Assembly (NCBI GenBank): GCA_028753945.1
Contig: JAPNXP010000009.1
Span: 868,001-932,000 of the forward strand
Direction: 5' to 3'
Source: Hexactinellida sp. DTS-2022
Lineage: Eukaryota > Porifera > Hexactinellida
Length of the DNA stretch: 64,000 nucleotides
Shown piece after piece: positions 1-64,000 of the stretch; the first letter of the stretch is position 1, and each line of letters begins with the position of its first letter. A model generated the notes under the pieces. It did not search any database and was not told where the DNA came from. It was given only the letters and a program-made list of their open reading frames with translations. A program made the translations under genes and the position numbers.

Positions 1-334
1 TTCATAAATATTAAAATAATTAAATTAACTGATAAGTTTGAATTAGTAATACGTACTGTATATATTTTATAGTATTTTATCAGTGCTTACAAGGATAAGT
101 TATATAGTTGTGCAATATGGTGCAACCACTTATAATATCCACCCTGTAATACCTCGTAATAGAATATTAATGAAAATATAAATAATAAATTAAACATGCA
201 AAATACAAATAATAACAAAATATTAAAGCCTTGGGTAACCAACATTTCCTATTAGCATATTAGATAGTAAAAAAAATTAGATTTGAAGCCTTGACTTGCA
301 ATAGTCAATTTGTCCCCCCTCCCGTATAAGTGCA
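1..334. other. AT-rich spacer
   Basis: Downstream flank of the RdRP gene. Very AT-rich. No supported reading frame, RNA gene or repeat was seen. Confidence 0.6.
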
Positions 335-3300
335 TTAGTATCTCTCTCGATCCTCCCCTCTCCAATCTGGAGGGCGGTTGGCCCATTCATGGACAGGAAC
401 ATCACCCCATATCTGACTATCTCTCCTGCTCATATGATCATAACAGATCTTTCGGTTTCTCTGCGCTCGCAGACCTCTCGAAGAAACGTAATTTCCGATT
501 GTGTGATTAGTCCGCATGGGCCCCTCTCTCCTGTCTTCCCTTCTGGTGTAACCGCGCCCTCTCGACCGTGGCCTCTCATCCCTCCTGCCTCTCCTAGAGT
601 TGTTGTTGTTGTTGTTGTTATCATTACACTCTTCTTCGCCTCTGTGTTCATCATAGAACGTTTGCTCGGTTATAACTGTGAATTGGTCAATCCAGTGCTT
701 CCAAATGAGGGACCTTCCCTGTGCCAATGTATTCGTGTTGCCTACTCCAATCACAGCACACTTGGCTCTAGTGAGCAGCACATTGATCCTATACGGGCTG
801 TCTGTGAATCCCAATGCCCCTTCAGGATTGTTCCTGACAGTGCTGAATAAGATAACTTCCTTTTCTTTCCCTTGGAAGCCGTCAATAGAGGATACCTCAA
901 CCCTGGCGACCAAGTCCAGCTTCTCTCTGAGGCACCTCACCTGTCCAGTGTACGGAGTTAGTATTGCTATCTCACTCAGTTTGTACTTGGCCAGTTGAAT
1001 CAGTCGTTTGACCACCTCTACGATTACGTCAGCTTCCTTGCTGTTCTTGTATGAAGACCCAGTGTGCTGCTCCGGAGAATCCACGTCAATGAACACAATC
1101 GGTTCGTGAGCAGGCAGGAACCCGACCTGGGGCGGCACCCTATCTTCCTTCGAAACAGCTGTTTTCAGCATTCCTGAGTAGAACACTCTCGAGGGGAAGT
1201 CGGCTATGCTCGGATGCATGCGGTGCTGCTCGTCCAGGAAGTAGGACTTGATCTTGCCGTGCAGACGGTGGAAGAGCGTCTTGCAGAGAGCCTCGAAGCG
1301 GGGGACCTCGGGGGGACAGATATGATCGCGGGAATCGTGTTTGCTCGGCAGTGTGGGCGCCAGCTGTTTGGGGTCCCCGATAAGTATTAATTTCTCACAG
1401 GACTTTGCTATAGAGATGAGTGATACCGGTTCTATGGCTTGAGTTGCCTCGTCGATAAGAACATAGGAGAACCTTATTGTCTTTAGGTCTGCATCGCCTG
1501 CACCAGTGCACGTTGTAGCTATTATATCCACCGAATTAAGTATTTCCTTCTTCAGCTTTGGAGATTGGAATTCCCCCTTCTTGTCCTGTCCCATGTCGAC
1601 CCGTTTCATCTCGACTTGATGCTCCAGCGAGTATTCATGGAGATGCTTCGCAATTTGGTTCTTCTTCCCCACACGTATAACTTTCAAGCTAAGTGTCACG
1701 AGCTTCTGAGTGAGATTGTCCACTGCATTGTTAGTTTCAGCTGCCACCAGTATCTTACACTTGTCGTCGCCGTCAGCATTAATCTTCATCTTATGGACCA
1801 GCTGGTGTACGATCTCGCAGGCGACAAAGGTCTTTCCGGTCCCCGGAGGTCCGTGCACTAAGGTCAGGCGCTGCGTGAGAGCGGCAGAGATCGCGTTCTC
1901 TTGGCTCTGGTTGAAGCGCGTTCTACCTCGGTACTCACAGGCGGGGCAGTCCCCATACGCGAGGTACGGATTAACTATTGGGTCGTCTTTGCCAGGGAGC
2001 TGGACCTGTTCAGGTTTCGGTGCTTGGAAATCTGGCTCATTAACGTCTGCGGTTAACTCCGGCGGAAACGCCTCTGGGGATATTAGTATCGAGATAATCC
2101 CTGGAGAGCAAATGGACTGCAGAGCTTTACTAGACCTCTTGAAGCTGGTGACGTTACCGAGCAGGGTCAGGCACCAGTAGCCCATCTTCAGGCTGGCAGA
2201 CCTCTTCAGAGACTCGGGAACGGGCTCGGCGATGTCCACCACTATGTCTGTGGGGCTCCGCGAGAGAACTGAGATGCAGCCGAGTGCTATCGGGTCTTTG
2301 GAGTGCAGCGAGGTAGGTTTGCTCATAAGACTGATCTTAACATACGAACCGATAGAAAATTTGTTAGAAGTTAGCTTATTTATTCGCGAGAAACAAGCTT
2401 TCCAAGTTTGGGGCTTCGCCTTCTTTTTCCTCTTCTTCTTCTTCTTCTTAACTTCGGGCGCGGCGGGCGCGGCGGGAGTGACGTCACTGGTTTCACTCTC
2501 GCTGCTGCTGAGCAGCTCCACTTTGGCTCGCTTGTCCTGTGAGCTCAGGACCCTCAGCAGACACACGGAGTCCTCAGAGTCCTTAACTTTGCTAAACTCC
2601 TCTTTGCCAGGCGCCTCTGCTAGCAGGTGCTTCAGCATTAGGTAGGCGTAGTAGCACTTGTACTCATTGAGTTGCGCCTGGTCGAGAGGCGGGGGCTCAA
2701 CACACGCCGTCACAGCTAAAGCCTGAATAACGCCAGCTGTTTCTGTCTCTACCTCATCGCCGTCCGTGGGTTTATCAGCTGGTATTAGTCTCTTGGCAGG
2801 GTCGAGCTTACGGGCCAGAATATATAGTCTGTCGGACAGCTCACAAGCAATTGATAAGGGCAGGAAAGACCACTTCTCCCAATTGAAAATAGTTTCGAAG
2901 TACTGTCCTATAGTCGACATTTCAAGTTTACAAATGAGACAGTCAGAGTATTTCGCGATGGTATCGAACAGCTGTAGTTTGCTGAGACATGTGTATATCC
3001 GGAGCAGATCGCTGGGAGAGGGAATGGAAATGTGAGGGCAGTTCATTACTGCACTCAAATCCGCAGTAAAAGTGTCCGAAGGTTTTCTATGGGAACTGCT
3101 AACAACGAGATTAGTCATCAGCAAAATAACTTCTTCTGTTAGTTTAGTGCGCGGGATTGGTTCGGGCAGTTCTGTGGTAGGCTGTGGAATGAGACTGATT
3201 ACTTTCTTGAAATTTACTAAATCTCCTTTCTTAGCAAACTCTCCCAACGCTAGCAGAGAGGTGTCAGGAGAGAAAGGCGTGAAAAGCGCAATTTCAGCTT

Positions 3301-6300
3301 CCTCCTTTACTCCCTCGTCCTCGCTAGGCAGCTCCTCCAGACTATCCGAAGCGCCCAGGTCAGTGATGAACAGCTGATCGTCTTGCTCCGTCTCGAGGAT
3401 ATCGAAATAGACAATATCCTTGATATACCGACTCTTAACGAATACTTCAATCGATTGGAAGTTTTCTTTTTGGATTAGAGGGTGTCTGTCCACTCGCCGA
3501 ATTGTCCTTTTGAACCTGGTTAGGTCAATGCTAATCCTATCGTATATGGTATCTTGAGGATTGTTACGATCCTTTGATTGACTTTTTAACCACAGAAAAG
3601 AGTTTATGACATCATCATTCCGATATAACTGCATCATAGTCTGCGTGAGGTTCAGGTTGTATTTGCACTCAGTGACGTATCTCAGTTTATACCTGAAAGA
3701 TGGAGAAAAGAAATAGGCCACTAATGACCCAGTAGGAATTATTGACTCCCCTTCTTCAAAGGGTCCCATAAAATGAAAAGCCAATCTTTCATCATATGGC
3801 AGTTGAATAACAAAGAGAATTTCTGGGTAACCAGTCATTGCATAGAACAAGTGTCTCCAGTCGAAGTCAGCTGTGCTGTGTCTGAAGAAGAACTTCCATC
3901 CACAAGCCGGTATGTCCATATAGAAGGGCAGTAGCATCTCTTTGTCGAGAAGCCGGGACTTGTTCAGTGCATTCAATACATTGCCTATTGGGATGCCCAG
4001 CTCTATCGCTTCAATCCTCTCTTTCATTGTCAACAGCCCGAAGTTGATGTAGTCGGAGAGTTCTATCAGCTTTTCCTTTTTCTTACTTTTCGAGATTTCC
4101 TGAACGTCGCACCATTTGTATAGCAGACAGAACAGTTTGTATTCAGAAATCCCTCTGTTCGTATCCTCCAGGAGATTCCTAATGAATTTCTCTGCAATGA
4201 AGCTAGCAGACTGGCCCTCTCCCGTCGCGCACTCGACAGCCTCCGCGGAGAGTCGCTTGTTGCACTCGGCAGCTATTCTCTGCATTTCCACCCACACCCT
4301 CTCCGGGGCATCTCGGGAAGGGTTCTCAGGCTCTGGCTTAGGCGGGACGAGGTTAAATGGAATTTTTACTATGTCCCCTGTCTTTGAGGAATCAACGCTT
4401 CGAGAGAACCAAGCTCCCAGCTGCTCGCATTCATAGCACCCTGGCCCCTTTATATCAGCCCAATACTGGAAATAGTCGTTGATCCTACCCATCATGTTCC
4501 TCTGTCCAGAGAAGTAGTCAATCATCATGTCCCGAGTAACCTTGTCAGAGGGGTGAGCCTCGACTGATGGGTAGTCGTAGGGATTAGCTGTGTGTGGAGG
4601 GATTAGGTCTTTGTCCCAACATACGAAGTACTGGTCTCCATCCAGGTCAGACCCGGCGATCTCCGCGGAATGCGGACACTTTCCTTTAACAGGAAACACA
4701 ATGCAATCGACGAGATGGTGGAGCTCAGAGTAGTCTACCGCAATTAGAACTCTAACGTCTCCCAGGAGGTAGCAGGGGTTCTTACCAACGACAACCTTTG
4801 TATCGGGTTGCAGGGTATTAGCCTGTCCCTGATTGGAGATTCTTACAAAGCATTCTCCGTATTCTAAAAGGCCTAGGGGGTCACAGATTCCGAACAGGGT
4901 GCGAGAGTCAAGGATTGGGATACTCAGCTTATCCAACTTGTATATCAACTTGTTCCGAATGAATCTGAGAGGGTACTGTATCTTATCTTGCTTTAACTCA
5001 TCGGGCGTTTTGCACTCGGCTACGAACGCCGCGAGGTCTGGGCGATTGCGCCACTGAAGGATGACAATAGCGAATACAGGGTCAACCAACATATTTTCTA
5101 ACCCGAGTAGAAAATCTTGTTGTTTCTCAAGAAAAACTTCTTTCTTTATCCCTAGTCCAGATAGGAGCATGATGTATTGCTTATTCAAATGTCCGTAGGA
5201 ATAAGGACGGGAATGTTCGCAAACCCAAACTTCTGGAAAAGGCCTCGACCCCGGCATAAATTTCTTCATCGAATCTCGCACCACAATTGAATCCTCATCA
5301 ATGCTTGGGTTCTTTACGATTATCCCCTTACACCCGTGGAACCTAATCTGAAAAACAGTTGGTATTCCGTCCTGTGGCGACTCAATTATTGCCTCACAGC
5401 CTTTGGCGAGTTTTGCTGCCAGTTTCAATCCCACGGATCCACACCCATCAGTGAAATTACCCCCTGCCGTCTCGATATCATCAATAACTTCAACTTTTTC
5501 ATCCGGGACAATCACGCCAGTTTTCATCGCTACAGAGAAGAGCATACTGATTCTCTTCAATCGCTTGGAAACCATTTTAATTTTTTTGAAATTACCGCAC
5601 TGATCTAGAACTTCTGTTACGTCATCAACACTCCCTCTGAGCATGTAGCACTTCCTGCTCTTGAGCCCGCTGGAGCTGCACCCCAGGAACTGGTACTCCT
5701 CTCCGTTTATGTAGACTCCCTGACGGAGGACCTCTCTGATGTAGCTGTTGTGCAACTTCCCATGGAACTGAAGGAGCACGAAGTTCTCTTCCCCGTACCG
5801 ATCTACCATTCGGTTCGTCTGAAAGCTATCCATTGGCGGGTATGTTAGGACTATTTCAGAGGGGTTTAAGTCAAAAGTCCGGACTCGGTCTTCTTTTCCC
5901 TGTTTCAGCAGAGGAAGGAAGGGTGGGTGGAGCCTCGCCTTTCTATGAGTCTCAGTGTCAAGGTAGAAAGAGAGACATTTCTGTTGCATGAACTGCTCTA
6001 TCATAATCGGTACTGTTCCCTCCACTGCTGATTTAAGTATATCCATACGCTTCTGTCGGTCCCTCTCCCCTAAGTACATGTAAGAGATGTTGAACTTCCT
6101 AAGGACCTCATGCAGGCCAGCTGTGTAGCGGTGCTTCTCTTCGTTCGAGTCAACCAACTGGGGCCCATAATCAGTGGTGTTTTCTAACGGACAAACTAAT
6201 ACCACTAAACTCCCACGGTACCGAGTGAGACATTCCTCTACAGCTTTATCGTATCTAAGTAGATCCGCTTCCTCTAGGCTTTCGAAGAAAGTATCTAAGA

Positions 6301-6574
6301 GAGGTTCAGGCCCCCGCTCAGAAATCCAGAAACCTGCAAACCCCTTCTCTCTCCGGTTCTGTTCCACAAATATTAACTTCTGGAACTCAAAGAAACACTC
6401 CTTCTGATGAGTGCTCAGAGATCTATTTAGGTCATTCTGAAAGATCCCTTGTGTTCTCATGACTTCCTTCCTCACATCGCCAATAATACCGTACTCCCTG
6501 TTCTTAGAACACCAGTCTTTAGCGAGGGTTGTCTTTCCCACTGAACTCGCTCCACACAGAATTATCCTGGACAT
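335..6574 (-). CDS. P-loop kinase / RNA-dependent RNA polymerase / SF1 helicase fusion
   Basis: Single uninterrupted 2079-codon frame. I start it at the ATG at 6574, because the upstream extension begins only with TTG. Residues 5-195 form a nucleotide-kinase-like P-loop domain (Walker A GASSVGKT, residues 8-15; AAA_28/NadR-like look). Residues about 300-960 are a eukaryotic cellular RdRP (QDE-1/EGO-1 family) with the catalytic DLDGD at about 643-647. A Lys-rich linker lies near 1375. Residues about 1400-1960 are a UPF1/ZNFX1-like SF1 helicase: Walker A GPPGTGKT at about 1575, DEAT at about 1708, GDPKQL, QHRMHP, DGFQGKE and LLTRAK. The tail has an Asn run from a GTT/AAC microsatellite, then an Arg/Gly-rich stretch. 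Known: family RdRPs amplify small-RNA silencing, and ZNFX-1 (worm) or Hrr1 (fission yeast) helicases work with RdRP in trans. Inferred: a one-chain RNA-silencing amplifier. It is intronless, unlike most neighbours. Confidence 0.92.
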   Translation of the reverse strand: MSRIILCGASSVGKTTLAKDWCSKNREYGIIGDVRKEVMRTQGIFQNDLNRSLSTHQKECFFEFQKLIFVEQNRREKGFAGFWISERGPEPLLDTFFESLEEADLLRYDKAVEECLTRYRGSLVVLVCPLENTTDYGPQLVDSNEEKHRYTAGLHEVLRKFNISYMYLGERDRQKRMDILKSAVEGTVPIMIEQFMQQKCLSFYLDTETHRKARLHPPFLPLLKQGKEDRVRTFDLNPSEIVLTYPPMDSFQTNRMVDRYGEENFVLLQFHGKLHNSYIREVLRQGVYINGEEYQFLGCSSSGLKSRKCYMLRGSVDDVTEVLDQCGNFKKIKMVSKRLKRISMLFSVAMKTGVIVPDEKVEVIDDIETAGGNFTDGCGSVGLKLAAKLAKGCEAIIESPQDGIPTVFQIRFHGCKGIIVKNPSIDEDSIVVRDSMKKFMPGSRPFPEVWVCEHSRPYSYGHLNKQYIMLLSGLGIKKEVFLEKQQDFLLGLENMLVDPVFAIVILQWRNRPDLAAFVAECKTPDELKQDKIQYPLRFIRNKLIYKLDKLSIPILDSRTLFGICDPLGLLEYGECFVRISNQGQANTLQPDTKVVVGKNPCYLLGDVRVLIAVDYSELHHLVDCIVFPVKGKCPHSAEIAGSDLDGDQYFVCWDKDLIPPHTANPYDYPSVEAHPSDKVTRDMMIDYFSGQRNMMGRINDYFQYWADIKGPGCYECEQLGAWFSRSVDSSKTGDIVKIPFNLVPPKPEPENPSRDAPERVWVEMQRIAAECNKRLSAEAVECATGEGQSASFIAEKFIRNLLEDTNRGISEYKLFCLLYKWCDVQEISKSKKKEKLIELSDYINFGLLTMKERIEAIELGIPIGNVLNALNKSRLLDKEMLLPFYMDIPACGWKFFFRHSTADFDWRHLFYAMTGYPEILFVIQLPYDERLAFHFMGPFEEGESIIPTGSLVAYFFSPSFRYKLRYVTECKYNLNLTQTMMQLYRNDDVINSFLWLKSQSKDRNNPQDTIYDRISIDLTRFKRTIRRVDRHPLIQKENFQSIEVFVKSRYIKDIVYFDILETEQDDQLFITDLGASDSLEELPSEDEGVKEEAEIALFTPFSPDTSLLALGEFAKKGDLVNFKKVISLIPQPTTELPEPIPRTKLTEEVILLMTNLVVSSSHRKPSDTFTADLSAVMNCPHISIPSPSDLLRIYTCLSKLQLFDTIAKYSDCLICKLEMSTIGQYFETIFNWEKWSFLPLSIACELSDRLYILARKLDPAKRLIPADKPTDGDEVETETAGVIQALAVTACVEPPPLDQAQLNEYKCYYAYLMLKHLLAEAPGKEEFSKVKDSEDSVCLLRVLSSQDKRAKVELLSSSESETSDVTPAAPAAPEVKKKKKKRKKKAKPQTWKACFSRINKLTSNKFSIGSYVKISLMSKPTSLHSKDPIALGCISVLSRSPTDIVVDIAEPVPESLKRSASLKMGYWCLTLLGNVTSFKRSSKALQSICSPGIISILISPEAFPPELTADVNEPDFQAPKPEQVQLPGKDDPIVNPYLAYGDCPACEYRGRTRFNQSQENAISAALTQRLTLVHGPPGTGKTFVACEIVHQLVHKMKINADGDDKCKILVAAETNNAVDNLTQKLVTLSLKVIRVGKKNQIAKHLHEYSLEHQVEMKRVDMGQDKKGEFQSPKLKKEILNSVDIIATTCTGAGDADLKTIRFSYVLIDEATQAIEPVSLISIAKSCEKLILIGDPKQLAPTLPSKHDSRDHICPPEVPRFEALCKTLFHRLHGKIKSYFLDEQHRMHPSIADFPSRVFYSGMLKTAVSKEDRVPPQVGFLPAHEPIVFIDVDSPEQHTGSSYKNSKEADVIVEVVKRLIQLAKYKLSEIAILTPYTGQVRCLREKLDLVARVEVSSIDGFQGKEKEVILFSTVRNNPEGALGFTDSPYRINVLLTRAKCAVIGVGNTNTLAQGRSLIWKHWIDQFTVITEQTFYDEHRGEEECNDNNNNNNNSRRGRRDERPRSRGRGYTRREDRREGPMRTNHTIGNYVSSRGLRAQRNRKICYDHMSRRDSQIWGDVPVHEWANRPPDWRGEDRERY
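600..623. repeat. GTT trinucleotide microsatellite in coding sequence
   Basis: A run of GTT units on the plus strand. It encodes a poly-Asn stretch near the C-terminus of the RdRP-helicase protein. Its length is probably variable. Confidence 0.9.
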
Positions 6575-7204
6575 TCCACACAATTTTATTTTCTTGTAGT
6601 TAGTTACACAATTGATATACTCAGAAGTAGAAATTATATTTCTTAAATCATGGCACTAGGTACATACATATAATTGAAAGCTATTAGTACAATAGAGCAT
6701 ATATATGTGGTCAGTTATAAATATTTAGTGGAGCGATGCTGTGAACAAATGGGATTCTTATCCACTGGGTCAGTTAGGTGTGAAAGTTCATTTCAAAGAA
6801 TTATTTAATTAATTATAATTCAGAAGTTTATTAAATTACTGTTTACTGCCAAGATTGATAATCTTACCTTTGTATCTACGTAGATTGCGCTAAACCAAGT
6901 AAGCAGATAGCCTAAGTTCAAGTGAGTTATTATCCCATAAAACTTAATTTGTCAAGTAGGTATACGTATTAACGATAATCCAAATATAAAATACGATATA
7001 CTCTGTTGAATTACGTCGGGTGTGTTTTGACCAAATAACATAAAATATTACAGTTATTCCGTTCTGGAAATCGATGAACCCAGTTAAGCGGATTTACTGA
7101 TTTTAGACACAATTAAATATTTGCTGACTCTCATTAATTAACAAACATAAAAATAAGTTTCAAACCATTCAAGTAATCTTCAAACTAAACTAATTAATTA
7201 ATTC
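6575..7204. other. AT-rich intergenic spacer
   Basis: Spacer between two minus-strand genes, so it should hold the RdRP-fusion promoter. No coding region is supported. A short stretch near 7051-7109 resembles the AGCGGA-type interior of pogo-like MITEs elsewhere in the window, but no paired end was found. Confidence 0.5.
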
Positions 7205-8603
7205 TCACTGGATATATGTAGTAGGACTCGTCTCCTCCATACCGATCTCCAATCTTAGAGGCTTGGTGATAATGATGACGTTGCCACCTCCAAAACAATC
7301 CTTCAGAGTTTGTACTCCACTTAACACTCTTGATCCCATATACAGGGCCAGTTTCGTATATCCACGGACATTGGCGCAATTTTTTCATGTTCAGCGCAAC
7401 TGTCGTGGGTACCCGAACTGTCGTGGGTACCCGAAGCAGTGGTCAGGTTGAAGAGAAGACATGAGGCAGCTGTTGAAAGGAATGAGAAAAGGTCGAAGTG
7501 ATGATTTCTATTCTGTGACATTAAAATTTATCGATTAAATGTGTTAAGAAATTATATTTTTTAACTAAAAATATCAAAAAAATTCTGTCGTGGGTGCCCT
7601 GGCACCCAGGGCACCCACGGGTTTTGCGCCTATGTCCACGGATAAGGAGTCCCCCCTTCAACCAGGGAGAATACATTTTCGGGGCCAGCATAGAAGGGTC
7701 TGCTCAAGAAGAGAGTAGATTTCGCACTATAAGTCTTACCAGTCGGATCCGGAGCGAATATATAACGGTTCGGATGATATATAGATTCAAAAATAAAGTG
7801 ATTAGGAGCAATGGTAATCATTATCCAATTAACAGAAGACACTGTGGTATTATGAGCTGGGAAGATTATAGAATCTTCGATTTTAGCAGATTTGGGATAG
7901 TTTTTATTAAGAGCAACATACCCCCTTGACCCCCTTTGATTTGTACAATTTTAACCGGGGGCAAAACACGTAGGCTATAAGGAGATTCTACAACGGGACT
8001 AATAACTCTGGGTATGAGTAACCTTGCATATGTGCATATGGGGAGACAGCCGTTAAGGTACAACTTGACTGAAACTGGTAGAGGGAGCTGCTTCCAATAG
8101 CATTGATTCTGAAGTAATTTATTAAAATAGCAATCCATTGAGTAACCATCAATATTATTAATTAGAGGCTTGTTTCTTATGCATATAATATCCAGGATTT
8201 TATCCCGGCATAAATACTTAAGGGACAGAGGAAAATTTGTATTAAGCAAACTCTCGAGATTTTCAGAAATCACAGACATTTGAAATTGGAGACTTTCCAT
8301 TGAATCTATTCTTACTGGGATACCAAAAGCTTTGCAATCTTCCATTGCAAGTAATGAAGAAGATAAGTTCTGTATATCTGATAAATCAAGAAAAAAATCA
8401 TCTTTTATAATTGATAATTTAATCCCAGAGTGGATATATTCAGCCGCTTTTTGAGGTCGATCTGAAATGGAACAAATAGCGAAATCGCTTGACAAACTTA
8501 TCTTGTATTCATGTCCGTAGACAATGGGCAAGATATATTTTATCTCCAGAGAAGCATTAGTATCACTATATGTAAGACATTCTTTGGAGATTTCAGTTGC
8601 CAT
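7205..8603 (-). pseudogene. unrecognised gene, frame interrupted by an inverted-repeat element
   Basis: Not recognised as any family. Exon 1 runs 8603-7922 (ATG at 8603; another ATG at 8630 is possible). A 65-nt intron (7857-7921) has a GTATGT donor and a CTTCCCAG acceptor. The frame then continues 7856-7643. A 282-bp element (7361-7642) flanked by TA dinucleotides interrupts it and brings an immediate TAG. If the element and one TA are left out, the frame stays open to a TGA at 7205-7207, giving about 45 further residues. The encoded part is mixed alpha/beta with no signal peptide and no clear membrane span. Either this allele makes a truncated protein ending inside the element, or transcripts remove the element. 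I saw no consensus splice sites at its ends. Confidence 0.55.
7361..7642. mobile_element. TA-flanked inverted-repeat element (MITE)
   Basis: Ends are inverted repeats of about 20 bp: TCCACGGACATTGGCGCAA on the left, and TCCGTGGACATAGGCGCAAA as the reverse complement of the right. TA lies on both sides (7359-7360 and 7643-7644). The interior has an 18-bp direct duplication at about 7400-7433 and a perfect hairpin (13-bp stem) at about 7590-7618. It carries no transposase and sits inside a coding frame. Confidence 0.75.
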
Positions 8604-8630
8604 TATTGAAAAACAAACAAATCTTACCAT

Positions 8631-9946
8631 TATATAGTAGAAATTAAATACCAAAGTAATAATAACATGCAATTATCGGATTTTGCTTACTATTCTTAGA
8701 AACAAGCTAAATAACTAACTATATAGCATTCTCATTTATAAATTTAACAAAAGTTCTAAATTGTTGGCAAAAGAAGCTTAACAATACTTAACAAATGGGT
8801 CAATATTGCATGGGGAAAGACAAGCACACGTCGACGTGCTAGCAAACAGTCCTATAAGCAAATTTGCAAGAGCGATTAAGATGTATCTAATATGATACCT
8901 CTCAGACAAACTAACAATTTTAAAGAATGCTTTGGGGGGTAAACGATGAGGTCAATCAACAAGTTTAATCCACACACTGCTAGCAGAATTGCTAACGAGC
9001 CAACATGAGACGGTGATCAGATACGTAAAAGGTTGCATAATAATATTACACCAAATTTATGAAAAACTTACAAAATCGTATTTGAAGATCTTGTTAATAA
9101 AATAACCACATTGAAAGGAAAGTAGACAAAATTTGAGCAAGCCTAATATTAGTCTGAACTTGTTAACTACGTAATAAAAGTTAATACTCTGTTTAAGAAT
9201 AAAGTGCATATACAATATGTTTGCTAGATAAATATACATATGTCAAAAAGAGAATATAAGGAATATTATATTATGTATTATTGGGCAATCCGGTAATTAA
9301 AGTTGAGCCACATTAAACTAAGTGTTATCTATTTAAATATATGCTCTGCGCAGCATATTATTACAGAAATAAGATTTGTAATAAGTAACGGAAATTTCAT
9401 CCGGTTTCAAAATACAGTCGACTCCGTTATTAGGGTCACTTAATCCGAGGTAGTTTTTAAGCGGAGAAATCTATTAATTGAAGATATTATGAGGTCAAAC
9501 TGTAATTCCGTCCTATAAATCCTGTGAAATTTAGACCCCATTAAGCGGAAAATTAGCCGGTGGGTCTATTAAGCGGAGTATACTGTATTGTCTAAAAGTG
9601 ACAAACAGTAGTCGAGTCAAACAAATATTATATTAAATTTGACTTATTTGATTTACTTAGAATTAAATGAGTAAACTTGCACAACCAGTAACATATCAAA
9701 AGCTGTTGTAATAGAAATATTGGATTACAAAGTTCAAAACGTAATGCTCTCGCCCTAAATTTCATGAGGTCATAAATAATTGATTAAGGTGGTCAAAATC
9801 CAATTAATGCTCTAAGTTCTAGTCATCATAATTTGACAAGAAAATCTATAAATGCATCAAAATCCTCAAGTAATACAACAAAGAGTTTAACTTGATAGCG
9901 AAACTATAAATTAAATTAAGTGTTTTCAGCTACAAAATTGCACCAA
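8631..9946. other. AT-rich intergenic region with one MITE
   Basis: No coding region supported. It contains the pogo/Tigger-like element at 9415-9585. The sequence just before 9931 ends TGTTTTCAG, which could be a 3' splice site for a 5' UTR exon of the bZIP gene. Confidence 0.5.
9415..9585. mobile_element. pogo/Tigger-like MITE
   Basis: Inverted ends CAGTCGACTCCGTTATTAG and CAGTATACTCCGCTTAATAG, flanked by TA on each side (9413-9414, 9586-9587). The 171-bp length, TA target and CAGT..ACTCCG ends are typical of Tc1/pogo-derived MITEs. No coding capacity. Confidence 0.8.
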
Positions 9947-10249
9947 ATGGCATCCAGGGATGTATCTAGATTTCCAATTTCGATAGATGATATAATAAAT
10001 TATGAAGTAAAAACTCTGAACAAGGAACTGAGAAAGATAAACATCTCGAAAGAGGAAAGATACGAAATAAAAAATCTGCGCAGAAGTGAAAGAGCGAAAA
10101 TGTATGATACTGCTAAAAGGGATGGAATTAGCCGCAAGATTGAGCGCCTTGAGTATGAAAAGATATGCCTTCAGGAAGAACTGCTACAGCTATGCTCAGA
10201 ATGCTACTACCTCAATGAACAGGCTGACGACTTGATCAAGAGAATATAA
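9947..10249 (+). CDS. small Maf-like bZIP protein (divergent)
   Basis: 100-aa protein starting at the ATG at 9947; the frame extends upstream only to a GTG. Residues about 10-40 resemble the Maf extended homology region (acidic IDDI, then VKTLNKELR, then SKEERYEIKNLRRSERAK). A basic segment follows, then a leucine-zipper-like helix to the end (IERLEYEKICLQEELLQL...). In canonical Maf proteins the DNA-reading core is an Asn-Arg-Gly-Tyr-Ala-x-Ser-Cys-Arg block. Here the Asn and the Ser-Cys are missing (SERAKMYDTAKRDG), so DNA specificity may be lost or changed. No transactivation domain is present, as in small Mafs. Assignment rests on pattern similarity read by eye. Confidence 0.55.
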   Translation: MASRDVSRFPISIDDIINYEVKTLNKELRKINISKEERYEIKNLRRSERAKMYDTAKRDGISRKIERLEYEKICLQEELLQLCSECYYLNEQADDLIKRI

Positions 10250-11096
10250 ATTATAAATTATTACACCCACACACACACACAAACAAGTTCATGCTCACAC
10301 CATATATAAGAAATGCGGCCATGCTGAATAAAATGTAGTAATAAATAATATAATGTTGTGTTTGATTGTATTTGGTTGAATAAATGAATGCTTTGCTTGC
10401 AAGAAGTATAGTACTATAGATAATGGGATATGAATAGTATACTTACTTAGTTCTTTGCAGTAGATGGGAGCAAGATTGTTATAATTAAATTTCACTGTGT
10501 ATATAAAATTTTGATTCCATTTGCAAATAGTACAAGTTTGTGGTTCGAGAAACCAACCCATTATTGCAAACGTAAACAAATGCATGGCTGGGTAATTATA
10601 TTTCTCGTAACTTATTAGATGCAGTAAAAACGTAGGCCACTATAGACATACTATATTGTTCAGATGTCCTTAACTATCGGTGTTAAATATCATAGTTTCA
10701 TATTCAACAAAAGTAGTTCTTAATTAAATAAGACCAATTAATTAGTATATTTTAAAAGGCAAATGCAAGATGTCTAGGTATGTTACGCTGGAAGTAGTGT
10801 CTGGGTATATTACACTGAAAAAACTGAGTAATGTTATGACTCAAAAATGTAGACCAATACTGAGGCTCATTAACTTCCATTTTTAGAGATAATGAGTTTG
10901 AAAATTTGAGCCGCTAAAGATACCAATAAGTCTCCTTTCTAAAATAAACTAAGCTCGATTCATAAATCTAATAAAAATAAAATAATGTATAAAAATAAGT
11001 GTGAGAGTTGGGATTCAAGAAATCGAATAGAGATAGTATCTAACCTAATATCTAAGCTCGGAGATAACTAAGAGTAGAAAGCAGTGAGTCGACTCA
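10250..11096. other. AT-rich spacer with short CA repeat
   Basis: A short (CA)n microsatellite at about 10265-10281. The rest is AT-rich with no convincing coding, RNA or mobile feature. It separates the bZIP gene from the 3' end of dihydropyrimidinase. Confidence 0.5.
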
Positions 11097-14000
11097 CTAC
11101 ACTACTACGACCGGACCGGTGTAAGGCTCCCGTTCCACCTTCTTAGGCTGGCAGAACTTTTCCCTCTGCAGAATACGTTGGTAGGCGTACGGGGCGTGGA
11201 GAGGGCGAGGGATGTACCGACCAACTCCCTTCTCCACTGTGAGCGTCCCATTGTCCAGACAGACCCGGCCCTGCGATATCACGTAGAGCGGAATGCCGTG
11301 CACCTTCATGCCCTCGAATATGTTGAAGTCCACAGCATGGTGATGCGTCTCTGCAGAGATAACTCGCGTCGCCTCTCCGTCCCACACAACTATGTCCGCG
11401 TCAGAGCCAGCAGCGATGCAACCTATAAAGTATGATTAATCTGCTGCTGTGCTTACTGTTAGGGATTTCAACTAATTCAAACCTTTTCTTGGGTAGACAT
11501 TGAATATCTTAGCCGCCGTAGCACTTGTTGCAGCTACATACTTGCAGGGATCCAACTTTCCGGTCATAAACCCTTTCTCCCAAATAACCGACATCCTATC
11601 TTCGATACCATTTACGCCATTTGGAATCTTCCTGAAGTCGTCCTTCCCCAGGGCTTTCTGGTTGGCACTGAAAGTGCAATTATCTGTTCCGGTACAGTCG
11701 AGGTATCCATTGGCCAACAGGTCCATCAAGTACTAAAATCCCACAGCAGCTTAATAACAATTGTATTGCAAAATACAGTAGAACCTCGTTAGTATGAACA
11801 CGGCTAAGGAAATTCCGGTTAATACGAACACTATTCAGTCCCCTTCAAAGCCTTTTCAATACAAATGATATTGGTTAATACGAATTCCGGATAAGGCGAA
11901 CGCATTTTGATGGTCCCTGCTGTTCGTACTAACGAGGTTCTACTGTATATAACGCTACTATAGTATTGCAAACTACATAACGTTACTTACTCCAGGAGTT
12001 GACGGGTCAGGTCGGAGAGGGGGCCCCATTACGTGGCCCGCAGCGTGTCTCCAACAGGTATTCCAATAGTTGGTACCATCCGTACCCAGACTGGCAGCTA
12101 TCGGCTCGCCGAACACAACACAGCCTCTCTCCTTGGCTCGCACGATTGCTTGGGCGGCCCCCTTGCTCATCACGTGCACCACGTAGAGAGGACAGTTAAG
12201 CTAGGACATACCAAGTTAATACGATATTATAATCATTAATGAATTACCAATGAATGCCAATTGTAAAATTATTTATTTATTTCAAACATTTAATAGCAGA
12301 GAGTAACTATATAAATTCATGCTAGGTACAAACACTGCGTAAATAGAAAAATGTATTTTCGAGAAATGTTGAGAGCAATTCAAACGGGATTAGTGTTCAA
12401 TACGAACAAGCGTGTGCGATCGCTCATGGTCTGTGGCCGCTACATTCCAGAACATATCGAAGTGCCGTATTACGCGAAGTCGGGTGTACTCAAAGCCAAG
12501 CCTCTCGCTGTTCAAACTCTATTAGGTCTGGAGGAGATTGGAAAGCTAAGGAGCGCATGCAAGATCGCTAGGAACGTACTGGACTTCGTAGGCACCCAGG
12601 TTAGACCAGGGATAACAACGGGAGATATAGATGATATGGTTTACAACAAAATTATAGAAGCCAATGCGTATCCAGTGCCACTCAACTTCCACGGATTTCC
12701 AAAGTCAGTTTGCACTTCGGTTAACGAAGTGTTGTTGCATGGAGTCCCTAACAACACGACTGTGCTAAGGAATGGAGATATAGTCAACGTCGACGTAACC
12801 GTGTACCACTCTGGTTTCTATGGAGACGTGTCTGAGACCTTCCCGGTTGGAAGTGTTGACGAGGAGACTGAGCGTCTCGTGCTAACCACGAGATCAGCTG
12901 TTAGGGCTGCCATTAGCGAGTGTCGGCCCGGTGCCAGGCTCAGCAGAATCGGATCTGCGATAGAGCGGATCGTCAGGAGGGAGGGGTTCAGAGTGTGTAA
13001 GCACTACTGCGGTCACGGGCTGGGACGAGAGCTGCACCTGCCGCCTAATGTCATGCATTATGCGAACGATCTGGATACTGAAATGGAGCTTGGAATGTGC
13101 TTCACTATTGAACCGGCAGTGATGAGTGGAGGGGAGAGTGTCGTTTTGCTGAATGACGGATGGAGCGTTGTGAGTCGAGACGGAAAGAAATCGGCTCAGC
13201 ACGAGAGAGCAGTCCTCATAACCGAAGACGGCTGCCAAGTGCTTACATAGATACGATATTATATAGGCAGAATCCAATTAGGTATTTAGTTTAATTAATA
13301 ATTTATTATGTAATAAGAAGTTTTGTTGTCTATTGTTTTGCCAACAACAAAGACAGAAAAGCTGTACAATAAATCATTGAAAAGGAATAGTAGTTATTAT
13401 GTCTTGTCACGAAGTGATAATGCACGCGGGCGTCTAAAATAAACTACAAACTGTTCAATAAATAACTGTCAATTTGCGTCATTCAATTCTCACAGGTTAC
13501 TTCGGAGTATAAATAAGACTGAAATGGAATAATATGCACTCAGCAACAATCTCACTTTTGAGATTTGAGTTGAGACCGCGCCAGGCTTTACAACACACAC
13601 ACACCATGGATGGAAATACGAAGTTTCGAATGAGAGAACATCTTACAGGCTGAATTCAACCTATTTTGTTTCTTGTATTTTGATTCTTTATGCAACCAAT
13701 TCACTTATCGAAAACAATTAAAATAAAACATATGCAATTCATTTCTATAGAGGGAATTAGGCTAAGTAAGGGGTCATCCGAAACGCTATATAATTGCTCA
13801 TTACTGTAACGGTAACCAAATAGTACAGTAGTCACCTGGTTGGCTAGAACGATGGCTCTGTTGGTCGCCTCTGCCTCCACTTCCTCTGGCCGACACATCT
13901 CGTGCCCCTCGGGTCCCGTGATGCCCAGCTCTATCATCTTGGCTGACTGCTCAGCAATCAGATCTCCGTTCTCGGCGTGCACCTGTGCCAGCGCACCCAC

Positions 14001-14787
14001 TGATTTGCACCTGAGTTGTATTATTATAAATACACAGCTGGCATAAGTATAAGACATAATAATCTTACGCTTTGAAGGCTTGTATGAGCTCGTAATCACT
14101 GAGCTGAAACACATCCTTGTACGCGAGGAACATCTTGAAAGAGTTGACTCCTTCGTCCTTCACCAACACTTCCATGTCTTTCATCACCTCGTCACTCCAC
14201 CAAGTGATAGCAACGTGTAGCGAGTAGTCACAGCACACCTGCGTAGATAATTAGTCAAATTACTTTTCTACATTTACAACCTTTCAATTATATAAACTAT
14301 ACCTTTGGGATAGCCCATCCTTTCCATTTTTTGAATGCCCCCAATGGACTTTCTCCCTTCTGCGGAATCGCGAAATCTATCAAGAAGGTAGTCCCTCCTG
14401 CCAAAGCGCAGCGAGTCCCAATATAGAAATCATCCACTGCCACTGTGCCCATGAATGGTAGCTGCATGTGTGTGTGCGTGTCTATGCCACCTGGTATCAC
14501 GTACTTGCCAGCTGCGTCTATAACCTTGGTGTCACTAGGGACATCAGCTGGGAAGAGACGAGATACTATAATGCTATTCACACATATATTTCCTTACCTA
14601 TCTGGCCCACTTGCTTGATGAGTCCGTCCTCGCAGAACACGTCTGTTATCTCCATATGGGTGTCGTTGACGACAGTGCCGCCCTTTATCAGGATTCTCCT
14701 CCTGTCTCCGCTACCGTCTGCCATGCTCTCGGAACTCTTTTGTCTCTTGGGTGTAGCTGGGCTAGAAGTTGATCCTCTTTTGCGCAT
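11097..14787 (-). CDS. DPYS: dihydropyrimidinase
   Basis: Second step of reductive pyrimidine breakdown (dihydrouracil to N-carbamoyl-beta-alanine). Seven exons: 14787-14598, 14547-14303, 14238-14069, 14010-13836, 12200-11991, 11732-11483 and 11422-11097, all joining in frame with GT-AG introns. Metal-centre features are present: the HTH motif in exon 2 ([10 protein letters not shown]), the carbamylated-Lys region [10 protein letters not shown] in exon 3, and the His in [11 protein letters not shown] (exon 4) and YVVHVMSK (exon 5). [19 protein letters not shown] and IFNVYPRKG favour the enzyme over the inactive CRMP/DPYSL relatives. The N-terminus has a basic Ser/Pro-rich leader of about 27 residues. 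The 1.6-kb fourth intron hosts an opposite-strand methionine aminopeptidase gene, and the fifth holds a MITE. Confidence 0.95.
11776..11945. mobile_element. TA-flanked MITE (CAGTAGAACCTCG family)
   Basis: Near-perfect inverted ends CAGTAGAACCTCGTTAGTAY with TA on both sides (11774-11775, 11946-11947). Subterminal GGTTAATACGAAC motifs repeat inside. It lies within a DPYS intron. The same family recurs at 32811-32977. Confidence 0.85.
12351..13250 (+). CDS. MAP1D: methionine aminopeptidase type 1, mitochondrial-like
   Basis: 299 aa, intronless, ATG at 12351. Removes initiator Met. The first 40 or so residues are basic and hydroxylated without acidic clusters, consistent with a mitochondrial presequence. 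The pita-bread fold has the full metal set: Asp in VNVDVTVY, Asp in GDVSETF, His in CGHGLG, Glu in CFTIEP, and Glu in AQHERAV. The [17 protein letters not shown] block is typical of type 1 enzymes. The zinc-finger N-terminus of cytosolic METAP1 is absent, favouring the MAP1D class. The gene lies wholly in an intron of DPYS on the opposite strand. AATAAA at 13368-13373 is a likely poly(A) signal. Confidence 0.93.
   Translation: MYFREMLRAIQTGLVFNTNKRVRSLMVCGRYIPEHIEVPYYAKSGVLKAKPLAVQTLLGLEEIGKLRSACKIARNVLDFVGTQVRPGITTGDIDDMVYNKIIEANAYPVPLNFHGFPKSVCTSVNEVLLHGVPNNTTVLRNGDIVNVDVTVYHSGFYGDVSETFPVGSVDEETERLVLTTRSAVRAAISECRPGARLSRIGSAIERIVRREGFRVCKHYCGHGLGRELHLPPNVMHYANDLDTEMELGMCFTIEPAVMSGGESVVLLNDGWSVVSRDGKKSAQHERAVLITEDGCQVLT
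13251..13835. other. intron remainder with MAP1D 3' end
   Basis: Rest of the DPYS intron 3' (on plus) of the nested aminopeptidase gene. It contains a poly(A) signal at 13368 and a short CA repeat near 13591. No other feature seen. Confidence 0.5.
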
Positions 14788-14939
14788 TAGAACAGTAAAC
14801 TGGTTATTTGTTATTGTAGGTATTCAATTTTATTTAATTAATTAATAAGCATTGGGAATTTATACATTTCGCGACGAATTAATAGAACCGCATTTGAGAA
14901 ATATCCAAGTCGCATGATAAAAGTAGTTTTAATTAAATA

Positions 14940-15013
14940 CGAGCCCTTCGGGCTCGGTCGCTTTGCAACAGATCGGTGCTACGCACCTCAAGTTAACGGC
15001 CGCTGTGCGGCCT
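14940..15013. repeat. cluster of three short GC-rich hairpins
   Basis: Three perfect palindromes within 75 bp: GAGCCC-TTCG-GGCTC, GGTGC-TAC-GCACC and GGCCGC-TGT-GCGGCC. Each has a tight 3-5-nt loop, in otherwise AT-rich DNA. Similar small GC palindromes proliferate in some organellar genomes, so this could be a transferred organellar fragment or an independent palindromic element. It does not fold as a tRNA. Confidence 0.7.
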
Positions 15014-15049
15014 TACTCCTCACATTTCTACCATGGAAATTGTAGATAG

Positions 15050-15900
15050 GGACGTTATGATTTTGATTTTCATTAATTTGTTTACCTATTTGTGTAAACA
15101 ACAACAACAACAAAGACTCATATTAGAATATTATAAATGCGAAATTCGTATTCAGCACACTTGTTCACTTATAATACCTATTGAAAGTTAACTTCTAGGT
15201 TGATTTTGAATTTTCATTAAATTGTTTAGCTATTTTGAGTAAACAACAACAACAACAACAAATATTCATATTAGAAAATTTTAACCGCGAAAATCGTGTT
15301 CAGCATACTTGTTTACCTATAATACCCGTTGAAAACTAACTTCTAGGTTGATTTTGAATTTTCATTAATTTGTTTACCTATTTTGTGTAAACAACAACGA
15401 CAAATATTCATATTAGAAAAATATAACCGCGAAAATCGTCTTCAGCATACTTGTTTACCTATAATACCCGTTGGAAGCTAACTTCTAGGTTGATTTGGAA
15501 TTTTCATTAATTTGTTTACCTATTTTGTGTAAACAACAACAACAAATATTCATATTACAAAATTTAAACGCGAAATTCGTGTTCAACATACTTGTTTACC
15601 TATAATACCCGTTGAAAGCTAACTTCTAGGTTGATTTTGAATTTTCATTAATTTGTTTACCTATTTTGTGTAAACAACAACAACAAATATTCATATTAGA
15701 AAAATATAACCGCGAAAATCGTCTTCAGCATACTTGTTTACCTATAATACCCGTGAAAGCTAACTTCTAGGTTGATTTTGAATTTTCATTAATTTGTTTA
15801 CCTATTTTGTGTAAACAACAACAACAAATATTAATATGAGAAATTTATAAACGCGAAATTCGTGTTCAGCATACTTGTTTACCTATTATAACAATTGTTT
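15050..15900. repeat. tandem array of about 141-bp units
   Basis: About six imperfect head-to-tail copies. The anchor AGGTTGATTTTGAATTTTC recurs near 15197, 15346, 15488, 15628 and 15769 (spacing 140-149). Each unit carries a CAA microsatellite, TTTACCTAT blocks and an ACCGCGAAAATCGT-like block. Confidence 0.88.
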
Positions 15901-16108
15901 ACCTATTATAACATTTGAAAGTTAGTTTATATCCCAATATTAATTGCGGTTTTTATTCCCCCATCACTTTAATATAATCCGGACAAACACACACACACAC
16001 AAACAAACAACAATCGAGATTTAATAATATAGATGATTCTCAGTTTACTGGTCGCTATTACTTAAATATTGTGTAAACATGATGAACATAATCTATGTAT
16101 CAGCTCAG

Positions 16109-16192
16109 AGATGGCGCAGAAATGGTTTCTAGTTTCAAACCGGATATTAAAGATGGCGCAGAAATGGTTTCTAGTTTCAAACCGGATATTAA
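16109..16192. repeat. perfect 42-bp tandem duplication
   Basis: Two identical head-to-tail copies (16109-16150 and 16151-16192) of a unit starting AGATGGCGCAGAAATGGTTT, about 440 bp upstream of the next start codon. Identity implies recent origin. Confidence 0.95.
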
Positions 16193-16627
16193 ATCACTAC
16201 TATTCTATAGGAACTAGGAAGCATGAATGATTTTCTACGAGGCGACATTGCATTGTGCATCATTTCTGTGTAGTGGGAAAATACAATCTGACCGTTTTAA
16301 TCATGATTACTTAGCTACTGAATAATTAAACATTCCTGAATGATAGTTCTAAGAGCTTCCTTATATTAGACGGTCTATAAATTTGGGACTAAGAGCCCCT
16401 GCCGTCTATGGATAAGTATTCTCTATTATTAATTTATAGACGGTCTAGAAATAGAGGTGTACGTACATATACTATGTAAGTTATTTCTAATTGTAACCTA
16501 ATTCAATAATATCCTTTAATTATCATCTAAGGAAAAAAGGTCAAGTTACTGTCACAATAATTAGTTAGGTAGAAGGTATAAATGTAAAGAATAGCCATTC
16601 GTACAACTAAATTAGCATCATATAACA

Positions 16628-19600
16628 ATGGCTACTTCGACTCAGTACGAACTGATAAAAACGGAAGATGAAATAGAAAAGGCGAAATCTCCTGAGCGGA
16701 GTACTAAAGAAATAGAAGGTGAGGCTCTAAATAACGAAACAAAGCCAAATAGATTGATGATTTTCAGAGTATCTGGTCCCCCGACACTGGAATTACCAGA
16801 AGACCTAATGAGCGCAATTTCGGATAAAAATATTTATGCGGAGTACAATGAAATGAGGTCACATGGAATTGAGTGGGGAGGGGATTATCTTGTTAGTCCA
16901 CTCAAGATGAATCTCAGTTTAGAGAACTCGCTTCCGTATTTTCATCCAGTACTTAGAATGGTAAGTTATATTATATCTAGTTTGTATGTTAGTAATGTTA
17001 CAGTGGATAATCTGTATACAACTATGTAGATCGGAGAGCTCTCGCATGGCAGACTTTGGCTCTTCAACAAACTGCCCATTATCCCTCCTAGCTCTCAGTT
17101 GAAAGAGAGACTATTTGCTGGGAAACAGGAGTTAGTGAATGTAAATGTATTTATTGCTCCCAATCCACACGAATTGAGAGAACTGGCAACGGGAGAGGAC
17201 GGCTCTCTCAAAAAACTGAACCATAAACAGCTGCAAGAAATCAGAGGAAAGGGGACATTCTCTGTCGAATCGAAGAACTTTCCAGGCGCCACACACTGTT
17301 GGAAAATCACACAATTCTTACAAAGAGGGAACGAACCGTCTAATGACGATTTCAAGGCTCTTCTTGCAAGAGCATACTACTTCACCTTTTTCATTGCTAG
17401 GAACCGTATGATAGGAAGAACACCGAGCATCCGAGACGCTGTTGAAAGCATAGGCTATGCTTTCCACTTCGTCTACAATTCCTTAATCGGAGGACAAATA
17501 CGTAACCCGGATTATAATCTCGAAAATGAGTTGTTCAGTTTTTTGACTTCTGAGATTAAAGTGTCTAATCCGAATGAACTTAAGGCCGTAGCAGTTATAT
17601 TGTTGAAAGAGTGCGAAACGAAGCACATTGATTTGTTTGAAACAAAAACCGTACAAAATTCTCTGTCATTGGATGCATTTGAATTGGCCGCATTGACGAG
17701 AAAATGTCCACACATCTATACAAACAAGGACGGAGCTAATTTAAATTTATTTGCAGTGACTCCGTGGTGGTTGGGTGGATCAGAAAATAATATTTTTCTA
17801 AAAGTATCGAGTGAAACCAAATCTAAGTATCCGCCGAGACGAGTGCAGAAGCTCATTAAGGAGTATCGCGAAAAGGGAATGCAAGACGATGAAATAGTCG
17901 CAACGATTCAGAAAGCTTTCGACAAGGAGTACTTGAACAGTCTCATAGTAGCACTGAGAGAAAAGACGGGTGCAAACGAGTCCGTCTCAAGAGAGGAATC
18001 AGAAGTTATTGAGACGTATCTAAGAGGTCTCAACGCGATCCAAGAGTCCATTAAAAATGAGAAAGAAAGAATAGAATCTACTCTGGCTGGAATCAAAAAA
18101 TCACTGCAAGAGAAGCACACAATAAAGTCTAAATGTAAGCAATGGCTAGGAGAGAGAATGGTACAGTCCAGACAAGTTGTCGAAAAGAACGAGAATACAT
18201 TTGTGAACCTATTAACGAAGCTAAGAGAAGATGACTCGATTGGACCAGAGTGGAATTACTTTATCCAGCGAGCAGAAGAATTCCACAATACTCTCCCACA
18301 AACAATAGCTCGTCTATCGAAGAAGAATTATACTACTGTTGACACTCAGTTCAGAAGGCAGATATGGAATCCCAAAAGCTACATCGTGACGCATAACAAG
18401 ACTGGAGAGCGGAAGCTGGATGTCCAGATAATGGACACTTGTACTGAAATCGACCATTCAATAGATTACAAGTACAAGTACTCTATGGACACATTAGAAC
18501 GGTTGATTGTTACAAGTAAGTATCCTGGTTGGCGATGGCGAAAGTATTTCGTTTCATTTTACACTTGGTTCATGAATCTCATGTTCTTCCTACTGTTCGG
18601 TATGGTGCTTAAGGGCCCCTTCAGTCTCAGTGCTCTCTTCCTCTGGTACAAGTACCCGCTCGGTTACGCCCTGGACAGTCGCACTGGTAACATATATCCT
18701 AACACTTTCGGGAATACTCTGTTCACTATTGTTCGGTCTTTGTGGAGGGATATCGCGAAGAGAAGATTAGCGTTTGAGAGAAAGCCAGATACCGGTTTTC
18801 TTCCCAAGAACACGACCCGATTTTTTAACAGATTTTACCTGTACGTGATGTATGGGTTTATCGGCACTCTTCTATTGTTGGTATTCTTCCCTCTAATTTG
18901 CGTGTTCCTAATACTGCTTGGGATAGTGCTGTTGGTAACCCTCCCCCTCTGGTACCTCCTGCTCTCCCTCATCATAATACTCCTGCGCACACTCATATAC
19001 GACTGGCAGTACGAAGACGGGACGGGACGGAACCCAAAAGGCAAGGTGTTCCCGCTGTTCTACTTGGTAGTTTTCAAGATCGGAATACGCGTGTGCCTCC
19101 AGCTGATCGTTTCGCTTGTTGTGATCCTCTTGATGCCTCTCTTCTCGATATTAACATTTATACTAGCGTGTGTGCGGAGAAGTGCACGGTACATGTGGGA
19201 CCTGTTCATCTACGTAGTTGTCATAAAGCCACGAGCCCGTGTGCCCGTCACCAACTCGTTTGTAGCCAGGAGGATTTCAGGGCCGGGACTAGCTACGGAC
19301 TACTATTACCAAATAAACCCATCGCAGGCGCTCATCAAGTTCGAATACGACCTTGAAGAGAAAGAGCTCGCCTTATACGAAAAATTTATTAAAATTGTCA
19401 TATCTCAGCCCGCTAAAACCTACCATAAATTTATAAACAACATATTGAGTCCGCTTGGCTACGAGTCTAACATAGAAAACAATAACCCACAAGTCATACA
19501 GATTCGAACCGAGAAGAAGAGACTGCTTGAGAGTGTGGATAAGTTGATGGGAGAGAGACGCAAATACTTCCAACTGATGCCGCCGTCTGTCGCTTCTAGC

Positions 19601-20203
19601 ACGATTCGGATGATAAAGCGGGACTTAGACTCTACCATTCTAATCGCAACAGGAATAATAGAAGAGTTCTACACCAAACGGATTCTCGTCTATCACAGCC
19701 AGAACAGAGACGAAATATTCCAGACCCACGGCCTGGAGACGGATGACTGGGAGGGACTGGCAAAGGTACAGCTGAGTGCCTCGTTTTCTCCCTCATTCCT
19801 GTCTCCACTGGAAGACTCAGACGAGAGCTTCCACCTGGACGTGGAGAAACTGGGGTTGGATGATTACATCGAATCGATAACAGGGGGCGTGGTGAGACAC
19901 GACCTGGACAAGGAAAGGATGATAACTGTTGACAAAGAGTACTCGTTCCTACCGGGGATTAACCTCACGCCCAAGTACGACTTTAACTGGGCCAACAGAG
20001 AGTGTGATAATATAGTAAAGCTTAGTCTGAAGAAGAAGCTGAGGAGAAAGAAGGATTCGGATTCAGTGCGAATAGTCCTGACGCAACAGTTTCACAACAA
20101 ACTAGGGTTCACAGTCAGGCTAGCAGAGAGAGTCGGTTGGGAGAGAATCTTAAGTGACGATTATGCAAACCCAGCTGACGAAGCCGAACAAAAGAAGACA
20201 TAG
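16628..20203 (+). CDS. unknown multipass membrane protein, 1168 aa
   Basis: Not recognised. Exon 1 16628-16960, a 69-nt GTAAGT intron (16961-17029), then one long exon 17030-20203, giving 1168 aa. There is no N-terminal signal. A soluble region of about 600 residues includes a highly charged helical stretch (about 375-455) likely to form a coiled coil. A compact hydrophobic block follows (about 615-820) with perhaps five to seven membrane spans, for example FYLYVMYGFIGTLLLLVFF and a Leu/Ile-rich pair next to it. After the spans comes a C-terminal region of about 350 residues, acidic in its middle (EDSDESFHLDVEKLG) and Lys-rich near the end. Both ends are probably cytosolic. I see no ion-channel, transporter or scramblase motif that I can name. 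Confidence 0.85.
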
Positions 20204-20499
20204 TATATATAGTGTTAATTTAGTACTCCAGTGTTATATCGGAGTTTGTGTTGTGCCCTGCGTGCTAGTATCTCCTCGGTGTTAGTTTGTGAATTTAGAA
20301 TTTTCGGAGATTTATATTAATATATAGAGTGTCTAATATCTATTTAACTGGAGTGTCTGTAATATACTATTAACTGTACCTATCAGAGAATCATAAATTA
20401 ATATTTTCCTCACAAATTTACACTATTGTTCCTCATCTTAAACGGCAGAAATATTCACTCATTCCATACGTACTGTCAAATACAATTCCAATTAATAAT
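20204..20499. other. convergent 3' spacer
   Basis: 296 bp between two convergent stop codons. AT-rich, nothing else recognised. Confidence 0.5.
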
Positions 20500-21432
20500 T
20501 CACTCCGGCGCTTTCTCAATTGAAAACAGAGTGCCGAACGGTACATGTTGGATAACAGGAAACTTACTCAGTACGTCTTCCCTGTACATCTTCAGAAGAC
20601 CCGAACTGATCTTCTTCCACTCGCTAACTGCACTGATGCCCCACAGAGTGCTCGAGTGTTCGTAGAAAAGTCCAGTTTTCGCTTTGTGAATTGAATCGAT
20701 GCAGTCGAAGAATATATACTCACTAGCCATCTCCGCACACAGCCCGGGGTCGAGGAAGGTATCCGGTATTATCTCGGACTGTCCCACCAGTTGCCACGCG
20801 CCCCAGATGAAAGAGAGGAACTGGAAGTCGTCCAGTCCCCAGACCCCCTGAGACCCGGCTGGCTCCATCCTATACGTGCTCTGCAGCAGCCGCGTCAGCT
20901 GCAGGTAGCGGTGGAACAGTCGACAGACAATGGCTTGCGAGTCGGACAGCAGGAGCACGCCCAGCTTCATGAGGCAGAGCAGAAATATCGCGAAGGAAGC
21001 CTCGTGTCCAGTGCCGTAGTCTATGCGCGTGGAGTTCCCGAATGCGTCGACCAGATATGGCTCTAGCTCCACGAGAGCCGGCCTGAGGGCGTCTGGGAGG
21101 AGAGACAGGATCAGGTCGGGAGCCGCGTCTTTCAACCGCGCGTGCCACACGCGAAACGCTTTGTTGCCGAATCTCTGCGGTTGCACCTCTGGAGGAGTCT
21201 CTGCTACCCACCCCTGGAGTCTGTCAATAATAACAAGCACACTCTTGACACCAGGGGACTCCGTACACTCGCTGGAGATCTTCTTGCTCTCGACCGCTTT
21301 CCCCGTGTGCTGGATAAAGGTTATCAGGTCTTGGAATGCGGTGGAGGCTTTCCACTTGTCAATGTCAGGTGCGGTGACCACACACTTTACAGGAACAGAG
21401 AAAGTAAGTGCAGGTTGTGTCGCATCAGCCAT
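20500..21432 (-). CDS. PTPA: PP2A phosphatase activator PTPA
   Basis: 310 aa in one exon, ATG at 21432. Activates PP2A catalytic subunits (ATP-dependent chaperone / prolyl-isomerase-type fold) in cytosol and nucleus. Diagnostic blocks are present: IDYGTGHEASFAIFLLCLMK at about 138-157, WGLDDFQFLSFIWGAWQL at about 203-220, and the downstream FFDCIDSIHKAKTGLFYEHS. Length fits the family. An acidic extension between the first helices, as found in vertebrates, is short here. Intronless. Confidence 0.97.
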   Translation of the reverse strand: MADATQPALTFSVPVKCVVTAPDIDKWKASTAFQDLITFIQHTGKAVESKKISSECTESPGVKSVLVIIDRLQGWVAETPPEVQPQRFGNKAFRVWHARLKDAAPDLILSLLPDALRPALVELEPYLVDAFGNSTRIDYGTGHEASFAIFLLCLMKLGVLLLSDSQAIVCRLFHRYLQLTRLLQSTYRMEPAGSQGVWGLDDFQFLSFIWGAWQLVGQSEIIPDTFLDPGLCAEMASEYIFFDCIDSIHKAKTGLFYEHSSTLWGISAVSEWKKISSGLLKMYREDVLSKFPVIQHVPFGTLFSIEKAPE

Positions 21433-21654
21433 TTTGCTATATTAATAAACGAGATGTGAGTTTACTAAGTTATTCTTAGTTATATACTAGTATAATTAAA
21501 TCCGCATTGTTATTCAGTAAATTTAATTTCGGACAAACAACGTAAACACACAAATTGATCAATCATTCGCAGAGCCTGAAACAGACCTTTATACATAGAA
21601 TTTTCATTGAAAAGTGATATACATTGTTGCTATTGTATAACTACCGTAGTGTAC

Positions 21655-22455
21655 TCAGCTGTTACTGTTGGTAGCCTGCTGGGTATTTGCTAACAGCTGA
21701 TCCCTCTGTATAATCAGCTGGTTCAGCTGCTCGGTCGTCTTCTCCAAACTGAGGTTGTTCTCTTGCAGCTGTCTCTGCATTCTGATCTGCTGCGCTTGAT
21801 TTCTCTTCTCGTACATGTCAATCTCTCTCTCTAGACTCTCCACTTCGGTATCAAGCTGCTCGTCCCTCTCATTCAGCTGAGATATCTGATTCTCGAGTTC
21901 TATTTTCCGTTCCTGTTCCACCGCAGTTTCTCTTCGTAGCTCCTCAATGCTCTCATCGAGGCCAACAGGGTTTTTGCTTTCGATTTCTTTTCGGATACTT
22001 TCCAACTCAGCCGTAAGAACTTGAAACCGTTGATACTCACTGCTCTTCATTTCCACTATTTCAGAGTTCCTCTCATACTCCTCTATGCTCGCTGTGTATT
22101 TCCCGTAGGTCCGCTTTTTCTCCTGCAGCTGTTGCTCGAGATCCCTCATACGCTGAGTGTACTCCAGTTTAGTCTTCAGCGCCTGGTCCAGGTACTCCCA
22201 GAGCTCGGCGCACTTGGCCTCGTACCCCTTGTTTTCCTCCACCACGCAGTATATCTTCCTGTTCAGAGAGGCCAGGTCGCTCTCCAACTCGCGGCATCTA
22301 ACATTCTCCCTCGCGCCCTCCTCCATCAATCTCTTGATCAGCTGTTGCTTGTTTCTGATCGCCAGATCCTGCGCGTTGTAAGCAGTGAGCAGCTCGCCCG
22401 CTATGCCCGGAATAGCCTCCTCGCTATCAGCTGTTTCTCCTGTGCTCACTTCCAT
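21655..22455 (-). CDS. coiled-coil protein
   Basis: 266 aa from the ATG at 22455; the open frame reaches 22506 only with a TTG. After about 25 residues almost the whole chain is heptad-rich charged helix (for example ELESIRKEIESKN, ENQISQLNERDEQLDTEVES), ending in a Gln/Asn/Thr tail. No globular domain, membrane span or signal. A cytoskeletal or ciliary structural role is possible, but I cannot assign a family. It is unspliced and sits between PTPA and the F-BAR/J gene, all on the minus strand. Confidence 0.75.
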   Translation of the reverse strand: MEVSTGETADSEEAIPGIAGELLTAYNAQDLAIRNKQQLIKRLMEEGARENVRCRELESDLASLNRKIYCVVEENKGYEAKCAELWEYLDQALKTKLEYTQRMRDLEQQLQEKKRTYGKYTASIEEYERNSEIVEMKSSEYQRFQVLTAELESIRKEIESKNPVGLDESIEELRRETAVEQERKIELENQISQLNERDEQLDTEVESLEREIDMYEKRNQAQQIRMQRQLQENNLSLEKTTEQLNQLIIQRDQLLANTQQATNSNS

Positions 22456-22716
22456 GAGCCCGCACTGGTTAGGTCTGATACAGGCAACAATATATTTATT
22501 TAACAAAGGCTATTTCAAGCTATGTTTCAAACATTAAATTTTTACCCTGTTTAAAATTAACATTAATCATAGGTTATGCATCAATATTATAATTTATATT
22601 CAGTCCAATTAAGTCATCACCTTTGTCTTGATAACAATTATTTTCACCGAATTAGCAATCAATATACATTACACTAGTTAGAGAAAGGAAATATAGAGTA
22701 ACCATACAGCACAGGG

Positions 22717-25700
22717 CTAGACAGCTTTCTTAATGCACGCATTGAGAAGCTTGAGGGCCAACTCTATCTCCTGGATAAGTTGAATCGGGACTTCATTCCT
22801 CTTGAAGAACTTGTATATCTTTTGGAATTTCTCCATAGCTACTTTGAGAGAATTCGTATCTTGAGACGTGATTTGCGAGTAAGCCTATAAATAGAAACAA
22901 GTACATTAGTTGTACAAGACAATACAAATTTGAGAGCATTTACCATAGCATTCTATACATAAGGCAATGGCACTCACTCAAATTTCTGGACCAGAGATTG
23001 ATATAGAGATTGATGAATATACTAACCAATACCTGGTCCAGAAAATTGAATGAGTGCCATTGCCTTATGTATACAATGCTATATATTCACCTTTCTGTAC
23101 TGGCACAAAATATTGTATATTTTACGAGTCTCTTCTTTGCCGAGAACATCCGTGAATATCGTGTTCAGGTAGCTCAGCTTCTGTGTGGCTCTGTAATTGA
23201 ATGTTTGTTAACAATTAAACACAGTTCAGTTATAAATAACTTTATTATATGCTTACTTGCGCTGTAGGTCGGGATTGTCAGCAAACTGGTCAGGATGCAG
23301 TCTCTTGGTGATGCTGCGTTTCAGCTCATCGAGATGTTCCATCTCATCCTCCGCGCTGCCGCCGATAATCCTATAGTAGTCGCTGGCCTCGCTCATCTTA
23401 ATCAGCTTCTCTTGCATCGTTACAACTAGCATCAATAACACAATAGATTAGCTAGAATGGGGGGATATAGAATACAAACTTACTGTCATTCAGGCTATAC
23501 TCAGTCTTCTGCACTTCTTTGTGTAGCATCGGGAGAGCGGGGTAGGGAGTAGGCGCTTCCATCTTATCCCTAGCTTTGTAATCCGAGCTATTCTGGTTAC
23601 TCTCCTCAGTGGTGGGTGCCGTAGACGGGGCGGCAGTGGGCGGGGTGGGGGTGGGAGGCTGCTTGGGTTTGCTGGAGGGAGGGGGGCGAGGAGGGAGCTG
23701 CTTGGAAGATACTGGGTCAGTGGGGGTTCTCTCTCGGCTAGGCTTATCGCTCTTGGGCTTATGAGGAGGTATAGGGGGATTGGTTATGAGAGATTTGGGA
23801 GGAGAGGGCTTCTTAGAAAATGGAACAGAATTGTCTTCCTTGCGAGGGAGGCTATCTTTCTGCGAATGGGACAGCGGATGGGAAGCAGAGCTCTTCTTTG
23901 GGGATGGAGGATTATAAACTGAAGAATAACTGCATAACAAACTGAACACTAACAGGATATGCGTTATAACAATCAGAGAACAACCGTCAGTACATACCTG
24001 CGTGTCTGGATTCCGAATCCTAATTAACACAACAACATAAATTGGAGATTCTGATAAGAGATATAGAGCAGTGTGTTACCTGTACATTATCTAGGTCTGT
24101 ACTCTGTGTAAGATACTCGTGAGCTAATACGAACTCGTGAATGTCCCTGTCAGCATCTACCTCGTGCATGCGTATAGCCAGCTTCTGGCAATACTGCAGG
24201 TACACCGGACCTGTGTTGGAGTACACTCTACAGAATATATACATAGTAAATACTGGGAGTAAACTATAGTGCCAGTACTTACTTGGAAAACTCAATGAGT
24301 GAAGTCCTAATTTTCGATATTCTTACCCATTCAGAATCATGGATTGTCTAGAATAGATGGATTTGAGATAAAAAATTGTTTCTTTTTGAAGTGTATTTAT
24401 TTGGTTATTGTATTCGTATTTGGTAGCCATTCAATACAACGATATCTCACAACTGTCTCTACATTTACGAGTACGTTTTCACCTAGAGGTAATATGCTTG
24501 CGTATAGGAAATAGAATTATGCATTAACTTACATTATACATGTACTCAAGTTGCAGACAGGTCCCTCTCTCTGTTATGCTGTACTCCTCTCTTAATTTCC
24601 TGCATCTAATCAAGATACATTAAACCCAAGTAATGCCCTGCAGTTTGTCATTAATCAACACCAGAGGCGGCGCGGCTTTTGGGGGCCCCCGGGTGATCGA
24701 CCTACTAGTCCCCTTTGTCCAGGGCCCCGGGGGGCCTGAACAAGGGGGCCCCCTTTGTAATCGGTTGAGGGGCCCGCGGGTGAATCACCCGTGCGGGGTG
24801 CGGCCGCGCCGCCCATGATCAACACCAAAATGAATGAATAATAAATATTACTATAACTTATGACTTATAAGCTAAAGTAACTTGTAAGAGTCAACTAACA
24901 GCTGTTCCTGTTCTATGAACTGAGCTTCAGCACCAGTGAGTTGCTCCTCAATCTAATGCGAATCAAATAGTGCACCAAGTCAAGGGAACTGTTAATTAAT
25001 GTTAACTATAAAATTAATCTTAACAACCTTTAAAGGATTCTTGTTCGCCAAAGTGTCCACTCTTTCTTTGGAAAGAAATGGAGAAAATAACATATTCACT
25101 TACTACATAGTATCATGGATAATGTCACAGAAAGGAGGCTACCTGGAGGTGTTAAGTTGAGACTTCAATTTGTTATATTCTGTGTTCATTCCTTCCCGCT
25201 TGATATTCTCCTGGTGTAAGGGAATCAGGAATTAATAAACTGAGCAATGGAATATTATAAATTATTAACAGTTTGAAACTCACAGCTTTTAATTGTTGTT
25301 TCAGTTTCCTTACAGATGTGAATTTGGTATCTTTCAGATTCTAGGAGGGGTAGAAAAGAGATATTAACAATAGTGTGTAAAGTGCCAATAGTGCCGACAT
25401 ACTAGCTTCTTAATGTCATCCAGCTGCTGCTTAACCTCACTGAGAGGCTCTGCCACTGTTTGCTTCAATAAGTATGCCTGAAATATAATATTATAATATT
25501 GATATGAAACAGTATATATAGGCCAGATTACCTTTTCGAGATGATGCTTAGCTGTGAGAGAGAGACATTCTCCAATTAGTTTCCAAGCATTCTTCAAAGT
25601 ACTAAATGTATAATATGAATGTACAATATAAGAGACAGATGATATAATATGAATGTACAATATAAGAGACAGATTATATATTAAATACCCACCCAGTCTC

Positions 25701-26093
25701 TTCGAATGGGTCCTGTCCTAGCCACTGCATGAGGGTATTGGAATGCAGAGTGTATGAGGAGCTCCTTAGCAGCTTCTGCAGGCCGTGAGCAAACGATTCT
25801 TCCAGGCCTGCGAGCTGCTATAGAATATTAGAATTGGTTAGGACATTCTATTGTACAAGTTGTTGTTAGACAGTCACAAACCAGAAAAAACTCGTAGATA
25901 CACTTCAGTATTTCCAGTCCGTTAGAAAATCTGCTTTTGACAACGTCAAAAGAATTCTAAACAAATGTATTATCTCAATTCAAATAATTATTTAACCAAA
26001 GAATAAAAATAATCCGCGATTCCAACCGAATATCCTCACCTCTCCCTTCAAGTCAGAAATCTTTAATAAATCTTTGTTTTCACTCTCAACCAT
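22717..26093 (-). CDS. F-BAR / proline-rich / J-domain fusion protein
   Basis: About 14-16 small exons joined by GT-AG introns. Exons that join in phase include 26093-26040, 25956-25882, 25817-25693, 25601-25532, 25477-25403, 25340-25284, 25210-25143 and, at the end, 23191-23091 and 22884-22717. Exons between 25080 and 24300 are less certain. The N-terminal part reads as an FCH/F-BAR domain (FDVVKSRFSNGLEILKCIYE..., LEESFAHGLQKLLRSS, later the charged helices through LQYCQKLAIRMHEVDADRDI), which bends membranes. A Pro/Ser/Lys-rich linker of about 150 residues has many PxxP motifs (SH3 ligands). A J-domain-like module follows: DYYRIIGG, LKRSITKRLHPDQF with intact HPD, then EETRKIYN. About 60 helical residues close the protein. 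Inferred role: bring Hsp70 to curved membranes, by analogy with auxilin. No SH3 domain was seen. Confidence 0.8.
22947..23080. repeat. intronic long hairpin
   Basis: Two 48-bp arms (22947-22994 and 23033-23080) are inverted copies with about four or five mismatches, around a 38-nt loop. It lies wholly in the last intron of the F-BAR/J gene. Arm size would suit a small-RNA hairpin precursor or a foldback MITE. Confidence 0.88.
24663..24817. mobile_element. MULE-like MITE with 9-bp target duplication
   Basis: 155-bp GC-rich element in an intron of the F-BAR/J gene, flanked by perfect 9-bp direct repeats ATCAACACC (24654-24662 and 24818-24826). Ends share the inverted core GGCGGCGCGGC. The interior is rich in GGGGCCCC palindromes. 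A 9-bp duplication is the Mutator-superfamily hallmark, and a MULE transposase lies at 61545-62978. Confidence 0.85.
25609..25676. repeat. 34-bp tandem duplication
   Basis: Two identical copies of a unit containing GAATGTACAATATAAGAGAC, at the 5' side of an intron of the F-BAR/J gene. Confidence 0.9.
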
Positions 26094-26406
26094 CTTATTA
26101 CACTATAGATAGTGACTGGTGCAACTAACAACAAATACAAGTGTTCCAAAATGAATGTAGCTTCTAGCTTCTAGCAGTAATCAACAAAATGCGTGTATTC
26201 TGTATAAGTTATCCTAATGAAATCTTAGTGACTCTATGTTATAACTTATTATAATCTATATATATTCGCCTTATCAAATTAGGTAATGTCCGAATGCAAC
26301 TTGCTGTAGACAAATTTGCAATATACTAAATATAATAATTATGACAAACAAATGCATACATCAATAAAGAGCTACTTTCCTAGCAGACATAAGTGAGATC
26401 CCATTT
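26094..26406. other. intergenic spacer
   Basis: AT-rich 313 bp between the SRP68 stop and the F-BAR/J start on the same strand. Nothing distinctive recognised. Confidence 0.5.
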
Positions 26407-28486
26407 CTAAGAAGACCAGAGTCCCTTGAATAGCGAGCTGAGGACGCCGCCCCTCTTAGAGTAGTGGCTCTCCAAATCCGGGAAGCTCACGTAGCTCAGC
26501 GCCAGGTCGAAGAAATACGGTTTGCACGGAGCGGGCTTGTATTCAGGTGGAAACGAGACTATCTGTAGCTCCTCCAGCTTCTCCGTTGGCTCCAGCACGA
26601 GGTACTCTTCGAGACACTCGGCTATGCGGCCTCTCGGTCGACAGGGCTCGGTTAGCACGGCCCCCGCGCTGCTGCCCAGACAGAGCGAGGCCAGGGCGGC
26701 GCACCTCTTGCTGCGCATCTCTCCACTCAGAGTCTCGATCTCCTCCAGCACCCCCGCGGCCCCCGGGTCCCCCCAGCCCTCGCAGGCCCGTCCCAGCTCG
26801 GAGGCCTGCTCCGCCGCCTTCTCCAGCAGGGCCAGACCCTCGTTCAGACGCCCAGCCAACAGGTACACCTCTGCCAGGTAGAAACACCGGTGCGCCTAAG
26901 TACATTGTTACAAACAAATTCAATAGAAATAACAAGAATAGAGGTACAGACCTGGAACTGTGCGCGTCTCACAGCTAGCTCCTTTCCCATCATATCCTCG
27001 ACCCCCGGTATGGCCGCCAGGTCCAGATTATTCTGCAGCAGAATGTCGTACAGTCGCACCAGCTCCTCGGGCCGCCCTCCCTCCTCCCCTCTCTCCGGCC
27101 GGATCAGCTGTTCCAGCAGCAGCATGCTGCGAGCTGTGCTGTAGGTTAGCTTAGCGTAGCTGATGTAATCCACTGAAGAGCAAATAGAGTTAATGTGGAC
27201 CATGGTATAGAAGGTAGGTCCGCTTACGCAATCTCCCCAGCTGCTCTAATCTGTACTCTTTCTCCGGGAGCTGCTTCGACTGCTTCTCTATTCCTGTCTC
27301 GTCCTTCAGACTCTGCACAGCCTCCTGGCAGTCCAGCAGCAGTCGGGCGAACAGCTTCAGCTTAGCGTCTCTGCCGCTAACCTTATCCACTTCCGAGCCT
27401 CCCTCCTCCACGCGTCTGATGGCCCCGTGCACTCGGCCGGAGCGGATCGGGACACTCTTCCCTACACAGCAGGTTAATACAGAGTAACAGGAGTATGCGA
27501 CAAGCTGTACCTAGCCATGTGACCTCTGAGATGCCAGTCTCCGCCTTATCCCTGGTCTGTCTCAGCACCTCCTCTATGCGCGCGGCCAGCGGCCCGGTCA
27601 GATCGGAGCTCCGGAGCTCCAGCAGCGCGCTCTCCTCTCCGCCCGCCTCGCTCCCCAGCTGGAGGTTGTACTGGCAGTAGCGCAGACTCAGCGCCAGCTG
27701 GGAAGCTGTCTCCCTATAGCAGTTCTACAGCAGTAGCTATACCGCCATTAGCGCCATTAAGAGAGGTACCTGCTGCGCCGGAGACACCACGGCGGCCAGC
27801 TGCTCGTAGACCGCCTTACACGCGGAGAAGCTCTGCAGCGCCTTGCTCCACTCCAGTCGCTCCAGACAGAGGGTCCCCGTCAGCCAGTCGCGGTAGGCGC
27901 AGCTCTCCAGCTGGGAGCGCGCGTCCGTCCCGCCGCCCTCCGTGAGGGCGCACAGCGCCTCCGAGTGTCTCACAGCCTTGCACAGCTTCCTCACAAGTCT
28001 ACAGGAAGCATAAGCTTAACAGCTGGGCTAGAGGAACACTGGGTATATTATATTATGCCTGTGTTTGTGCCTGGCTTCCTGTGCGGCTGTCACCTTGAGC
28101 TCCAAGGCGTGGCTCCAACACCTCTCCGCACACACCAGGGACACGTACAGCTGTTTCTCTTGCGTGACGTCATCGGGAGCCAGGGCAGCGGCCGTCTTGT
28201 ATTTCCCTTTGAATGTGCACTGACGGTGCAGAGTGCGGCGAGTGCGCAGCAGTTTGCGAGAGCAGTACCTATAGAATAACAGATTAATACAACTGTATTA
28301 TAATCAGCTTAGCCTTATAGTATGCTACCGTCTGTAGCGAGTGTAGTCCTCGTGTTTGACTCCGTGCTGAGCTCTCCACTCGGTCACCAGAGCCAGCAGT
28401 TCCAGCGAGACCGGCGCAGGGAGGGCCCCGCCCCTCTCTCCCTCCTCAGGGTCTCCCGCTGTCTCCCTACTCGGATCTGTTGCCAT
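26407..28486 (-). CDS. SRP68: signal recognition particle subunit SRP68
   Basis: Largest protein of the SRP. It binds SRP RNA and SRP72 and helps target secretory proteins to the ER. Seven exons from the ATG at 28486. The N-terminal HGVKHEDYTRYRRYCSRKL segment and the basic run after it match the RNA-binding domain. The following helical repeats (LVRKLCKAVRHSEALC, EWSKALQSFSACKAVYEQLA, VDYISYAKL) match family order. The C-terminal FDLALSYVSFPDLE is the SRP72-contact region. Exon 2 joins exon 3 in frame only through a GC-AG intron (27999-28058); the nearby AAG|GTGACA donor breaks the frame. GC-rich coding DNA with short introns. Collagen's stop codon lies only 207 bp upstream on the same strand. 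Confidence 0.95.
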
Positions 28487-28692
28487 TCGAATCTGAGCTA
28501 GCATGTGAGGAATTAGATAACAAGTGTTGTACAACTCAAATATAGCAATTAATTGATAACATTTTGTAACAGTATTCCCACTCGTAAGGTCAAGATAATA
28601 CAAATAATTATATAACATAAAATTGAACAGTAATGAGTCCGAATATATAAACAAACACCAGACACTATTCATAAGTTGTTCCTGTTCAATAA

Positions 28693-31600
28693 TTAAACTG
28701 AACTGATTGAAACGCCGTCCGCTTGTATCTTCTGACACACACTACACCGACTAATCAGACTAGTCAGCTGATCGGGGTCTCGCTCCGTGACGGGCGTAGG
28801 GGGATCGAACATATTCCCCTGATTAAGGGCAGTCAGCCAGTAGGTGAGGTGAGACTCATGGAAGGTGCAGGTGCCTGTCCCTTGGCACTTGATGGAGAGG
28901 GCGGAGCGGAACTCCTTAAGACAGGAGCCAGGGGACGAGAGCGACTGCCCGCCTCCTTCTGAGCCTGCGTTGGTTTGCTAAGAGAGATACAAGTACAGTT
29001 AAACTTCCAAAAGTGACACCTTCAAGAAATGAACAACTCCAAAATATGAACACTTTTCCTCGGTCCCAAAATTTCCCCATTACTTTAGACACACGTTATG
29101 ATAAATCATGAAAAGTGAACACCTCTCAAAAGTCCCCAGGGTGTAAGTGAAAGTGAAAATTTTGGCTGGTCCCCAGGGTGTTCACTTTCTGAAGGTTTTA
29201 CTGTAACTTAATAACTTAATGCGGTTAGAGTTATGTGTACTCACGGCTAAGAGGCTGTATCCGGAGTATGCGGGGCCCCAGCCCGCCGGACAGCTGGGCG
29301 TGCTGTTGGAGAAGGAGTGCACTGCGATCGCCGGAGACAAGGCTCGGCAGACCGAGCAGCGGCCGATGAGACCTCTCACTGCGTCCCCGCTTATCGGCGC
29401 TACCGAGGCACCGCTGATTTCTCTGGAAGCCAGCCAGTAGGAGACCCCCTCGTGAGCTGCCACTTGGCAGGACTGGGTGGTCTTACACTGCGTGAAGGGA
29501 ATGAAGGAGAACCTCTGGAGACAGGATCCGGGCCTGCCCAGGTCTTGTACGGCTCCCTCTCCGTTCCCTGTAGTCTGGAACAGAGAGTACCCGCTGTATA
29601 TCAGGTCCCCCTCGGCACAGCTGGGCGTGGCAGTGCTCTGGCTGTGAACAACAAGAACGAACCCAGCCCGAGTGGATCCAGACACTCCTCTGACACCTTT
29701 GTTCCCCAAGCTACCCTTGTCCCCCTTCGGTCCGATGGGCCCGTCGATGCCTGAGGTACCCAGTGCTCCCTTCTGCCCGGATTCTCCCTTCTGCCCGACA
29801 TCCCCTACACACAAATATAATTAATACATACAGAGGCAAGTGGACCATGATGTGGTACATAGAATTAGTTAAACTTACCTTTCAACCCGTCTCTCCCGTT
29901 CTCTCCAATTCTCCCATCAGTCCCGCTATCTCCCTTCACACCCAAGTCTCCTTGATTTCCTACGACAACATAGTATAACTCTACTCTAATGCACAGCACT
30001 CAAATAACTGATTGTGAAATACCTCTTTCGCCTTTGATAGAAGTACCATTCATTCCTCTTTCGCCGACTGGACCAATAGCCCCCTTCAAACCCGTGTCCC
30101 CCTTAGCCCCCTTGTCGCCCAGGGCCCCGTCATCGCCGCTACTCCCTGTGTTGCCGAAGTCTCCTTTGAGTCCCGTTGTACCCTGAGGGCCAGCTGTCCC
30201 TTTCAGACCGCTGTCGCCTTTGTCTCCCTTAGATCCTGACTCTCCCTTTGCTCCGAATGCTCCTAACTCGCCCTACAACCAAACAGTATTAATATCCCGT
30301 TAAGCCAGCGATCCCAACCTTTTCACCGTGCACCCCTATAGGCTATAGCAATACCAAACATTATGTAGATCCCTCCTAATATTGCTCGCGATTCAATTAT
30401 TGAGATCTTATACTCCCTACTTAATTCCGCAGACCCAGGTTAGGAACCACTGCATTAAGCTGAATATCTATGTCGGCTTACCTTCTGTCCTTTCTGTCCG
30501 TCGTCCCCTGCGCCCCCAGCTGGTCCCCTGTCCCCAGCTGTTCCCGCGGAGCCAGCAGCTCCGTCAGTCCCAGGCAAACCCTCCAGCCCCTTGTCTCCCA
30601 AGCTCCCTTTATCACCTTTAGACCCAGAGGCCCCCTTAGTCCCTTCAGTTCCGTCTCGCCCTCTCAAGCCAAGGTCTCCCTTCGATCCTGGGCTACCTTT
30701 CGTGCCTTGACCTCCTAACGCACAGTGTATAATCAATAAGCATATCAACATTATATTAATATTCTTCTATCCTTACCTTTGGTTCCAGTATCACCTTTAG
30801 ACCCAGCATCGCCAGAGGTGCCCTGCAGCCCCTGCTCCCCCTTCTCCCCATCAGTGCCACTCTCCCCGTTAGCCCCCGCCCCCCCGGTGCTCCCCTTCAG
30901 GCCCCTGGATCCCGGGGGCCCCTGGAGTCCGGGCCCGCCTCTGTCCCCTGTCTCCCCCTTAGAGCCGGCATCTCCGACGCCCCCCTGAGGCCCAGTGTCC
31001 CCTGTTGTTCCTCTCTCTCCATTGGGTCCTGTGACTCCATCGGTGCCCTTATCTCCCTTGGAGCCTCTCTCCCCTTTGTCGCCCAAAGGGCCTATGGGCC
31101 CGATGTCTCCCTGTACAACAAAGCAATGACTACCGCAGTTCCTACACACTATGATACAACTCACTTTATCTCCAGCGACTGCTTGTTCTCCCTTCGTTCC
31201 TTTCTCTCCCACATTTCCAGGCTCCCCTTTCAGCCCCAGGTCTCCTCCAAACCCATTGGCCCCGAGGGACCCTTTCCCTCCCTTGACGCCTGACAATCCT
31301 TTCAAACCGATGGATCCAGTTGGCCCATCGGGTCCCACGTCCCCCTTCTCTCCTCTGTCTCCACGTGGCCCGAAGTCCCCTTTTGTTCCATTCGTTCCTG
31401 GTTCCCCCTGAGTGCCATCATTCCCCCTTTCACCAGCAGGACCTTCAAATACTCAGTTTAATATTTATCCACTATAATAAGAAGAATAGATGGGATTAAC
31501 TGACCTGTTTGTCCAGTATCTCCCTTGGGGCCTGCGTCCCCAAGCACCCCGTTTTCTCCCTTATTTCCTGTCCGCCCGTCAGGACCAATGTCTCCTTTGT

Positions 31601-34600
31601 TCCCAGTAGGCCCCTGGTCCCCATTATCTCCGTCCAATCCAGATGGACCAGTTGCACCCAAGCTACCTTTGCTACCCCTCAGTCCGCTGCTCCCCTTCTC
31701 GCCCAGAGTGCCGTCTCTGCCAAAATCACCTCCCTCTCCCTTAGGTCCGCTCGGTCCTATTTACAATAGGAAGTAAAATAAAGCAGCTAAGTGCTATCTC
31801 AGGTAATGTACACCACGCACCTACTGCCCCTTGGTCTCCCTTTACTCCTCCCACGCCTGTGAGTCCCACATCTCCCTTCGACCCCCTCCCCCCTGGCTCT
31901 CCTTTCTCTCCTCTCGTACCATTCTCTCCGATACCAGCCAGGCCCTGTTCCCCTTTAGCACCGTCTAGACCTACGACAGAAACCATAAATATAGCTCAGT
32001 CTGCAGATAGCGAAACACACCATTTATCCCGTCATCTCCTTTCGCTCCTCTCTCCCCGTTATCTCCTGAGAATCCCTGCGGTCCGTCCACACCTTGGTCG
32101 CCTTTGCCTCCTGGCTCTCCCTTTAACCCATTCAGTCCTGGGCTACCTTTTAGCCCAACCGCCCCTTCAAAACCAGCTTCTCCAGTTTTTCCCTTCTGTC
32201 CATTAGAACCACTACAAAACAAGGCGTATATAAATAACTAACGTAAAATAAATGCTGCTGTACTTACACGTCTCCTTTCTCTCCTAGGTCACCTGACTCC
32301 CCTTTGAGACCGGCGTTACCGACTGTACCCATAACTCCTTTCAAACCTTTCGTTCCGACGTCTCCATCGGATCCCGGGGTCCCAGAAGACCCAGCGGTCC
32401 CCGTGTCTCCCTTTACGCCTCTGTCCCCTCGGGGCCCTTGCGGTCCGATGTCCCCCTCCGCTCCGGTAGAACCGTTCGCGCCTCCAGGCCCAACCAGGCC
32501 ATTCACACCTTTCTTCCCCTTCTCCCCTGGGTCTCCAGGGGACCCATCAGACCCGTCGCTTCCGGCCGGCCCCTCGACCCCTGTCTCCCCAGGAGTCCCA
32601 CTGGCCCCTGGGTCCCCCTTGCTCCCCTCCGCCCCTGTACCTCCGGTCTCTCCGTCCGAGCCGGGACTCCCACGAGCGCCGGACGCCCCTGGCGCCCCCT
32701 TCACACCTGAGGTGCCAGAGTCTCCCTTCAGGCCTAACTCTCCTTTCGCTCCCTTCGCCCCGTCAGTTCCCTCGCTCCCGTCTTGTCCTAACAATACAAT
32801 AATATAAATACATTAGAACCTCGTTAGTACGAACACGGTTAATACGAATTTCCGGATAAGACGAACAAACAGTTCCATAAAATTAGGTCCCTACAATATT
32901 TATTCAATGGGCAATACTCCGGTTAATACGAACTCTGGATAAAACGAAAAAAAATTCCGTCCGTTGTTGTCTACTGTACATTGCATTATACACATCTTAT
33001 GTTATGGCTATACCTGTAGCTCCGATCTCGCCCTTAGTTCCCTTCTGTCCGCTGTCCCCGCTGTTTCCCACGTCTCCAGAGATACCAGCTGTCCCAGGGT
33101 CCCCCTTGTCTCCTACTGTGCCTCGATTTCCTTTCTCGCCTATAATAGCGCACTCGTAATATCAGCTAATCAATTCATACAAAATTGATTCTACCTTGGA
33201 TCGAGTCTCCTCGGGGACCAGTTGCTCCGGTTATACCGATTCCTCCTTTGGGCCCAGCAACGCCTACCTCTCCTGTATCACCTTTCGCGCCCTTTAGACA
33301 ATATATAACACCGAGAACAAATAAAAACAAGACTATACCAACCTCCACGCCAGTGGTTCCTTTGTCCCCCTTGCTTCCTCTGTCCCCTATCAGTCCGCTG
33401 CTGCCCTTAGTGCCCACTGGCCCAGTTGGTCCGAGGTCCCCACTCTCTCCCTTTGGACCAGGCGGCCCAGCTTGTTCAACTGTTCGTGTTAGGTTTATAC
33501 CCTGAGAGCCTTTTTCACCGACCCTCCCATTAGTCCCTTCATCTCCTTTCACTCCCTAGGGACACGTTTCAATTAATGGTACAGCTACATAGCATATCAC
33601 ACTAGCTTACCGGTATTCCCTCTGCCCCTCTGCTGCCCTTATTGCCCTGAATTCCCGCCTCTCCGGGGCTGCCGGCAGTTCCCGTGTTCCCATCTAATCC
33701 CGGGACGCCCACTTCTCCCTTGTTCCCCTTCCTCCCTCTCTCTCCGTCCGTCCCGTCTCTACAGGCTGTACAGTTCCCGAGCTGTCCGGGGGCCCCGGTG
33801 CCGCCCTTCGACCCGTCGCGACCCTCCGGCCCCTCGGGTCCCTGCGTGCCTCCCAAGCCCTTGTCCCCCTTAGTCCCGAGAGGACCTATAAATAGGAATA
33901 GTAACTAGTGCGAAGAAGACTCCTTTGGTTGATATAAGTCGCAAATTTATATTGACCGATCGGCTGCAGGCTATTATCCAAATCAAAAGTTCAGTTCATT
34001 CCACAACAAAGTATTAGTTTAATTAGTACTCAAAACTGGCACAAGCTAGTCAGGTATTTTCTATAAAACCTGAAGTTTATTCCGCAACAATTAATATAAT
34101 AAATTAAGGCATGTTAGCATTGCATCATATTAAGAATGCTTATTAAACCTGAGGTTTATTACAATGCTCCTTAAACCTGAGGTGTATTACAATGATTAAT
34201 AAGTGTAGGACTTTACCATAAAACATTATGTTTATTCCACAACGAGTATACTGCCTGTAGATCAATTAAAATTCTATATAAATTGCACATCATGTTACTA
34301 GAATAGTTTACCTTGTATTCCTATTCCGTCTTCCCCTTTAGTACCACTCGCCCCCTCGGACCCTTTGATGCCTTTCTTTCCCCTATTTCCAGATATCCCG
34401 CTAGGACCCGTTTCCCCAGGGCTCCCTGTATCGCCCTTCAAACCAGAGTCTCCCTTCGACCCGATCTCTCCCTTCTGACCGGTTAGTCCCGTCTGTCCGC
34501 TTATTCCGTTATCGCCTTTGGTACCTTGAGGCCCCTCAGGGCCCTCATTCCCTTTTGATCCAAGGTCACCTTTTGTACCTATCACACCTCTATCTCCAAT

Positions 34601-37600
34601 CGACCCCTTAGAACCATTTTGTCCCAGTGGACCTTGTGGCCCTATTTCTCCTTTAACACCTTTGCTGCCTGACGAGCCAGTAGAACCTCTGCCCCCAATC
34701 GACCCTTTGACACCAACAGCTCCATTGTCTCCCTACATACAGGAATAACATTATTTAATACCCAATAATAATTTGTAGGCAGCTTTAACCATTAATTGAA
34801 TGACCAATTTACCTTCGGACCTTGGTTCCCTTTCAACCCTTTAAGCCCATCACTTCCTTTGGAACCCTGTAGATTTAATTTATAATTCAGATTAATCTGT
34901 TATATTGCAATGAGATAACATGCAACATTTAACTCACTTTCGACCCAGCAGCCCCATCTACTCCACTAGATCCTGTCTCTCCAATTTCGCCCTAATTTAG
35001 CATTTAGACAGTAAAGCAATCTTAGAATTTTTAAAAAGACAAAACTTGAATAAGTTACCTTATTTCCTATTTCCCCTTTCGATCCTGTCACTCCTTCAGG
35101 GCCCTATAACATTATATTTATTATACCACCATATCTAATTATTAGGTACTATATTATTGTACCTCGTCACCAGTATCTCCTCCCACTCCGTTATCCCCCT
35201 TGGTAGAGTCTCCTTGTGTTCCCTAGATAAATAACAACAATGGTATTAGAATAAATTCTATTCCAAATGAATTGCTGTATTACCAATTCTCCTTTCTCTC
35301 CTTTGTTCCCTTTCGTTCCAGTGCTGCCTTTCGGGCTCTACACAAATCACAAATTTAAATTTAATAAACTTTACACAATCCATATAGCAACAGAAGGATT
35401 TATTCGTGTACTCACCAATTCTCCTTTCTCACCCTTGCTACCGGTAGTTCCCTACACAAGTACATATACAGTATAATATTGCTAGATTGAATATAGCATA
35501 GTAGTATAGAGGTAAGCTTACCTTGGTTAGATTCAACAAACTTCCATTGGCTCTAGTTACGATTGTAATACCCGGAGCCCCTTTAAGACCTTCTATCCCC
35601 TATGAACAGATTTTTAGAATGTTAGATCGCATTTTAAATTTGTATAAGATAAATAACAACAACTACCTTTTCTCCTTTTGGCCCAGCTGTATCATCACCT
35701 TGCTCACCCTATAAATAAGGAAATGTCAAATTCTAGTACTCACATTAAAAAAACAGATTAGTAATATAATTTACCTTTATACCGGTTTCTCCCTCAGTCC
35801 CATCAGATCCCTAAATGAGTTAACAATTCATAAAATGTATAATATCAAACAATAAATAAATAAAGTTATCACAAACCTTCGATCCGGTTAATCCAATAAC
35901 TCCCTATAAGATGAGAAAATAAATAAAATATAGGTGACTGTAATCAGTTAACATTAAGTTGCAAATCTCAAACACATAAATGTTGGAAAAGTACAAACGT
36001 GTATAGCAAAATACAATAAAGTAGATAGCTATTGTATCAAACCTTATCACCCCTTTGTCCAGAAGCTCCTTTTTCACCCTAAAACAGGAATAGCATTTTA
36101 AATAAGTTGTTTGACAACCGCGACAATATATAGAGCCACAAACAATACCTGATTTCCAGCATCACCCTCTCTTCCAACTTCTCCCTATTTACATACAATA
36201 CGATTAATAGCATAGAAACAAATAAATACCAATGCTATTATATTGTATTACCTTTTGACCATTTTCTCCAACAGTGCCTACGCCAACTTCTCCCTATTGA
36301 TTTAAAACACAAGAATAACAACCAACATTAATACTCCTCGTTACAAAGGTTCCTCACCTTTGAACCCTTGGAGCCATCCGTTCCAGTGTCTCCTTTAACA
36401 CCGTTGGTACCAGCTTGTCCGTCATCACCAACTATGCCCTAGATTTATATATTGAAATAAATAAAATGTTTTTCAAAGGCAAGTCCTGATGTCACTAGAA
36501 AGTTTGATCCTTGTATGGATAGTTACTGACTGTGTACAATTAGAAGCACTAATTATTTCAAATAATCTGCTGCTGGCATAAATTAGTTGATTAATTAATT
36601 GTAATTTAAACTACACAACTTCATTGACAATGGAGACAATTTAGTTACAATACCTGTTCATTGATAAAACCAATCTATGACTTCTTTCAAGAATTAACTA
36701 TAAACTTACAGCATATTTCTATCCCCTATAAATTAAGTACTATTATACAATTCGAAGCCTAGAAAACACAAATGCTGAATGTAGGAAGCTGGAAAGACAG
36801 AACGTTTAATTAATCCAAAGAAGGCAATTAAACTCTATTCATTAACGACTAGTCTAAGGTACATAATTACACGTTTAGAGATATATTAATTAGATACTAA
36901 ACAAATGCAGTACGTATATACTCATTACAGTAACTAAAATGTGTTAACAAGTGTGTTAATCACCAGACTGTATTAAATATAGTAAATAAGTATTCCAATC
37001 TAAACATACCTGTTTGCCGTTACACCCAGGAATACCAGCAGGGCCTTGATCACCATTCAACCCATTATCTCCCTACAGGTAGAACTTGTTTCAATATACG
37101 TGTGTAAGCAAGGAATACAGAGGATTAGTATAACTGACCTTTTGACCAGAATCTCCAAGAATTCCATGGGCCCCCCTTGGTCCCTAAGACAGGATAATCG
37201 AATAAATACAAACTTGAATTAAAAACAAAGCAATGCATGCAAGTTAAACTCACTTGTAATCCTTTAAAACCCCTGGCACCAGACTCCCCTGAGATACCCT
37301 AGTTATGGACAGGAATAGTAAAAGAATCCTTCGACGAAATCTCGTTGTAATGTTAACAAAACTGAATAAATTATAGTTAATTAGAACTAACTTATCATTA
37401 TTACTAACCTGTAATCCTGGTGATCCATCTAAACCTTGGGGCCCAAGGAACCCCTAAATAATGTAAATATAAATTGAATTGAACTTATGGTTATATAATG
37501 ACGTATATTAAATATGAATTTGCTCACCGTAGGGCCAGTGGCTCCTCTTTCACCAGCTAGACCAGTTAATCCCTACAAACAGATAATTTAGATCGTAATT

Positions 37601-38197
37601 TGCAGCCCAAACCCAAACATATGTAGAAAGGTTAACCTACCCTAACACCTTTAAGTCCTAAACATCCAAGGCATTGATCTGGTAATTCCTAAACAATAAT
37701 GAAATTAGTTGAGATATGTTGACCACAGATGGATTGTATGTATACCGTAAGAAAATACAGTAGATAACTGAGATAGTAATTTCATTAAGTAAGATTACAA
37801 CATTACCACAGTTGCATTGGAGAAAGTTTGTGTGTGCACCAATGTAGCCAAGAGTGCAAAGGTGACAACCAGAATATGTTGAAATCTATAATAATTAGTC
37901 ACAATAACTTTGGTTAATTAATATTAAGTTATAGCCACAGTTTAGGGAACTACTAATCAATAATCTATGTGATAGACACACAAAATATCTGTGGCAATAT
38001 ACTTATTTGCTTTAAATATTTTTTAAATTATCTGCTTTGAATGAAGGTTTTAATGAAAAAATAGACTAACTATATTTACAGAATATATAGCTGCAAACCT
38101 ACTGTTAAAAAACGAAATTACAAACAAATATCAAATAATATGCAGTATGTAGGAACTTTAAAACTACAATGCAATATCAAACTCACTTGTGCTTCAT
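28693..38197 (-). CDS. collagen type IV alpha chain (minus-strand member of the pair)
   Basis: More than 30 exons, with Gly-X-Y coding throughout and imperfections typical of type IV. Start ATG at 38197; exon 1 (ATGAAGCACAA) splices to 37889, giving a signal peptide (HILVVTFALLATLVHTQ). A short Cys-containing segment (DQCLGCLGLKG) follows. 5' exons are tiny (30-70 nt), while 3' exons are several hundred nt. The C-terminal NC1 has two C4 repeats with paired Cys (GFVLVVHSQS..., then IAVHSFSNSTPSC...), split by an intron carrying a MITE (28994-29203). It ends with IQADGVSISSV. The exon near 33185-33230 encodes RGDS. Known: secreted triple-helical basement-membrane network former. The NC1 Met and Lys used for the sulfilimine bond in many animals are replaced here. 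Exon ends inside the helix were not all resolved. Confidence 0.95.
28994..29203. mobile_element. TA-flanked MITE
   Basis: Inverted ends CAGTTAAACTTCCAAAAGTGA and CAGTAAAACCTTCAGAAAGTGA, flanked by TA (28992-28993 and 29204-29205). It sits in the intron that divides the NC1-coding exons of the collagen gene. Confidence 0.8.
30306..30452. mobile_element. hAT-like MITE
   Basis: Ends CAGCGATCCCAACCTTTT and, inverted, CAGTGGTTCCTAACCTGG resemble hAT/Charlie termini. Flanks CGTTAAGC and CATTAAGC form an 8-bp duplication with one mismatch. Located in a collagen intron. Confidence 0.8.
32811..32977. mobile_element. TA-type MITE, degenerate
   Basis: Left end CATTAGAACCTCGTTAGTAC and internal GGTTAATACGAA / GGATAA blocks match the element at 11776-11945. 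The right end (CTACTGTA) is eroded. Located in a collagen intron. Confidence 0.7.
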
Positions 38198-39605
38198 CAC
38201 TCCACTCTTTCAGAAGCAGATCTCAGTGAGAATCAGTATTAAGATCTGAAAATTAAAAATGATAAAAAGAGGAAAAGGGAGGAGCAATCTATGAGTGTTC
38301 ATAAAACTATTTATTTGGTGTGTAACGTGTTTAAAAGAGGCAAATTAACAATAATAGCGTCAACAATACTCGCAGAGTACTCAGATCAATGCATACACGG
38401 AGTGACATTCAGGATAAACATTTATACTAGAATCACAGCCTACTAAAGCCACATAGACTAACATCTAATGTTCCGAAGTATAATACGACCGATTGTTGGC
38501 TGAGCTTAGAATAAAAGGACCATTAGGTATATGAAAGCAAAAGTTGAGTATTTCTGTTAAGCAAGTCCTAAACAAAGTTGTGAGTTCGTTAATTTAAAAT
38601 ATCCAAGTTAATACCCAATCAATAACTTTTCAAGCAAAAAGGTAAAACAGGGGACAAGTTGAGAGAATCAAGAGCCACTGATTGAAAACAGGTTCGTAAA
38701 ATATTAGTAACATTCATAAACTGTATATTGTATGTGGGAAAGGTTTAAAATGAATTGATTTGTTCAATTGTTATGACGAATAAATACTAAATCGAATCTG
38801 ACAAATCCTATACAATTTATGTTGCAATTTATTGCGAAATTGCAACACTTGAAAAAGCAAAAAGTATCACAAATCAACTCACATTTGTAGCATGCTTCAT
38901 CCAGAAGGTTGTAGTCTTGTAGAGACCAACTTTCATAAAAAAGAAAACAAGTTAACTTACAAGTAATGCAAAACAACAGAAGTTCACCAGGTTCCACTAT
39001 CCGGCTCAATATATAAATAGTGGCATAGTTTGCCATTCAAATCAAATGTTAAATTATTGCACCTGTGATTCAGTAGCACATTAATCGTCGGAATTAATAT
39101 AATCGTAAAGTTAATCCAATTTAGAGGTCAGATAGTGCCCACAATTCAAATCCTTAAATTATTCAGCATATGCAAGGAAGGAATTAAATTACACAAAATA
39201 CATCTGCATGCTCTACTGAATAATATAATCAGTATTATTATTCTTAATTGCAGTTTAATATTAAAGCGGAAATATACAACTTAACAATGCGGTAAATTAG
39301 ATTTAGTAATAATTGACTCTAGAACCCGTGAAGAATCCTAAAATATATGTAGGCAAAATAACCAAAATTAATTAATAAACAGTTGTACCCAATCTTTGTA
39401 AAATTAAAGTATAATATTTCAAAAGAATTGAGTGTTCATTAATTTGTTCATCTAAAACTGTGGTCAACAAATTTGAAAAGAGAATTTGCAAATTTATAAG
39501 GAAATAAATACATTAACGTTTAATTAAACAGAACGTATAGTAAATTCTCTCCGCGAGAAACAGTTATTTAAAAAAGTTTCCTTTCTTAGATAAAACAACC
39601 AAGAA
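38198..39605. promoter_or_regulatory. shared spacer between head-to-head collagen IV genes
   Basis: 1.4 kb between the two divergent collagen start codons. It should contain the promoters and 5' UTRs of both. AT-rich. No specific site can be named with confidence, and no coding exon is supported. Bilaterian COL4A1/COL4A2 pairs share a bidirectional promoter, so this is the equivalent interval. Confidence 0.6.
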
Positions 39606-42600
39606 ATGAGGGTGTAAGTTTGTACTGATTATTTAATTTATTAGCTTTGAATTGTTGTACATAAATGAACTGAGTCTCTATAGGACATCCGTTATCTTAT
39701 TAATAATGGCGCTAGCTGTACAGCTACACAGTCAAGAGGTTTGTTAGTTTAATTTGACATTAGAGATTCTATATCATACACTGTCAAAATAATTCATTGT
39801 TTTATAGAATGCGCAATGTGGCAATGGCTCGTGTGGCGGAACAGTTGGCTGTGCCTGTAACGATAATATAATATCTAACTGCGATTGCTCACAAGGAGAT
39901 ACTGTGAGTTAACAGTTAGATACAAAATAACCAAAGTATATTCACCTTGTATCATTGCAGGGAGATCTGGGAGCGAAAGGGAGCAAAGGCGCTATCGGGA
40001 GTGTGGTAAGTAAAAGCTGTTTTAGATAAGAAAATAATTCGATATGTATTGATGGCACTGTTTAATAATAGGGCATAACAGGAGGGCAAGGCCCAGAGGG
40101 TAATGAAGGCAGCCAGGTGAGCTAAAAGGCTAAATAGTTGAATGTACTGGACTGGATATGTATTATTAATATACTTTTGCAACAGGGGAAAACAGGGACA
40201 GAGGGAATAGAAGGAATAACTGGAGAACAGGTCAGTCTCAGACAGTATACTAATACAATAATCAGGGCCGCATTAAGAGTCGTCTGGGCCCTGGTGCTGT
40301 CCAAAATTTCAGGGCCCCTATTTGTCTTACACTCTCTAGAGGCACGCTATGCGGGCCCCTAATGGGCTCCTCAGGCCCTGGTGCTGCAGCACCCATAGCC
40401 CCCCCTTAATGCGGCCTTGACAAGAATGTATTTATACTAACATAACCGTAGGGGTCAGAAGGTTTGATTGGAGTGAAAGGACTCAAAGGATTCAAAGTAC
40501 GTTTCTAACTTACCATTCTATAATTCTATGAAATTATATTAATTAATTAGGGGGTGAATGGAGAGAGGGGAGAGAGAGGAGATTGCGGCATTTTGGGGCA
40601 GTGTGGAACAGAGGTAACTGGTACAGTATACAAGTGTCAACATATTAATAATCCATCATATTAATTGTACGCTTTAATAGGGTAATAAAGGAGACCAAGG
40701 AATAGATGGTATTCGTGGTGAAAAGGGAGAACAGGTAAATTACCGCCAAAGGTAAAACTAGTATATCCTTAACTTATCGTAACAGGGAGATGATGGAAGG
40801 AAAGGGTTTGAAGGAGACACGGGTGAAGAGGGAGTGGGAAAGAAAGGATTTAGGGTCAGTAAATGCATATATTATTAGGATATAAGAACGCATTTATACA
40901 CAATATGTATATTATTGTATAATAATAGGGTGATAGTGGTGATTCGGGAAAGAAAGGTGACAAGGTAAAGATATATTGTTTGTAAATAAACATCTGAATA
41001 AATATAGCTCATATTATATTTAACCAAGTTATATGAATTTAGGGTCAATTGGGAGAAAATGGCGAACTAGGACTTAAGGTAAGTAAATAATAACAAAACA
41101 AATGGTAGAGTATTGTTTTACACACTAAACAAACAATATATTTTGTAGGGAGGTGAAGGTGATATTGGACCGCAGGTAAGATTCCACTAAAATCTAAAGA
41201 TCCAGCGAATGATTGTAAATTACAACACAATTCTGATTATATAGGGACCAGGAGGATTTATTGGAACACAAGGAATAAAGGTAATCATAAGAAATCTCAA
41301 TAACTGATTTGCTAAATTAGAAATTGTTAAAACTTTTGTTTTGAGATACAGAAATACATATAAACTTCATATTTCTGTTTAGGGACAAAAGGGTGAAGAC
41401 ACGGTAGGAAAGAAAGGGTTAACTGGAGATCAGGTAATTATGATGTTATTCTTAGTGAGATTGTACATATTATTAATGTTTGTATTGATAGGGAAATGCC
41501 GGAATTCCAGGCCCTCCCGGACCCACAATAACGACAATTATTACAATTGAAAACCTAACATTGGTAAATATTGTAAAATTAAAAATAAACTTACCGTTTA
41601 GATAAAATTATAATATTTGTATAGGTTGTGCCCCCTCCAGGGGATGATGGTGCCAAAGGAGATCGGGTAAGCCAACAGTGTGTACTATAATATACAGTTG
41701 AGAGACTATATTATTACGGAGTATTTAGGGAGATATAGGAAGTGTAGGGGATCCTGGATTAGTTGGAGATAACGGACAGAAGGTATTAGTTAGATGTATA
41801 AGATAAAGACAACAAATTATTTACATTAATTACTCATAGGGAGGGAAAGGCATAGCTGCAAACCCTGGAGAATCGGGAAGTAAAGGCACAAAAGGCGAAT
41901 TGGTTAGTAATATAGTAAGGACAAATATAACAATTCTTATTAACAAACTAATTTTATTACAGGGAATTTCTGGAAGAAAAGGAACACCAGGGGAAGCAGG
42001 TTCAAAGGTAATAAATTATAATTCGAAATATAATTTTAATATCTACCGAGTTGTACATCTGTATATCTAGAAAACTCATTGTAGTATAAATAAAATCTTA
42101 AATTAGGGAGGACAAGGAAATACTGGAGGAGTAGGGCAAGATGGAATTGACGGAAACAGAGTGAGTATACATACTTAAGTTAAATATTTTGGTAATTAAA
42201 CTACTTCATTACTAATCGTAGGGAGAGATTGGAGAAAGTGGAAATAGTGGAGAAAATGGATCGACAGGAGATAAGGTAGGAAGCAGAAGAATACCATACC
42301 AGTGTGTACTATGTTGTTAATAACTAATTATCCACTGAATATAGGGAATAGTCGGAGATGAAGGGGACGAGGGAGAAAATGGAGACTCCGGTCCTCTCGG
42401 ACCTAAGGGGCGGTCTGGAGGAAAAGGGGACATCGGGGACCGGGGGCCTAAAGGCGTAACCGGAAACAAAGGTGTTACAGGTAGTACAGGACCGCAGGGC
42501 GATGAAGGAAATGCAGGGGACTCCGGTAACAGTGGAGAAACAGGCGTTATCGGGAAAATAGGTGAGAAATTAGATAATGCGATAATGAAGTATTAACATT

Positions 42601-45600
42601 GTTCCTAAGAACAATGTAACACTCTTACTGTATACAGGACAGAAGGGTATGGACGGCGACCAAGGCGACAGAGGGACACAAGGAAACTCCGGAGAGAAGG
42701 GGACTATTGGTACCACTGGAGGGCAAGGAGATCAAGGAACCCCAGGACCCCAGGGTAATATTCTGTATATTGTATGTATGAGCACTCCGTTTTAACGCAA
42801 CTTGCAAGTAGGAATTGATGGAAGGAAGGGAGCGGATGGGTTCGGAGGGGATCAGGGGGAAGAAGGAGAAGACGGCTTAAGAGGAGACTCTGTGGTTGGC
42901 CCCCCTGGGGACCCTGGGTTGAGCGGAAGTCCCGGAAGTAATGGGACAGAGGGCGAACAAGGTGTGACTGGTCCACAAGGACAGAAAGGGGATGAGGGCG
43001 AAAAGATAGTATTCGATGGAACCTGTCCCGACTGTCCGGACGGAGTCCCCGGAGTTTCCGGAGCCAAAGGGTTCACGGGAGACACAGGCGAGGAGGGGGT
43101 GTCTGGGGAGAGAGGGAGGAAGGGAAGCAAAGGAGCGAGAGGATCAGCTGGAGTTAGAGGGACAGAGGGAGATGAAGGAATTAATGTATGATTAGCATGG
43201 AGAACTAACTTCTTACAGTTTAGAATTAATGCTTTTAGGGACCTCAAGGAATAACAGGAGATCAAGGTTCTAAAGGAGGAAAGGGAACTATTGGAGAATC
43301 AGAAATATCAGAAGAATTTGTACCATCAGAGGATAATCCACCAGGAGAAAAAGGGGACATTGGAGCCGTTGGAACTCAAGGTGCTAAAGGAGAACCCGGA
43401 AATAAAGGACAGACTGGAGTGAAGGGCTTCATAGGAGACTCCGGAGAAGAAGTGAGTTTGTATTAAATTAGCCAAAATAATAACTACATTGCAGACATTG
43501 CAAACTAAGCGAGATTAATAACTGCAATAGCATTTGATTGGGATATACCGAATAGGGTCCGAGGGTGCCGGGGGAGAAGGGAGAGCCCGGCCCGAGTGGG
43601 ACACAAGGGGACACGGGAGCTGCTGGCGAGAGAGGGAGTAGCACGGTTGGGCCTGAGGGAGACCTGGGAGATAAGGGGGTGCAGGGCAGTGAGGGGTCAG
43701 CTGGACCTGCAGGTGGCAAAGGAGCGCAGGGCTCTAAGGGAACCGATGGCGTGGGGGGAGATGATGGAGAGGAAGGAGCGGACGGGAGTGTGGGAGGCTC
43801 AGGCATTGGTGGAGCACAGGGGGACAGAGGGGATGCAGGCCAGACAGGGGACAGAGGCACTGAGGGGACAGCTGGGGAGACAGGGACAAAGGGAGCAAAG
43901 GGTGCGGTGGGAAATAGTGGAGAATTCGGTAATAGGGGCGCAAAAGGACAGACGGGAGGGAGGGGAGTAGACGGTACCGATGGGAGAGAGGGAGAGAGAG
44001 GGAGAGATGGAATAGACGGAATCAGTGGTGTGAAAGGGAGCACAGGACTGGATGGAGACTCTGGAGAGCAGGGTATGTCATAGCTAATAATATAATATTC
44101 AAAGGATCCGAATTTTATCCTATTATACAGGACCTGTTGGAGAACCAGGCACCAAAGGAGCACAAGGGATAATAGGCCAGGTAGGCATCAAAGGTATAAC
44201 CGGCACACAGGGATTTGAAGGTGACGCAGGAGAGAGGGGACTGAATGGGAGCAAAGGGGGAGAGGGGAAGACAGGCTTCTCGGGAGATGACGGAGAGGAG
44301 GGACGAGATGGGCCTGGCGGACAAAAGGGAGAAAAGGGGCTCCCAGGCCCGGGAGGTATGAACAACAACTGATGAATGAAATAAGAATAACGAATAGTTA
44401 TAAGTTATAAGTTACTTATAACTGAATTAACCTTCTAGGAGAGAGGGGTATTAAGGGGTTTCAAGGAGACGAGGGAGATGAAGGAAACAGAGGTTCCAAA
44501 GGTATCGTTGGGGAATTGGGACTTAAAGGGGAGCCAGGTGAGGTGATACCAGGAGACCCTGGGTCTCGCGGTCCAAAGGGCGCAACTGGACAGGCTGGAA
44601 GAAAGGGACGGCGCGGAGAAGACGGGAACGAAGGAACCAAAGGAGAAAGGGGAGAGCTAGGAGACGGAGGCGATTCTAACAAAGGAATAAAAGGAATGAA
44701 AGGAACGTTAGGAGAAGAGGGGAGGATAGGATTCCTGGGTAGGGCTGGTTACATTAATGTCATTACAGTATTGAATTAGTACAATGAGTTGGACTTCCTA
44801 TTCCAATGTTCCATTAGGTGATGAAGGCGATGAAGGACCTGATGGGGGAACAGGTGACGAGGGGCCCGCAGGAGAGGGGGGCATAAATGGGAGCGTCGGA
44901 GTTAACGGAGCTAAAGGGACACCTGGAGCCGATGGTACCAAGGGGATAAAGGGAAGGAATGGGTCATTGGGAGCGCGAGGAACAAACGGCACTGATGGGG
45001 AGACCGGTATGCCCGGGTTTCTGGGGGCAGCTGGAGACACAGGAACAAGAGGCTTGAAAGGGAATAACGGAGACAAGGGAGGACTAGGGCCAATAGGCAC
45101 TACTGGAGACCGGGGCGGGAGGGGGCCTCGCGTGGATGGAGATGATGGTCTGACAGGAACAGCTGGGAGCAAGGGAGAGCAGGGGAGTCAGGGCGCGAAG
45201 GGTATTGTGGGTGTGTCTGGAGACGACGGAGACGAAGGGATTGAGGGCGGAGACGGAGAGGAGGGGGACCAAGGGGCGCCAGGGGAGACTGGTGAGAGAG
45301 GGGCGAAGGGAGAGCTGGGAAATGTTGGAAGGAAAGGGGAGAATGCGCCCGCTGGAGAAGTCGGCGATAGAGGCCAGAAAGGGGCGCAGGGAGCTCTGGG
45401 AGATAGCGGAGCCAAAGGGGGGAAAGGGGGCGTCGGTATTAGCGGAGTTGTTGGAGAGTTCGGAGAGGAAGGGACAGAGGGCATTGATGGAGAAAAAGGA
45501 GACGCCGGGTCAGAAGGCCAGAAAGGAGAAAGAGGACTGAATGGTAAGCAAATTATATAATGCAAAGCGATCCTAATAGGTAGTTTCTTAAGGAAATAGG

Positions 45601-47181
45601 TTACCAATGATTTCTTATATGATTCTAGGCACGATCGGAGAAGATGGAGACACAGGTCCTAAGGGGGCGATAGGCAGTGAGGGGCCTCGAGGAGACGAAG
45701 GCAACAAGGGTAGTGCAGGAAGTGCAGGAGTAGATGGCCTGGATGGAGAGAGAGGCGACCAGGGGGAGAAGGGAATAGGTGGCAGTGTTGGTGCGACAGG
45801 AGACAGCGGGGAAGAGGGTGACAACGGTCCCGTGGGTATGAAAGGGGATATCGGAGAGACAGGACCCATAGGCCTGGAAGGTAACGCTGGGTCTATTGGA
45901 GGTAGCGGCACAGCTGGAGAGAAGGGACAGAAGGGTGACAGCGAAGACGGGGAGGCTGGAAACAAAGGAGCCCTGGGGCCGAAAGGAAATGTAGGCCCGG
46001 TAGGAAATGGAGGCGAGAAAGGGACCAAGGGTGTAGCGGGAGATTTCGGCGAGGAAGGCGTTTTGGGGGAGAAGGGGTCGATTGGTTTCCAGGGGGACGA
46101 CGGGGAGGAGGGAGAAGAGGGGGACAGGGGACCGCAGGGCCCGGAGGGGCCGAAGGGAGACGCGGGAGGGAAAGGAGCTGTTGGCGCGAAAGGACCCACG
46201 GGAGAAAGTGGAATCCGCGGAGATCTGGGCCCAGACGGTGAGAGGGGAAATATCGGAGAGAAAGGCTATGCAACGATTGGGAAGAGAGGAGACGAAGGAA
46301 TGACAGGCGATAAGGGGATGGAAGGATTTAGAGGAACGAAAGGGGGAGAGGGGGTACAAGGGGGCAAAGGAGAGGTAGGAAGTCAGGGTGACAAAGGTGA
46401 AAAGACTGTGCAAGGAACTTCGGGAGAGACCGGTCTGGACGGAGCGAAAGGAGCGGGAGGAGAATCTGGGGATTTGGGGCCGGAAGGAACCGCCGGCTAC
46501 GATGTCTCCGGATTTATGATAGTACGTCACAGCCAGGCGACAACAGTCCCCGAGTGTCCCAACGGCTACTCGCTGCTGTGGGACGGCTACAGCTTGCTCA
46601 GCGGAGACGGAAACGGAGAAGTATTCAGACAGGACCTCGGCGCCCCAGGCTCGTGCGCGCCTATTTTCAGCTACATGCCGTTCTCAGTCTGCTCGACAAC
46701 GAAGCTGTGCAGCTATGCCAGCGGCACCGACCTCAGCTACTGGCTGTCCACACTCAAAGACAAGTTCTACATCCCGATGGGCGGGGCCGCGGTTAGCAAC
46801 TACATCAGTCGCTGCGCGGTGTGCGAGTCTCCGGGGGTGGCAATAGCGGTTCATTCTCAGAACACGAGTGTCCCCGACTGCTGGGAAGGGTGGGAACCGG
46901 TATGGGAAGGGTACTCGTACCTGCAGGAGACAGTGAGAGGAGGGCTGGGCGGACACCAACAGCTAGACTCAACTGGCTCCTGTCTAGAGAAGTTCCAAAC
47001 AGTCCCATTCCTAGAATGCATTTCTCGAGGCACCTGTGTCTCCCATAGCTACCATTTGGGATTCTGGGTTCGCGCAATAGCAGAGGACATGCAATTCGTA
47101 GCCACACAAGAGACACTGGTCGGGCCAGACGTGCTGTCTGCTATTAGCAGGTGCAGGGTGTGTGTGGGGGTGGTGGCTTAA
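39606..47181 (+). CDS. collagen type IV alpha chain (plus-strand member of the pair)
   Basis: Exon 1 is only eight coding bases (39606-39613, ATGAGGGT before a GTAAGT donor). It joins 39684-39738 to give a signal peptide (MRVTSVILLIMALAVQLHSQ). The next exon is a Cys-rich 7S-like segment (NAQCGNGSCGGTVGCACND...). Some 20 micro-exons of 27-70 nt, mostly starting with a Gly codon, follow. Then exons lengthen, and the last (from about 45629 to 47181) encodes 170 Gly-X-Y triplets plus the whole NC1. Helix interruptions include the acidic ISEEFVPSEDNPP and a CPDCPDG Cys pair. NC1 has two C4 repeats (VRHSQATTVPEC..., IAVHSQNTSVPDC...). The Lys expected in C4 repeat 2 for a sulfilimine bond is missing. 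AATAAA lies at 47261-47266. Confidence 0.95.
40263..40419. mobile_element. hAT-like MITE
   Basis: Ends CAGGGCCGCATTAAGAG and, inverted, CAAGGCCGCATTAAGGG. Flanks ACAATAAT and ACAAGAAT form an 8-bp duplication with one mismatch. It lies in an intron of the plus-strand collagen gene. Confidence 0.85.
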
Positions 47182-47549
47182 AATCAGGAAATGTTATAAA
47201 CTTGTTTTATAATTATTACATTGTATATTTCCTATAATCAACTGTTATTTGTATAACAGTAATAAACTTGTTTGTTGTACACGTATAATTGGACTAAACT
47301 TGCACACATATAAACATAAACAAGTTTGATGAAAATGTCTAGTTGCATTAAACTTCTTAACTAAGTAGTACATGACAATAGTAAAATTATAAACAAGCCA
47401 AAGATTCAAAGAATTAATAATCTTACGAATATCACAGCGACTTAATAAATCGGTTAACCAATAAAAACATATTTTAACTTTTAGTTCACTTAAAGGAGAC
47501 ACACTGAAATGTTACCCTAAACTAACCATTAAATGAGGTAGAATTATAA
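47182..47549. other. convergent 3' spacer
   Basis: AT-rich interval between the collagen stop and the ADAT3 stop. It has the collagen poly(A) signal at 47261 and nothing else recognised. Confidence 0.5.
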
Positions 47550-48536
47550 CTAAAGGTTCCACAGCTGGAAGCACTCGTCTTCTAGCAGCCCCTTGTAGAC
47601 ATCAAAATGATGGTTGACTCCCTCCTTACAGTGAATCTTGTAAACACTCCCTAGCCCACCCATCTCAGCATTATCCATCCCGTACACAACTGTGCTTATC
47701 CTGGCGTGCACCAGGGCCATGCAGCACATGGCACACGGCTCCTGAGTGGTGTAAACCTCGAGGCCAGTGCAAAGGTGGTATTTCATAGGACTAACAGGCT
47801 TATGCGTGTCCACACCGTCGTCTGCTCTCCTCTTAGTGCCGGGAGAAACGAGAGGCGCGTCTTTCGGAATGCTAGCTACTTCTCTGATGCAGAGCATCAC
47901 TGCGTGGTCCAAACAGCCACCAGCCGAGTGGTGCTGTCGTGCCACTATCTTCCGACTCTTTGGGTCCACAACCACTGCAGCGACAGGAGGAGCGCCTGAC
48001 AGCTTAGAGAGGCTAGCTAATCCCAGAGCTGTTCTCATGTAGCAATTCATCTCTGCTAGCTGCTTAGGAGAGAACCTGTCCTTACTTATCTGCCTCTCGA
48101 TCTTAAAGTTGTGCGAGAACACCGTGGGCCAGATAACCTTAGCTTGCTCATACTGCACAGAAGTAAGCGGGATGTGGTTGGGCACCTGCACAGTGCTAAC
48201 TTCTCCAAAGCAGTTTCGCATTTCCGACGAAAGAAGCGGAATCAGGTGCTCCACTGCCTTGCTGAGTGGAACGCTTTTTGGCAGTCGCGATTCATAAGCC
48301 AGCAACATGTGGAACTGTTTCTTGTTATCCACTTTTATAGACCTTATCCGCTTGAGGTGAGAGAGCTGGTATGGGAGCGGGAGCGCCTCGCTGAGCTCCG
48401 AGAGCAGCAGAGACAGCTTCGTGCAGTCAGTGATGCGCACCGAGACAAAGCCAGAGCTGCTCACAGCCTGCGTGTACTTGTCGGCTAATACGGGTATCAA
48501 TGGGTCTTTCATTGGGTCTATCATTGGGGCTATCAT
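47550..48536 (-). CDS. ADAT3: tRNA-specific adenosine deaminase subunit 3 (inactive partner)
   Basis: About 328 aa from the ATG at 48536; the frame reaches 48551 with a TTG only, and TTCATAG just upstream could be a splice acceptor. Partner of ADAT2 in A-to-I editing of tRNA position 34. The deaminase fold is in the C-terminal half with the zinc motif PCAMCC. The catalytic HAE is HAV (CLDHAVM), so this subunit is structural, as in other animal ADAT3 proteins. The N-terminus opens with a Met-Ile-x-Pro tandem repeat of 12-nt units (MIAPMIDPMKDP), giving alternative in-frame ATGs at 48524 and 48515. The divergent N-terminal domain is the expected tRNA-binding part. Confidence 0.95.
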   Translation of the reverse strand: MIAPMIDPMKDPLIPVLADKYTQAVSSSGFVSVRITDCTKLSLLLSELSEALPLPYQLSHLKRIRSIKVDNKKQFHMLLAYESRLPKSVPLSKAVEHLIPLLSSEMRNCFGEVSTVQVPNHIPLTSVQYEQAKVIWPTVFSHNFKIERQISKDRFSPKQLAEMNCYMRTALGLASLSKLSGAPPVAAVVVDPKSRKIVARQHHSAGGCLDHAVMLCIREVASIPKDAPLVSPGTKRRADDGVDTHKPVSPMKYHLCTGLEVYTTQEPCAMCCMALVHARISTVVYGMDNAEMGGLGSVYKIHCKEGVNHHFDVYKGLLEDECFQLWNL

Positions 48537-48800
48537 TGGGACTATGAACAAATAAACAAACTTAGTTTCAGCGTAGAACTCCCATTAATGAGATAATATA
48601 GTATTATATTTGTGTTAAGAATTAGTTGGATCACAGGATATGACGTGAGAAAAATTCCTTTCTAACTGATGATAAATATAATGTGCAAACAAGCTGAAAA
48701 AATAAAATTTCGTGACAACAAAAGTCTTTATACTACAAGAGCAATCTCTCTAAAAACATATGCATTACACTTATACTTACCAGTTGATCTGTGGTATGAG

Positions 48801-49601
48801 TTATACTATTTCAACATACTGCTTAGTGCCTGGAAACACGGGTAGGTTAATACCGTACTTCTCCATCAGCTGAGTAGGCACTATCCTCAGTCCGAGGATG
48901 TGCCGCTTCCCTTTGAAATACTTGGCGCATAGTTTGGGAGCAGTGAGAGAGATGAGCGTCTCGGGGGAAAGTCTCATTTCCTCCGGGACCTCCCCCGGAC
49001 CCTGCTCCACCCCCCACCCCGAAGGGACGTCCAGAGACACCAGGGGGACCTTAACCTCAACCAGGGCCTTCAGGACATCGTCAAACGGCTTCCGAATAGG
49101 AGCCTTGAAGCTGAACCCGAACAGACAGTCTAGCACAAGTCTGTACTCGCTTGATATCGTGTCAGGGGGCGGCAGCGTGTCCAATATAGGGACACTCAGT
49201 GCCTCGATCTGTGCGAACAGTCGCTCCATCACAGGGCTCTTGGCCCGCTTAGGACAGAAGATGACAGGTTGCATTCCGAAGGTTAGGAGATGACGCGCAG
49301 CTATCAATCCGTCTCCCCCGTTATGCCCAGGCCCCACACAGATGAGCACTCTGTCGGACTGCTGCTGTTTGTAGATATCCGCTACAACCTCTGCTACCGT
49401 CAGGCCTGCCACCTCCATCAGCTGCTCCACTGTGTACCTGTAGGTGGCGAGCAGCTCTTCGTCTACAGCTATGGAGTCCTGCTGAGAGAGCAGACCTATC
49501 TGCTCTATAGTGCTACCAGAGACTGAGGCCATATGTCTGCTGAGAGGGAAGCGCGCTATAAGATAGCAGACCGTTAATCTCGCTAGTCTATAAGAAAGCA
49601 T
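48801..49601 (-). CDS. NAXE: NAD(P)HX epimerase
   Basis: 266 aa from the ATG at 49601. Repairs hydrated NADH/NADPH by epimerising the R form. The YjeF_N Rossmann-like fold has CVGPGHNGGDGLIAARHL at about 110-128, the Asp in VLDCLFGFSF and the SLDVPSGWGVE loop, all family signatures. The first 23 residues (MLSYRLARLTVCYLIARFPL...) are basic and hydrophobic, as for mitochondrial import; an internal Met (MASVSG) would give a cytosolic form. The frame continues upstream to 49736, but that part is a MITE and not accepted as coding. Confidence 0.95.
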   Translation of the reverse strand: MLSYRLARLTVCYLIARFPLSRHMASVSGSTIEQIGLLSQQDSIAVDEELLATYRYTVEQLMEVAGLTVAEVVADIYKQQQSDRVLICVGPGHNGGDGLIAARHLLTFGMQPVIFCPKRAKSPVMERLFAQIEALSVPILDTLPPPDTISSEYRLVLDCLFGFSFKAPIRKPFDDVLKALVEVKVPLVSLDVPSGWGVEQGPGEVPEEMRLSPETLISLTAPKLCAKYFKGKRHILGLRIVPTQLMEKYGINLPVFPGTKQYVEIV

Positions 49602-49637
49602 ACACGGTACCGTGTGAGACCTAACACCATGTATAGG

Positions 49638-49770
49638 CAGGGTTTTTTTAAAGTTGAGACGTTGATGTAACTCAACACTCCAGCGGCCGCGGCCGACCCA
49701 TAATCGTGGTGTAGCTCCAAAAAATCTTGGTTGCAAAATTTACACCAAGATCGGCCTTAAAAAAAACACT
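49638..49770. mobile_element. hAT-like MITE upstream of NAXE
   Basis: Ends CAGGGTTTTTTTAAA and, inverted, AGTGTTTTTTTTAAGG. Flanks TGTATAGG and GGTATAGG give an 8-bp duplication with one mismatch. It lies 36 bp upstream of the NAXE start codon, in the likely promoter or 5' UTR. Confidence 0.8.
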
Positions 49771-49887
49771 GGTATAGGTATAAGGAGAGGGACTTGTTTA
49801 TACAATAATAGTATCGCAGTTACCTGTTACCACTACATACAATCGGATTGATTGATATTTATAACGGAAATACTAAGGATATTTACA

Positions 49888-52800
49888 TCAGTTTATCTCT
49901 GGGAAAAGTTCCAAAATTATCTGATCCAAAAGAGAAGCAATCAACTGCTCATTAGTTTCTTGATTATCTAAACATTCCAGAAGTAGCTCCAGGTTGCATA
50001 GCAACCGCTGCTCTCCAATAATATGCTTGACAACGCGAGGAATGTGCTCCACCACTATTTCTCTGAGATACCCTTGTTGGGTTGTAAGTTCGGACTTGAG
50101 AAGGTCGCTGGGGTTAAAGTGGTGCGCCGAGTGGTACAAGGCATTCCGGACTTTGTTAATGGCGTATGTGACGTAGGACTCGTTTGACACGTGATTAATG
50201 ACGTCATTTACCGAGCGCTCTAACAAACGCTCTGTGTGGAAAGGCACAAAAGTTCTGAGCAAGTCTACTAGCAGTCTGATTGGGTAGGGAACGTATAAAA
50301 CCGAACCAAACAAGAACTCGAGAATATCCAACCAACACCTCAAGGTGCGAGGTGTCTCATGGGGTACAGCGGCCCCTTCCAGGTGACCAGGGGCGGAATT
50401 AGGCTCAAACACTTCTTCGTAATTTTCTGAGTCAATTCTCCACTCGTTGCTGGCTGTTTGTACCTTCTCCATGACGTCAGCAGAATGGTTATAAGTAGGC
50501 GGGGCGGTGGACTCTATGAAATGTTCGAAAGGTTTGTTCAGGAACTCGTACCTACACATAATACAGATTAATGAGTTGATAATATATTGGCTCTACATAG
50601 TACACACCTGTCTGTGAGAATGCTTTTAGGGAAAGCCAGCAGAACTCTGCCCGCGTGGTCTCCGAAGTTCTCTCCTTGGAACAACTTGTCGTCATTAAAC
50701 TCGCATAGGAACTTGCAAACTACTTCAGATCTTTGCAATTCTGTACAACTAAATATATTGGAAGTATGAGACTAGGGAGTATAACCAACTCTTGTCCTTG
50801 ATAAACCATGGATATCACTGATATAACTAAAAATTCTAACTGGAACTAACTTTATGAGGGCCTGTAGATACAGTTCCAGTTCCCTCCGTCTGTTCTCCAA
50901 CTCCTGCACAGAAATGAAGAGAATCTTCTTGGGTAGGCTCAGCAGCCTTGCGGCCGGAAAGAACTTCCTCAGCATGCTGTCCAGAACTTCAAACTCGGAG
51001 TAGCGACGGAATATATTCCATTCCGTCTCGGGCGTGACGTCACGCCGCTTCACGTGTATCACGAACTGGTAGAAGGACTTGATTGTCTTTATCCGTGTCA
51101 CCTCGGTTATCCACACGTCCCATTTGCACAGATCAAAGTCCAGCTGGTCTTCACTCACGCACACGTTTTCCAGCCCGATGCTGCGAGTACGCGTCACTCG
51201 CTGTTTGGGAATCAGTTCGTGATTTGCCGTATCAGAGATAGTCCTACTCAAGAGTATAATTAAGGTAGGATATAAATATAATATGTAAAGCGTACAACCT
51301 TCTGTAGATGTCTCTCTCCCCAACATTCTCTTGGTTGCTAGGCACGTCAACAGTAGACGCCTTAATTATCTTCTTTGGCGGCTGAGGAGAGTTCCAACCG
51401 GAGTTTCCTTCTTTCTTACTTACGCGAGCGGAGGCATTCCGACTCAGTTTCCTCTCTTCGGGTACCTTAGTAACATAATTAAACATAGGTATGTGTATTC
51501 AAATAGTATGCAGTTAGTATTTGAATACTGGTACCTGGTTGGGCCTATAGGAGAGGGCGTGAGAGCGGAACGTAGAGGACTTAATAAATGCCGGATAGAG
51601 ATACTCGTCTCTGGCGGCTAGCAGCTCATCCAGGAGCCGGTGCACAATCTTAGAGCTCTGTAATTTTGCGATTAGGCTTATGTCATCTCTCTAAAAGCGA
51701 AATAAGCTTAATTAAAATACCTTAATACTCCGAATCAAATGTTTTAATGAATAACTCAACAAACCGTGTTATCTAGAATGTCGCTTAAGGTATCCAGTGA
51801 TGACATAGCAAGCGGCAGAGCATGTCTCCATGGAGACAGGAAGTATGTTTCCCTGGCGTGCCTTATCTTTGCTACGACTGCCTCCTTGTGTACCCGGGGC
51901 CCGTCCAGGAGCTCCCGGACCTCGCTCAGGTCGAGCAGACACTGCAGCACCGGCAGCTCGCCGCTGTCCTGTAGGTACCGGATGAATATGGCCAGCTCCT
52001 CGTCCGGCAGCTCGCAGGAGAGCGGGGCCACGGGGGGTCTTAAGAGGGAGAGGAGGGGCTTGTCGGGGGACGGGGGTATCTGCGGTGTTATCGTATCCGC
52101 AGCCGGGCTCAGCAGCTGGTAGAAGAGCCGGTATAGGAAGAGAGGGTGCGACACCTTCCTCACCCCGCGGGAGAACACTCTGTTGCCCACAGCCTGGGAG
52201 AGCAGTGACGTCATCAGACGCGAGGAGGAGACCTGAGACGGCGTCACGTGCCGCAGGAGGATGGCCACTGCTTGAGTGGTGTATATCGGGAGGCGGGACG
52301 CGTGACCACTGGAGGGGTGGCTTGTCTCTCCGGGGCTGTTGGCATTCAACCTGCATGCGTGGATGTGTTGGAGAATGCAGGGGATCAGTTTCAGTTTTAT
52401 AAGTCGTGTGACGTCACAGCTACGTAACCGCAGAATGAGGGCGCGCGCCAGATAGTGCAGCAGAGAGCGAACCTAAATATAGCGTTAATATGTGCATAGT
52501 CGCATTTGTATTGATAGCTAACCTCGTTTGTAAACTCTGCGTCTGAGCTAATCTTAGAGTACCAGCTGAGCACGTGGTTAGACAGTATTTCGTTTATAAA
52601 TCCTAGCAACGCATCGTCCACTGAGGAATTCAGTTCCATTTCAGTCCAAATATGGCATTTAACTGCTTCTACATCTGACCGGTTGGTGGAGACTGAGGGT
52701 TTATAATTTTGTTTAGAAAAAGACAAGAGTACAGTAGCTGTGGCATAGCCCAGCCATAGCGACCAGAAGACAGTCAGCAGAGACAGGTATGCAGGAGACA

Positions 52801-52909
52801 AGTTTAGCGAGAATAGGATACATTCCTGAGTGATGACGTAATATAGAGGCGTTGTTAGGTACACGAGAATAACAGCTGTTAAGTATACTTTCTGGAATTG
52901 GTTTAGCAT
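49888..52909 (-). CDS. SNX14: sorting nexin, SNX14-type (TM-PXA-RGS-PX-NexinC)
   Basis: Multi-exon gene, ATG at 52909; exon 1 ends at 52523, and later exons are 50-670 nt with short introns. Order matches SNX14. Two N-terminal membrane helices (VYLTAVILVYLTTPLYYVI; LSLLTVFWSLWLGYATATVL). Then a PXA domain, and an RGS-like domain (ELAIFIRYLQDSGELPVLQ ... ARETYFLSP). A PX domain carries FRRYSEFEVLDSML and the Pro-rich loop SLPKK. A C-terminal nexin domain comes last (LLVDLLRTFVPFHTERLLE..., LDQIILELFPEIN). Known role: ER-anchored lipid-droplet / endolysosome contact and lipid handling. SNX13 or SNX25 are the alternatives; the domain set alone does not separate all three, but SNX14 fits the PX and C-terminal blocks best. 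Confidence 0.88.
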
Positions 52910-53048
52910 CTTACATACCAGAAAGTAAGTATGTTGCTAGGCAGAAATTCGATTTAAGAAAACCTTAAAATTATCTCAAAGAAACCAATTATTATCTGTA
53001 ACAGAATCATTTTACAAATACAAAAGTTGAAATAGGTTAGCAGTACTA

Positions 53049-53111
53049 GCTAGCAGAGATCAGATGCCCCTCACCAATAGGTTTACAAGGGCACTTCATA
53101 CAGCAGCTAAC
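53049..53111 (-). promoter_or_regulatory. SECIS element in the SELENON 3' UTR
   Basis: On the minus strand, 75 nt past the stop. Helix I GTTAGC/GCTAGC (53106-53111 with 53049-53054), an internal loop, then the quartet core ATGA (53096-53099) opposite TGAT (53059-53062). Helix II is GTGCCCTT with GAGGGGCAT. An unpaired AA follows, then a ministem ACC-TATT-GGT. This is the expected layout of a type 2 eukaryotic SECIS. It recruits SBP2/eEFSec for UGA recoding. Confidence 0.85.
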
Positions 53112-53185
53112 ACACACTAGCGATTATTATATGTCCGGCCCGGGCCTGGCCAGACAACTATTTAAAATTAATTAAAATCTAATTA

Positions 53186-54874
53186 TTACTCTGCAGTAGG
53201 GGCAGGTTGTTCTTCCCTCGCCCTCCTAATTCCTTCCATAAGAAACTCGTGGTAGGAGTTGGCTAGCGGATCTCCGTGTGTCCGCACTGGCTCCTCTTCT
53301 CCGCGGAACTCCATCAGTCGGTTGGCGTTAATCATGTGCACAATGTCCCCCGTGTCAGGACGCATTATCATGCTCTGAACAGGGAACTCGTACGAATCCA
53401 TGGTCTTCTGTAGGAGATCCTTCACCTCTTGGTTCACAGACGCGTTGGCCATCAGCTCCTCCAGATACACGACCAGCGACCAGGAGGAAATGAAGTTCTC
53501 TTTGAGGGTAACTTGGACGACTTCACTTGCGAGGGGCCCGTCTCGCAGTGTGCGTCCCGACCCTCAGCAGGACTGGTCGTCCAGAGACCCCCACATTATT
53601 ATGGAGTGCACCAGTTTATCCTCCGCGCGGGCTGTCTCCACGGCGTCTCGGATCTCCAGATAGGATATCTTCTTGAAGGGGTACAGCACGCGCTCCAGCT
53701 CGAGAGTCGCGTTATCAGCTGACACCTCATCCTCCCACGCGGGGAGATCTAAGGTCAGGTTAGTGTGCAGTCGCATCGATGACGTATACCCGATGTCTAC
53801 CTCCATCTTCTCGCCCTCGATCTCATCCGAAGACACGATCCACTCCATGTCCACGTTAAGTTTGCGGAGGGTGGGCAGGTACAGCTCGAAGCGGAGCACT
53901 CTGTTTGCCTCCGTGTCGAAGAGGAGGCTCCCCGCGAAGTGGGCGGGGGTAAACCAGAACGGAAGCTGGGGGTCTTCGTTCAGCTGGTACTCTGCGTGGA
54001 TACGGAACACTATCTCCACAAGGGAACCGGCCTTGGCACGGATAATGGCCACGCCCCCGCGAGGGCCGAACCTGTTCTGCAGAAACACGTTGCGGTGGAA
54101 CTGCTGAAGGAGTTTGTACAAGAGGATTTCTCGCCCCGTTGGTTCGGGAGCAGTGTAGCGATTGGAATTGTAGATCTCCTCTTGCTCCTCCCCAAACATG
54201 GAAGAGACCAATCGATAGGGCATGCCCACCTCCAGGGAGTCGATCTGTGGTAGGAAGGAGCGGAAGTTCTGCTGGCTGTGCGTAGCGGTTGGGTACTCAG
54301 GCTCCGTCCAGGAGAAGAGTCCGGTAAAGTGTTTCTTCTCAGACATGAAACCTTTGAAGTAAGACTTCTTCTCATCTTGAAATGTTTTCATGGATTCCTT
54401 CTGCATAGGTGAGTATTCAGCGTACACAGTGACGCCCTCCCCTTCCGGTATCTCCTCTTGGAACTCAAACGGATCCGTGCCCCTCTCATTCAGCAGCTTA
54501 GCTACGTATTGGAACTCCCAGGGTTCCAGCGTCCCGCTCCTGTCCGAGTCGTAAATCTCGAATAGCGCCAACACCTCCGGAGGCACGTGTTGGTTCAGCC
54601 CGAGCGACCAGCGGGCGGGACTGCCCTTAGAAACTTTGTTTGTAAAGTTGCTCTCGTAATAAGCACCGGCAGTTACGACAACAATTATAAAAAATAGGAG
54701 GAAAGAGAATAAAATTCCGCAGATAGATTTTAGGAGGGTTTTCACGAACCTGGCGTTGGCTACCCACTCTTGATACCTCTCCTCTTCAATATCTCTGGTC
54801 TCCGTGGGCGTGGGAGGGGGCGGGTCGGGGGGACGGGGGCCTGGGACCTGGGGGTTTCTATTGCGAGCTGACAT
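53186..54874 (-). CDS. SELENON: selenoprotein N (in-frame UGA = Sec)
   Basis: 562 aa in one exon from the ATG at 54874; upstream is only GTG. An ER membrane reductase tied to calcium handling through SERCA. Pro-rich cytosolic N-terminus, one membrane span (ICGILFSFLLFFIIVVVTAG), then an EF-hand (DSDRSGTLEPWEF) in the luminal part. The redox motif reads DDQSC-UGA-GSGRTLR. The TGA at 53561-53563 is followed by 125 open, conserved-looking codons to the real stop, and a SECIS follows. So the TGA is selenocysteine, not a break. Automated callers would split it into two genes. Confidence 0.97.
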
Positions 54875-55078
54875 CAGCACGGTACCGTGCAGCTCAACTC
54901 AATACTATTCTGAATAATGGAACGGAGGTCTCAAGATATAAATTTTGATTGAGATATCTTATGAAGTTGTTTATATAAATACAATACTTAGATCGAAACT
55001 ATTACGTACTATCGTGATTGCAATTAGTGAAGTTTTATAACAAGTTCTTCTAAATTTACCTTCGCTTATCTCGCTTCA

Positions 55079-55225
55079 CAGTGCCGTAGCCACCAATTAA
55101 AAGTGGTCAGGTTAGACCGGGCTGGATACAGTACGGACAGGACCAAGGGTTCAGGTTAACCTGTCCAACCAACCAAAAGTGGTCAGGTTGAAACCTGACC
55201 AACCTGACCAGTGGCTACGGCCCTG
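55079..55225. mobile_element. 147-bp MITE with 5-bp flanking repeat
   Basis: Inverted ends CAGTGCCGTAGCCAC and CAGGGCCGTAGCCAC. Direct flanks CTTCA at 55074-55078 and 55226-55230. The interior repeats AAAAGTGGTCAGGTT twice and is largely self-complementary. Confidence 0.82.
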
Positions 55226-55450
55226 CTTCAGATCAACTTATCGATAGATTAAAACGAATTTTTTTATAGGTTAGTTAGTTAGGTCGATTATTAGTCTTAG
55301 TTTCAGTTTATTGTGTCCCGTTGTTATATTAGTGATTGAGAGAGTAGTAGAGTTGTAGATAAGTAGTTGAGCAGTTGAAGACTTGGTATCCTCGAGCGGT
55401 ATGGAAGAAAGAGACAGACATCAAGTGAAGAGTAGAATAATATTAAATCC

Positions 55451-55626
55451 GGTGTAAGCGCGCTTTGGGGACCCCAGCGTTTTTGGTCCCCCGTTCCTAA
55501 AGCCCCAGCGTTTTAGAGACCCCTGTCCCTATATTGCTAGTGGTTTAATGCCCAGGGGGCCCAAAACGCTAGAAATTTAGGGACGGGGATCCCTAAAACG
55601 CTGGGGTCCCAAAACGCGTTTACACC
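55451..55626. mobile_element. 176-bp foldback element
   Basis: Inverted ends of about 33 bp starting GGTGTAAGCGCGCTTTGGG and GGTGTAAACGCGTTTTGGG. The interior repeats CCCAGCGTTTT blocks in both directions. A third related end (GGTCCCTAAACCGCGCTTAC, 56611-56630) lies 1 kb away, so this may be part of a larger 55451-56634 composite. Confidence 0.75.
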
Positions 55627-55838
55627 TGCGCTTATTGTTTTCATGGACCAAACTGGATTTTTTTTAACAATCCAGACAATAATAATTAAGGCATTTTGAT
55701 TACTTTAATTACAGAACTTCCTCGCTAATCCGAAAGGGTGATCCCGAAGTGGGAAAAAAAAAATAAGGAAAAATTTAGGAGCATCGGTTCACCGAATGAA
55801 AGTTGGGGTATAGCGTTCCCCCCAATACACCACTGGGA

Positions 55839-56313
55839 CGTGACCTACGTTATAATAAGGCCTGTTCACTAGTGTTAAATTTTGGACCATGGATGTCGTT
55901 TAAGTCCATTGATTCTTTTAAGAATAAATGTTATAGTCAGAGATAATTAACCAAGTAGTAATCCAGAAGAAGTAAAATATTATTGGGCTTAATACCAAGC
56001 ACTTTTGAAGTAAATGAATGTTGCAAAAGTACAATATATTAAAGAAAACATGAAAGTGAATACAAGTTTTTATCAAATAAACATTTGAAGAACAATAACA
56101 ACTAATTGGGTTTAACTTTCATTATTTTTCGAGAATTTTCGACATGAACCGACTGCAAAGGTTGCAAGGCATTAATATTTTTTGTTCTGGAATACTACTT
56201 GGTTATATATCTCAAACTATAACATTTATTGTAAAAGAATCAATGGACTTAAACGACATCCATGGTCCAAAATTTAACACAAGTGAACAGGCCTTAATAT
56301 AACGTAGGTCACG
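55839..56313. mobile_element. element with 82-bp inverted arms
   Basis: Arms 55839-55920 and 56232-56313 are inverted copies with about two or three differences, starting CGTGACCTACGTTATA. The 311-bp core between them has no coding frame. It lies between the two related foldback ends at 55451-55626 and 56596-56634, suggesting nesting. Confidence 0.85.
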
Positions 56314-56960
56314 ACTCGCGTTAATTTCATGTATTTGAAAATGTTCAGCTCCAATTCGCGTTAATTACATGGAGCGTTAATTTCCTTCGCGTTAATATCA
56401 TGGCGCGTTAATTTCTTATAATAAGGTATATATCTCCTTTTTTTTACATGATTTTTGGAAAATTTGAATTTAGGAGCGCGAAAATGTCGAATCCTCTCCT
56501 ATACCGTAACATTAATTTGTGATTTTAGGCGTATGAAAATTGGATCAGACCAGAATTAGGAGCGTATTTACAAATGGCTGTATAATACACTGACCTTGCC
56601 CCAAACGCTTGGTCCCTAAACCGCGCTTACACCTGCCCTATATCGCGAACGATTTCCAGGGTCAAATGGAGCACTATCTTACAGACGCATGCACCGCCTG
56701 TTTTATTGAGCTAATGCACGTATGCGATCCGATCCTTACTGTTTCATTTTGAACCTGTGTATAGTGGTCACCTGTCATAACGATAATTTTTGGCCAATCC
56801 CTTCTATTGCCGATATTTACAAGTTTCATTGCATATGTCTTTCGGACTTTGTTGTAATGGGAGGTCATTTGTAGTAACTATTGTCTGATTTACTTCATAA
56901 AATATAATTATATGACACCGCTAGCTATATATTGTTTCTAAATATATAATTTGTTGAAAG

Positions 56961-59900
56961 ATGGAAGATTTGCGCTACTGCTTGTCTCAGATAAGATCTC
57001 TCTCAGACCAGGAAACTTCTCGAGAGTCGGTCAGCTTGTTGACCCGTATTTTCCAGAAAATTGCTAGCAACCCTGGCGTGGAGAAGTTTAGGAGTATCAA
57101 GCTATCAAACGAAAAGTTTAAAAGGTATTCAGTCAGACAACTGGTATTAGTAATTACTTGCATTGTCAGATACGGTGTGACATGTGATAAATGCGAATAT
57201 CAACCAAATCTGTTTCTAATCTCTGCTAATTAATATTTCACTCGTGCTCTATACAAGGGAAAGGTTCTTTTATACTCCTTTTGTTCTAGAGTTATTTCAA
57301 ATTTGAAGAATGTTTTAAGAATACAGAAGTCTCAATATAAATATGTATATAAGTTCTATATTAATATTAAATGTTAAATATTATTCCTCAGGTTCATATG
57401 GGACATTGAGCCAGCTCAGTTCTTATTAATCATTATTGGCTTCCAAACTGACGAGGCAAAGGAAGTTGTTTTCCTCCCAGTGGGCATTGACGTATCCGTG
57501 GTTGTATCTTTGCTAAATGAGAAATCCCCCCTGGAACCTCCACAGCGCCCTAGCCTCAAACTGAGCGGAACAGAGTCGAGTGGAAATGTGTTCACCAATC
57601 CGACTATTCCAGTCCCTGGTCCGCCCATTGTCTCTCCCTCCTCCTCCACGACTCCCAGTGGGGGTCTGCTGGTGGCTCTCATGGCGATGGGCTACAGCTC
57701 TGAGCTGGCCTCTCAGGCTCTCGTGCAGACCAACAATAGCAGTGTGGACACAGCCATAGAGTGGATGAAAGAGAATCCACAGGTTGTTACACTAATCATA
57801 AGGCTTCGGCTTATTTATTAATACACTATATCCTTAGGTTCCTCCCTCTAGCTCTACTGCTAGTTCCTCTGACCCCCTATCCTCTGTCCCCCTGTCCTCT
57901 ATCCCTTTGGTATCCAGGTACCAGGAGACCGCAGGGGAGAGGTACGCATTCGTAAAGAAACAGAGAGAAGAGACACTTAAAGAAGCTCTCATTCAGAAGA
58001 AGGAGACAGCTAGGGCAAGGTTTGTATTATTATTATCTCTCATTTAATGACTTTAGTTTATGGTATACATATTTTGTATTTGTTAACTGGGATTTAATTA
58101 CAACTTCAAATACATTAATTATTGCGTTCATCTTAGTAAGCCTCTTGTCAGCGACTTTCCATAAGTCGTATATTTCTTCTTTACGATCCTGTCAAGCTGT
58201 ATCTTCCTTACGTATTGGTACAAACATCCCACGAGTACGTTCAAAGCCAGTATTATCAACACGTAGGACATATTTACTAGTTTCCCAATTGAAAATACAG
58301 CCTGTGCAATTATTATAGTAATGGCTTCAACTTGAGTGTGTGATCCATGGTAACTATTGGAGATCCAACATGGGTTCCTTGCAATAGGGATTATTACATT
58401 ACCAATAGAGCCACAAAAGAAGTTGGAGAATATCTTTACCAAGCCAATGCAAATTACTATCCCTCCAATATTCTTCACACACCACAGTTCTTTATCGATT
58501 TTCCTCACTTGGCGTTTCGAGCTTTCTTGATTCAAATCGAATCTCTTTGCTTGTAGAGTTCTGATCAGCTGTTTTTGGCTCCGAACACAGCGTACAGCAG
58601 CTGTTGTAATCAGCAGGAAATAGCTGAATACCCCTGTAAGCACTGTGTAGTTTGAAACCATCAGAAAAGGTACCAGGCTAGATAGCATTACCCATTTTAC
58701 AGTAGGTTTACATAGCTTCTTATATTCTATGTGGTTAACGTTAGCATAAGCCATGGAGCAGTAGTTGAGGCATAGACTGTATGTCCATAATATGTACAGG
58801 AAGACAGTAATCTTAATACTGTATACAACCAGACCTACAGGCACGAATTTATTCGTTGATAAGCAGTATAATATATTGGAATATGCGTTGTTGAAGTGGA
58901 CTGGAGTTGTCTCGTTTCCGTAAATCGGGAATCGTGTGGGAGTGTATAAGGCGTCCATCAGGCTTAACGCGACTTGAACTCCTTCAAATAGGATGATAAT
59001 TAGCATGATAGTTAGTTTAAATATTCTGTTATTGTAGTGTTTATTCCAGGATTTTGAATCTTCAATGTCTAAATATTGAAGTCGTTTTACTTTTTTTAAT
59101 GTCCTATACAACTCGTAAGTAATTCCGATTAACCAAATTACCAGAAAACAGCTGTAGGTGAAGTTTCCGAAATAAGCAAGCTTCATATACCAGTTTATGA
59201 AATATTTCTCTATGATACTCATTTGTTTTGATTTTGACTTGTGTTTCACTTATTTTATATACATGATAAATTATTCATTTATTCGATGTGTGATTAATAA
59301 GCCGACTTCCATATATATCGTACAATTTATTTATACTGACTTAATCTTACTCAGTCGTTTTTATTCAATACGGAATTTAATTTATATATTATTTATTGCT
59401 TTGACGTTCTTAATTAATTAGACAATTGATTATTGTACTTCCCTAAATGTAGTTATCACTCATTATATGCTCTGTAATGTCGTAATTTACTGAGAAATTT
59501 GTAATTATTCATTTCTGGGTGCGTAACGTAACTGCTTGTTTAGTGAACTTAACCCAACTAATTGACTTTACTGTATGTTGTCGATTTTATTATTGATTAA
59601 TTAACAGGGATACGTTAGAGATACTATAGCGATTAATATTCATATTTACACTTAGAATATTAGACCCGCAACAAATTTATTTCATCATCCGAAATCAGAA
59701 ATATACTACAAATGCCATTACGCGTACTATAATCTTTGTTTGGCTGCCGTTAATGTCAATTTCCGATAATATACTATACCCTCGCTAATCTGAACAAGAA
59801 TTCTCATATAAATTAGAATAATTATTGAATTTCACAATGGAATTGAAGAATAAAACAGTACACTAACAAACCGCAAACTTAGGAAGTGCACTGTAAACCA

Positions 59901-60882
59901 AATCTAGTGGAATACTAATCTTTTACAAAAATATTACTATCAATGCTACAAAGGGTTATTCAAATGGAATATTTATTGTCCAATCTTAAAATTAGCACAA
60001 AATAGGAGACATTTCATATGTATGTGTCTTTAAATCGATTAATTTTAAACAGCTGTATCAATTATCAAATATTAAAACCAGCTGGAACACTAGCCAGCTA
60101 CCAATTCTATCTCGTACTTCCAGCTGATTGTCTACTGTACTATGGGTAATCAATGTTTGCGGTCCTTCGCTTCTTAGAATAGACACTTAAAATTACAATT
60201 TTACATTCCTAATTGTATTAACTCAGCCATTAGTTATTAGGAAATACATTTTCTTGCATGATAATTCTATTGAGTTGTTTTCGTCATATATTTAGTGCCA
60301 CACTATCTATAATTGTTTTAACAGTGCTAGGATGATCCAATACTACTGCTATGAACTTTATGTACTCTATACTATTTGTCCTTAATTTAATTTGAGGTGT
60401 TAATTTAATCTTTTTCAGAGCGCAAACAACTTAAATTTCCTATGCAAATTAGTAATTTAATTATGTTGTTTATTGCAAAAATTTGGGGTTTTCCGACTGA
60501 GATAGTACGGTGTAATCAGATTATTCTCCAATAATTACTTATTTTTATCCATTCGTAACTTGTTAAGTTATGTTATATTTTCGACACCAGTTCACATGAA
60601 TGTACATTAATTATACACATTTTGGCTTAAGCCTGTTTTGTTACACAAATATAAGTACCGTATCCCTCTAGGGAGAATCTAATGAAGAACATGGAATCAG
60701 ATAAGAAGCATCAGGAGGCTACTCGTGCCTCTAATCAGCGCGTCCAGCCCTCTGTAGAACCCCCCACTCACTCCCAGGCTAAGTTTCAGTGTGTAGATTT
60801 AGCGACTGCCAGTCAGGTCTCGATAAGAGTCAGGTTACCTAATGGTTCTCAGAACATTATCAAGATGCACCCGGAATCTACT
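56961..60882 (+). CDS. PUB-UBA-UBX protein (5' part; continues past the window)
   Basis: Exons 56961-57124, 57392-57782, 57838-58019 and 60672-60882 join in frame through GT-AG introns. Residues about 20-95 form a PUB domain (NPGVEKFRSIKLSNEKFKR, then the IGFQTDEAKEVVFLP strand), which binds the p97/VCP tail. A UBA domain follows (LLVALMAMGYSSELASQALV...DTAIEWMKENP). Then comes a charged helix (RYAFVKKQREETLKEALIQ), and the first half of a UBX domain (ASQVSIRVRLPNGSQNIIKM). The last exon ends at a GTGAGT donor. The rest of UBX is not in the next 650 bp and must lie beyond the transposon pair. UBXN6 has PUB+UBX and UBXN1 has UBA+UBX; the three together are unusual. Likely a p97 cofactor. Confidence 0.85.
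58128..59222 (-). CDS. orphan multipass membrane protein nested in an intron
   Basis: 364 aa, intronless, ATG at 59222 (upstream start is GTG). Six or seven hydrophobic helices, for example YSCFLVIWLIGITY, LTIMLIIILFEGVQVALSLM, VVYSIKITVFLYILW, VICIGLVKIFSNFF and VLIILALNVLVGCLYQY. Basic residues cluster between them. Could be a divergent 7-transmembrane receptor, but no DRY, NPxxY or other class motif is visible, so family is unassigned. It lies antisense in the 2.65-kb third intron of the PUB-UBA-UBX gene. AT-rich codon use. Confidence 0.7.
   Translation of the reverse strand: MSIIEKYFINWYMKLAYFGNFTYSCFLVIWLIGITYELYRTLKKVKRLQYLDIEDSKSWNKHYNNRIFKLTIMLIIILFEGVQVALSLMDALYTPTRFPIYGNETTPVHFNNAYSNILYCLSTNKFVPVGLVVYSIKITVFLYILWTYSLCLNYCSMAYANVNHIEYKKLCKPTVKWVMLSSLVPFLMVSNYTVLTGVFSYFLLITTAAVRCVRSQKQLIRTLQAKRFDLNQESSKRQVRKIDKELWCVKNIGGIVICIGLVKIFSNFFCGSIGNVIIPIARNPCWISNSYHGSHTQVEAITIIIAQAVFSIGKLVNMSYVLIILALNVLVGCLYQYVRKIQLDRIVKKKYTTYGKSLTRGLLR
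59223..60671. other. remainder of the large intron
   Basis: AT-rich intron DNA upstream of the nested membrane-protein gene. No further feature could be supported. Confidence 0.5.
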
Positions 60883-61544
60883 GTGAGTTCTTACATCAAG
60901 CTATTCCCTATTGATATTATACAAATTAGTTCACATATTACTTAATTGTCATTCCCACTATGTCGCTATTTCCCCCCGTCCGGATTTATTTGATACTACC
61001 TCACGAACAAGTGGAAGTCCGACAATTCGCACCACGACAATTCGCACCCGACAATTCGCACCACGACAATTCGCACCAACGACAATTCGCACCACGACAA
61101 TTCGCACCACGACAATTCGCACCACGACAATTCGCACCTAATTTGATTGGCCAACTACTTAATCCCAATTTTAATTTTATATTATGGATTCTTACTTAAT
61201 TAATTTGCGAAAATCTAAATTTAACTTGCCACTCTTTGAAAGCATTGTTCTCAGGAAGGTGATATATAGGTTTACAGTTGACTCTTTGAATAAAGTAAAT
61301 TATGAATCGATATAATATTTTCGAAAAGTAAACAGGATGTAGAGATGGAAGTATAGCAGCTGAATTGTATTGTTCTTAAAATTGTATTGTTCTTAAACTT
61401 CAAAAGTTTTCAAAGGCGTACGAGTCACCTGTTATTATTAAAATAGGCACGCCCTAAGTATAAAAAATAAATCTTAATTTAATTATCAAACATTATACAC
61501 AAATATATTTTTATTGGCCCCAACAACAACAAGACTAAAGCGGC
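60883..61544. other. intron sequence before the transposase
   Basis: Contains the minisatellite at 61020-61138. No UBX-completing exon was seen. The left boundary of the MULE element could not be fixed. Confidence 0.5.
61020..61138. repeat. 15-bp minisatellite
   Basis: About eight copies of CGACAATTCGCACCA (unit 13-17 bp, slightly variable), in the intron of the PUB-UBA-UBX gene. Confidence 0.95.
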
Positions 61545-62978
61545 ATGGAAGAGCCTCTTAATCAGCCTTTTAGGCTGATTAAGTCGCAGAGAGGAGGAAG
61601 CAAGCTGGTGGAGAGAGGCTATATATATGGGATACAGAGGAGAGCAGGAGAGGTGACGCATTGGCTTTGCGAGAAGAGAGGGGTTTGCAACGCAAGAGTT
61701 CATACCCAAGGTACGGAGATAGTGAAGCGCACGAATGAGCACCTCCACGCCCCTGACGAGCAGGCAGTGAGCTGCTGTGAGACCAAGATAGGCATCAAGA
61801 GGCGGGCACGGGAATCGCAGGACAGCTCGCACCACATAGTGGGGGAGAGTATGGTGACGGTATCTGAGGGAACGGCTGTTAAGCTACCCAAGCTGGACAG
61901 CCTGAAGCGGACAATACAGCGCCAGCGCGTGCAGCAGCTGGCAGCCCCGGTGCAGCCTGCCGGTCTGGAGGAGCTGGTGCTACCGGCAGAGTACCAGCAG
62001 ACAGCCAAGGGGGAGCAGTTCCTCCTCTACGACTCGGGACCGGAGACGCAGAGGATCCTCATCTTCGGGACACAGCGCAACCTGGAGATGCTGCGACTGT
62101 CGGGCTATTGGATGGCTGACGGCACCTTCAAGACGGCTCCCTCCCTCTTCGCTCAGGTGTATGTGGTGCATGCACTCCGTGGAGGACCTCAAGTCATGCG
62201 GGATGGTCACCTGCTGCCGAGTCTGTTCGTGCTGCTGCCCAACAAGACGGAGGCTACCTACAGGAGGATGTGGGAGCAGATTCGCCTACTCTGTCCCCTT
62301 GCCCAGCCGAGGGGGATGCTCTTGGACTTCGAGAAGGCTGCGATTAACAGCTTTGAGGCGGTGTGGCCGGACACACCGGTCAAGTGCTGCTTCTTCCACC
62401 TCACGCAGAACGTATGGCGCAAGGTGCAGGCTGCTGGCTTGCAGGCTGCCTACAGCCAGGACGAGGAGCTGGCTATGCGCATCCGACACCTCCCAGCTCT
62501 CGCGTTCGCCCCGATCACGGATGTGCCCGCCCTGTTTGCAGCTGTAGCGACGCTGCTCCCGATGCCAGAGGCCGCCGAGCTGGTCCTGTACTTCGAGGGG
62601 ACCTACATCGGGCGTACTCTCCCAGGCGGCACATACCAGGCGCCGCTGTTCCCTATCGGCCTCTGGAACTACCACATGGAGACGCCCTTCGGACTGCCTC
62701 GGACCACCAACGCCGTGGAGGCCTGGCACCGCAGCTTTAACGCCACTGTTGGCTGCCACCACCCTACCATATGGAAGTTCTTAGCTGCCCTGAAGCGGGA
62801 GCAGGGCCTTGTGGAGGTGCGGCAGGCTAAGTTCACCGCAGGAGCGGCGCCCACCAAGCGGAGGAGCGCACAGGCTAACGAGAAGAAGCTGGTTAATCTA
62901 GTCACCAGTTATTATAGTCGTAGTCGTATAGAGTTCTTGAGAGGAGTAGCACATCATTTCAGTTTGGGAGCGGATTAA
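61545..62978 (+). CDS. MULE-type transposase with FLYWCH-like zinc finger
   Basis: 477 aa from the ATG at 61545, intronless and GC-rich against an AT-rich background. The N-terminal 75 residues look like a FLYWCH/WRKY-type finger (WLCEKRGVCNARVHT ... HLHAP, CxxxxxC and HxH). A linker follows, then a MULE DDE domain: first Asp in WMADGTFKTAP, second in LLDFEKAAINSFE, the CCFFHLTQNVWRKV block, and Glu in TTNAVEAWHRSFNA. It cuts and pastes DNA and normally leaves 9-bp duplications. A perfect hairpin AATCAGCCTTTTAGGCTGATT lies at the start of the frame (about 61559-61579). The gene is intact and may be active. A second copy faces it. Confidence 0.92.
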   Translation: MEEPLNQPFRLIKSQRGGSKLVERGYIYGIQRRAGEVTHWLCEKRGVCNARVHTQGTEIVKRTNEHLHAPDEQAVSCCETKIGIKRRARESQDSSHHIVGESMVTVSEGTAVKLPKLDSLKRTIQRQRVQQLAAPVQPAGLEELVLPAEYQQTAKGEQFLLYDSGPETQRILIFGTQRNLEMLRLSGYWMADGTFKTAPSLFAQVYVVHALRGGPQVMRDGHLLPSLFVLLPNKTEATYRRMWEQIRLLCPLAQPRGMLLDFEKAAINSFEAVWPDTPVKCCFFHLTQNVWRKVQAAGLQAAYSQDEELAMRIRHLPALAFAPITDVPALFAAVATLLPMPEAAELVLYFEGTYIGRTLPGGTYQAPLFPIGLWNYHMETPFGLPRTTNAVEAWHRSFNATVGCHHPTIWKFLAALKREQGLVEVRQAKFTAGAAPTKRRSAQANEKKLVNLVTSYYSRSRIEFLRGVAHHFSLGAD

Positions 62979-64000
62979 TACCTATCACTAGGCTGTTAAT
63001 CCCTCTCTACTGAATTGGTGTGCCACGACTCTTAGGAACTCTATTCTAGTGCGGTCATAATAGCTGGTTGCTAGGTTAGTCAGCTTCTCCTCGTTAGCCT
63101 GTGCGCTCCTCCGCTTGGTGGGCGCCGCTCCTGCGGTGAACTTAGCCTGCCGCACCTCCACAAGGCCCTGCTCCCGCTTCAGGGCAGCTAAGAACTTCCA
63201 TATGGTAGGGTGGTGGCAGCCAACAGTGGCGTTAAAGCTGCGGTGCCAGGCCTCCACGGCGTTGGTGGTCCGAGGCAGTCCGAAGGGCGTCTCCATGTGG
63301 TAGTTCCAGAGGCCGATAGGGAACAGCGGCGCCTGGTATGTGCCGCCTGGGAGAGTACGCCCGATGTAGGTCCCCTCGAAGTACAGGACCAGCTCGGCGG
63401 CCTCTGGCATCGGGAGCAGCGTCGCTACAGCTGCAAACAGGGCGGGCACATCCGTGATCGGGGCGAACGCGAGAGCTGGGAGGTGTCGGATGCGCATAGC
63501 CAGCTCCTCGTCCTGGCTGTAGGCAGCCTGCAAGCCAGCAGCCTGCACCTTGCGCCATACGTTCTGCGTGAGGTGGAAGAAGCAGCACTTGACCGGTGTG
63601 TCCGGCCACACCGCCTCAAAGCTGTTAATCGCAGCCTTCTCGAAGTCCAAGAGCATCCCCCTCGGCTGGGCAAGGGGACAGAGTAGGCGAATCTGCTCCC
63701 ACATCCTCCTGTAGGTAGCCTCCGTCTTGTTGGGCAGCAGCACGAACAGACTCGGCAGCAGGTGACCATCCCGCATGACTTGAGGTCCTCCACGGAGTGC
63801 ATGCACCACATACACCTGAGCGAAGAGGGAGGGAGCCGTCTTGAAGGTGCCGTCAGCCATCCAATAGCCCGACAGTCGCAGCATCTCCAGGTTGCGCTGT
63901 GTCCCGAAGATGAGGATCCTCTGCGTCTCCGGTCCCGAGTCGTAGAGGAGGAACTGCTCCCCCTTGGCTGTCTGCTGGTACTCTGCCGGTAGCACCAGCT
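61972..64000. repeat. large inverted repeat (MULE palindrome)
   Basis: Arms 61972-62880 and 63092-64000 match wherever I compared them, around a 211-bp centre that is only partly self-complementary. The axis is near 62986. The right arm runs off the window, so total arm length is unknown. Confidence 0.92.
62988..64000 (-). CDS. MULE-type transposase, second copy (cut by window edge)
   Basis: At least 335 aa; the N-terminal part lies outside the window. Protein and DNA appear identical to the first copy over the compared DDE core (position x in one copy pairs with 125972 minus x in the other). Past about 62880/63092 the C-terminal 35 residues differ at many sites. Catalytic Asp and Glu positions are all kept. 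Convergent, tail-to-tail with copy one, with 9 bp between stop codons. Confidence 0.92.
   Translation of the reverse strand, partial: LVLPAEYQQTAKGEQFLLYDSGPETQRILIFGTQRNLEMLRLSGYWMADGTFKTAPSLFAQVYVVHALRGGPQVMRDGHLLPSLFVLLPNKTEATYRRMWEQIRLLCPLAQPRGMLLDFEKAAINSFEAVWPDTPVKCCFFHLTQNVWRKVQAAGLQAAYSQDEELAMRIRHLPALAFAPITDVPALFAAVATLLPMPEAAELVLYFEGTYIGRTLPGGTYQAPLFPIGLWNYHMETPFGLPRTTNAVEAWHRSFNATVGCHHPTIWKFLAALKREQGLVEVRQAKFTAGAAPTKRRSAQANEEKLTNLATSYYDRTRIEFLRVVAHQFSREGLTA

Follow-up and report, generated by a model that had tools for sequence, protein, structure and literature searches.

A predicted glass-sponge protein with a NadR-type head, a cellular RNA-dependent RNA polymerase and a UPF1-like helicase in one chain

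Polymerases with helicase partners

RNA-dependent RNA polymerases (RdRPs) cooperate with SF1 RNA helicases in the RDRC of S. pombe (Rdp1-Hrr1-Cid12) and in C. elegans, where EGO-1 works with ZNFX-1; the sections of the source available to us describe these as separate proteins, as the first-pass annotation of the present locus had stated, and Hrr1 as a ZNFX-1 orthologue (PMC9276528). Fusions of an RdRP with an SF1 helicase are already in print. Fgrdrp5 of Fusarium graminearum (2024) has an RdRP, a DEXDc domain and the AAA domain PF13087 in one chain; according to the available parts of that paper it forms its own branch among the fungal RdRPs included there, and three RdRPs, Fgrdrp5 among them, share the production of exonic siRNAs in part (PMC11237814). 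BL02069 of Branchiostoma lanceolatum (2019) is an RdRP of an animal and carries AAA_12 as an extra domain, mentioned, within the available parts of the paper, in a figure legend only; the main text has no instance of 'kinase', 'helicase' or 'fusion' (PMC6396948). The same source, in its available parts, describes the animal RdRPs outside nematodes as present in scattered animal groups, often lost and with no settled job, and shows no siRNA role for the Branchiostoma RdRPs, BL02069 included. In Nematostella, the accessible part of a further study reports no detectable secondary siRNAs and the induction of three of the four RdRps by poly(I:C), a viral mimic (PMC12768352). The terms RdRP, RNA-dependent RNA polymerase, RNAi, Argonaute and Dicer are all absent (0 mentions) from the main text of the paper on the glass-sponge genome (PMC10280926).

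The protein described here is encoded in a 64,000-nucleotide stretch of a hexactinellid genome (the window; C18:868001-932000 of a 112.4 Mb assembly in 18 contigs). Like Fgrdrp5, as far as its published description goes, it is a single chain in which the RdRP is followed by an AAA helicase (PF13087); Fgrdrp5 differs in being fungal, in having no head described and in that its helicase is called DEXDc/DEAD-like (PMC11237814). It shares the combination of an RdRP with AAA_12 in an animal with BL02069, as the latter is described. RDRC and EGO-1/ZNFX-1, in the account cited above, are separate proteins with a ZNFX-1-class helicase, whereas the window protein is one chain with a helicase of UPF1 type. 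In the literature searched we have not seen a head of NadR type, the alteration of that head in one line of paralogues, a fused helicase that belongs with UPF1 and not with ZNFX1, or a distribution that takes in sponges and cnidarians as well as bivalves, a rotifer and a diatom. Nor did any RdRP there carry a head of kinase, AAA_28 or NadR type; with few subscription journals and no preprints covered, this is weak evidence of absence. Nidovirus replicases also use an RdRP together with an nsp13-type SF1 helicase; these are separate subunits, the RdRP fold is unrelated, and the likeness to the fusion is one of arrangement only.

Parts of the predicted chain

The open frame lies on the minus strand (335..6574), from an ATG at 6574 to a stop at 335-337, and its 2079 codons are uninterrupted. 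From the base composition, an open frame of this length would arise by chance with a probability of about 10^-48. The N-terminal start MSRIILCGAS is shared with the relatives P0001 and P0002. Pfam residue numbers run three higher than those given here, the frame having been taken from an upstream TTG. An N-terminal P-loop, a catalytic DLDGD and the main SF1 motifs had been noticed in this single frame at first pass, and all are found (GASSVGKT at residues 8-15, DLDGD at 643-647, motifs I-VI). The structure predictions and profile searches proposed at the same time recovered an AAA_28/NadR-type head, PF05183 and AAA_11/AAA_12. The AlphaFold 2 (AF2) models were made from alignments having whole proteins as rows (76 and 48 rows).

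The cellular RdRP domain PF05183 (residues about 238-749; 4328..5863, minus) matches with E=1.4e-109 over profile positions 3-553 of 582, spanning the catalytic region, in which DLDGD occupies 4634..4648 (minus). In a PDB search this part matched 'RNA-dependent RNA polymerase 2' at 1.8e-51. As far as motifs and profiles can tell, the RdRP and helicase signatures of the window protein are intact.

Between polymerase and helicase, the AF2 model has a helical middle region (residues about 1103-1328; 2591..3268, minus), which lacks a family match and is the least conserved part of the protein. Next comes a beta-strand region (residues about 1336-1449; 2228..2569, minus), N-terminal to the helicase core. 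It occupies the position of the UPF1 1B barrel, a correspondence of position in the AF2 model only and not strand by strand, and UPF1 alignments to the helicase model start near model residue 273.

The SF1 helicase core (residues 1550-1965; 680..1927, minus) is delimited by Pfam, PDB matches and alignment, with Pfam matches to AAA_12 at 4.7e-51 and AAA_11 at 1.2e-46. Its motifs, which we take to be those usually named I-VI, are I GPPGTGKT at 1575, Ia at 1612, II DEAT at 1708, III GDPKQL at 1733, IV at 1872, V at 1897 and VI at 1931. The helicase had initially been called ZNFX1/UPF1-like, and only the UPF1 half of that name can be kept. The core scores 204 bits against UPF1 and 147 bits against ZNFX1; a ZNFX1 of the same genome (L044), used as a control, scores 582 bits against ZNFX1 and 106 against UPF1. 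The ZNFX1 domain PF25396 is absent from the best 25 of the 29 Pfam families matched by the window protein, and the same library finds it in L044 (7e-17), L046 (3e-13) and L054 (1e-19); ZNFX1 genes thus exist separately in this genome. A ZNFX1 identity is ruled out by the bit scores, the missing PF25396 and the control, and the tree, weak in its deep forks, agrees. By these profile comparisons the fused helicase is UPF1/IGHMBP2-like rather than ZNFX1-like. It has the core fold and motifs in common with UPF1 and IGHMBP2, as well as the modelled beta strands at the 1B position. Unlike UPF1, it sits behind an RdRP, and the UPF1 zinc-binding domain PF09416 is not among its best 25 of 29 families (weakest E=0.095). 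The Arg/Gly- and Asn-rich C-terminal tail (residues about 1983-2079; 338..628, minus) has AF2 pLDDT values mostly below 50 and is probably disordered.

The head (residues 1-187; 6014..6574, minus) gives a weak yet full-length Pfam match to AAA_28 (E=5e-6). The AF2 model of residues 1-230 has a mean pLDDT of 85.1 and matches NadR and nucleotide-kinase structures in the PDB, NadR being joint first by fold. By sequence, the window head reaches NadR at E=0.069 only; for the relative P0125, NadR is the best solved structure (PDB 1.5e-5), and the P0125 head matches the NadR profile TIGR01526 at 1.8e-10. The head has the P-loop kinase fold of a NadR-type ribosylnicotinamide kinase, with its Walker A sequence GASSVGKT at 6530..6553 (minus). 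The acidic Walker-B-like residue before an Arg and the DDGxR lid of that type are absent from the window head, which reads SER and DYGPQ where the paralogue L027 has SDR and DDGVR; the Glu that replaces Asp in SER may still be functional. The first-pass description of the head as kinase-like therefore holds for the fold and the P-loop and not for the remaining kinase motifs, which are changed in this copy. The NadR ribosylnicotinamide kinase domain has its fold and P-loop in common with the head and its DDGxR stretch in common with P0125; apart from the changed motifs, the window copy differs in that no NMN adenylyltransferase domain was matched in Pfam or NadR-profile searches.

Three of the four kinase motifs are lost, and the P-loop kept, in the window head and in P0001, P0002 and P0004-P0008. 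All four are kept in 66 of 100 heads, including the paralogue (the 100 being the rows that cover the P-loop columns, after 11 of 111 aligned rows were dropped for not covering them). Identities to the window copy, for head and RdRP respectively, are 85 and 91% in P0001, 74 and 87% in P0002, 51 and 76% in P0004, 53 and 75% in P0007, and 56 and 70% in P0008; those to the paralogue are 77 and 80% in P0011, 71 and 79% in P0012, 61 and 64% in P0010, and 52 and 59% in P0009. Judging by motifs, many relatives have a head resembling an active small-molecule kinase, and that of the window copy is probably a non-catalytic binder. The 5'-end processing suggested at first pass was also considered: no polynucleotide 5'-kinase is among the best 50 PDB matches in either of two lists, an absence that does not exclude one, and such an identity is unsupported by sequence and profile searches as well. 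In this genome AAA_28 has two matches at E<=0.001, both at RdRP fusions (29 of 39 candidates scored).

Relatives and shared descent

The paralogue, on contig C8 (L027:1849-8181), is intact, 2111 aa long and 52% identical, with its parts in the same order. A first protein search gave 267 matches, of which the 120 listed were used for motif counts. Head, RdRP and helicase motifs occur together in 60 of these 120, so that the same fusion, which the first-pass annotation had proposed to look for in related genomes, is found there as well as in the paralogue. A further 49 have RdRP and helicase without the head P-loop pattern, and in the remaining 11 the DxDGD or helicase pattern is missing. Among the 49, DLDGD lies before residue 500 in 30, too early to leave space for a head, and the other 19 have that space with an altered or cut P-loop. 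The headless P0088 and a short head ORF, P0128, are on contigs of equal size (593064), a hint that an intron may follow the head; the other 29 early-DLDGD homologues show no such pairing with a head ORF. A head-only query returned 12 proteins of 150-212 aa, and the head ORF P0123 pairs in like manner with the fragment P0022, which has no DxDGD. The closest named homologue among the matches listed is P0007 of Oopsacas minuta (66%), annotated 'Regulator of nonsense transcripts 1'; other named relatives listed are from Dysidea, Ephydatia, Actinostola, Mercenaria, Mya and Dreissena.

A second search with the Actinostola protein (1365 matches, 120 listed and used) adds, among those listed, AAA_28 + RdRP + helicase in Hydractinia, the rotifer Adineta and the diatom Amphora, RdRP + helicase in the diatom Seminavis, and RdRP alone in the diatom Attheya. 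Headless RdRP + helicase proteins among the same matches come from fungi (Cladobotryum, Trichoderma and two lichens) and include EukProt P0151. AAA_28 was not detected at E<=0.01 in fungal P0147 or in P0151; P0148-P0150 were called headless on the basis of their length and precomputed domains alone. A single viral-contig scan, sensitive to close relatives only, gave four pattern matches and no confirmed relative, and viral carriage was set aside within that reach. Judged from their motifs and domains, three-part proteins occur beyond this genome in further sponges and also in a sea anemone, in clams, in a rotifer and in a diatom. Because of this distribution, the window protein is a member of an old, little-studied three-part family that is mainly animal.

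The RdRP and helicase trees have 18 of 29 splits in common over 32 common rows, compared with at most 3 in 1000 label shuffles; for head and RdRP (23 rows) 13 of 20 splits are common, the shuffled maximum again being 3. Since this agreement goes far beyond the shuffles, the modules have descended together, in the same order, as a kinase-RdRP-SF1 helicase family. The trees (41 RdRP, 40 helicase and 23 head/RdRP rows, picked by hand) are quick trees with SH-aLRT support only and long outgroup branches. With midpoint rooting of the RdRP tree, all head-bearing rows fall within a set of 31 that excludes the fungi and P0151. The simplest story is therefore that the RdRP-helicase fusion came first and the head was added later; the rooting and the long branches leave this in some doubt. 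The diatoms sit among non-sponge animals (SH-aLRT 98 and 96), which may reflect transfer or a long-branch effect. Their position agrees with Pinzon et al., who place stramenopile sequences inside an animal RdRP group in the part of their study available (PMC6396948). One animal RdRP family is thus not a bare polymerase: both its nucleotide-kinase head and its UPF1-type helicase have evolved with it.

Proposed function and genomic setting

The genome has six Piwi open frames with near-complete domains, plus fragments, and paired RNase III domains, a setting that we count in favour of a role in RNAi; the family probably acts in RNA silencing or defence. RdRP-dependent siRNA amplification was not detected in two animals, as opposed to the siRNA role of Fgrdrp5, and we therefore favour, at a probability of roughly 0.55, a protein that turns target RNA into dsRNA with the aid of its helicase and has its head as a nucleotide-binding regulator; the downstream use of the dsRNA, for siRNA or for sensing, is less certain. 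The helicase would strip proteins and structure off target transcripts, the RdRP of the same chain would copy them into dsRNA, and the product would feed Dicer and Argonaute, while the C-terminal tail might aid RNA binding and the head would be a nucleotide-binding control module. UPF1-type helicases move 5'-3' and an RdRP reads its template 3'-5'; with these opposite polarities, simple towing along one strand fails. The first interpretation, in which the fusion hard-wires a silencing-amplification complex, is thus supported in part, its helicase class and its reading of the head being corrected. The modules offer concrete, testable parts for tractable sponges and anemones.

The protein might instead be an antiviral or stress factor that acts on foreign RNA, making or remodelling dsRNA there so that it is sensed or undergoes UPF1-like decay, with no secondary siRNAs involved. 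The UPF1-like helicase fits such a role, as do, in the available parts of the two studies, the failure to detect RdRP-dependent siRNAs in amphioxus (PMC6396948) or Nematostella (PMC12768352) and the induction of Nematostella RdRps by a dsRNA mimic, taken irrespective of architecture (PMC12768352). However, the Fusarium relative Fgrdrp5 is described as working in an siRNA pathway (PMC11237814), and we regard this alternative as rather unlikely. That the head is a working kinase on nicotinamide riboside, a nucleoside or an RNA end, coupled to RNA copying, is improbable, even with four motifs kept in most heads, the paralogue's among them, and with NadR as the best solved relative by sequence and joint first by fold. 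Slightly more doubtful still is a link between RNA copying and NAD metabolism. In many family members, the C8 paralogue among them, an NR-kinase-like domain would then sense or make a nucleotide of the NAD pathway, and this would turn on the RdRP in infection or stress, or the domain would supply an NAD-type starting nucleotide for the new strand; the window head would have become a pure sensor. If true, early animals would have had a self-contained dsRNA synthase gated by a metabolite. A chance fusion, or an assembly or annotation artefact joining neighbouring genes, can be dismissed as next to negligible in view of the single frame, the intact paralogue, the 60 of 120 listed homologues with all parts in the same order, and the RdRP + helicase relative P0151, whose name, comp37497_c0_seq1, is presumably that of an assembled transcript.

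Returning to the sponge genome, RdRP genes with a stop-free domain number seven, plus one broken remnant. The five other than the two fusions described above carry, ahead of the RdRP, an SF2 helicase of Dicer/RIG-I type (Pfam match in four of five); for L028 this match came also from a PDB search, and L032 shows the C-terminal helicase half only. Behind the RdRP is a nucleotidyltransferase-like domain, PF22600 being matched at E<=0.01 in all five and above the cut-off in one. RdRP partner parts are thus fused in two ways in one sponge genome, with opposed designs: kinase-RdRP-SF1 helicase versus SF2 helicase-RdRP-nucleotidyltransferase. A first PDB search with the L029 tail returned simple-repeat matches only. 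The sequence FGSV...SDLD is conserved in all five of these other RdRPs.

Other RdRP genes and an RdRP remnant

The genome carries five RdRP genes outside the family of the three-part protein. These are located at C15:1312120 (L028), C11:1531723 (L029), C7:2137069 (L030), C11:14649043 (L031) and C4:4486919 (L032), where C denotes a contig of the assembly, and each is a single long frame. Their layout differs from that of the window gene, comprising an SF2 helicase of the Dicer/RIG-I type (just the C-terminal half being recognizable in L032), an RdRP and a C-terminal nucleotidyltransferase-like domain, which has FGSV...SDLD in all five. In each of these genes a single chain combines a helicase with an RdRP and a Cid12-like part.

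A broken RdRP remnant is situated at C1:10121012-10122509, with internal stops in two of its three matched pieces. The same contig has four AAA_12 helicase frames on one strand (17078529-17099535), spaced 6.7-6.9 kb apart.

Homologues lacking DxDGD

Among the best 120 of 267 matches to the three-part protein, DxDGD is absent from P0014, P0016 (from Oopsacas), P0024, P0026 and P0027, which retain the P-loops of both the head and the helicase. Polymerase activity may have been lost in these proteins.

Other features of the window

The minus-strand ORF at 53564-54880, which resembles selenoprotein N, has an in-frame TGA at 53564-53566. The TGA occupies the U position within SC-U-GSGRTLRDG and is therefore probably a selenocysteine codon, not a stop. 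No SECIS element was found in the window at Rfam gathering scores.

Two collagen-like Gly-repeat ORFs were recognized by eye at 44784-47181. The C-terminal part of the second contains cysteine and, also by eye, looks like the end domain of collagen IV or spongin.

An inverted repeat (61972-64000) reaches the window end, having 992 nt arms that are 98% complementary and 45 nt apart. It contains two nearly identical ORFs, labeled transposase-like by eye.
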